The translations under genes and the position numbers were made by a program. This document shows positions 1-28,874 of a DNA stretch of 28,874 nucleotides, one piece after another. Numbering within the stretch: position 1 is the stretch's first letter; every line of letters starts with the position of its first letter. Source of the DNA: a virus; the IMG/VR virus record IMGVR_UViG_3300027710_000101, positions 1-28,874 of that record; one strand, written 5' to 3'. The notes under the pieces were generated by a model. The model did not search any database. It saw only the letters and a program-made list of their open reading frames with translations, and had not been told where the DNA came from.

Positions 1-8
1 CTGCTCAC

Positions 9-37
9 CACTCAATGTCTTACCCCCCTGCTATAAT
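9..37 (+). promoter_or_regulatory. Promoter P1 with TGn-TATAAT and ATGTC spacer
   Basis: A perfect TATAAT at 32-37 is preceded by TGC, an extended -10. The 17-nt spacer (15-31) begins ATGTC, the same register as four other promoters downstream. The -35 position reads CACTCA, a poor match. The leader then runs to the ATG at 78 and contains AACCCTAAAAGAAAGAA, the conserved leader and ribosome-site pattern of this arm. Confidence 0.7.
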
Positions 38-77
38 GGACACATAACAAATCAACCCTAAAAGAAAGAAGATAAAA

Positions 78-524
78 ATGGCAAGAGCACTCGCCGTAAA
101 AGTTCCAACCGCATCTCTAATTACTTTGGTAGAAGAGAAGATTGCTACTATCAAGGCACAGGTTGCGTCTTACCCTGCTGATGTAAAGCAGTATGAGACA
201 GACTACGCTAACTACCAGAAGTCATTGGTATCGTTGGCAATCAAGGCACTTACTAACAACCCTGAGTTGATTGGTGATGGCTACGAGAAGCCAATTCGTG
301 TTTCACTTGGATACAGCGGAAGCGTTGATGTTCGCCTTGACGCAAACGCACTCGGTTTCCCTACCGCACCAAAAAAGCCAAGCGACCCAAACTCGTCTCG
401 CTCATTTGGTCGTGAATACACAACTCCGTTGGAAATGTTAGAGAAGACCTTGCGTGTTCTCAAAATGACCGCACAGGAAGAAGTAAATGCTTCGACCTAC
501 TCGTCTGTAATGGACTTGCTATAA
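78..524 (+). CDS. Hypothetical phage protein, 148 aa
   Basis: I do not recognise this family. The protein is soluble, has no signal peptide or membrane segment, and opens with an alanine/valine-rich helix followed by a lysine/glutamate-rich region suggesting a coiled coil at about residues 15-60. A more beta-like middle (about 70-95) has SLGYSGSVDVRLDANALGF, then a proline/serine linker and a C-terminal helix. The start is supported by AGAAAGAA just upstream and promoter P1. It is a single-gene unit closed by the terminator at 621-650. Being the first gene of a strongly promoted arm, it could be an abundant early product, but that is inference. Confidence 0.8.
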   Translation: MARALAVKVPTASLITLVEEKIATIKAQVASYPADVKQYETDYANYQKSLVSLAIKALTNNPELIGDGYEKPIRVSLGYSGSVDVRLDANALGFPTAPKKPSDPNSSRSFGREYTTPLEMLEKTLRVLKMTAQEEVNASTYSSVMDLL

Positions 525-530
525 ACCATT

Positions 531-616
531 GGCTAACGCCATAACACCTGAGCAAGTGTCTAAAAGGCTCTAACCTTGGGCTGGTGTGGCAAGGTGAAAA
601 CTACTATGGCTACCAG
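531..616 (+). other. Structured 3' region, possible small RNA
   Basis: Between the stop codon of the first gene and its terminator lie several potential hairpins: TGGC-taac-GCCA near 533-545, ACAC/GTGT near 544-559, and ACCTTG (573-578) with CAAGGT (590-595). CTGGT in the loop of the last hairpin (581-585) can pair with ACCAG (612-616), which would make a pseudoknot. There is no ORF. It may be a structured 3' UTR or a processed small RNA; I match it to no known family. Confidence 0.35.
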
Positions 617-620
617 AGAG

Positions 621-650
621 ACCCCTCCTTGTAATTCGGGAGGGGTTTTC
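621..650 (+). terminator. Rho-independent terminator
   Basis: ACCCCTCC (621-628) pairs perfectly with GGAGGGGT (639-646) around a 10-nt loop and is followed by a T-rich run (TTTTC). It closes the first transcription unit. Confidence 0.85.
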
Positions 651-672
651 TAGTTGTCTGGGGATCGATCTG

Positions 673-752
673 GGCCGACCACACCTTGCCTGGTTTGTCA
701 AGACTTTAAGAAGATCAGTTTACGAAGCCCGAAAAATGTTTCCCAAAATCTA
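673..752 (+). repeat. Intergenic module, copy 1
   Basis: First of four copies of an intergenic module. It has GGCCGACC at 673-680, a CACCTTG stretch, TTTACGA at 719-725 (one change from ATTACGA) and TTTCCCAAAATCTA just before the promoter. It sits between a terminator and the promoter of the DUF932 gene. The order and spacing match the copies near 1903, 4654 and 7643. Confidence 0.7.
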
Positions 753-781
753 TTGACATTGTCGGTGGTATCCTGTAAAAT
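753..781 (+). promoter_or_regulatory. Promoter P2 (TTGACA-17-TAAAAT)
   Basis: TTGACA (753-758), a 17-nt spacer and TAAAAT (776-781). The spacer contains TGTCGGTGG, in the same register as P1, P3, P4 and P5. It drives the DUF932 gene at 819 through a leader with CTAAGAGAAAGAA. Confidence 0.8.
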
Positions 782-818
782 AGTCTTATTGGAAATCCCT
801 ACTAAGAGAAAGAAACAA

Positions 819-1835
819 ATGGCTCACGAACTAGAAATCAACGAAGCAACAGGCGAAGCGTCTTTTGCATCACTACGCCAACCTGCTTGGCACAATCTTG
901 GAACTGTATTTCAAGACGAGGTAAACACCCAACAGATGTTGGAACTTGCACACCTAGACAATTGGAATGTTCGCCTTGAAGATGTCGCAATCCCTGACGG
1001 TTTTTCAAGCGACAAGTCTTACTCATTCGTATCACGCACTAACCCATTCAACGCAGACCAGACTGATGTTCTTGGAATTGTTGGTGAGCGTTATGTGCCA
1101 TTGCAGAATGAAGAACTATTTTCATTCGGTGATAACATTCTAGACGGTGGTGGTCGTTGGGAAACTGCTGGTTCTATCAAGGGTGGTCGTGTCGTATTCG
1201 GTTCGATTGCATTGCAGGACAGCATTACTCTTGACCCGAATGGTCGTGCAGACAAGATTGATAACTACCTGCTCATCAACACAAGCCACGATGGTTCGAT
1301 TGCTATTCAGGCAAGCATCACGCCTGTTCGTGTTGTATGTGCAAACACTCTCAACCTTGCACTCTCGTCATTCAAGGGCAAGAATGCAGCAAAGCAGTCT
1401 TTCAAAATTCGACACACTCAAACTGCCGAAGGTAAGATTGCAGTTGCTCGTGAAGCACTTGGCTTGGCTCACAAATACATTGACGAGTTTTCTCTCATTG
1501 CAAACAAGATGATTGAAACTGAAATCACAGACGCTCAGTTTGCAAAGATTGTTGAACTCGCTTACCCTGCACCAGAGAAAGACGCTAAGGGTTCAATCAA
1601 GAAGCACACAGGCAAGATTGATTTGTTGCACGACATTTATGTTGGACAATACAACAACACAATTAGCGGAACTGCTTGGGGTGCGTTCAATGCACTAACA
1701 GAGCGTTTGGATTGGTATCGCAATGCTCGTGGTGGAAACAACGAAAGCATTTATGCAAGTGCAAGTGGTTTTGACCCTGTAATCAACGCAGAGAAAAACC
1801 GCTTGATGAAAATTGTGCAAAGCGTAATGGCGTAG
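819..1835 (+). CDS. DUF932 / TIGR03299-type phage-plasmid protein
   Basis: A 338-aa protein opening MAHELEINEATGEASF and continuing with RQPAWHNLGTVF, the hallmark N-terminus of the phage/plasmid-like protein TIGR03299 (DUF932) family. The family is common in actinophages and plasmids and its biochemical role is unknown. The reading frame is open back to 654, but the ATG at 819 is chosen because it has AGAGAAAGAAAC just upstream, lies downstream of promoter P2 and gives the family-typical N-terminus. The middle carries LLINTSHDGSIAIQASITPVRVVCANTLNLAL (positions about 150-185), the most conserved core of the family. It is a monocistronic unit followed immediately by a GAAA-loop terminator. 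Confidence 0.9.
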   Translation: MAHELEINEATGEASFASLRQPAWHNLGTVFQDEVNTQQMLELAHLDNWNVRLEDVAIPDGFSSDKSYSFVSRTNPFNADQTDVLGIVGERYVPLQNEELFSFGDNILDGGGRWETAGSIKGGRVVFGSIALQDSITLDPNGRADKIDNYLLINTSHDGSIAIQASITPVRVVCANTLNLALSSFKGKNAAKQSFKIRHTQTAEGKIAVAREALGLAHKYIDEFSLIANKMIETEITDAQFAKIVELAYPAPEKDAKGSIKKHTGKIDLLHDIYVGQYNNTISGTAWGAFNALTERLDWYRNARGGNNESIYASASGFDPVINAEKNRLMKIVQSVMA

Positions 1836-1851
1836 CATAAAAATAGATTAG

Positions 1852-1878
1852 CCCCTACTGGAAACGGTAGGGGTTTTT
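1852..1878 (+). terminator. Rho-independent terminator with GAAA tetraloop
   Basis: CCCCTACTG (1852-1860) pairs with CGGTAGGGG (1865-1873), with one T-G wobble, around a GAAA loop, followed by five T residues. Confidence 0.9.
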
Positions 1879-1902
1879 CTATTGACAAAGTTGATCGAAG
1901 GT

Positions 1903-1975
1903 GGCCGACCCAATCTTACATAATATTGTTAGTCTTGTAAACCGATTACGAAGATCTTTTAAAATCTCCCGAATC
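1903..1975 (+). repeat. Intergenic module, copy 2
   Basis: GGCCGACC at 1903-1910, CTTACATAATATTG, ATTACGA at 1945-1951 followed by AGATC, then TTTTAAAATCTCCCGAATC leading into promoter P3. It is the second copy of the module, again placed between a terminator and a promoter. Confidence 0.7.
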
Positions 1976-2004
1976 TTTACAATGTCGGTGGGTGTCTGTA
2001 TAAT
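1976..2004 (+). promoter_or_regulatory. Promoter P3 (TTTACA-17-TATAAT), leaderless type
   Basis: TTTACA (1976-1981), the 17-nt spacer ATGTCGGTGGGTGTCTG and TATAAT (1999-2004). The ATG of the next gene lies 7 nt after the -10 box, so transcription should start at or next to the start codon. Confidence 0.8.
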
Positions 2005-2011
2005 AGTGGGT

Positions 2012-2218
2012 ATGAAGAAAACTAATGAAGAGATTATCGCATACCTTATTGCTGATATCGAAGATATGATACCCCGACAAATCGAACACGAAAGCGACAT
2101 TGATGGCTTTGGAGATTATCTACAAGGCTGTATCGAACGAAGCCAGAGTGTCCTAAGAATGCTTGGCGTTCCAAGCAACCTAATCCCTACTATCTATGGA
2201 GTTGATGAACTTGACTAA
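2012..2218 (+). CDS. Hypothetical acidic protein, 68 aa
   Basis: Starts MKKTNEEIIAYLIADIEDMI, an acidic helical protein with no known motif. The frame stays open upstream to 1901, but the ATG at 2012 is preferred because it sits 7 nt after a perfect TATAAT, a leaderless arrangement repeated at 2341 and 3124. It is the first gene of a train of small overlapping genes; the next starts inside its last codons. Function unknown. Confidence 0.75.
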   Translation: MKKTNEEIIAYLIADIEDMIPRQIEHESDIDGFGDYLQGCIERSQSVLRMLGVPSNLIPTIYGVDELD

Positions 2219-2324
2219 CAAGACTATTTACAAATGTAATACCTGCGACCTTACCAGCGATAATCCAGCAGACGCATTGTTGGAATTCTTTGGCTGCCTT
2301 GATTGTGCCAATGTCAGTGGGTAG
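2205..2324 (+). CDS. Zinc-ribbon-like microprotein, 39 aa
   Basis: A 39-residue ORF starting ATGAACTTG, overlapping the end of the previous gene by 14 nt. It has two CxxC pairs, at residues 11-14 (CNTC) and 31-34 (CLDC), consistent with a minimal zinc-binding knuckle. Its last codons coincide with the spacer of the following promoter, so the C-terminal NVSG and the stop are made by promoter sequence. Function unknown; similar Cys-pair microproteins recur in this arm. Confidence 0.65.
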   Translation: MNLTNKTIYKCNTCDLTSDNPADALLEFFGCLDCANVSG

Positions 2325-2333
2325 TCCTATAAT
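2305..2333 (+). promoter_or_regulatory. Promoter P4, leaderless type
   Basis: The 17-nt spacer ATGTCAGTGGGTAGTCC (2311-2327) is followed by TATAAT (2328-2333). The -35 position is GTGCCA, a weak match, so an activator acting at the spacer motif is plausible. The next ATG is exactly 7 nt after the -10 box. Confidence 0.7.
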
Positions 2334-2340
2334 GGACACT

Positions 2341-2511
2341 ATGATATGCACACACGAACACTTAGAATGCCCCAACCATGAGGGCAGTTTCGATTGTAAT
2401 TCATTCTGTTCAATCTGTGAGGGCAATGGCGAGTATTGTCCCGATGGTTGTGAGATGCAATACAACGAAGACACAGGCGACATTGTTTATATAAAGGAGA
2501 ATAATGGCTAA
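2341..2511 (+). CDS. Cysteine-rich protein, 56 aa
   Basis: Starts MICTHEHLECPNHEG and contains at least eight Cys/His residues that could bind metal, including CSIC and CPDGC. The frame extends upstream to 2290, but the ATG at 2341 is placed at the expected transcription start of P4 and is preferred. It overlaps the next gene by 8 nt. A zinc-binding role is inferred from the cysteine spacing; no family recognised. Confidence 0.75.
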   Translation: MICTHEHLECPNHEGSFDCNSFCSICEGNGEYCPDGCEMQYNEDTGDIVYIKENNG

Positions 2512-2725
2512 GGTATACAGAGCAGTAATTGAATATGCAATCTACCCTGACGAGAATGGTCTGCTTGAATCAGACTTCGACATGCTTGACGAAGATGAGT
2601 TAGCAGAAAACCACAGGACACCTGACGAACTAATTGAGTTGGTCAAAGACGAGTTCTATGAAATGCTTACAGATGGGTCTGTGCGTTTTTGGGATTGGAT
2701 AAATGTGGAGGTATTAGATGAGTAA
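2504..2725 (+). CDS. Hypothetical protein, 73 aa
   Basis: Starts MAKVYRAVIEYAIYPDENG and is rich in Asp and Glu. The N-terminal beta strand followed by an acidic helix (about residues 25-55) and the C-terminal FWDWINVEVLDE are the visible features. A good AAGGAG site lies 5 nt upstream. It overlaps both neighbours by 8 nt, so translation is probably coupled along the train. Function unknown. Confidence 0.8.
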   Translation: MAKVYRAVIEYAIYPDENGLLESDFDMLDEDELAENHRTPDELIELVKDEFYEMLTDGSVRFWDWINVEVLDE

Positions 2726-2834
2726 TGGTATTGATGAATACCGCAGACTGATCGAACTTATCGTGTCAGAGGGTCTTGATACAATTGAATCACTAACAGA
2801 CGAACAACTAAGAGAGGTAATGGCTAATGAGTAA
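2718..2834 (+). CDS. Hypothetical microprotein, 38 aa
   Basis: A 38-residue acidic helix-rich peptide starting MSNGIDEYRRLIELIVSEG, with GGAGG about 7 nt upstream. It overlaps the preceding gene by 8 nt and the next by 8 nt, which supports a real coupled gene despite its size. Function unknown. Confidence 0.65.
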   Translation: MSNGIDEYRRLIELIVSEGLDTIESLTDEQLREVMANE

Positions 2835-2940
2835 TTGCAAAAACTGTGGTTATGAAACAGACGAAACAGATGAACTACAATTTTGCCAGACTTGTCGCAA
2901 TGCCTTTGACTACGGATACCAACTAGGAGCAAACAAATGA
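2827..2940 (+). CDS. Zinc-ribbon microprotein, 37 aa
   Basis: Starts MSNCKNCGYE and has paired cysteines CKNC (residues 4-7) and CQTC (20-23), a compact zinc-ribbon pattern. It overlaps both neighbours (8 nt and 4 nt, the latter as ATGA). Its role is unknown; similar peptides occur at 2205 and 2341. Confidence 0.7.
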   Translation: MSNCKNCGYETDETDELQFCQTCRNAFDYGYQLGANK

Positions 2941-3107
2941 ATGACTATGTAAATGAAGATGTAATCGCAGAATACATTGAGGAATACAAGGGACTAGAGA
3001 CCGCTATCGCTACCCTTGAGGAACGCCAGGCCACAATTGACCTGATACTACGCAACGAGCACAACTTCGTTATTGGCAAAGACCGACTAATCAATGTCGG
3101 TGGGTAA
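2937..3107 (+). CDS. Hypothetical helical protein, 56 aa
   Basis: Starts MNDYVNEDVIAEYIEEYKG and is predicted helical, with a likely coiled coil (ETAIATLEERQATIDLIL). The ATG overlaps the previous stop (ATGA). The final codons, encoding NVGG and the stop, are the spacer of promoter P5, exactly as in the gene at 2205. Function unknown. Confidence 0.7.
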   Translation: MNDYVNEDVIAEYIEEYKGLETAIATLEERQATIDLILRNEHNFVIGKDRLINVGG

Positions 3108-3116
3108 GGATACAAT
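3088..3116 (+). promoter_or_regulatory. Promoter P5, leaderless type
   Basis: The 17-nt spacer ATGTCGGTGGGTAAGGA (3094-3110), TACAAT (3111-3116) and the ATG at 3124, 7 nt later. The -35 position is TAATCA, a weak match. It lies inside the 3' end of the upstream gene. Confidence 0.7.
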
Positions 3117-3123
3117 AGACACT

Positions 3124-3318
3124 ATGAAAGAACTATTAGAGAAAATCAAAGAAGCCAAGACCGCTTGGGAAGAAATCGCAAAGCAAGAAGAAGATGAAGG
3201 TTATTCAGACGCTATCTTGTCTATTGAGCGTGGCGAAGCCGAAGGGTATTACTACGGCTTGCGTAATGCTTACATCATTTTGGAAGGACACGACCCAATT
3301 GGAGAAGAAGATGAATAA
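3124..3318 (+). CDS. Hypothetical helical protein, 64 aa
   Basis: Starts MKELLEKIKEAKTAWEEIAK; a charged helical protein with a region ERGEAEGYYYGLRNAYIIL near the C-terminus. The frame is open to 3094, but the ATG at 3124 fits the leaderless spacing of P5. It overlaps the next gene by 8 nt. Function unknown. Confidence 0.75.
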   Translation: MKELLEKIKEAKTAWEEIAKQEEDEGYSDAILSIERGEAEGYYYGLRNAYIILEGHDPIGEEDE

Positions 3319-3475
3319 GAATGTTTTTATTAGTGATGACCACGCAGAAGTGTTGTCGGGATACTTGGGCGAGTTGCTAGATAGCGATAACCCAATGTCT
3401 GTCTTTGACAGGATTGCGATTGGAACTTTGTATAAACAGGTTGTAGATATTTTGGAGAGCAATGAAGAAGCATAA
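3311..3475 (+). CDS. Hypothetical protein, 54 aa
   Basis: Starts MNKNVFISDDHAEVLSGYLG. The frame opens upstream at 3194, but the ATG at 3311 has GGAGAAGAAG directly upstream and gives the usual small overlap with the preceding gene. Two helices separated by a short loop; no motif recognised. Confidence 0.7.
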   Translation: MNKNVFISDDHAEVLSGYLGELLDSDNPMSVFDRIAIGTLYKQVVDILESNEEA

Positions 3476-3665
3476 AAGGATTGCTAAGTATGCTGGTATG
3501 GCAAGTGCTGAACTACATACCGAGTGGATGAACCTAGACGGCAATGTAGACGAATGGTATGTCAAGGACATAATGTCAGAGGTCATTGATAAACTAGACA
3601 GAATAGAAGCAATGGCAAACGACAATTGGGTCAAGAGAATAATCAGGAAGAGGAAATACAAGTGA
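3462..3665 (+). CDS. Hypothetical basic-ended protein, 67 aa
   Basis: Starts MKKHKRIAKYAGMASAELH and ends in the strongly basic VKRIIRKRKYK, with an acidic middle. The charge pattern could suit nucleic-acid contact, but that is only inference. It overlaps the previous gene by 14 nt and the next by 4 nt. Confidence 0.7.
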   Translation: MKKHKRIAKYAGMASAELHTEWMNLDGNVDEWYVKDIMSEVIDKLDRIEAMANDNWVKRIIRKRKYK

Positions 3666-3778
3666 ACCTAGACAAACTAACACCGCAGATGTGGGAAGTA
3701 ATTCGCACTTGGGAATATGACACACTAATCAAAGCATCAATAATGTTTCAACCACTAGATGAAGACGAGGAATACTGA
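3662..3778 (+). CDS. Hypothetical microprotein, 38 aa, GTG start
   Basis: A GTG start (GTGAACCTAGAC) overlapping the previous TGA by 3 nt, giving a 38-residue peptide containing MWEVIRTWEYDTLIKAS and an acidic tail. Both neighbours are tightly coupled, which supports it. Function unknown. Confidence 0.6.
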   Translation: MNLDKLTPQMWEVIRTWEYDTLIKASIMFQPLDEDEEY

Positions 3779-3933
3779 TGAAAGAATTTGTAGTAGTCAA
3801 GAGATACACCACTTACTTTACGCAGACAATTATGGCAACGAACCTTGACGAAGCAATCGCAGAAGCAGAAGAGAATGGCGACTGGGATTTGTTCGAAGAG
3901 GAATTTGAAACTTACGGAAGCGAGGCACTCTAA
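3778..3933 (+). CDS. Hypothetical acidic protein, 51 aa
   Basis: Starts MKEFVVVKRYTTYFTQTIMA; a beta-strand pair then a helix containing NLDEAIAEAEENGD and an acidic C-terminus. The strand-strand-helix layout and the size resemble the genes at 4166 and 4345, suggesting paralogs. It starts at TGATG on the preceding stop. Confidence 0.7.
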   Translation: MKEFVVVKRYTTYFTQTIMATNLDEAIAEAEENGDWDLFEEEFETYGSEAL

Positions 3934-4166
3934 TGTCAACGGTAGCACAATTGATTGACCAACTACAACGCAATCACAAACTAGATGAACCAATTGTATT
4001 TCAGTATATGGTTCAGGAATACACGCCATACTTTGCAGATGAATTTGATCAAATCTCTAACTACCTAATGAACAATGATTCATTCGGTGATGAGTCATCA
4101 CAATTCTTCAGGGCTTGGATGTCAGAGGCTAGAAGTATAATTGAAGAACTAGAGGAAGAGGAATAA
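3933..4166 (+). CDS. Hypothetical acidic protein, 77 aa
   Basis: Starts MSTVAQLIDQLQRNHKLDEPIVFQYM, a helix followed by a strand, and ends in a run of glutamates (IIEELEEEE). The N-terminal pattern (helix, then P-I-V-F) recurs in phage hypothetical proteins. TAATG overlap on both sides. Confidence 0.75.
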   Translation: MSTVAQLIDQLQRNHKLDEPIVFQYMVQEYTPYFADEFDQISNYLMNNDSFGDESSQFFRAWMSEARSIIEELEEEE

Positions 4167-4345
4167 TGGCACAATACTATGTTGAGGTTCGTGTGGACTT
4201 CTCTGGCTACCTTGAAGCGAACAGCGAAGATGAAGCAGAGCAAATGGCATTCTCCGCTTGGGGAGAGGAACTAGGCTATGACGGAGTTTACTCTGTTGAT
4301 GTCGAAGCGGTAATGGAAGATGAAGATGAGGAAGAGGAAGACTAA
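4166..4345 (+). CDS. Hypothetical acidic protein, 59 aa
   Basis: Starts MAQYYVEVRVDFSGYLEANS. The layout is strand, ANSEDEAEQMAFSA helix, strand, then the polyacidic tail EDEDEEEED. It resembles the genes at 3778 and 4345 in its N-terminal strand and E/A-rich helix, so a small paralogous group is likely. Overlaps both neighbours at TAATG. Confidence 0.7.
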   Translation: MAQYYVEVRVDFSGYLEANSEDEAEQMAFSAWGEELGYDGVYSVDVEAVMEDEDEEEED

Positions 4346-4512
4346 TGGCAAGATACACATACACAGTTTCATTCACCGCCGAGATATCTGCCAAGAATGA
4401 AGCCAAAGCAGAAGAGCAACTAAACGATATGTTAGACCTGCTAGGTCAGGTAGAAACCCCAAACGCAACTTGGGATAGCATTGACTACGATTTGATTGAC
4501 GAGGAAGACTAA
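4345..4512 (+). CDS. Hypothetical acidic protein, 55 aa
   Basis: Starts MARYTYTVSFTAEISAKNEA and continues with a KAEEQLNDMLDLL helix and an acidic end (IDEED). The strand plus [AS]xNEAxAEEQ helix matches the preceding gene. Function unknown. TAATG overlap on both sides. Confidence 0.7.
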   Translation: MARYTYTVSFTAEISAKNEAKAEEQLNDMLDLLGQVETPNATWDSIDYDLIDEED

Positions 4513-4634
4513 TGGATGAGCAAGCACAAGAGATTCGTCAAGCGTTGGAAGACTACTACGCAAACCCCGAGCAGTATTCATTTGCTGACTTTGAGGAAAT
4601 CTTCCAAGACCGAGACCCGATTGAATTCCTCTAG
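4512..4634 (+). CDS. Hypothetical acidic microprotein, 40 aa
   Basis: Starts MDEQAQEIRQALEDYYANPE, a short acidic helical peptide ending in DRDPIEFL. It is the last gene of the train that begins at 2012 and is followed at once by a GC-rich hairpin. Confidence 0.65.
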   Translation: MDEQAQEIRQALEDYYANPEQYSFADFEEIFQDRDPIEFL

Positions 4635-4637
4635 GTA

Positions 4638-4662
4638 GGGTCCCCGAAAGGGGGGCCGACCC
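4638..4662 (+). terminator. GC-rich hairpin, likely terminator
   Basis: CCCC-GAAA-GGGG (4642-4653) with possible outer pairing of GGGT (4638-4641) to ACCC (4659-4662). There is no T tract, and its downstream arm is shared with the GGCCGACC box of the repeated module. It probably ends or attenuates the microgene transcript. Confidence 0.55.
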
Positions 4663-4739
4663 ACCTTACATAATACAAGCAATGATCAAATCGCATTACG
4701 ATGATCTAGATAATTTTCCCAAAATCTTTACGATCCCTA
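4654..4739 (+). repeat. Intergenic module, copy 3
   Basis: GGCCGACC (4654-4661), CACCTTACATAATAC, ATTACGA (4695-4701) followed by TGATC, then TTTTCCCAAAATC and a second TTTACGA (4727-4733) immediately before promoter P6. Confidence 0.7.
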
Positions 4740-4768
4740 TTGACATTCCCCAGTTTCTGTGGGATAAT
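4740..4768 (+). promoter_or_regulatory. Promoter P6 (TTGACA-17-GATAAT)
   Basis: TTGACA (4740-4745), a spacer beginning TTCCCCAG and GATAAT (4763-4768). P7 and P9 share the TTCCCC spacer motif at nearly the same position. Leader: ATACATAAACCCTAGAGAAAGAA. Confidence 0.85.
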
Positions 4769-4797
4769 AGATACATAAACCCTAGAGAAAGAATAAC

Positions 4798-5031
4798 ATG
4801 CAAGTATATGCAGACAAGAAACCTAAAGTATCTGAAGTAACATCATGGACACGTTTCTTCCACACCAGTGGTATTGCTGTCTATGAGGCTGACAACTTCT
4901 ATGACTATTACAAAGTAGTACCCTCGGGTGGTAAGCCTAAGTACTTCTTTGGAGAGACAGCCTGGATGAAGGCCCAGAGATATGCTGTGGATCTCATTGG
5001 CATGAGTGGCTACAACGTATTCAGAAATTAG
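4798..5031 (+). CDS. Hypothetical protein, 77 aa
   Basis: Starts MQVYADKKPKVSEVTSWTRF; aromatic-rich with IAVYEADNFYDYYKVV and a GETAWMKAQRYAVDLIG helix. No known motif. Start supported by GAGAAAGAA and promoter P6. It stands alone between P6 and P7. Function unknown. Confidence 0.75.
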   Translation: MQVYADKKPKVSEVTSWTRFFHTSGIAVYEADNFYDYYKVVPSGGKPKYFFGETAWMKAQRYAVDLIGMSGYNVFRN

Positions 5032-5044
5032 CATTAAGAAACAC

Positions 5045-5073
5045 TTGACAAATTCCCCAGATTTTGAGATAAT
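5045..5073 (+). promoter_or_regulatory. Promoter P7 (TTGACA-17-GATAAT)
   Basis: TTGACA (5045-5050), a spacer with AATTCCCCAG and GATAAT (5068-5073). The leader contains AACCCTAACAGAAAGG. Confidence 0.85.
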
Positions 5074-5102
5074 TATATATAACCCTAACAGAAAGGCCCA
5101 TA

Positions 5103-5624
5103 ATGGGAACACGCAACCTAACTAAAGTAATTGATAAAGACGGAACACTCCGAGTAGCACAGTATGGTCAATGGGATGGATACCCAGATGGTCAGGGCAA
5201 GTCTATGCTTGCCTTTATCTCTGAATACGGTATGCTTGAGACAATTGAGAAGTCATTGGCTAAGTGCCGTTGGATTGACCAGAAGCAAATTGACACCCTC
5301 TACTTCAGGTATGAGAACCTAACTGACTTCGAAGAACTTCGCAATGGTATGAATGGTCTTAGCATTGCCTTTCCAAGTATCTCTAGAGACACCGCTACGG
5401 ATATCCTAAAGGTCATTGTTTATTCTAATGAGTATGTTGAACTATCAGACGAGAGTTCATTTGAGAATGACGGTCTATTCTGCGAAGGTGTATACACGCT
5501 AAACTACCAGACACGAGAGTTCATCTCTTGGTTCAATGGTGACACGATCACTTTCAAGTTTGATGAACTTCCTAGCGAAGAGGCTTATCTAAATGCTTGG
5601 AAAGCCTTGACACCTACCGCCTAA
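5103..5624 (+). CDS. Conserved phage protein of the MGTRNLT..QYGQWDGYP type
   Basis: A 173-aa soluble protein whose N-terminus MGTRNLTKVIDKDG followed by AQYGQWDGYPDGQG is a pattern I know from many phage hypothetical proteins of unassigned function. The conserved tract (residues about 1-35) is followed by a helical middle and a beta-rich C-terminus. Preceded by P7 and an AGAAAGG site, with the next promoter buried in its 3' end. Function unknown. Confidence 0.85.
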   Translation: MGTRNLTKVIDKDGTLRVAQYGQWDGYPDGQGKSMLAFISEYGMLETIEKSLAKCRWIDQKQIDTLYFRYENLTDFEELRNGMNGLSIAFPSISRDTATDILKVIVYSNEYVELSDESSFENDGLFCEGVYTLNYQTREFISWFNGDTITFKFDELPSEEAYLNAWKALTPTA

Positions 5625-5635
5625 TCCTGTAAAAT
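5607..5635 (+). promoter_or_regulatory. Promoter P8 (TTGACA-17-TAAAAT)
   Basis: TTGACA (5607-5612) inside the end of the upstream gene, a 17-nt spacer and TAAAAT (5630-5635). Leader ATACATAACCCTAAGAGAAAGAA. Confidence 0.8.
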
Positions 5636-5666
5636 AGATACATAACCCTAAGAGAAAGAAACCCTA

Positions 5667-6191
5667 ATGCATGTATTGCAAATGATTGCCGTTCAGGCAG
5701 ATAGCAAAGAGGAAGCCTTTGCAAGAGTAAAGGACACCCTAGAACAAGAAATGGGTAACAACGACTATTCATCCCATGCTTGGTATGACTGGTTCGTAGC
5801 AGGTGGTGGCAGGTGGAACCCTAATCCCGATAGCCAATACCAAGACGACAACGCCATGACTATCTCATATGAGCAAGAGCCTGATAAGTTTATTAGTGAG
5901 ATTGCTGTGGCTATGCAGTCTCGTGTAGATGAGTTCAATCGCTACCGCAAATACTACGAAGAGAGAGCGGTAGACATCAATGCTAAGTTAGATAGTTATG
6001 ACGGTAGCACAGACTACTCACTAGACCTATACGACCTCAGTATGATGATTGATATGTTGCAAGGTAAATGGAACTACAACTCATACTTCTTCGATATGCA
6101 CAGCCAGTCAGTCAGTCAAAAGTTTATGCTAGAAAGTATTGACAAAGGCGACAAAAACTGGTATCTTGTATATGTAGATTTCCACTTCTAA
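5667..6191 (+). CDS. Hypothetical phage protein, 174 aa
   Basis: Starts MHVLQMIAVQADSKEEAFAR, a strand-helix opening, then WYDWFVAGGGRWNPNP (residues about 39-54), a W..GGRW motif seen in other phage hypothetical proteins. The rest is acidic and aromatic-rich. Start supported by AGAGAAAGAAACCCTA. The following gene has the same kind of leader only 15 nt downstream, so the two are probably co-transcribed. Function unknown. Confidence 0.8.
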   Translation: MHVLQMIAVQADSKEEAFARVKDTLEQEMGNNDYSSHAWYDWFVAGGGRWNPNPDSQYQDDNAMTISYEQEPDKFISEIAVAMQSRVDEFNRYRKYYEERAVDINAKLDSYDGSTDYSLDLYDLSMMIDMLQGKWNYNSYFFDMHSQSVSQKFMLESIDKGDKNWYLVYVDFHF

Positions 6192-6205
6192 GAGAGAGAA
6201 CCCTA

Positions 6206-6646
6206 ATGTCTAAATTTATGACCTACGATTACTGGGTAGATAACTTCAAGCCAATGACTAATCATCTACTTGATGATGGCGACACACTTCACTACGAAAC
6301 TTATGGTGAGGAAGTTGAGTATGTCAAACTGCAAGACAACCACCACATTTGGACAGAGGTGGATGGCGATAGCGGAACTTACATTGTCGCAGGTTGGCAC
6401 TTCGTCAATCGTATCAACTACTACATTACCGAGAAGCCGTGGGATGACGAATGGACTGAAATTCCTACTTGGGCTTGGCGTGAGTGCGACTGCGTAGAGC
6501 GTGTTCAGGATGGTATCTTGGAATACTCGGATGGCTATGACCCTGACTGTGAAGAGTGCAACGAAGGTTTAGTCAACATTTCTTGCGACACAGTAGAAGA
6601 CCTAAAGCAAATCTATGGAGAGGACAACGAGGACATTGTCGGATAA
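6206..6646 (+). CDS. Hypothetical protein with Cys cluster, 146 aa
   Basis: Starts MSKFMTYDYWVDNFKPMTNH. The C-terminal third has CDC (residues about 93-95) and CEEC (about 116-119) separated by an acidic loop, a possible metal site. The N-terminal two thirds is aromatic-rich with HHIWTEVDGDSGTYIVAGWHFVN. Preceded by AGAGAGAACCCTA. The next gene overlaps its 3' end. Confidence 0.8.
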   Translation: MSKFMTYDYWVDNFKPMTNHLLDDGDTLHYETYGEEVEYVKLQDNHHIWTEVDGDSGTYIVAGWHFVNRINYYITEKPWDDEWTEIPTWAWRECDCVERVQDGILEYSDGYDPDCEECNEGLVNISCDTVEDLKQIYGEDNEDIVG

Positions 6647-6983
6647 CGTAACCTATGCAGAGTATGACCTTAACCTGTTCCTACCAGACGAAGATGTTCA
6701 AGAGGAGGATGACCTGTACAAGGTGCAGGCATCAGCATACGTTGAGTATGAGGACGGTAGGACCACACGCTACTACCTTGATTCGATCTCGTTGGACCTG
6801 TCTGAGACTCGCATGTTGAAGCCAGACTTCCCTATAGACTTTTGGGGTAGCGACTTCTTCATTGGCCTAGAATCCTTCTATAACATTGCCAAGACTATTC
6901 CAACTATCCTGAAGGAATACATTGGAGGCCTACCCGAGATAGGTACCCAGGAGATGTATGCCAGGGTAGATAAACTTCCCTAG
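6615..6983 (+). CDS. Hypothetical protein, 122 aa (start uncertain)
   Basis: An acidic protein with VTYAEYDLNLFLPDEDVQEED near its N-terminus. The ATG at 6615 gives a 32-nt overlap with the previous gene but has no clear ribosome site. A TTG at 6636, with GGAGAGG about 12 nt upstream, would cut the overlap to 11 nt and is an alternative. C-terminal region FWGSDFFIGLESFYNIAKTI is aromatic. Function unknown. Confidence 0.7.
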   Translation: MERTTRTLSDNVTYAEYDLNLFLPDEDVQEEDDLYKVQASAYVEYEDGRTTRYYLDSISLDLSETRMLKPDFPIDFWGSDFFIGLESFYNIAKTIPTILKEYIGGLPEIGTQEMYARVDKLP

Positions 6984-7043
6984 TTGAGATTACTCCTAGG
7001 GACCGTAGTACGAAAATAGGTGAGGGGTTGCCTATCGTACTAC
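6977..7043 (+). other. Two consecutive hairpins after the 6615 gene
   Basis: TCCCTAG (6977-6983, including the stop codon) pairs with CTAGGGA (6996-7002). A second hairpin pairs GTAGTACG..ATAGG (7005-7020) with CCTATCGTACTAC (7031-7043), with a two-base bulge. Neither has a T tract. Likely an RNA end or processing structure before P9. Confidence 0.5.
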
Positions 7044-7076
7044 ACAGGGGGAAGGTCAGTAGTTTCTTTCTTGCTA

Positions 7077-7105
7077 TTGACTTTCCCCCACATTTTTGAT
7101 ACAAT
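7077..7105 (+). promoter_or_regulatory. Promoter P9 (TTGACT-17-TACAAT)
   Basis: TTGACT (7077-7082), a spacer starting TTCCCCCAC and TACAAT (7100-7105), matching the TTCCCC spacer class of P6 and P7. Confidence 0.8.
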
Positions 7106-7132
7106 TGGAAAGTATAACTGAATAGGAACATA

Positions 7133-7348
7133 ATGAGAAAACACAAAACACAAGAAGAAAAGATAGCAGAGCAATTATCAAAGATAGTCGCAGATGTTCG
7201 TTTGGATTTAGATTTGGTTGGGATTTACTTAGCCAAGTTAGCACCGAATGTTTCGACAATGAGATTACAGATTATCGCAGAAGCAATGGACTACGAGAAA
7301 GAGAAAATGAATGACCGAAGCAACTTCACCTACACCCTTTTTGACTAA
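7133..7348 (+). CDS. Hypothetical helical protein, 71 aa
   Basis: Starts MRKHKTQEEKIAEQLSKIVA, a charged all-helical protein with a likely coiled coil through residues 5-35. AGGAA lies upstream of the ATG and P9 drives it. It overlaps the next gene by 38 nt in another frame. Function unknown. Confidence 0.75.
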   Translation: MRKHKTQEEKIAEQLSKIVADVRLDLDLVGIYLAKLAPNVSTMRLQIIAEAMDYEKEKMNDRSNFTYTLFD

Positions 7349-7595
7349 GTGTGAAATACTTAGCGACCTGTGGCTAAACTACAAAGCAGATGACGAGTTC
7401 AAAGACTTCATCGTCTACAATGATTTAGGTTTGCCACTTGCTTACGCAATTGCGGAAGGTATTGTAGAAGCAACTCCAATCGCAACTAACTTCATCAATG
7501 AAACATTTGAGTTGTTAGTAGCAGGACTAGCAATCGAAGACGAGGGTTTCGAAAACCTTGACGAGATGTTAGGCTTGGCAGAAGACAACAAGTAA
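7311..7595 (+). CDS. Hypothetical phage protein, 94 aa
   Basis: Starts MTEATSPTPFLTKCEILSDL, then WLNYKADDEFKDFIVYNDLGLPLAYAIAEGIV, a pattern typical of small actinophage proteins of unknown role. The ATG at 7311 is preceded by GAGAAAGAG. It is the last gene of the plus-strand arm and ends at a wobble-rich hairpin. Confidence 0.8.
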   Translation: MTEATSPTPFLTKCEILSDLWLNYKADDEFKDFIVYNDLGLPLAYAIAEGIVEATPIATNFINETFELLVAGLAIEDEGFENLDEMLGLAEDNK

Positions 7596-7609
7596 CGGTT
7601 ATCCCACGA

Positions 7610-7636
7610 TCCCCTAGATGGTTGACATTTGGGGGA
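7610..7636 (+). terminator. Hairpin ending the left arm
   Basis: TCCCCTAGATG (7610-7620) pairs over its full 11 bp, with two G-T wobbles, with CATTTGGGGGA (7626-7636) around the loop GTTGA. Only AAAG follows, so it is terminator-like rather than canonical. Confidence 0.55.
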
Positions 7637-7642
7637 AAGTGT

Positions 7643-7733
7643 GGCCGACCACCTTTGCAAACATTTGTCAATAGCCCCATATAACAATTGTATTACGATC
7701 ATCTCCAAAAAATCCCAGAAAGTTTCATTACGA
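7643..7733 (+). repeat. Intergenic module, copy 4
   Basis: GGCCGACC (7643-7650), CACCTTTG, ATTACGA (7692-7698), then AAAAAATCCCAGAAAG and a further ATTACGATCC (from 7727). Unlike the other copies, no sigma70-type promoter follows directly. Confidence 0.65.
7707..7724 (+). repeat. 18-bp direct repeat, left copy
   Basis: AAAAAATCCCAGAAAGTT, repeated exactly at 7945-7962, 238 bp away in the same orientation. It resembles the CCCAAAATC end of the other modules. Confidence 0.8.
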
Positions 7734-7857
7734 TCCTATAACAAATATCCCCAAATCATGCATATCTTTATATAACCTATTTGTTATAGATGGGTATCAG
7801 GCATATGTCCCTAGTATAGTATATATACCTATAGGGATATTACGATCCTTCTTTAAA

Positions 7858-7887
7858 TACCCCCGAAGGGCTGGCAGAGCCAGGGTA
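7858..7887. other. GC-rich folded element within the AT-rich region
   Basis: TACCC (7858-7862) and GGGTA (7883-7887) can enclose a CC-GAA-GG turn and a perfect CTGGC-AGA-GCCAG hairpin (7871-7883). It stands out as a GC island and could be a protein site, a replication structure or a terminator. Confidence 0.45.
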
Positions 7888-7944
7888 TGGATAACATCTC
7901 TTGATACAATTCCCCCTAGTATAAATACATTAAGAACCCTTTGT

Positions 7945-7962
7945 AAAAAATCCCAGAAAGTT
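7945..7962 (+). repeat. 18-bp direct repeat, right copy
   Basis: Exact second copy of AAAAAATCCCAGAAAGTT, lying just before the most AT-rich stretch and followed by a further ATTACGA at 7983. Confidence 0.8.
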
Positions 7963-8075
7963 ATCATATTATCATAAAAAAGATTACGAAAGATATATAT
8001 TTTTGCCCAAATCTGTCACATTTTTATAAAAAATATTTGGCAAAATACTTGACAAATTGGGCATAGTATGCATAC

Positions 8076-8104
8076 TTGACAAAGGTGGATATGTGTGGTA
8101 TAGG
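8076..8104 (+). promoter_or_regulatory. Promoter in the candidate origin (TTGACA-17-TGG-TATAGG)
   Basis: TTGACA (8076-8081), 17 nt and TATAGG (8099-8104) with TGG just upstream. A second TTGACA lies at 8049. It points toward the DnaA boxes and could supply a transcript for origin opening or a regulatory RNA. No convincing gene follows. Confidence 0.55.
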
Positions 8105-8197
8105 GGGATTTGGGGGAAAAATGATTAAGAGGCTTAAGATACATGTGCTCTATTACCCATACATAAATATTTTATATCTCTTGGTGACAATTCCCAT

Positions 8198-8348
8198 TAT
8201 CAACAGTAAGATCTATCTGTGGATAACTTTGCTATTTCTGTGGATAAGTCTGTGTAAAACAGACCTAGGCGTAGCCATAACTTTGTGTAAAAATGGGGGT
8301 CTATGCTTACAATTCGCCTATGTCAAGATAGTCATTATCTGTTGATAA
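8198..8348. other. Cluster of DnaA boxes
   Basis: Two perfect DnaA boxes in the TGTGGATAA orientation at 8218-8226 and 8239-8247 (21 bp apart, two helical turns), a one-mismatch TTATCAACA at 8198-8206 and a one-mismatch TGTTGATAA at 8340-8348. Two TGTGTAAAA sites (8251, 8284) may be weak boxes. The cluster adjoins the AT-rich region, so host DnaA binding is likely. The last box lies inside the converging gene. Confidence 0.75.
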
Positions 8349-8489
8349 CTCATCAAATATCATATCAAGATGTGCACCTCTACGAAACATAGCAAGGATA
8401 TCCTCACCTGTTATTTCTACTGAGCCAAACTCATATGTGAGGACATAGGTTCTATCTGGGAAGATCATATACTTGTATTTGTCTTTCAT
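8307..8489 (-). CDS. Hypothetical protein, 60 aa
   Basis: Starts MKDKYKYMIFPDRTYVLTYEF and has two beta strands followed by a helix (EDILAMFRRGAHLDMIF). It is the last gene before the candidate origin, and its 3' end carries a DnaA box. TATAAT at 8496-8501 lies 6 nt before the ATG, so it is probably leaderless and separately expressed. Function unknown. Confidence 0.7.
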   Translation of the reverse strand: MKDKYKYMIFPDRTYVLTYEFGSVEITGEDILAMFRRGAHLDMIFDELSTDNDYLDIGEL

Positions 8490-8495
8490 GTATTA

Positions 8496-8501
8496 ATTAT
8501 A
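8496..8501 (-). promoter_or_regulatory. -10 box for the leaderless gene at 8489
   Basis: TATAAT on the minus strand, then TAATAC and ATG. No clear -35 hexamer. The ATTACGA box at 8515-8521 overlaps the -35 position, so a protein binding that box could control this gene. Confidence 0.6.
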
Positions 8502-8547
8502 TCTTATACTAGGGATTACGAAGCACACTTTAAATTCCCCGAAAATT

Positions 8548-8652
8548 TTAACGCTTCTTCCTGTCATCCTTGTTCCAGATGAGTATCAGGTATATAAACG
8601 TAGCAATATAGGTAACTGCCACTACATAGGCAATAGGAGACACTTCTCTCAT
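8548..8652 (-). CDS. Single-span membrane microprotein, 34 aa
   Basis: Starts MREVSPIAYVVAVTYIATFI, one transmembrane helix (about residues 6-26), and ends in the positively charged NKDDRKKR, so the C-terminus should face the cytoplasm. The ATG overlaps the previous stop as ATGA, which supports coupled translation. Function unknown; a small membrane regulator or lysis accessory are possibilities. Confidence 0.65.
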   Translation of the reverse strand: MREVSPIAYVVAVTYIATFIYLILIWNKDDRKKR

Positions 8653-8897
8653 ATCTCACCCTTGATAAGAGCGATGGCCTCACAATAGCAATCTGGAACG
8701 TACTCATGCCCCAACTCATTAGCACACGTGTTGTATTGTTCTAACAGTTTGACAATGCGATCTTGCTCTGCCTGTACCATAGCATCAATGTATTCACTAA
8801 GCCAGATAGTTGTTGTTCCATCTGGTAGTTCGTATACTACCTTTGGTTCTGGCTTTGTACCTTTGAAGATACTGTACCCTGGATCTCTTGGCTCCAT
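8649..8897 (-). CDS. Small phage protein of the DRIVxLLE family, 82 aa
   Basis: Starts MEPRDPGYSIFKGTKPEP. The C-terminal half has AEQDRIVKLLEQYNTC and ends CEAIALIKGEI, a helix-Cys-helix pattern shared with the genes at 9410 and 9655 and, more loosely, at 10959. The ATG at 8897 is chosen over one at 8909 because it overlaps the upstream stop (TAATG) and has GGGAG 5 nt upstream. Such proteins are common in actinophages; role unknown. Confidence 0.75.
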   Translation of the reverse strand: MEPRDPGYSIFKGTKPEPKVVYELPDGTTTIWLSEYIDAMVQAEQDRIVKLLEQYNTCANELGHEYVPDCYCEAIALIKGEI

Positions 8898-9136
8898 TAC
8901 TTCTCCCATCCTACTGGCTCTTTGTCTCTTGCGTGTTCTTTGACTACCTCTACAAGTTCCTTACGTGTGTATGGATCTTCCTTGAGCCAGTCAACATCGT
9001 GAATGTGCTTGTTCAATAGGTCTATGATTTGCTTCTGGTTTTCTTCCATACCTGCTTCATAGCCGTGTTCCCAGCCAAGGTCATACCCTTGCTGGACTAG
9101 GCGTAATCGCCATTTGAATATCTTTGGCAGTTTCAT
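8897..9136 (-). CDS. Hypothetical protein, 79 aa
   Basis: Starts MKLPKIFKWRLRLVQQGYDL; a basic start, then GWEHGYEAGMEENQKQIIDLLNKHI. The G-Y-x-x-G repeat (GYDLGWEHGYEAG) recalls the GYSKGYGEG of the gene at 16737, and the IIDLLNK helix recalls its neighbours. Function unknown. Confidence 0.75.
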   Translation of the reverse strand: MKLPKIFKWRLRLVQQGYDLGWEHGYEAGMEENQKQIIDLLNKHIHDVDWLKEDPYTRKELVEVVKEHARDKEPVGWEK

Positions 9137-9324
9137 TATTCTCCGTTGCTTATATCTCTAAATCGTTCAGGAACGTTGTTTTCCTTATTAGTCATTACGA
9201 TGGCATGTAGTCTTGTGTGATACTCTCCGAACCCATCGCCAAGTTTACTTAGCGTACCCTGACCAAATACGAATAGGCATTCGTTACAGGTGTATGTTCC
9301 GTCTTCGTTTTTTGTTAGTGTCAT
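9136..9324 (-). CDS. C2H2-like zinc-finger protein, 62 aa
   Basis: Starts MTLTKNEDGTYTCNECLFVFG. CNEC (residues 13-16) is followed about 18 residues later by HTRLH (HxxxH), giving a CxxC...HxxxH arrangement with an enlarged loop compared with a classical C2H2 finger. A zinc-bound nucleic-acid or protein contact module is plausible. The stop overlaps the next ATG. The upstream 18 nt contain AGAAAG and a palindromic GTATAC shared with the opposite-strand gene at 9343. Confidence 0.7.
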   Translation of the reverse strand: MTLTKNEDGTYTCNECLFVFGQGTLSKLGDGFGEYHTRLHAIVMTNKENNVPERFRDISNGE

Positions 9325-9342
9325 TTGTGGTATACTTTCTAT

Positions 9343-9453
9343 ATGAAAAATAAAGTTAAAGGTTCTCGCAACTCAGACCGTCAGAACGGAAAGGCTTCTA
9401 AGAAAAAGCCTAAGATTTTCGATCCTCAGAAGCGTCGTCTAGTCTCTCTATAA
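9343..9453 (+). CDS. Highly basic microprotein, 36 aa, antisense to neighbours
   Basis: A plus-strand ORF in a minus-strand arm: MKNKVKGSRNSDRQNGKASK followed by KKPKIFDPQKRRLVSL. About 14 of 36 residues are Lys or Arg. TGG-TATACT (-10 at 9331-9336) lies exactly 6 nt before the ATG, so it fits the leaderless class. Its last 44 nt overlap the convergent gene at 9410. The charge suggests nucleic-acid or ribosome binding. It could be a chance ORF; the promoter spacing is the main support. Confidence 0.5.
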   Translation: MKNKVKGSRNSDRQNGKASKKKPKIFDPQKRRLVSL

Positions 9454-9658
9454 CATCGTTCAATGGTGTGAACTTAGTTTCAATCAAGTCTATGATGGCC
9501 TTCTTGTTCTTAAAAGCAGACTGTTCAATGAGTTCAACAATTCTGTCGTTCTCGTTCAATTCTCCCATAACCTTACTTACCTTGTTATAGAAGTTAAACT
9601 CTGGATAAATACTGAACGCTAGCCATTCTCTGAACGATTCCCAATAGTCTCTAATCAT
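9410..9658 (-). CDS. Small phage protein of the DRIVxLIE family, 82 aa
   Basis: Starts MIRDYWESFREWLAFSIYPE; the middle has ENDRIVELIEQSAFKNKKAI and then a second DLIE helix. The aromatic N-terminus could be amphipathic. ATGA overlap with the preceding gene. Related to the genes at 8649 and 9655 by the DRI/MxxLIE helix. Confidence 0.75.
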   Translation of the reverse strand: MIRDYWESFREWLAFSIYPEFNFYNKVSKVMGELNENDRIVELIEQSAFKNKKAIIDLIETKFTPLNDVIERLDDASEDRKS

Positions 9659-9885
9659 TTCTCTCCCTTAATCAGTTGTCGTAGGTCGTAGCACTTGCCA
9701 CCGTGATGCAAGCAACGCCCATCGGCATCCTCTAGGGCATCAAAACAAATTCGACGTTCAATTAGATTGATCATTCGGTCACGTTCTTGCTTCTTGGCAA
9801 TCTCTACAAACTCATTAATAGCCAAGACATCTTGCTTACTGAAAGACGAATCCAATACGAGCATATCACTCTCTACTTTAATCAT
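9655..9885 (-). CDS. Small phage protein of the DRMIxLIE family, 76 aa
   Basis: The start at MIKVESDMLVLDSSFSKQDV is chosen because it overlaps the end of the previous gene by 8 nt; the frame is open upstream to 9936. It contains QERDRMINLIERRICF, then CLHHGGKC and a terminal LIKGEK, closely matching the ending of the gene at 8649. The C..HH..C cluster could bind metal. Function unknown. Confidence 0.75.
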   Translation of the reverse strand: MIKVESDMLVLDSSFSKQDVLAINEFVEIAKKQERDRMINLIERRICFDALEDADGRCLHHGGKCYDLRQLIKGEK

Positions 9886-10105
9886 TACGATAGGCCTTCT
9901 TTTTTTCCAGATATTTCTCCGACCAACCATATGCAAGACCGACAGCGATAAAGCCTAGGCCAAGTCCGATCAGCGATACAAACAACTGGAATGCTAGTGG
10001 ATTAGATAGTAGCCAGTAGAAGACTAGGACAACCCCAGTAATCAGACCAGCGGTCAGAAGCACTAGGCTAGAATAGTACACAGCCTTTGCGATAATTAGT
10101 TTCAT
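9878..10105 (-). CDS. Two-helix membrane protein, 75 aa
   Basis: Starts MKLIIAKAVYYSSLVLLTAG with two transmembrane segments (about residues 8-32 and 38-60) and a basic tail SEKYLEKKKAYRND. An AAGGAG site lies 6 nt upstream and the ATG overlaps the preceding stop (ATGA). The topology suits a holin-like or other small phage membrane protein, but it sits away from the lysis genes, so I leave the function open. Confidence 0.75.
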   Translation of the reverse strand: MKLIIAKAVYYSSLVLLTAGLITGVVLVFYWLLSNPLAFQLFVSLIGLGLGFIAVGLAYGWSEKYLEKKKAYRND

Positions 10106-10584
10106 ACGGTCTCCTTGTGTGTTACCCAATAGTACTGGCATCTGTCGCAGCAGGGTAGATTGTTCTTAGATTCGACGGCATCTGCAAAGTCAAAGTACTG
10201 CTCTGGGTCTTTGCGATATAGGTTAGCCTTGTGTGTGGTTGTGACACGTGCCATGATGGTCTTGTCGTCCATCCACTTAGGATCTCCAGAAGCCCATGTG
10301 TGTCCTACTTCATCACGTAGGGCTAACAAGTTTCGCATATTCCCATCTGTCCTGATGCCACGGATAACCGCTTCATCTACCATACACATAGTGTAGTTCC
10401 ATAGTGACTTCTCGTAGCCACGCCACATCTTAACAGCAGGATGGTTACGCCATCCAGCGTGTGGGTCGTTTGACGAGATAACCTTGAGGATCTGGTAGCA
10501 CTCTAGAATCTGCTTATTGAGTCGCTTATTGTCTAGAGTTCGGGCTGTATTAACAAATGATTTGTATGGTAGAAAAGTTTGCAT
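10102..10584 (-). CDS. Pyrimidine-dimer DNA glycosylase-like protein (Pyr_excise family)
   Basis: A 160-aa protein with MQTFLPYKSFVNTARTLDNK, then RLNKQILECYQIL and GWRNHPAVKMWRGYE, the pattern I recognise for the pyrimidine dimer glycosylase-type family (Pfam Pyr_excise) found in actinobacteria and their phages. T4 endonuclease V excises UV-induced thymine dimers; whether this distant member does so is inferred. The C-terminus adds CCDRC, possibly metal-binding. It heads a coupled unit with the membrane gene downstream and has its own near-perfect promoter. Confidence 0.75.
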   Translation of the reverse strand: MQTFLPYKSFVNTARTLDNKRLNKQILECYQILKVISSNDPHAGWRNHPAVKMWRGYEKSLWNYTMCMVDEAVIRGIRTDGNMRNLLALRDEVGHTWASGDPKWMDDKTIMARVTTTHKANLYRKDPEQYFDFADAVESKNNLPCCDRCQYYWVTHKETV

Positions 10585-10619
10585 GTTTGTCCTTTGTTTA
10601 ACGGAAACTTTATATATTA

Positions 10620-10648
10620 ATTATACCCTTATACAAGGGCGTTGTCAA
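10620..10648 (-). promoter_or_regulatory. Consensus promoter TTGACA-17-TATAAT with spacer palindrome
   Basis: TTGACA (10643-10648) and TATAAT (10620-10625) on the minus strand with a 17-nt spacer. The spacer contains the inverted repeat CCCTT-ATAC-AAGGG (10626-10639), a possible operator or the end of a terminator for the upstream gene, whose last codons overlap it. The leader ends in AAAGGA before ATG 10584. Confidence 0.85.
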
Positions 10649-10865
10649 GCCATTGCTGCAAAAGATCTTGCATCTGGATAGAGTTTAGTTGCTCAAATTC
10701 ATCAACAAGATCGGGTGCAATGTTGTCCCTTAGAAGTTCCATAGTCCTTTTCATCTGGACTGCTGGGTTATTGGTTGCGGATACAGACATTACGAGCATG
10801 GCAGGAAGTGTCTGGAGATAGGGTACGACGGCAGAAAAGCCTTCAGTTTTTAGTTCTACAAGCAT
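10629..10865 (-). CDS. Hypothetical helical protein, 78 aa
   Basis: Starts MLVELKTEGFSAVVPYLQTL, preceded by AAGGAG; the frame is open upstream to 10928. The C-terminal half reads MKRTMELLRDNIAPDLVDEF, an all-helical acidic protein faintly reminiscent of tail-assembly-chaperone-type proteins, but that is not strong enough to assign. It has its own TTGACA/TATACT promoter. Confidence 0.75.
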   Translation of the reverse strand: MLVELKTEGFSAVVPYLQTLPAMLVMSVSATNNPAVQMKRTMELLRDNIAPDLVDEFEQLNSIQMQDLLQQWLDNALV

Positions 10866-10899
10866 TATGCTCCTTATTGTGGGATATTTGGATATGTCC

Positions 10900-10928
10900 A
10901 GTATACAGGAGAATAGGCCTTGTGTCAA
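10900..10928 (-). promoter_or_regulatory. Promoter TTGACA-17-TATACT
   Basis: TTGACA (10923-10928) and TATACT (10900-10905) on the minus strand, 17-nt spacer. It drives the gene starting at 10865 through a leader of about 30 nt ending in AAGGAG. Confidence 0.85.
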
Positions 10929-10958
10929 GGCTATGTTTCTCTTATTTACCGCCGAACT

Positions 10959-11183
10959 TTATGCGATGTTATTTTTTACGCCCGAAATGCCATCAGCCAA
11001 CTGCGAGAACTTACTGCAGCCATCGTGGTCACAGGCATTGTCAGCCATGTAGTCTTCGCATATCTGCTTGTCTAATAGTTTAATTACTGTCTCCAGTGCA
11101 GCCTTAAAGCCTTTGTTATATTCTACCTTGCCGATCTGCTCAAAGTCAGATAGACGCATGTTTACTAGGTTATTGATGTCCAT
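10959..11183 (-). CDS. Small phage protein with ETVIKLLDKQIC helix, 74 aa
   Basis: Starts MDINNLVNMRLSDFEQIGKV with AAGGAG upstream; the frame is open to 11246. YNKGFKAALETVIKLLDKQIC followed by CDHDGC links it to the family at 8649 and 9655 (helix then C..H.GC). Placed 8 nt after the lysozyme-like gene, so probably co-transcribed with it. Confidence 0.75.
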   Translation of the reverse strand: MDINNLVNMRLSDFEQIGKVEYNKGFKAALETVIKLLDKQICEDYMADNACDHDGCSKFSQLADGISGVKNNIA

Positions 11184-11191
11184 GATACTCC

Positions 11192-11707
11192 TTAGTGTGG
11201 GAACTTCTTCATCCAAGACTTTGTGTTCTCGGTGAGGCCGTGCCATGCTGACCAGTCCTTGCCACCGTTAGACATTTCAAATGCGATCTTGGCGTTGGTG
11301 TATGGGTCAAACAGGTCTTTGTTGTTCTCTAGGTCAAACTGCTTTAGTCTTGCAGGTCCTAGTGAACCAATCATATTGATCTGGAATAGACCGTATGAGT
11401 TATCTCCTGTGTTGCTATTACGATTGTGTGCGAATGGCCTGCCTGTTGATTCTTTCATTGCAGTACCCCACGCTTCTACGAGGTCCTTGCCACGAAAGCC
11501 TACCTTGTGCAAAAGATTCTTTAGTTCCACTGCAGACAGCCTTTTCTTAACCTCAGGCTTCTTGACTGTGGCCTTGGGCTTGAACTCTGGTGGAGCAGCC
11601 TGTACGGTTACAGTGGTTGCAGTATCGTTTGTGTCAGCAACAGAACTACCAGATACTGATAGGGCGAGGATGGCCGAAAGGGCTAGGGTTATTTGTGTTT
11701 TATTCAT
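11192..11707 (-). CDS. Secreted lysozyme-like transglycosylase
   Basis: A 171-aa protein with an N-terminal signal peptide (MNKTQITLALSAILALSVSG, likely cleavage near SVA-DT), a proline/lysine linker to about residue 57 and a lysozyme-superfamily domain. The motif AMKESTGRP places a catalytic Glu at residue 86, and NSYGLFQINM (residues 103-112) is the usual transglycosylase glycine/Gln-Ile-Asn stretch. It should cut peptidoglycan glycan strands from outside the membrane. It could serve in lysis, or the gene could have been captured from a host resuscitation-factor-like protein. It starts leaderless from its own promoter. Confidence 0.85.
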   Translation of the reverse strand: MNKTQITLALSAILALSVSGSSVADTNDTATTVTVQAAPPEFKPKATVKKPEVKKRLSAVELKNLLHKVGFRGKDLVEAWGTAMKESTGRPFAHNRNSNTGDNSYGLFQINMIGSLGPARLKQFDLENNKDLFDPYTNAKIAFEMSNGGKDWSAWHGLTENTKSWMKKFPH

Positions 11708-11713
11708 TGTTCT

Positions 11714-11742
11714 ATTATACCAATGATGTGAGGCAATGTCTA
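11714..11742 (-). promoter_or_regulatory. Leaderless promoter TAGACA-17-TGG-TATAAT
   Basis: TAGACA (11737-11742), 17 nt and TATAAT (11714-11719) with a TGG extension; AGAACA then separates it from the ATG at 11707 (6 nt). Confidence 0.85.
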
Positions 11743-11759
11743 CCCTTATTTAGAGAGAA

Positions 11760-11957
11760 CTACTCAGGATCTGAAAATAGAATTTCCTGGCGAGGAAACT
11801 GTTCTTGACACGCATGACAGTAGTGGGTAGGCCTGAATCCTGTTGGGATACCCCCCAAGACAATGCCTTCAGTCTTAGCCATTTCAATTAGGGCAGGTGT
11901 TGGGTAGCCATAAATTACGTTTACCAATTCACCATTACAAAGTGTACAATTATTCAT
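11760..11957 (-). CDS. Zinc-ribbon-like protein (CxxC...YGYPTP...CHAC), 65 aa
   Basis: Starts MNNCTLCNGELVNVIYGYPT, continues with ALIEMAKTEGIVLGGIPTG and ends with the pair CHAC (residues 48-51). CTLC with a YGxPTP/EGxVxLGG core is a pattern seen in widespread small bacterial proteins of unknown function. Probably binds zinc. TATAAT (11964-11969) is 6 nt upstream, so it is leaderless and divergent from the gene at 11993. Confidence 0.8.
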   Translation of the reverse strand: MNNCTLCNGELVNVIYGYPTPALIEMAKTEGIVLGGIPTGFRPTHYCHACQEQFPRQEILFSDPE

Positions 11958-11963
11958 ACATCA

Positions 11964-11986
11964 ATTATAACATAGGCTGGTATAAT
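11964..11986. promoter_or_regulatory. Back-to-back leaderless promoters
   Basis: Minus strand: TGT-TATAAT at 11964-11969, 6 nt before ATG 11957. Plus strand: TGG-TATAAT at 11981-11986, 6 nt before ATG 11993. Both have extended -10 boxes and weak -35 regions, and they occupy only 23 bp, so the polymerases should exclude each other. Confidence 0.8.
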
Positions 11987-11992
11987 TATAAG

Positions 11993-12199
11993 ATGGATTC
12001 TGAAGAAATTCTACAAGAACTAACTAGATTAATTAATGTTGTTGGCCCTGCTGGTGAGCAGATATTTGATCTGTCTATGGGATACCAGAGAATCCTCTTC
12101 TTTGAAAAGTTCCGTGCCCTTCTGGCACAAAAAGATATGGCTAATGACCAGATCGCCCTTGACGTTTTAAACTGGGCTTACCAACTTCTTGCTGAATAA
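11993..12199 (+). CDS. Hypothetical protein, 68 aa
   Basis: Starts MDSEEILQELTRLINVVGPA; all helical with a possible dimer interface. The frame is open upstream to 11897, but the ATG at 11993 is fixed by the leaderless -10. It precedes the fibre genes on the same strand with its own promoter. Function unknown. Confidence 0.75.
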   Translation: MDSEEILQELTRLINVVGPAGEQIFDLSMGYQRILFFEKFRALLAQKDMANDQIALDVLNWAYQLLAE

Positions 12200-12204
12200 T
12201 AATG

Positions 12205-12210
12205 TATAAT
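12205..12210 (+). promoter_or_regulatory. -10 box for the leaderless structural gene
   Basis: TATAAT followed by AGTCTT and ATG at 12217. It begins 6 nt after the stop of the preceding gene. The -35 region is weak. Confidence 0.7.
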
Positions 12211-12216
12211 AGTCTT

Positions 12217-12498
12217 ATGACTACTCACTCACTCACTACCCTTAGCAACTCTACTGCTACCAGACTCACACCATTAGGGCTTCACTCTGGAATGGACGTT
12301 ACTGTACAAAACGTACACGCTTCTGCTACCGTTTATATCGGTGGAGAAGGTGTTACTTCATCCAACTATGGCTACCGACTACTTGCTGGTAACGCAATCT
12401 CATTTGAACTTCCAGGAAGAGATGCACTGTATGCAATTAGTGGCACCAATGGAACGCAAGTTGCTGTCCTTAAAACTAATTTGGAGAATGGCAACTAA
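12217..12498 (+). CDS. Small beta-rich virion protein, 94 aa
   Basis: Starts MTTHSLTTLSNSTATRLTPL and continues with GMDVTVQNVHASATVYIGGE and RLLAGNAISFELPGRDALYA, an all-beta, Ser/Thr-rich pattern I know from small head-decoration or fibre-associated phage proteins. Threonine/serine richness makes it a possible glycosylation target. The ATG at 12217 lies 6 nt after a -10 box. TAATG overlap with the collagen-like gene indicates coupled synthesis of the two. Confidence 0.75.
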   Translation: MTTHSLTTLSNSTATRLTPLGLHSGMDVTVQNVHASATVYIGGEGVTSSNYGYRLLAGNAISFELPGRDALYAISGTNGTQVAVLKTNLENGN

Positions 12499-13937
12499 TG
12501 GCTAGATTTACTGGCAGTGTTGGTGGTGGCGAAGGTACAGGGCCACAGGGAGAACCAGGTGCTGACGGCTCTGATGGTCTAGACTCTTTATTTCTTGGCA
12601 CATGGAATAGCGTAACTGAATTTCTTGCAGTGTATCAAGGTGGTCCAGTAGGCCTGGCTGAAGGGGACTGGTGGGCTTTTGTAAAAGACAACACCGACCC
12701 AAATAAAATTTATGTAGTTCGTGAAGATCCAAACTCTGCAACTGGTTGGGTTATTGACGACAATGAACACTTTGATTTACCAGCAGGTGCCGATGGGGCA
12801 GACGGAGCAGACGGAGCAGACGGAGAAGATGGTGCCGATGGTGCCGATGCACTTTGGGATTATCTTGGAGAATATAACGGAGGCACAATTTACGGTGCTG
12901 GAGCAGTTGTTACATATGATGGACAATTGTGGTACAGAAATGTTTACACATCTGCTGGGTATGCTCCTGGTGTTGGAAACACCTATTGGGATCTACTTGC
13001 AGCAAAGGGTGCTGACGGAGCAGACGGTGCTGATGGTGCTGATGGTGCTGATGGTGCTGATGGTGAGCGTGGAATTAGTGCACTGTCTTGGACATACAAA
13101 GTAGGCACAAGCGTATCAGACGCTGACCCTGGAAATGACTACTTAAACTTTAATGCTGACCCTTTTACTTCATCTACACAGATTAGAGTAGATGATAACC
13201 CTTACGGAATAAACACAACTCTGCATAACTTATTTTTAAGCATTCAGGATGGCTATTTATCTGTAACTTCACAAAGTGATCCTTCATCGTATGCAACTTT
13301 TGAAATAGTTTCCTGCGTAGATGGCACAGTTACAAATGAAACTGAAGACGGAAGTTATGTAATCTTTAACGTAACGCTGGTTAGTACCTATGGATCAATA
13401 AGTAATGAAGACTTTGTTACACTATCTATTTCAATTGCAGGTCCTCAAGGTGCCCCAGGTGCTGATGGTGCAAGCGGAACTTCTGGTCTAGAAACTTCGA
13501 CAAGATACACACCAACATTTACTGCAACTGGTTTAACATTTACTGGAACAGGTGCAACACACCCTACCTATAATTCATACTATGTTAAGGCAGGCAAACT
13601 AGTTAGTTTTGTTATTGAGGTTAACCTATCTACCGTGACAAATTTTGGAACTGGTCAATACAAACTTCAACTACCGTTTACTCCGCAGTTTGGCTTCAAC
13701 CACTTCTCTGGTTGGATTTGGGCTGATCCAAACGTAGACCCAGATGTTGGAACTGGTCACACAATTCTTAATGCCGATACAGCAGGAGTTACTGATGTGC
13801 TAGACTTGCACTACCTTAAGCAAAGTGGTGGTGCCAACTCTCCAATTAGAGAAGATCTGTTTATTCAGGGTACTCCAGTAACACTATCAACCATTAGCAA
13901 AATTTATGTTAATGGTACCTACATTGCTGCATCGTAG
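12498..13937 (+). CDS. Collagen-like tail or head fibre protein
   Basis: A 479-aa protein with interrupted Gly-X-Y repeats: residues about 11-26 (GTGPQGEPGADGSDG), 95-117, 170-193 (mainly GAD) and a short GPQGAPGADG at about 315-325. These should form collagen-like triple helices that trimerise the fibre. Non-repeat beta domains lie at about 28-92 and 120-168, and the C-terminal 145 residues are a Thr/Asn-rich beta domain likely to be the receptor-binding tip. The DNA repeat GGTGCTGAT makes the GAD tract prone to length change. It is followed by a sugar-transferase-like gene, so the fibre may be glycosylated. Confidence 0.85.
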   Translation: MARFTGSVGGGEGTGPQGEPGADGSDGLDSLFLGTWNSVTEFLAVYQGGPVGLAEGDWWAFVKDNTDPNKIYVVREDPNSATGWVIDDNEHFDLPAGADGADGADGADGEDGADGADALWDYLGEYNGGTIYGAGAVVTYDGQLWYRNVYTSAGYAPGVGNTYWDLLAAKGADGADGADGADGADGADGERGISALSWTYKVGTSVSDADPGNDYLNFNADPFTSSTQIRVDDNPYGINTTLHNLFLSIQDGYLSVTSQSDPSSYATFEIVSCVDGTVTNETEDGSYVIFNVTLVSTYGSISNEDFVTLSISIAGPQGAPGADGASGTSGLETSTRYTPTFTATGLTFTGTGATHPTYNSYYVKAGKLVSFVIEVNLSTVTNFGTGQYKLQLPFTPQFGFNHFSGWIWADPNVDPDVGTGHTILNADTAGVTDVLDLHYLKQSGGANSPIREDLFIQGTPVTLSTISKIYVNGTYIAAS

Positions 13938-13948
13938 TCTGGCAACCA

Positions 13949-14629
13949 ATGGACATAGTTTATATCTGCCGTAGAGGCCAGAACGAAGAACTGCGGTATT
14001 CGCTACGATCGGTAGTTAAAAACCTGCCAGAGAGCCGTGTGTGGGTTGTGGGATACAAGCCTGACTGGTATGTCGGAGACTTTATTCCTGTGCCTGATAC
14101 ATCTAATAAGTTTGATAACATTCGCAAGGCTCTTAAGGTTGTTTGCAATACAAGCAGGATATCGGAAGACTTTGTGTTTATGCATGACGATATCTATATA
14201 GTTAGTCATATGCCAGAACTAAAGCCCTACTACTCTGGCACCCTGGCCAACAAGATATCTACTGGCAAAAAGGTTGGTACATACCACAGGAAGATCGTTG
14301 ATGTAGATAGATACCTTGTATCTCTTGGCTATAATAATCCGCTGAACTATGAAGTGCATGTCCCAATGCCTATGAACAGAAACAAACTAAATAGTATTAT
14401 TGATAACAGAATTTTAGAAAGATCTTTGTATGGGAACAAGTTTGTGACAGATGCCATAGAATTACCTAGGGATGTCAAGAACTATGATGGCCTAGATAGA
14501 ACGTTTGTATCGTCTTACGATTATATAAATGGCGACTTGCCGTTCTTGTCTTCTCACGATGTGTCTTTTATAAAGATGAAAGACTTTCTAAATGCCCAGT
14601 TTCCAGAGCCATCACGATACGAAAAATAA
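13949..14629 (+). CDS. Stealth-like sugar-phosphate transferase
   Basis: A 226-aa protein starting MDIVYICRRGQNEELRYSLR, with VWVVGYKPDW and FVFMHDDIYI (D80-D81), matching the conserved opening and MHDD motif of Stealth-family capsule phosphotransferases, which move a sugar-phosphate from a nucleotide sugar. It is shorter than typical Stealth proteins and seems to keep mainly the first two conserved regions. It could modify the upstream fibre or a host wall polymer. No signal peptide, so it acts in the cytoplasm. Confidence 0.7.
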   Translation: MDIVYICRRGQNEELRYSLRSVVKNLPESRVWVVGYKPDWYVGDFIPVPDTSNKFDNIRKALKVVCNTSRISEDFVFMHDDIYIVSHMPELKPYYSGTLANKISTGKKVGTYHRKIVDVDRYLVSLGYNNPLNYEVHVPMPMNRNKLNSIIDNRILERSLYGNKFVTDAIELPRDVKNYDGLDRTFVSSYDYINGDLPFLSSHDVSFIKMKDFLNAQFPEPSRYEK

Positions 14630-14630
14630 G

Positions 14631-14703
14631 TGCCCCTGGTAGGAATCGAACCTACGACTAAGAGATTAGAAGGCTCCTACTCTATCCACTGAGTTACAGA
14701 GGC
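14631..14703 (-). tRNA. tRNA-Arg (anticodon TCT)
   Basis: Acceptor GCCTCTG pairs with CAGGGGC, D stem ACTC/GAGT, T arm GTAGG-TTCGATT-CCTAC, anticodon loop CTTCTAA. The anticodon stem has one mismatch and one wobble. CCA is not encoded. It reads AGA/AGG, rare codons in many high-GC actinobacteria. A 14-bp palindrome GGTAATTAATTACC (14706-14719) lies at its 5' side. Confidence 0.9.
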
Positions 14704-14710
14704 TTGGTAA

Positions 14711-15112
14711 TTAATTACCCTTGCTCTCTATCTTAAACTGGCGAAGGCGACCACAGTTAGCACAAATAAACTTTAGTTGAGATATGCGTCTCTTTGCATC
14801 TTCAAAAGACTTCTTGTCAAATACTGATTCAGCAATTTTAATGACATCTTCGTTATCACGAGGATCTAATTGGCTCTTGTGAAAGTATGACCCACAGGAA
14901 ATACATGGACGCTTTTCTTTAAAGTTGTCTATGTAAGTTAGAACCTTGTTGTAAAACTCTGGGTCCTTAAATGTATCCATGAGAACAATATCCTCTGTAC
15001 CGCCCTTAAGGTAGTATGCTACTGTTCCCTTAGAGCAGCCCAACTCATTGCTGATCTCTCCATAACTTTTTCCTTCTGCTCTTAGGCGAAGGATGTCTTC
15101 TTTATAACTCAT
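14711..15112 (-). CDS. HTH plus zinc-ribbon protein, degenerate HNH-like
   Basis: A 133-aa protein. Residues 1-37 form a helix-turn-helix (LRAEGKSYGEISNELGCSKG then TVAYYL). The C-terminal part has C70-x2-C73 and C117-x2-C120 in CISC...ICANC. The layout matches phage HTH-HNH endonucleases, in which the zinc cysteines enclose a His-containing catalytic loop; here that stretch reads QLDPRDNEDVIK with no HH pair, and CANC is followed by GRL instead of HR. It may be a catalytically dead derivative acting as a DNA-binding regulator. AAAGGG lies upstream of the ATG. Confidence 0.7.
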   Translation of the reverse strand: MSYKEDILRLRAEGKSYGEISNELGCSKGTVAYYLKGGTEDIVLMDTFKDPEFYNKVLTYIDNFKEKRPCISCGSYFHKSQLDPRDNEDVIKIAESVFDKKSFEDAKRRISQLKFICANCGRLRQFKIESKGN

Positions 15113-15133
15113 TGTATACCCTTTCGTGGTAAA

Positions 15134-15472
15134 CTATTTTACTAACCACTTGACTAGGTCTGGGTTGTCTTGCATAATCATAATGAAAGCATTTTCATAA
15201 ATACCAATGAAGTGGTGTTCCCATTCATCGTATTCTGCTTTCTTCTTTGGTTTCGTAGAACCCTCAAGAACCATACGAGCACAGTGTAGTATCTCGTGAA
15301 CGAGAGTTACCTTCTGCTTATCTTCACTAATGTCAGATGCTACAACAATTAAGTTGCCCTGATCAAGAGTGTATCCGTATGTGTTGTCATTTAACATTCC
15401 GTCTTCACGAGTTGAGCGGAACTCAATCTCAAATATTTGTGGTCCAATTTTAACGCTAGTAACTGCCATCAT
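15134..15472 (-). CDS. Zincin-like putative metallopeptidase
   Basis: A 112-aa protein with VTLVHEILHCARM, an HExxH zinc motif at H59-E60-x2-H63, followed by a downstream EWEHHFIGIYENAF that could supply a third ligand. Small single-domain zincins are frequent in phages and may process virion or host proteins. Two adjacent ATGs (15472 and 15469) are possible; the first overlaps the preceding TGA. Substrate unknown. Confidence 0.75.
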   Translation of the reverse strand: MMAVTSVKIGPQIFEIEFRSTREDGMLNDNTYGYTLDQGNLIVVASDISEDKQKVTLVHEILHCARMVLEGSTKPKKKAEYDEWEHHFIGIYENAFIMIMQDNPDLVKWLVK

Positions 15473-16011
15473 AATTCCTTCATAAATAGGTCGATGCTCC
15501 TGTGAAGTTCTTCTATGGAACCATCATTAACTATTATACCGTCAAATCCATGGTTGTCAAGGGCACTTTCAGACGAGTGGTCATTGACAGCAATCACTGA
15601 TGGTTTAGTTAGTCTTATCATACGGCCTTCTTGCAACTTGATAGCCTTGTATTCATTGGGATATCTAACGTCAGTAAAGACGATCTTGTCGAATTTAGAT
15701 ACTCCACGCATGGCCTGGTTAACCCAGAAGTCATCCCCAAACATTTCACGGCCTACCTCTGTGCCCATTACCTGAAGCAGCCTACGAGCCTCTGGAGACG
15801 CTTGCTTTACCTCTTCCCAACCTAGTCCGTCAACTGCCTGTGCCAGGTGCACTCCTGCAAACTCTCCAAGAGAGACAATTGGATTCAGTCTATATAGGGC
15901 TTTGCGAATGGGATCTGCAAACGCTACACGCTTATATCCATAATTACTAATAAGATAGTTAGCAACTGTATCCTTGCCAGTCTGTGCATATCCGCTAAGT
16001 CCGATGATCAT
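15469..16011 (-). CDS. Deoxynucleoside monophosphate kinase
   Basis: A 180-aa P-loop kinase. The P-loop is GYAQTGKDT (residues 7-15), the GKD form typical of phage dNMP kinases; RVAFADPIRKALY (about 28-40) and VFTDVRYPNE (about 111-120) are the family's substrate-binding and DVR motifs. It should phosphorylate dNMPs to supply dNTP precursors for phage DNA. It is coupled to the zincin gene and follows the small gene at 16028. Confidence 0.85.
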   Translation of the reverse strand: MIIGLSGYAQTGKDTVANYLISNYGYKRVAFADPIRKALYRLNPIVSLGEFAGVHLAQAVDGLGWEEVKQASPEARRLLQVMGTEVGREMFGDDFWVNQAMRGVSKFDKIVFTDVRYPNEYKAIKLQEGRMIRLTKPSVIAVNDHSSESALDNHGFDGIIVNDGSIEELHRSIDLFMKEL

Positions 16012-16027
16012 TTAAATAACATTCCTA

Positions 16028-16243
16028 TTAGATTGATTTGGCTTCTTCAGCAAGTTCCTGAACCACTTTGATAACGTGCTTTACGTAGTAAGAGAAGTGT
16101 GGATCTTCTGTTGCTGTCTCATTAAACTCTTTAACGAATACAGATATTACTTTGTCGTATGCGGTTAGCATACCCTCACGAACTAGAGATGCAACAACAA
16201 TCTCTTGCTCTGGTGTTAGGTTGTCTAGTTCAATGCTAATCAT
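16028..16243 (-). CDS. Hypothetical helical protein, 71 aa
   Basis: Starts MISIELDNLTPEQEIVVASL; an all-helical acidic protein with HFSYYVKHVIKVVQELAEEA at the end. It overlaps the groES-like gene by 8 nt. No family recognised. Confidence 0.7.
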   Translation of the reverse strand: MISIELDNLTPEQEIVVASLVREGMLTAYDKVISVFVKEFNETATEDPHFSYYVKHVIKVVQELAEEAKSI

Positions 16244-16529
16244 TTGTAATCACCGCAAAGATGTCACGGTATGGAAGGATTACGAGGTTCTCGTTTTGGT
16301 GCTCAATTTCTGTACCGCTATACTTAGAATAGATAACCTTATCCCCAACCTGTAGGTCAATGGTCATCTTTGTTCCATCAGCGAACGTTGCACCAGAACC
16401 AACGGCAACAACAATACCCTCAGTTGGCTTTTCTTTTTCTATCTTTGTAATGATAAGACCAGACGCAGATGTCTTCTCTGCTTCTTCAATTGGTTTTACG
16501 ACTACCTTATCTTCTAAAGGTTTAATCAT
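16236..16529 (-). CDS. groES: GroES-type co-chaperonin
   Basis: A 97-aa protein with the GroES pattern: MIKPLEDKVVVKPIEEAEKT, the mobile loop KTSASGLIIT (about residues 19-28), KPTEGIVVAVGSG, VGDKVIYSKYSGTEI and an ENLVILPYRDIFAVI end. GroES caps the GroEL chamber; with no groEL in the window it would work with the host chaperonin, like T4 gp31, probably to fold a capsid protein. It lies in a run with dNMP kinase and membrane genes. The length matches bacterial GroES. Confidence 0.93.
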   Translation of the reverse strand: MIKPLEDKVVVKPIEEAEKTSASGLIITKIEKEKPTEGIVVAVGSGATFADGTKMTIDLQVGDKVIYSKYSGTEIEHQNENLVILPYRDIFAVITND

Positions 16530-16530
16530 T

Positions 16531-16737
16531 TTAGTACTCGCTTTCTTGGTGCTTTACACCGTGCTTGTCATCAATATACTTGTGGATCTTGCGTAGTGCT
16601 ACCGCCTTTGATATAGCAAAGCCTACCAAAACGAATACGGCATTCCAGAAAAACTCTGATACCATATGTTCTACGCCAAATGTAATTTCAATGATTGTGT
16701 CAAAAAGGCTCTCGCCCTCGTGTTCATGCTCGTGCAT
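16531..16737 (-). CDS. Membrane protein with His/Glu-rich N-terminus, 68 aa
   Basis: Starts MHEHEHEGESLFDTIIEITF, followed by one or two hydrophobic helices (FFWNAVFVLVGFAISKAVAL, about residues 29-48) and a charged tail KIHKYIDDKHGVKH. The HEHEHE start may bind metal. I have seen similar proteins in other phage genomes without a function. A holin role is possible but unproven. It starts on the previous stop (TAATG). Confidence 0.75.
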   Translation of the reverse strand: MHEHEHEGESLFDTIIEITFGVEHMVSEFFWNAVFVLVGFAISKAVALRKIHKYIDDKHGVKHQESEY

Positions 16738-16988
16738 TACTTTCTCCTGTTAATTAGTTCGATTGCTGCCTGTAGGCCTTTTCTATACTCAAGTTTACCA
16801 TTTTCTGGCAAGGAAGTCAATTCCTTTTGTATTCTTTTTACAAAGACTTTTCTTGATTCATTGACAGCCTTTTTAGATCCAGTCGTGAATCCTTCGCCAT
16901 AACCCTTAGAATATCCTTCATCAAATCCCTGTTGATACTTCTTTTTAAATGTTCTCTGTAGGCGATCTGCCCAGTCTGGTTTGTTCAT
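16737..16988 (-). CDS. Hypothetical basic helical protein, 83 aa
   Basis: Starts MNKPDWADRLQRTFKKKYQQ and contains GFDEGYSKGYGEGFTTGSKK, a GxxxG-type repeat, then KLEYRKGLQAAIELINRRK, which resembles the YNKGFKAALETVIKLLD of the gene at 10959. Possibly a distant member of the same small-protein family. It starts just upstream of the tRNA-proximal region and is the first gene of this overlapping unit. Confidence 0.7.
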   Translation of the reverse strand: MNKPDWADRLQRTFKKKYQQGFDEGYSKGYGEGFTTGSKKAVNESRKVFVKRIQKELTSLPENGKLEYRKGLQAAIELINRRK

Positions 16989-17001
16989 TGCTCTCCTATC
17001 G

Positions 17002-17073
17002 CTCCCCCACCTAGATTCGAACTAAGAATGACGGCACCAAAAACCGTAGTGTTGCCAATTACACCAAAGGGGA
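17002..17073 (-). tRNA. tRNA-Gln (anticodon TTG)
   Basis: Acceptor TCCCCTT with TGGGGGA (one mismatch at the base of the stem), D stem GTGT/CACT, anticodon loop TTTTGGT, T arm with TTCGAAT. The discriminator is G, as usual for Gln. CCA not encoded. Confidence 0.9.
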
Positions 17074-17078
17074 TTTTG

Positions 17079-17150
17079 CAGTCCCAAGGGGAATCGAACC
17101 CCTCCTACCGCCGTGAAAGGGCGACGTTCTAACCGATAAACTATGGGACC
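17079..17150 (-). tRNA. tRNA-Glu (anticodon TTC)
   Basis: Acceptor GGTCCCA with TGGGACT, D stem GTTT/GAAC, anticodon loop CTTTCAC, T arm AGGGG-TTCGATT-CCCCT. Five bases separate it from tRNA-Gln. CCA not encoded. Confidence 0.92.
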
Positions 17151-17160
17151 TTAGACATCA

Positions 17161-17189
17161 ATTGTACCAAGGATATGGCTTAGAGTCAA
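17161..17189 (-). promoter_or_regulatory. Promoter for the tRNA-Glu/Gln pair (TTGACT-17-TACAAT)
   Basis: TTGACT (17184-17189), 17 nt and TACAAT (17161-17166) with TGG before it, on the minus strand, about 10 nt before tRNA-Glu. It also lies just past the end of the gmd gene, whose stop is at 17191. Confidence 0.85.
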
Positions 17190-17190
17190 G

Positions 17191-18225
17191 TTATTCTGCT
17201 GAATAATTTGGGAAGATCTTTGGTGCATTCTCGCACATGTCTTCTACAAGGTCAGCAAACGAACGCTTGCGGAACCATCCAAGATCATTAACAGCCTTGC
17301 TAGGATCGCCTAGAAGGGTCTCTACTTCTGCTGGTCTAAAGAACTTATGGTTTACCTTTACGATGGTTCTGCCTGTGTTCTTGTCGATACCGATCTCGTC
17401 TACTCCTGTACCCTGCCACTCAATGTCAAAGCCGTAGTATTTAGCAGCAATCTCTACGAACTCACGAACCGAGTGTTGTTCTCCTGTTGCAATAACGTAA
17501 TCGTCTGGCTGCTCTGCCTGTAGAATTAGCCACATGGCGTATACGAAGTCTTTAGCGTGTCCCCAGTCACGAAGTGCATCCAGGTTGCCAAGTTCAAGGG
17601 TATCCATCTTGTAATTCTTAATAGCATTAAGAGACAAAACAATCTTGCTTGTTACAAAATTAGCACCACGCTTAGGTGACTCGTGGTTAAACAGAATTCC
17701 ACTGGTAGCAAACATGCCATAAGATTCACGATAGTTCTTTGTAATCCAGTGTGCGTATAGTTTTGCTACACCATATGGAGATCTTGGGTAGAACGGAGTG
17801 GTTTCCTTTTGAGGCACTTCTTGTACCTTGCCAAACATCTCAGAGGTAGAGGCCTGGTAGAAGCGAGTCTTGTCTTTTAGCCCTAGCACTCTAATTGCTT
17901 CAAGGATGCGTAGTGCACCAAGAGCGTCTGTGTCTGCTGTAAATTCTGCTGTGTCAAACGATACCTGCACGTGGCTCTGTGCACCAAGATTATAAATCTC
18001 ATCTGGCTCAACCAACTTAATTAGGTTTGTGATAGATGCAGAATCTGTCAGGTCGCCTTGGTGAAGGAATAGGTTATCATTGTGCAGGATATCTTTAAGC
18101 CTAACTAGGTTGTCTGTTGATGATCGTCTTACGATACCGTGAACCTGGTAGCCAATGTTAAGTAGAAGTTCTGCTAAGTAGGAACCATCTTGGCCAGTAA
18201 TGCCAGTAATTAATGCTTTCTTCAT
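17191..18225 (-). CDS. gmd: GDP-mannose 4,6-dehydratase
   Basis: A 344-aa full-length short-chain dehydrogenase. The Rossmann motif GITGQDG is at residues 8-14, the catalytic T127-S128-E129 in ASTSEMFG and Y151-x3-K155 in [10 protein letters not shown]. Substrate signatures include [10 protein letters not shown] and [16 protein letters not shown]. It converts GDP-D-mannose to GDP-4-keto-6-deoxymannose, precursor of GDP-fucose, GDP-rhamnose and GDP-perosamine. No partner reductase or aminotransferase is seen in the window. It follows the head-type gene by 2 nt, so both should be late-expressed. Confidence 0.95.
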
Positions 18226-18227
18226 TA

Positions 18228-19262
18228 CTAGTCTTTCCAGAGATTTGGAAGACCAACTGGCTTTGTGTAATCTTTACCCAAGTTAGAGAATAGAGCCTTG
18301 TCCATTTCACGTCTTACAATGTTGCGTGACCAAGAGAATCCTGCGTCTCCGCCCCATGCAAGCCACATGATGTATCCGTTTGATGGGTTAGCCTGGTTGC
18401 CCCAGTCCTTACCCTTCTTGTCTACTTCGTGACGTGAGAAGTATGAATACATACGCTTAACGGTGCTGAGTGATAGAGTCTCTCCTCTTGCGAGTTGTCC
18501 TGCTCTTGTCCAACCTACCGCTGTTCCTGCACCTGTGGCCTTGCCATCTTCTTTAAATTTAATTGCACGTCTTGCTGCTGCACGTGCACCTGCTGGTGGA
18601 GAGTATCCCTCAGCCTTTTCAACTGAATCTGTTTCATAGACAACGTCATCGTCATCTTCAAACATGTCATCGGCCTTTTCAACTGGAACACAGTTAGGAA
18701 CCATTCTTCCATTTTCTCCTGGCTTCATGCCACGTTGAGTATAGCCCTCCCAGCATGGATCTGCCTTTGTAAGTGTTTCTTCTGGGCAGCATCCATCAGC
18801 CTTGTCCATCATCTCTGGAACCAGTTCTCCGTCAACAAGGATTGCTTCTGCGTCTAGTGGTAGTGGTGCAATTGCAACAACTTCGTCAGAACTTACGTTA
18901 ACTAGGTAACTGGTTTCTTCCCAGTAGCCACCATCTGACTCAAACTCTAGTGTGCGAACTACGACTGCTGGAGTGTCTGCTGTGGCTTCCATGTAGTATT
19001 CCGATCCTGGAATTCCTACAGAACCTTCGGCCATTACGTGTTCTACACGACCAATGTAAATCTCATCATCGCAGTTTGCAATAACAAAATCGCCAACCGA
19101 AACCATGGCCTTGCCAATGTTTCCTTCAGAGCGATTGATTGCATAGATTTGTCCTGCTGCTTCTTTAGCGGTTGCGTGGCAACCCATTACGGTTCCGTCA
19201 TCTTTTAGGGCAGGGTAACCCTCGCATCCGTATGATCCCTTTTTTCCTACTTTATATGGCAT
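18228..19262 (-). CDS. Mosaic head-associated phage protein
   Basis: A 344-aa modular protein. Residues 1-45 ([20 protein letters not shown]) match a small cysteine module attached to actinophage prohead proteases and head proteins. Residues about 55-145 look like an SH3/KOW-type beta barrel. About 165-195 hold the [15 protein letters not shown]...VPNCVP motif common in phage head proteins. About 218-330 carry [36 protein letters not shown] and [19 protein letters not shown], a domain known from phage structural proteins. It probably joins the virion, but no enzymatic core is visible. It starts leaderless. Confidence 0.7.
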
Positions 19263-19268
19263 ACCTAT

Positions 19269-19311
19269 ATTATAGCATGAAATGTGAAGATTCTCCTGTA
19301 CATGCTATAAT
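19269..19311. promoter_or_regulatory. Divergent promoters inside an 11-bp perfect inverted repeat
   Basis: ATTATAGCATG (19269-19279) is the exact reverse complement of CATGCTATAAT (19301-19311), separated by 21 bp. Each arm holds an extended TGC-TATAAT. The minus-strand box lies 6 nt before ATG 19262; the plus-strand one drives the gene at 19335 with a 23-nt gap. The symmetry could be an operator or the outcome of duplicated promoter sequence. Confidence 0.8.
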
Positions 19312-19334
19312 TGTTGTAAGTAGAAAAGGATTTT

Positions 19335-20069
19335 ATGTCTAAGCCAGTTGTTTTCGTGTATTCTGTTATTCGAAATGAATCTCAGTATCTCAAAAGATAT
19401 CACGCCCAGTTGAAGGAAATGGTAAAGACCTTCCCAGAATATGAGTTTATCTTGTCAATCTATGAGAATGACTCTAATGACGGTACCCCCAGAATGATTG
19501 CAGCAATGGACTGGTCATTCTTTTCAGACTTTTCTTTTATTACCGAGACCCTTAGAACACAGAACTATGGGTCAGTCAAGTCAAAGGATAGGGTTAAAAA
19601 CCTTTCTATTGCCAGAAACAAAGCCATAGAGGCTAAAGACTTTTTAAATAGGGCTGACTACATTATGATGGTTGAGTCTGACATGAGATTTGATATGAAT
19701 GTCATTAAGCAGATCTTAGAGTTTAAAAAACTAGAACCAGACTTTGATATTGTTTCTGGTCTTACTGTAAACAACCACCCTATCTATGATAGTTGGGCTA
19801 CTCGCAAGGGTCCAAAGTTTACAAGTCACGAAGAAGTTAGGCTTTATGATACTAAGTCAAAGCCGTACGACAAGTACTATGCTACGTCAAATGGTGTTTG
19901 TTTGTATCGTGCAGAACCTTTTAGACAAGGTGCTCGTTATGGATATATAAATCCTGTGACTAAAGATTTTGATTGCGATACCGTTGTTGTTTGCCAAAAC
20001 TTTCACAAACTTGGTTATGATAAAATCTACATCATACACACGGCAAAGATTTATCACGAACACTTTTAG
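19335..20069 (+). CDS. Glycosyltransferase, GT69/GT2-like
   Basis: A 244-aa protein beginning MSKPVVFVYSVIRNESQYLK, with SIYENDSNDGTPRMI (residues 41-55) and MMVESDMRFD (111-120) as a probable metal-binding acidic motif. RNE..Y...YEN-S-DGT is the pattern of CMT1-like GT69 mannosyltransferases. Sugar and acceptor are unknown. It is the only plus-strand gene between two minus blocks, with AAAAGGA upstream and a bidirectional terminator after it, so its expression is independent. A link to the fibre or head glycans is inferred. Confidence 0.75.
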   Translation: MSKPVVFVYSVIRNESQYLKRYHAQLKEMVKTFPEYEFILSIYENDSNDGTPRMIAAMDWSFFSDFSFITETLRTQNYGSVKSKDRVKNLSIARNKAIEAKDFLNRADYIMMVESDMRFDMNVIKQILEFKKLEPDFDIVSGLTVNNHPIYDSWATRKGPKFTSHEEVRLYDTKSKPYDKYYATSNGVCLYRAEPFRQGARYGYINPVTKDFDCDTVVVCQNFHKLGYDKIYIIHTAKIYHEHF

Positions 20070-20079
20070 ATAAAAGAAA

Positions 20080-20105
20080 AGCCAGGGTTTCCCCTGGCTA
20101 TCTTT
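20080..20105 (+). terminator. Bidirectional terminator
   Basis: AGCCAGGG (20080-20087) pairs perfectly with CCCTGGCT (20092-20099) around TTTC, flanked by an A-rich run on the left and ATCTTTTTATTTT on the right, so it can end both the plus-strand gene and the minus-strand holin transcript. Confidence 0.92.
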
Positions 20106-20114
20106 TTATTTTAA

Positions 20115-20429
20115 CTACTTCTTTGGTGTAGTCTTCTTTGCAGCAGGCTTCTTTGCAGGAGCAACCTTGTCGGTTACTTTCTTAGCAAGTTTCTTGCCAT
20201 CTGCAACGTTTGCAGTTGTCAGTGCCTTGTCTACTTCTTCAACACTAGGGACACGACCAAACGCCTTGTCCTTTGGATTGATTGCTCGTAGAGCAACTGG
20301 AATAACTGCTGCTACAAGTGCCCAGACTAGGTCTAGTGGATCAGTTACTCCAGCAAGGTATAGTGCCGTTGCTGCAGATAGAACTGATCTTCCGTATGAA
20401 GCCAGCATTGCTGTTAGTTGTGGTGTCAT
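20115..20429 (-). CDS. Holin-like membrane protein with lysine-rich tail
   Basis: A 104-aa protein. Two hydrophobic segments, about residues 13-28 (SVLSAATALYLAGV) and 34-50 (LVWALVAAVIPVALRAI), are followed by NPKDKAFGR, a sequence typical of actinophage class II holins, and a basic tail (PAKKPAAKKTTPKK). It would open the membrane so the endolysin can reach peptidoglycan. An AAGGAG site precedes the ATG. The histone-like KPA tail is unusually long for a holin. Confidence 0.75.
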   Translation of the reverse strand: MTPQLTAMLASYGRSVLSAATALYLAGVTDPLDLVWALVAAVIPVALRAINPKDKAFGRVPSVEEVDKALTTANVADGKKLAKKVTDKVAPAKKPAAKKTTPKK

Positions 20430-20464
20430 TTTATTCTCCTTTGTCTCTGTTTAGAGACCTATAT

Positions 20465-20869
20465 TTACCCATTGTTTTTCTTATCTTTGGGTAAAACTTT
20501 TTCAAGTTCTGAGTATGCCTTAGAGATCTTGTCTAAAGACTCATTGTTCGGACTGTCAACAGCCTGACCAAAGTTTCTGTAGTACTCAATCTCTGGGCCA
20601 ACCTCAGAAATAAATTTGCCAAGCACAGATTGAACTTCTTCGATATAGGCAAATGCCCAGTCACGAGAGTCCGATAGGAACTTGACAAAACCTTCATTTG
20701 TATTTAGGTTCTTGTCCTCAGATGCAGACTTATTGTTTGCATTTTCTAACAAGATAGTTATGATGCTTGCGGTTAGTTTGTTATTCTTTTTCTTTAAGAC
20801 AATTGTAGATATTACAAATGAAATAAAGATGACGCTAAGGATACCGTATAGTAAATATTCATACATCAT
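20465..20869 (-). CDS. Membrane-anchored phage protein, 134 aa
   Basis: One N-terminal transmembrane helix (YLLYGILSVIFISFVISTIV, about residues 5-24), then a lysine-rich stop-transfer and a soluble helical domain with WAFAYIEEVQSVLGKFISEV and a KISKAYSELEKVL end. Position next to the holin suggests a lysis accessory such as a spanin-like or antiholin role, but Gram-positive hosts do not need spanins, so this stays inference. ATGATG start overlaps the preceding TGA. Confidence 0.7.
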   Translation of the reverse strand: MMYEYLLYGILSVIFISFVISTIVLKKKNNKLTASIITILLENANNKSASEDKNLNTNEGFVKFLSDSRDWAFAYIEEVQSVLGKFISEVGPEIEYYRNFGQAVDSPNNESLDKISKAYSELEKVLPKDKKNNG

Positions 20870-21108
20870 TGTTCCTTGCCCCCTTCTCGTACTAGTAGCA
20901 CGATCGCTCCGTTTTCCTCAAAAGCCTTTTTGACCCTTACCATATATTCTATAGCACGTCTCCTGTCTTCGTCAAGTAGCCCCATAAACTGTGGCTCACT
21001 AGCCTTAACGGTAATAAAAGTATCGTGATCTATAATTTGCAACTTAAATCCTGGTGGAGCGTAGTGGTCCAAGGATCTAAATGCTATCTTCATTGCATCA
21101 GTGTACAT
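20866..21108 (-). CDS. Hypothetical protein, 80 aa
   Basis: Starts MYTDAMKIAFRSLDHYAPPG; alpha-beta layout with LLDEDRRRAIEYMVRVKKAF as a charged helix. AGAAAGAAAA precedes the ATG, and TTGACA with an imperfect -10 lies farther upstream. It is coupled to the membrane-anchored gene. Function unknown. Confidence 0.75.
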   Translation of the reverse strand: MYTDAMKIAFRSLDHYAPPGFKLQIIDHDTFITVKASEPQFMGLLDEDRRRAIEYMVRVKKAFEENGAIVLLVREGGKEQ

Positions 21109-21132
21109 TGTTGTTTTCTTTCTGGTATAACA

Positions 21133-21420
21133 TTATTCTTTGTCAATCGTTAGGTATTCCCAAACTTTTGCCCAGTCCTGCTTATTACGATGCTTGTTGA
21201 ATTCCCTTGAGATTTTTCCGTTCTCAAAGTAAACTCCACCTGCCACTCCCCAACCCTTGGTTGAAACAGCAACAGCAAAGCATTGTCTTGCGACTGGACA
21301 ACTTGCACAGACAGCGTCAATGTCTTTTCTTACTTCCAAATCTTCTTCATAGTTGTCGAAGAAGTCATTGGTTTCCATGCCTAAGCATTCGGCTTTATCT
21401 TTCCATTCATGCTTATCCAT
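21133..21420 (-). CDS. whiB: WhiB-family Fe-S transcription factor
   Basis: A 95-aa Wbl protein. Four cysteines at C12, C38, C41 and C47 (C-x25-C-x2-C-x5-C) hold a 4Fe-4S cluster, followed by GWGVAGGVYF, matching the family's G[VI]WGG turn in relaxed form, and a basic region (REFNKHRNKQDW). Wbl proteins bind domain 4 of the host primary sigma factor and change promoter choice; phage TM4 WhiB inhibits host WhiB2. The ATG at 21420 is used; a TTG at 21429 is an alternative. The family is restricted to actinobacteria and their phages, which fixes the host phylum. Confidence 0.93.
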   Translation of the reverse strand: MDKHEWKDKAECLGMETNDFFDNYEEDLEVRKDIDAVCASCPVARQCFAVAVSTKGWGVAGGVYFENGKISREFNKHRNKQDWAKVWEYLTIDKE

Positions 21421-21421
21421 T

Positions 21422-21631
21422 TTAGCCAACTAACTTGTTTGGAATCTCCCAACCATTAGCAGTTGCCTCGTAACGTTTCTGTACGATCCACTTGCCGTCA
21501 ACGAATGCTCCGTCTTTAGACATCATGCCGTCTTCACTGGTTTTTGTTTGAATGACTGTCCAGCCATCCCATGAAAGGCTGTCGTTATTCTTGACAATAT
21601 CTTCCATTGTTTCAAGTGATTTGATTAACAT
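21422..21631 (-). CDS. Hypothetical phage protein, 69 aa
   Basis: Starts MLIKSLETMEDIVKNNDSLS and contains WDGWTVIQTKTSEDGMMSKD then FVDGKWIVQKRY, a beta-rich protein. GGGAG lies upstream of the ATG. It ends 2 nt before the ATG of whiB and may be co-transcribed with it. Similar small proteins occur in actinophages; role unknown. Confidence 0.75.
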   Translation of the reverse strand: MLIKSLETMEDIVKNNDSLSWDGWTVIQTKTSEDGMMSKDGAFVDGKWIVQKRYEATANGWEIPNKLVG

Positions 21632-21661
21632 TTCACTCCCTGCTCTGTTTGTTTTGTGCGA

Positions 21662-22012
21662 TTAATATCTATAGACTCCTACTTCAACATCCTTAGCATC
21701 CGCTAGGTCAACCAGTTTCGATACTGGTTCCTTCGGTTTGCTAAAGTATGCAAAGTAGTCTATAGACTTTATATTAGTTTCCAACCAAGACGGTGGAACC
21801 TTAATAAATCTAATCTTAATGCCTCTTGCTTTAAGACTTCTTTCGGATATGTTAGAGAACTCTAGACCAAACTTATTAATATTTACTGGACCTGCAGAAT
21901 AGATTGTGAACTCTGTGTCCTGATCCGAAATACTCCCAAGTGCTGTTCCCATTGCTCTTAGGAAAACAGCATAATCGTCAAAGGTTCTTGTACCTTGAAT
22001 TGCTACGAGCAT
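21662..22012 (-). CDS. SLOG/Rossmann-like phage protein, 116 aa
   Basis: Starts MLVAIQGTRTFDDYAVFLRA, continues with FTIYSAGPVNINKFGLEFSN and ends LVDLADAKDVEVGVYRY. GTRTF.D at the end of strand 1 and the alternating strands suggest a Rossmann nucleotide-binding fold like DprA/YspA-type SLOG proteins. It recurs in freshwater and actinobacterial phages. Ligand unknown. It starts one base after the preceding stop. Confidence 0.7.
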   Translation of the reverse strand: MLVAIQGTRTFDDYAVFLRAMGTALGSISDQDTEFTIYSAGPVNINKFGLEFSNISERSLKARGIKIRFIKVPPSWLETNIKSIDYFAYFSKPKEPVSKLVDLADAKDVEVGVYRY

Positions 22013-22013
22013 A

Positions 22014-22409
22014 CTATTTTCCTTCCGTTAGTTTTTCTACAATAAAACTCATCTTATCTAATTGTACCTTACTCATGGTCATTGTGTCAACTGCTCTTGT
22101 AGAATCAAAATCAACAAGCCCCATTTCGTCTAGGTCTGCAGTGTAAAAGACGTTGCTTCTGATCCAGTAGGCCTGGCTTTCCACAAAGATAATCCTAACA
22201 AGATTGTTTTCGTGGTGCGTTGTTGCCTGTGTCTTAACCTTTGGATGAAGCAGTTCGTAGATTGCACCGCTATCTTTAATCATTTCAAATCTGATTGCTT
22301 GCGATTCCCGAATCTCTACGCTAACCTTGCGAGTTTCTTTCTTCTTAAAGAACAGCCTGCTCAGTAGAGCAGTTATGATGGTGGCGAGAGAGCCAACTAG
22401 ATATTCCAT
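22014..22409 (-). CDS. Membrane-anchored phage protein, 131 aa
   Basis: The ATG at 22409 starts MEYLVGSLATIITALLSRLF, a single N-terminal transmembrane helix followed by FKKKETRK. The cytoplasmic part is alpha-beta with IYELLHPKVKTQATTHHENN and FYTADLDEMGLVDFDSTRAV, ending in MSKVQLDKMSFIVEKL. The frame reaches a TTG at 22421. Such proteins are seen in phage genomes with unknown role. Its own TATAAT lies at 22426. Confidence 0.7.
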   Translation of the reverse strand: MEYLVGSLATIITALLSRLFFKKKETRKVSVEIRESQAIRFEMIKDSGAIYELLHPKVKTQATTHHENNLVRIIFVESQAYWIRSNVFYTADLDEMGLVDFDSTRAVDTMTMSKVQLDKMSFIVEKLTEGK

Positions 22410-22425
22410 AAAATCACCCAAATTA

Positions 22426-22431
22426 ATTATA
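22426..22431 (-). promoter_or_regulatory. -10 box (TATAAT) for the 22409-20465 direction
   Basis: TATAAT on the minus strand in the short gap between the nuclease gene and the gene at 22409, with a leader TAATTTGGGTGATTTT. The -35 region is weak. Confidence 0.6.
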
Positions 22432-22448
22432 CTATGACTTAGGTAAAA

Positions 22449-22856
22449 TTATTTGTTAGACTTCGCTCTTGCCTTGGCAAGTGCTTCAAAGTCTTTTACC
22501 TTGGTGTCTCCAAGATATCCCCAAGCGAAACCCTTTTCGATCATCTCGTGATTGATTGAATTACCTTCTCCGTCAAGGTATAGCCATCCCAAGATGCGAC
22601 CATACTTTTCAGATGAGTCCATCTTCTCAGTCTTAATAACTACATTCTTTGCTGCCTTGATGCGGTCAGCGAGGTACTTCTTTGACTCTAGACCAAGTGC
22701 CTTCTCGGCTTTGTTTGTGGTACGTGATTCTGGGGTATCAATACCAGCCAAGCGAACACGTGAAGTAAAACTAATGTCAAACCCTAGATCGATTACAACG
22801 TCAATGGTATCCCCATCTACTACGTTGGTTACTGCTTTTACAAAATATTCATACAT
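22449..22856 (-). CDS. Staphylococcal-type thermonuclease (SNase domain)
   Basis: A 135-aa single-domain nuclease: NVVDGDTIDVVIDLG, RVRLAGIDTPES and EKYGRILGWLY. The catalytic set R35, E43 and R87 is complete and even shares the numbering of mature S. aureus nuclease. These enzymes cut DNA and RNA with Ca2+. There is no signal peptide, so it should act in the cytoplasm, perhaps on host DNA or recycled phage DNA. The start at MYEYFVK has GGAGG upstream; the frame is open to 22895. It overlaps the GDPD-like gene by 8 nt and is last in that operon. Confidence 0.93.
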   Translation of the reverse strand: MYEYFVKAVTNVVDGDTIDVVIDLGFDISFTSRVRLAGIDTPESRTTNKAEKALGLESKKYLADRIKAAKNVVIKTEKMDSSEKYGRILGWLYLDGEGNSINHEMIEKGFAWGYLGDTKVKDFEALAKARAKSNK

Positions 22857-23286
22857 TTTGTTCCTCCTTAGCGACATAGTCACTACAAATAGCATAACAA
22901 TTATACTCTGTTTTGCCCTCTAAGTCAACTATTACAGATCGATCTCCAACTTCTTTTCCTGGATATGTCCAAATAAAGTTTTGACTGGTCATCGTAAAGT
23001 CGTCGTCCTGATGCCAGAAGTAGTTGTAGGAGTTGCCCAACTTAGCAAAGTGGTCTAGGGCTTCAAAGTTTTTGCAATGAATCCAAAGTTTGTCAATGTT
23101 ATCTGTCAAGAACTTTTCACGGATTAGGTATTGTGCTGAGTCGTGCCCTGCCCAGAGCACTCCACGAATCATCCACACATCTATCTCTACGTCAAAGCCC
23201 TTGTCAATTGCGGTCTGAGCATACCATAATTGATTCTCGTAGGCTGTTATGCCGTTCGTATTCCCTCTGTGTGCGATTCTTCTCAA
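22849..23286 (-). CDS. Glycerophosphodiesterase/PLC-like phosphodiesterase, compact
   Basis: About 145 aa from a TTG with GGAG 7 nt upstream. Residues IAHRGNTNGI (H6) and YEN, VEIDVW (E34, D36) and GHD (H48) match the GDPD superfamily active site in order. Normal GDPDs are 240 aa or more; this one keeps the first half of the barrel and a shortened C-terminal part (IWTYPGKEVGDRSVIVDLEG). It would cleave a phosphodiester such as glycerophosphodiester or a teichoic-type link. The gene overlaps the nucleotidyltransferase by 83 nt. Confidence 0.75.
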   Translation of the reverse strand: MRRIAHRGNTNGITAYENQLWYAQTAIDKGFDVEIDVWMIRGVLWAGHDSAQYLIREKFLTDNIDKLWIHCKNFEALDHFAKLGNSYNYFWHQDDDFTMTSQNFIWTYPGKEVGDRSVIVDLEGKTEYNCYAICSDYVAKEEQNV

Positions 23287-23977
23287 GGTAGATCTCCAAG
23301 TCTTCTGGTGTGCCAATGCCGTGCATCTCCTGCACAAAGTGTGGCACTACTATTTTACCATCTTCTATGGCTTCGTTGTAGACAGGACAGATGTAAAATT
23401 CATTGTTAGTTTTAATATTCTTAGCAATCATTTGTTCTGCATACTTTACATAGTCAGAGCCTTTGGACCAGCCATAGATGCCCACGCTTGCATTGTTGCT
23501 AATAACTTTCTTTTCCGCTACCTCAACTACCCTGGCCTGATCAATCTTGGCATATGACCACTTGGGATTGTCATCTTTGAATAGTGCTATAACGTCACCA
23601 GAGGCCATCTGAGAGGTAAACGCAGAACTATCCCATACAACTACCTGGTCTGAATTGGCGATTAGCAATGGCATATCGTTATCAATAAAATCTTTGGCAA
23701 GTAGGGTTGTTCTAGCAGCACCATCAGTCACTCCATCTATCTCAACAATTGTGCATCCTGGCACATATTCGTCTAGCACATCTTGCAAGTGATACCTTAC
23801 AGAGTGTTCCTTCTGGACAATAAAGATGTAGTGACCATCAATATTAATATTATCAATGACCTTCTTAATCATTGGCTCACCATCAACATCGATTAGTGGC
23901 TTTGGCTTACTGTATCCCTTTTCAGCGAAGCGACTACCCAGACCTGCCATTGGAATAAGTATATTAATCTTTTGCAT
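23204..23977 (-). CDS. Sugar (or polyol) phosphate nucleotidyltransferase
   Basis: A 257-aa NTP-transferase fold. MAGLGSRFAEKGYSKPKPLI (residues 10-29) is the nucleotide-binding loop with the K-P-K-P metal/phosphate contact; LLIANSDQVVVWD holds the base-binding Asp (SD), and VGIYGWSKGSDYVKYAEQMI plus HGIGTPEDLEIYL are typical of sugar-1-phosphate nucleotidyltransferases. The activated product (CDP-, GDP- or UDP-) is not predictable here. The last 20 or so residues beyond GTPEDLEIYL are an unusual extension, created by overlap with the GDPD-like gene. Confidence 0.88.
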   Translation of the reverse strand: MQKINILIPMAGLGSRFAEKGYSKPKPLIDVDGEPMIKKVIDNINIDGHYIFIVQKEHSVRYHLQDVLDEYVPGCTIVEIDGVTDGAARTTLLAKDFIDNDMPLLIANSDQVVVWDSSAFTSQMASGDVIALFKDDNPKWSYAKIDQARVVEVAEKKVISNNASVGIYGWSKGSDYVKYAEQMIAKNIKTNNEFYICPVYNEAIEDGKIVVPHFVQEMHGIGTPEDLEIYLEKNRTQREYERHNSLRESIMVCSDRN

Positions 23978-24593
23978 TTAAATACTCTACCGCTTTCTGA
24001 ATCCTGTCGAACGTTAGGCTAGACCTGTTTTCTATTGGCTCTAGTTTGGCATTTGACGAACTCGCTGCCTCTCTGCCTATCTCGCTGTCTTCAAATATAA
24101 TTACGTTGTCTGGCGTAACTCCTAGATCTGTCATGCAGTTTAGATATATTTCTGGACTTGGCTTTGGAAAGTTTACGTCTTCATTACTCAGTGAGTGATC
24201 AATCAGATCTTTAATGCCCAAGGCCTTTAGGCAGCCATTCAGTGTTGCCCTAATGCTATTACTTGCAACGCCTATTAGGATATCCTGCGACTTTATGTAT
24301 TTAAGTAGATTAATTAATTCTGCATCCGTAGACACACTAGAAAACATTGCAGTAGAAAACTTCTGCTTTTCTTCCCAAATATTTTTGTGTAGCAATCTGG
24401 GCAACCCTCTTGTATAAGTTAATATATTTAGTTTAGAATATGTTGTCAGGCCTTCGAAGGTAGTATCCTGATCATTTCTAGAAATAATATACTTCTTGTC
24501 TACGTTGGCTAGGGCAAGGTTGAGGGCATTGAAATGAATTTCTTTGCTGTCTATCAGAACTCCGTCTAGGTCGAAGATTATTGCCCTGTTCAT
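23964..24593 (-). CDS. HAD-family phosphatase
   Basis: A 209-aa HAD hydrolase with IIFDLDGVLIDS (nucleophile D8, acid D10), IGVASNS for motif II, K169-region FPKPSPEIYL for motif III and IIFEDSEIGREAA for motif IV. The cap is alpha-helical, as in beta-phosphoglucomutase-like phosphatases. In this operon it probably removes phosphate from the sugar or polyol phosphate before nucleotidyl transfer. ATGA overlap with the GT61 gene. Confidence 0.9.
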   Translation of the reverse strand: MNRAIIFDLDGVLIDSKEIHFNALNLALANVDKKYIISRNDQDTTFEGLTTYSKLNILTYTRGLPRLLHKNIWEEKQKFSTAMFSSVSTDAELINLLKYIKSQDILIGVASNSIRATLNGCLKALGIKDLIDHSLSNEDVNFPKPSPEIYLNCMTDLGVTPDNVIIFEDSEIGREAASSSNAKLEPIENRSSLTFDRIQKAVEYLNAKD

Positions 24594-25714
24594 TTCTGAA
24601 GCATTTCCTTTAGTCCTGGGTTTGCGTCAATAAACTTACGAACCTTGTCTGAACTTCTAAAGTAGTTAGGAATTCCAATGTAGGTGTGCTCTTTAAAGAA
24701 TGCGAGATTGTGATAAAACATATGAATTTCTTGAACTGTGTTTAGGTCTAGTTCATATTCTTTTGGATCAATGCCGTTGTTTTTAAGGTACTCGTTACTA
24801 ACAACAGGGGACTGAGTAATTAGTGGTGTTACCAATTCGATCATGGTTCCACCTGGCTGCATAAAAACGCCATTGACCATTCCAGAACTGGTCAGAGATG
24901 CCATGACCTTTACTTTATAAAAGTAGTCCACCTGCTCTTGAAAATTTTTAAAGTCTTCTGGATAAACTACTTCAAACCCAAGGTCTTTAAATACCTGCTC
25001 AATTTCAGAATGATTGTCTATCCTATTATCGTCTACGTAGGAAAAGTTTACGGCATCCTTTAGCGGATCTCTCCAGTTCATCTTTCCACGGCTAACAAAA
25101 ACTTTTTTGTGTGCTTCTTCTTTAGGATTGGTGACATGCTTTTTAAAGAATTCAGCAAGCACGTCAAGTCTTGCACCTGAGTGAAATGGAAACGCTAGCA
25201 GCGTAAAGTCGTTAATGTAAACAATGTCAAACTTTTTTAATTCTACAAGGGTGTACTTTACTTTTTCTTTGTCTAAACATTTTAGGAAGTATCCAATAAA
25301 GTCCCACTCTGGTGTTGTCAGTGCTCCACGTACTTCTGTGAGGTCGATTATTAGTTCTAGGTCTGGATACTTGTTGATAGCATACACAATTTCTGCAAGA
25401 TCGTCAGCCACAGCGTGATAATAACTTGCCACAATCCTTTTAATAAACTTTTTCTTTGGACCAATTAGATGTAGAACCTTGGCATTGTCTGCTTCCAGGT
25501 ATCCCTTAACCACAGTCTTTTCATTTAGTTCTAGATCTGATATCTTGTTTGGATTAAAGCCATCGCCATCTATGGATACCTTTATTGTGTGCAGGCCTTT
25601 CCAAAATGGCAAATGGTTGCTAATTCCTTCTGGAAAGTTTGTCTCTATAACACGAGTGATATCTGTGTCATGTCTAAAAAATCTAGAGACATTCTTTTTA
25701 AAACTAATAGGCAT
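24590..25714 (-). CDS. GT61-family glycosyltransferase
   Basis: A 374-aa protein. The C-terminal half has VFVSRGKMNWRD (about residues 204-215), then FEVVYPEDFKNFQEQVDYFY, ASLTSSGMVNGVFMQPGG and TMIELVTP, matching the GT61 (DUF563) pattern of SRR..., EQ...F and HG(A)G..N..F...G..VIE, but SSG replaces HGAG, so the active-site histidine is missing. The N-terminal half is specific. Family members add pentoses or GlcNAc to glycans. It starts on the upstream TAA. Confidence 0.75.
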   Translation of the reverse strand: MPISFKKNVSRFFRHDTDITRVIETNFPEGISNHLPFWKGLHTIKVSIDGDGFNPNKISDLELNEKTVVKGYLEADNAKVLHLIGPKKKFIKRIVASYYHAVADDLAEIVYAINKYPDLELIIDLTEVRGALTTPEWDFIGYFLKCLDKEKVKYTLVELKKFDIVYINDFTLLAFPFHSGARLDVLAEFFKKHVTNPKEEAHKKVFVSRGKMNWRDPLKDAVNFSYVDDNRIDNHSEIEQVFKDLGFEVVYPEDFKNFQEQVDYFYKVKVMASLTSSGMVNGVFMQPGGTMIELVTPLITQSPVVSNEYLKNNGIDPKEYELDLNTVQEIHMFYHNLAFFKEHTYIGIPNYFRSSDKVRKFIDANPGLKEMLQK

Positions 25715-25929
25715 TAGTTATCTCCCTGTAGCCTGTTCTCAATTAGGCGTTCTCGTTCATCAATGATTTCAAATGCAAATGCTTTTAGTTTGTCGTTATT
25801 AGAAGTGTCGTAGTGATGACCACAAAACATAATCTCTCCAGATACCCCCTTGACGTTGATGTACGCCTGTGCATCACAGACATCACAGCGATCTGCGGTA
25901 GTAAGAACCCACTCTTTTGTCTCTACCAT
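25714..25929 (-). CDS. Small zinc-ribbon protein of actinobacterial DUF7455 type
   Basis: A 71-aa protein: ADRCDVCDAQAYINVKGVSG (C15, C18) and MFCGHHYDTS (C36-G-H-H), a four-ligand zinc site, then a charged helix. The RCD.C.AQAYV...LFCGHH pattern is typical of small actinobacterial and actinophage proteins of the DUF7455 type. Function unknown. Overlaps both neighbours at TAATG. Confidence 0.8.
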   Translation of the reverse strand: MVETKEWVLTTADRCDVCDAQAYINVKGVSGEIMFCGHHYDTSNNDKLKAFAFEIIDERERLIENRLQGDN

Positions 25930-26105
25930 TACTTATCCGTTCTGTAGAATCCGCTACCCTTGAATTGAATACCCAGGCTACCCACAACCTGTGTCATAAT
26001 CTTTCCACACCTGTCACAAAAGTGATCTGGTGATGGGTCGTGAATGCTTCGCTTTTCTACCAAAATAGTTTCACATTCTCTGCAAGCGTATTCGTATGTT
26101 GGCAT
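25929..26105 (-). CDS. FmdB-family zinc-ribbon protein, 58 aa
   Basis: Starts MPTYEYACRECETILVEKRS; paired C8-x2-C11 and C30-x2-C33 (HFCDRCGKIM) and the end VGSLGIQFKGSGFYRTDK match the FmdB/Zn_ribbon_8 family, complete in length. FmdB-like proteins bind zinc and are often called regulatory without strong evidence. It begins immediately after the endolysin stop and overlaps the next gene at TAATG. Confidence 0.9.
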   Translation of the reverse strand: MPTYEYACRECETILVEKRSIHDPSPDHFCDRCGKIMTQVVGSLGIQFKGSGFYRTDK

Positions 26106-26906
26106 TTAGTTAATGTGCTCCCATGTCAGAGGTCCTGCAAGACCATCGGCCTTAAGTCCCTTAGCGGTCTGTAACTTTTTTACAGCAGCAACAGTTGCTT
26201 GGTCGTATACTCCAGTTACAGGAACTTTTAGTGCGTTCTGCAAATACTTTACAAGACCATTCTTTGCTCCTACCTTTAGGGTAGACTTTAGAACTGGCTT
26301 GGCTGGCTTGGCAGGAGTTGCTGGAGCAGCCACAGGCTTTACTGGTGCTGGCTTCTTTGCACCGTGAGTTGGTGCTGGTGCTACTGGGTCGTCGTCTGTA
26401 GCGACGACACCTGCGGTTGCAATAGCAGCCTCTTGTGCAATAAGTGCTTTGAAGAATGCGATTGGTTCGATGTAGTTCTTGCCCATCTTGTCCCAGATGT
26501 GCTGCTTGCCTAGACGAAGTTCCCAGTGCAAGTGCTTTCCAGTTGACATACCAGTAGTCCCCATCTTTCCTAGAGGAGTTCCTGCTTCAACCTTCTGGCC
26601 CTTCTTAACTTTAACAGAGCCATCCTGCATGTGTGCATATAGGGTTGTGTATTGCTTGCCACCGATCTTGTGAAGAAGGATTACGTAGTTTCCAAAGCCT
26701 CCGCCTGGACTTGTTGACTTCTTTGATTCTAGAACAACACCGTCATAAGGTGCTTCAATCCAGCATGGTTCGTGTGAAGACCAAATGTCAGTTCCATTGT
26801 GGTGCTTCTTTTCTTTTGTTACAGGGTGAATTCTCATGCCCATTAGTGATGTGACTTTAAAATCTTTTCCGAGTTTACCGTCAATTGGTAGTTGTGCTTT
26901 AGCCAT
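26106..26906 (-). CDS. Endolysin: M23 peptidase plus peptidoglycan-binding domain
   Basis: A 266-aa protein with no signal peptide. Residues about 15-150 are an M23 (LytM-type) metallopeptidase: H36-x3-D40, AHM (H92) and H125-L-H127 are the zinc and catalytic residues. A Pro/Ala/Lys linker (about 165-205) leads to a C-terminal PG_binding_1 domain (KNGLVKYLQNALKVPVTGVY to the end). It cleaves peptide cross-bridges once the holin opens the membrane. AAGGAGGT gives an unusually strong ribosome site. It heads the eight-gene run down to the nuclease. Confidence 0.93.
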   Translation of the reverse strand: MAKAQLPIDGKLGKDFKVTSLMGMRIHPVTKEKKHHNGTDIWSSHEPCWIEAPYDGVVLESKKSTSPGGGFGNYVILLHKIGGKQYTTLYAHMQDGSVKVKKGQKVEAGTPLGKMGTTGMSTGKHLHWELRLGKQHIWDKMGKNYIEPIAFFKALIAQEAAIATAGVVATDDDPVAPAPTHGAKKPAPVKPVAAPATPAKPAKPVLKSTLKVGAKNGLVKYLQNALKVPVTGVYDQATVAAVKKLQTAKGLKADGLAGPLTWEHIN

Positions 26907-26930
26907 AGTTATGACCTCCTTGTATATCTA

Positions 26931-26936
26931 ATTATA
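26931..26936 (-). promoter_or_regulatory. Extended -10 (TGG-TATAAT) for the endolysin operon
   Basis: TATAAT on the minus strand with TGG before it, 24 nt upstream of ATG 26906. The -35 position lies within the 3' end of tRNA-Thr and is weak; read-through from the tRNA cluster is also possible. Confidence 0.7.
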
Positions 26937-26943
26937 CCACTTG

Positions 26944-27016
26944 AGCCCCCGACAGGATTCGAACCTGCGACTTCAATATTACAAGTATTGCACTCTACCA
27001 ACTGAGTTACAGGGGC
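26944..27016 (-). tRNA. tRNA-Thr (anticodon TGT)
   Basis: Acceptor GCCCCTG with CGGGGGC, D stem ACTC/GAGT, anticodon stem CAATA/TATTG with loop CTTGTAA, T arm GCAGG-TTCGAAT-CCTGT. CCA not encoded. Confidence 0.95.
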
Positions 27017-27064
27017 ATCGCCTATTTTATCTCATACCCTTGAGAGCGGTTAGGCAACCGTTAG

Positions 27065-27138
27065 CGACTCCGATGGGACTTGAACCCACGACCTCCACCG
27101 TGACAGGGTGGCGTTCTAACCAACTGAACTACGAAGCC
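27065..27138 (-). tRNA. tRNA-Asp (anticodon GTC)
   Basis: Acceptor GGCTTCG with CGGAGTC (wobbles), D stem GTTC/GAAC, anticodon stem CCACC/GGTGG with loop CTGTCAC, T loop TTCAAGT. CCA not encoded. Confidence 0.95.
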
Positions 27139-27142
27139 AAAA

Positions 27143-27188
27143 GTGACACCCTGTGAAATTGATCTTACGAGTAATGCTTGGGTGTCAC
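27143..27188. other. 9-bp inverted repeat between tRNA-Asp and tRNA-Gly
   Basis: GTGACACCC (27143-27151) is the exact reverse complement of GGGTGTCAC (27180-27188), with a 28-nt loop. It could guide cleavage of the tRNA transcript or be a remnant of a lost tRNA or an attachment site. Confidence 0.6.
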
Positions 27189-27191
27189 CCG

Positions 27192-27262
27192 AGCGTATGA
27201 CAGGAATCGAACCTGCACCTCTAACTTGGAAGGATAGGGCACTACCACTATGCAACATACGC
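27192..27262 (-). tRNA. tRNA-Gly (anticodon TCC)
   Basis: Acceptor GCGTATG with CATACGC, anticodon loop CTTCCAA with one stem mismatch, T arm GCAGG-TTCGATT-CCTGT. CCA not encoded. Confidence 0.93.
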
Positions 27263-27277
27263 ATGATATTTCTATCG

Positions 27278-27350
27278 CTGGTCCAGGAGGGCTCGAACCT
27301 CCGACATTTCGGTTAACAGCCGAACACTCTGCCAACTGAGTTATGGACCA
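27278..27350 (-). tRNA. tRNA-Asn (anticodon GTT)
   Basis: Acceptor TGGTCCA with TGGACCA, D stem ACTC/GAGT, anticodon stem TTCGG/CCGAA with loop CTGTTAA, T loop TTCGAGC. First in the cluster in the direction of transcription. Confidence 0.95.
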
Positions 27351-27360
27351 ATACTATTCA

Positions 27361-27389
27361 ATTATACAGGATCAGATGCCTATTTGCAA
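27361..27389 (-). promoter_or_regulatory. Promoter of the four-tRNA cluster (TTGCAA-17-TATAAT)
   Basis: TTGCAA (27384-27389) and TATAAT (27361-27366) on the minus strand with a 17-nt spacer, about 10 nt before tRNA-Asn. It overlaps the last codons of the GT4 gene. Confidence 0.8.
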
Positions 27390-28571
27390 CTTAATATCTT
27401 GCCACTTTTTGAGCACTGATTCTGGTGAACAAAAATTTTCTACATTCTGTTTGGCTTCTTTTATCATAGCATCTTTCTGCTCTGGTGTCAATGACGTGGC
27501 GGTTTTTAGTCCTTGAAGAATAGAGTCCTCGCTTACACCATGCCAAGTAAATCCCCAGAACTCGCTATACTTGTGAGTGTCCTTGTCCACAACCCATGGG
27601 TATGACTCAAGCACGATGTTTGATTTGTCTGTTACAAAGTCTGCCATTGATGTGTGGTCTGGTGAGATGCACAGCATTCCAGAAAGCATTGCTTCGCATA
27701 GTGGAAGGTTCTGCCCCTCTGCTCTGGTTGGAGACACATAGTTCTGACAAGAATCCATGAGCATTTGAAGTTTACTGTCGCTCAACCTGTCTGGAATAAC
27801 ATAAACATTGTTGAAGGTTGTATTTGGGAAAGATGGAAACTCTCTCTTAAACGCAATCTCTTGTAGTTTTGTTAGTGTATTCTTTGCTGTCATCTTTAGG
27901 ATCAGGACTGCGTTTGGATATTCTTCGGTGAACCTAGTAAATGCCGTTACGAGATTGCCAAAGTTTTTTCTAATGTCGTTTGGGTTAAACACGTAGAGGA
28001 ATCTTTGCTCGTACTGGGAGTTGTCTAGTATGTCCTGTAGAGGCATTCCAGGATTGCCCTCGTAGGCATGGGGAACGGTAGTAAAGTTGTAACAGACTAC
28101 ATCTTTAATGGTTTCGTTTGGCTCTATGATCTTTTTAGATACCGCCGAAGGTAGGACATGTGCTTTGATGCCATAGTTGCCAAGAGTTTTCTTTGAGTAG
28201 GATGACAGGGTGAGGACCGAGTCATATCTCTTTAGCATTCTCTCGTAATCTTTTTTAAAGATACCGTTTGAACCAACACTCTTAGGTGGTAGTTTGTCAA
28301 ACTCCCAAGCAAAAACACAAATGTTTTTTGAGTTGGGTGCAAACAGTGAAACGTCTGGTGGCAAGAAAGAAATACTAATAGGACTTCTTGACTTACGAAC
28401 TGATGCCTTTACTATTCCAACATTAAAAGGATATGAGAATGTATCAATAATGTTGTCTGTGTTTTTTGCAATGTCGATAAATGATTCCATGGCAAAGCCA
28501 TACGAGTAATGTGCATACCCCCAGCCTTTGCCCTTAAAGTCAAATGGGCCACTCAAAAATAAATCAGCCAT
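27372..28571 (-). CDS. GT4-family glycosyltransferase
   Basis: A 399-aa GT-B-type protein. FLSGPFDFKGKGWGYAHYSY replaces the usual glycine-rich N-terminal loop, CVFAWEFDKLP and LTLSSYSKKTL are typical of GT4 acceptor domains, and YVSPTRAEGQNLPLCEAMLS with GMLCISPD is the sugar-nucleotide binding EGxxLPxxEA motif. It moves a sugar from a nucleotide sugar to an unknown glycan. No membrane segment. The ATG overlaps the previous stop (TAATG), so it is coupled to the small gene at 28571. Confidence 0.85.
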   Translation of the reverse strand: MADLFLSGPFDFKGKGWGYAHYSYGFAMESFIDIAKNTDNIIDTFSYPFNVGIVKASVRKSRSPISISFLPPDVSLFAPNSKNICVFAWEFDKLPPKSVGSNGIFKKDYERMLKRYDSVLTLSSYSKKTLGNYGIKAHVLPSAVSKKIIEPNETIKDVVCYNFTTVPHAYEGNPGMPLQDILDNSQYEQRFLYVFNPNDIRKNFGNLVTAFTRFTEEYPNAVLILKMTAKNTLTKLQEIAFKREFPSFPNTTFNNVYVIPDRLSDSKLQMLMDSCQNYVSPTRAEGQNLPLCEAMLSGMLCISPDHTSMADFVTDKSNIVLESYPWVVDKDTHKYSEFWGFTWHGVSEDSILQGLKTATSLTPEQKDAMIKEAKQNVENFCSPESVLKKWQDIKLQIGI

Positions 28572-28750
28572 TAGTCCAAAATCTTAATTACAGGGGCACA
28601 AGGATCTCCGCCCTCTTCCCACTGCTGCTCTTCTTCTTCAGTCATGTATGGATCGCCATCATGGGTGTAGCAGAATGGGTTAGATACCCAGCCTTTGTCA
28701 ATGCCAATCTGGAGCCATTCTCCAAATTCGTTATCGTTTATTTCACTCAT
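28571..28750 (-). CDS. Small acidic phage protein, 59 aa
   Basis: Starts MSEINDNEFGEWLQIGIDKG and continues with FCYTHDGDPYMTEEEEQQWE and GGDPCAPVIKILD. The THDG.P.T..E...WE.GGDPC pattern is widespread among small actinophage proteins of unknown function. It is driven by the promoter at 28779-28807 with a leader of about 20 nt. Confidence 0.8.
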   Translation of the reverse strand: MSEINDNEFGEWLQIGIDKGWVSNPFCYTHDGDPYMTEEEEQQWEEGGDPCAPVIKILD

Positions 28751-28756
28751 GTGAAA

Positions 28757-28807
28757 ACCCTCTCTAAGTAGTGTATCTATTTTACACTATATGGAGAGGG
28801 TAGTCAA
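28757..28807 (-). promoter_or_regulatory. Promoter embedded in a large palindrome, also terminator-like
   Basis: TTGACT (28802-28807), 17 nt and TAAAAT (28779-28784) on the minus strand. The 19-nt arms 28757-28775 and 28783-28801 match at 15 of 19 positions as inverted repeats around the 7-nt centre that contains most of the -10 box. Read as RNA from the gene upstream, the same palindrome followed by TTTTC would be an intrinsic terminator. It may serve both roles or be an operator. Confidence 0.75.
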
Positions 28808-28819
28808 GGGGTTTTGCTA

Positions 28820-28874
28820 TTACTTCTCTGCTTCTTCTTCAGCACGGCTGTGTTCCTTACGGAATGCTGCATTG
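28820..28874 (-). CDS. C-terminal end of a truncated gene
   Basis: The minus strand at the window edge reads AAFRKEHSRAEEEAEK then a stop (TAA at 28820-28822). Only the last 17 residues are inside the window; they form a charged helix. Product not assignable. Confidence 0.5.
   Translation of the reverse strand, partial: NAAFRKEHSRAEEEAEK

Follow-up and report, generated by a model that had tools for sequence, protein, structure and literature searches.

Four adjacent genes of a viral genome, coding for a GT61-like glycosyltransferase, a HAD-family protein, a sugar nucleotidyltransferase (NTase) and a small protein with a GDPD-like predicted fold (mini-GDPD), form a mobile cassette that moves as a unit among related phages. 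The HAD, NTase and mini-GDPD constitute a deeply conserved module, kept together in unrelated phages and in a few bacteria, and the position of the cassette beside a cell-wall lysis gene is accidental. With a probability of roughly 0.55, we read the four genes as a glycan-decoration cassette in which the HAD and NTase would make an NDP-sugar, the GT61-like enzyme would attach it and the mini-GDPD would perform an obligatory step. The genes lie in an IMG/VR virus record of 28,874 bases, analyzed over its whole length (hereafter, the window), where eight tightly packed genes occupy positions 22449–26906 of the minus strand:

26106..26906, minus strand: M23 endopeptidase and peptidoglycan-binding endolysin (PF01551, E=1e-23; PF01471, E=3.5e-11); backbone
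25929..26105, minus strand: FmdB-type zinc ribbon (TIGR02605, E=2e-12); backbone
25714..25929, minus strand: DUF7455, small Zn-ribbon-like protein (PF24254, E=2e-16); backbone, on the other flank of the insert
24590..25714, minus strand: GT61-like glycosyltransferase, 374 amino acids (PF04577, E=2.2e-15); cassette gene 1
23964..24593, minus strand: HAD class IA protein, beta-phosphoglucomutase-like, 209 amino acids (PF13419, HAD_2, E=1e-27)
23204..23977, minus strand: sugar nucleotidyltransferase (NTase) of the RmlA/GlmU superfamily, 257 amino acids (PHROG 3980, E=2.8e-70)
22849..23286, minus strand: mini-GDPD, 145 amino acids, TTG start (PHROG 34507, unnamed; no Pfam family)
22449..22856, minus strand: SNase-like nuclease, 135 amino acids (PF00565, E=2e-17); backbone gene flanking the insertion, outside the cassette

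This inventory bears out the original prediction of eight close-packed genes read in one direction and matches the families it named, except that the M23 and FmdB genes abut (TAAATG) rather than overlap. Overlaps of 1 nt (TAATG) join FmdB to DUF7455 and DUF7455 to GT61, and the remaining junctions overlap by 4 nt (ATGA, GT61/HAD), 14 nt (HAD/NTase), 83 nt (NTase/GDPD) and 8 nt (GDPD/SNase). The long NTase/GDPD overlap arises from an extended NTase C-terminus and measures 8 nt in relatives such as L013 and L017. A programmed frameshift fusing these two proteins was rejected, as the two genes overlap by only 8 nt or are separate in relatives. For the mini-GDPD, the most likely start is the TTG codon at 23286, which stands behind a GGAG and is the same codon in close relatives. 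We placed the SNase start at 22856 (MYEYF...), judging from relatives without the insert.

The mobility of the cassette (GT61-HAD-NTase-miniGDPD, about 2.86 kb) emerged when we searched IMG/VR with the endolysin alone, which returned 58 loci, 13 of them with the cassette nearby. Many of the 58 share the backbone M23-FmdB-DUF7455-SNase-H135-P116-WhiB, in which H135 (135 amino acids) and P116 (116 amino acids) stand for unnamed proteins of the window. At seven loci the cassette occupies its window position, between DUF7455 and SNase; at two it lies between M23 and FmdB, at another two after WhiB, and at a further two it is split, with the GDPD after WhiB. It is absent from eight loci where DUF7455 adjoins SNase, and at five more an APS-kinase-domain protein and its companions occupy the same place. 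DUF7455 is kept beside FmdB with and without the cassette. Furthermore, the empty junction of one locus (L196; GGAGATAATTAAATGTATGAATATTTTG) matches both flanks of the window cassette and therefore sets the edges of the insert at gene boundaries. Comparison of the window with L013 revealed flanking genes that are 95% (SNase) and 91% (M23) identical, whereas GT61, HAD, NTase and GDPD have 56–78% amino acid identity, and dS is saturated or no lower than 1.7. The far greater divergence of the cassette genes indicates that the cassette has been exchanged between phages. Nor is an endolysin next to the HAD/NTase/GDPD module the rule in the cyanophages or cells examined. The functional link originally proposed between the endolysin and the glycan genes is not supported, since the same lysis backbone occurs with the cassette missing, displaced or swapped for unrelated cargo. 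What a search for the same gene order did recover is the HAD/NTase/GDPD set, kept far beyond this phage, while its order with the endolysin varies. Thus, adjacency to an endolysin can mislead.

The conservation of the module was apparent in separate IMG/VR searches with the mini-GDPD alone and the NTase alone, which together yielded 158 loci, some of them near duplicates (the GDPDs form 73 groups at 75% identity). An NTase lies within the locus in 74 of the 80 loci fetched with the mini-GDPD, and the other six have an NTase-bearing frame of 459–467 amino acids elsewhere in the record, bringing the total to 80 of 80 records. Conversely, the NTase brings the GDPD in most records. Thirteen NTase loci had no GDPD in the fetched stretch; five of these carry one elsewhere in the record and eight do not. 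Of the eight, four are in records shorter than 10 kb and four in long records (50–208 kb), cyanophage S-SKS1 among them. The GDPD is most often one gene away from the HAD/NTase (64 cases), or else two (40) or three (31). Fusion of HAD and NTase, seen in 117 proteins, is the usual state in other phages. The GDP-mannose dehydratase/epimerase group, by comparison, is found at only 77 loci. Loci with the module, including cyanophage glycan clusters, abound in glycosyltransferases, epimerases and methyltransferases. The conserved trio and the co-movement of GT61 support the earlier view of the HAD, NTase and GDPD-like genes as one pathway unit working with a glycosyltransferase. We found no description of the trio in the open-licence papers searched.

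The mini-GDPD needs the NTase but no fixed precursor enzyme, as its loci feature a beta-phosphoglucomutase (beta-PGM)-like HAD, an RpiB-type set, or a RuBisCO-like protein with a cupin. For example, 17 loci have an NTase joined in one protein to an RpiB/LacAB isomerase domain; a KdsC-like HAD and a PfkB-like protein lie alongside, usually with a cupin. Most of the 31 phage loci fetched with the RuBisCO-like protein alone have this protein and a cupin beside the NTase, and many also carry the mini-GDPD. The NTase of S-SKS1 and its relatives is fused to RibB, and a class II aldolase-type protein is among the NTase partners in other phages. Ribulose phosphates are handled by characterized members of the RpiB, RibB and RuBisCO families, and a pentulose-derived unit may therefore be what the NTase activates in those phages. 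The pattern hints at pentulose-phosphate chemistry in phages with RpiB, RibB or RuBisCO-like feeders, a reading that does not extend to the sugar of the HAD-fed version in the window.

The HAD protein is of class IA and its family profile is nearest to the TM_1254 phosphatase and beta-PGM (E=6e-28 to 3kbb and E=1e-27 to the beta-PGM 6hdi). It has equivalents of the beta-PGM catalytic residues D8, D10, H20, K76, K145, E169 and D170, which are invariant in the family alignment as D8, D10, H20, K76, K144, E168 and D169. The protein scores 79.5 bits against the beta-phosphoglucomutase model TIGR01990, below its cut-off of 189.4, and does not keep R49 and K117 of beta-PGM, its residues for the distal phosphate; the window has T51 and I114 at these positions, with an ambiguous alignment near R49. 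From these sequence features, the HAD could be either mutase-like or a phosphatase.

The NTase retains the signature GxGxRF...PKPL and the metal-binding aspartate (G12, R16, F17, P25, K26 and D110 are conserved), and no RmlA/GlmU subfamily model scores over its cut-off. Its AlphaFold (AF2) model (pLDDT 95.2) has the sugar-nucleotidyltransferase fold, in agreement with the original assignment. The closest solved structure is the NDP-sugar pyrophosphorylase of V. cholerae RC9, 4evw (profile E=7e-39; Foldseek E=1.5e-20, TM 0.79). This is a structural-genomics entry with 25% identity in the Foldseek alignment, and the likeness is one of sequence profile and fold. The GT61-like protein scores 57.6 bits against the Pfam Glyco_transf_61 gathering score of 27, and a close-range search brought only three relatives. 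As noted from the sequence at the outset, it lacks the HGAG histidine; the window protein has SSG instead, and SSG or GSG stands in all 32 aligned sequences of the local family. Transferase activity is therefore not certain. Several further glycosyltransferases are encoded elsewhere in the window.

The mini-GDPD has the N-terminal GDPD motifs in the order HRG...EN...ExD...HD, and an alignment of 66 family members has as invariants H6 R7 G8 (HRG), E17 N18 (EN), E34 and D36 (ExD), G47 H48 (GH) and His70-x-Lys72 (HxK). The Pfam GDPD model (PF03009) does not match the window protein and finds only one of the 66 members (E 0.027). A PDB profile search matched the GDPD 7e0v (E=9e-5), and profile comparison with canonical GDPDs (hhalign) aligned only the first ~53 residues (E=5e-6). 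The AF2 model (pLDDT 94.4, pTM 0.90) is a GDPD-like barrel, in line with the GDPD-like label originally given to the gene; it suggests a compact barrel of few helices, with short strands that can be read as eight in barrel order. Foldseek matched the model to GDPDs (best PDB match 1v8e, E=3.3e-4, probability 1.0, TM about 0.5–0.6) and, among viral models, to a giant-virus FkbM-methyltransferase protein that carries a mini-GDPD domain (TM 0.89, 41% identity). Compared with solved GDPDs of 217–250 amino acids (Thermus 1v8e/1vd6 and T. tengcongensis 2pz0), the mini-GDPD is shorter (145 amino acids), has few barrel helices and appears to have His where those enzymes carry the strand-4 acid. In GDPDs, the Acid-x-Lys of strand 4 (E-x-K in alignment A6) is a metal and phosphate site; the invariant His70-x-Lys72 appears to correspond to it by motif and strand order, outside the part aligned by hhalign. 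The apparent His70 at the acid position means that the activity may differ from that of GDPDs. The model is consistent with a phosphodiesterase-fold enzyme that may depend on a metal. At 145 amino acids, the mini-GDPD is also smaller than the designed TIM barrel sTIM11 (184 amino acids; PMC13105402) and could serve as a natural model of a stripped-down barrel enzyme; the open-licence literature searched held no clear statement on the smallest natural TIM barrel.

For the glycan-decoration cassette, we infer an order in which the HAD would provide a sugar phosphate from the host pool, by a mutase-like or phosphatase step, and the NTase would couple it to an NTP to give an NDP-activated sugar, possibly pentose-derived. 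The HAD-NTase fusion and the folds are the grounds for these two steps. The GT61-like enzyme would then move the activated sugar onto a glycan of the host surface or virion. The mini-GDPD would carry out an obligatory phosphodiester-type step on the substrate or product of the NTase, as suggested by its reliance on that enzyme and by the residues of its active site. The order proposed originally, with GDPD releasing a unit, HAD dephosphorylating it and NTase activating it, is conceivable but not favored because the HAD is nearest to beta-PGM and sugar phosphatases and is replaced elsewhere by makers of precursors (isomerases, kinase-like proteins). By analogy with clusters of this kind in cyanophages, the role is probably to alter surface glycans, so as to hide receptors and keep rival phages out, or else to glycosylate virions.

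An unlikely but better-supported alternative is that the NTase makes a polyol or pentulose phosphate linked to CDP or another NDP, as in the CDP-ribitol and CDP-glycerol pathways, and that a phosphate-containing unit is put on a glycan and its phosphodiester edited or trimmed by the mini-GDPD. The GDPD-like fold and catalytic-type residues agree with this chemistry, as do the NTases fused to or beside RpiB, RibB, RuBisCO-like and class II aldolase-type proteins elsewhere, but the NTase is nearest to sugar-1-phosphate enzymes and neither a TarJ-type reductase nor a TagF/LicD-type phosphotransferase was identified in the cassette. Equally tentative is a bolder proposal, in which the mini-GDPD would be a new family, among the smallest eight-stranded barrel enzymes, acting on the nucleotide-linked product of the NTase (e.g., making a sugar phosphodiester or cyclic phosphate, or transferring one) and not as an ordinary glycerophosphodiesterase. 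The mini-GDPD and the NTase would then be the center of a pentulose-derived glycan route not yet described, into which interchangeable precursor enzymes, a phage RuBisCO-like protein among them, could feed.

The module is also cellular. A GTDB scan with a nine-sequence subset of the mini-GDPD alignment and strict patterns, which undercounts cellular homologs, found nine mini-GDPD loci, all nine with an NTase and most with a HAD. The hosts are Balneolaceae, Magasanikbacteria (286-kb contig), Gammaproteobacteria, two Flavobacteriaceae, Woesebacteria, Chitinophagales (383-kb contig), Crocinitomicaceae and Lokiarchaeota (an archaeal MAG). The 286-kb and 383-kb contigs are probably cellular, and several short ones could be viral; one copy is broken. 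Cellular homologs, and a presence that varies between close relatives, would suit passenger genes acquired from host surface-polysaccharide loci with little role in infection. This is improbable, however, as dN is far below dS wherever dS can be estimated, the mark of strong purifying selection and thus of functional genes; active-site residues are conserved and the trio is retained in very distant phages.

Very improbable, too, is the placement of the activated sugar on phage DNA bases. Pentose-activating NTases for DNA modification are indeed encoded by other phages, with arabinose on the bases of RB69 (PMC6024577) and a pentose on those of phage Thanatos (PMC12838424), but glycan-type clusters of bacteria and archaea contain the module as well, a hydroxymethylase was not seen next to the cassette, and the cassette's transferase is GT61-like and accompanied by the other glycosyltransferases of the window. 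Least probable of all is a lysis-coupled salvage in which the GDPD would cut wall polymers set free by the endolysin, after which the HAD would dephosphorylate the pieces and the NTase re-activate them for virion or wall modification. This idea draws on the adjacency and overlapping genes of the window and about seven close relatives but is largely refuted by synteny, given the many relatives with the backbone and no cassette, the cassettes placed elsewhere, and the modules that have no endolysin next to them in cyanophages and cellular clusters; export or uptake parts were not seen. Nothing supports a supply of pieces from the lysed host wall, and the same enzymes occur in cellular clusters that also contain epimerase and transferase genes.

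The glycan-decoration cassette resembles the GDP-heptose pathway (GmhA-HddA-GmhB-HddC) in its logic of a sugar-phosphate maker, HAD and NTase, and other phages have an isomerase, a kinase-like protein, HAD and NTase. It differs in lacking GmhA and HddA and in having a class IA, beta-PGM-like HAD rather than GmhB. Polysaccharide clusters of cyanophages and jumbo phages have been proposed to alter the surface polysaccharide and stop other phages from attaching (PMC7824862). NTases, cupins, PfkB-like kinases, epimerases and glycosyltransferases are their common parts, and their description in the part of that review consulted does not include the HAD-NTase and mini-GDPD core, the four-gene actinophage form or mobility beside lysis genes. 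The NTase and mini-GDPD are an uncharacterized enzyme pair recurring in cyanophages, freshwater actinophages, bacteria and an archaeal MAG, which points to a glycan chemistry for which the open-licence papers searched gave no description. The actinophage form, with four genes only, is small enough to express and test.

An APS-kinase-domain protein occupies the insertion site of the cassette in five relatives that share the lysis backbone of the window (L184, L188, L193, L197, and L203), sometimes accompanied by further small genes. With or without these genes, the protein is an alternative cargo to the cassette at one insertion site.

L184:1789-2544, APS-kinase-domain protein (PF01583, E=9e-19)
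L188:2720-3478, APS-kinase-domain protein at the cassette insertion site

Partners of the cassette families vary in other phages. In S-SKS1-like phages the sugar nucleotidyltransferase (NTase) forms a single fusion protein with RibB, the 3,4-dihydroxy-2-butanone-4-phosphate synthase, and loci L255-L285 and L084 carry a RuBisCO-like protein (PF00016, E=1.7e-32) in the operon order NTase-cupin-RuBisCO-like-(miniGDPD). The latter protein is closest to type III, with a score far under the type III cut-off, and retains the K-x-D-E motif. Its loop-6 lysine seems absent, and the protein is therefore probably no carboxylase.

L008:6001-7428, NTase-RibB fusion (also L244-L251 and L253)
L255:6001-7236, RuBisCO-like protein (example of L255-L285)
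L084:4764-5999, RuBisCO-like protein

The mini-GDPD is adjoined by genes for FkbM and other methyltransferases in phages, and a protein of the giant virus Homavirus annotated as an FkbM methyltransferase (BFVD A0A3G5A5B5) contains the domain.

Outside the cassette, the window encodes a GDP-mannose 4,6-dehydratase (score above the TIGR01472 cut-off) and three more glycosyltransferase-like genes.

window:17191-18225; 19335-20069; 13949-14629; 27372-28571, GDP-mannose 4,6-dehydratase and three glycosyltransferase-like genes

The window also contains a WhiB transcription factor gene (21133-21429), pointing to an actinobacterial host, a phage-encoded GroES-type chaperonin (Cpn10; 16236-16529, E=8e-31), and a collagen-like protein with GADGADGAD repeats (12498-13937), probably a tail fibre. 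Four of its seven tRNA genes (26943-27350 and 14630-17150) cluster immediately upstream of the endolysin.
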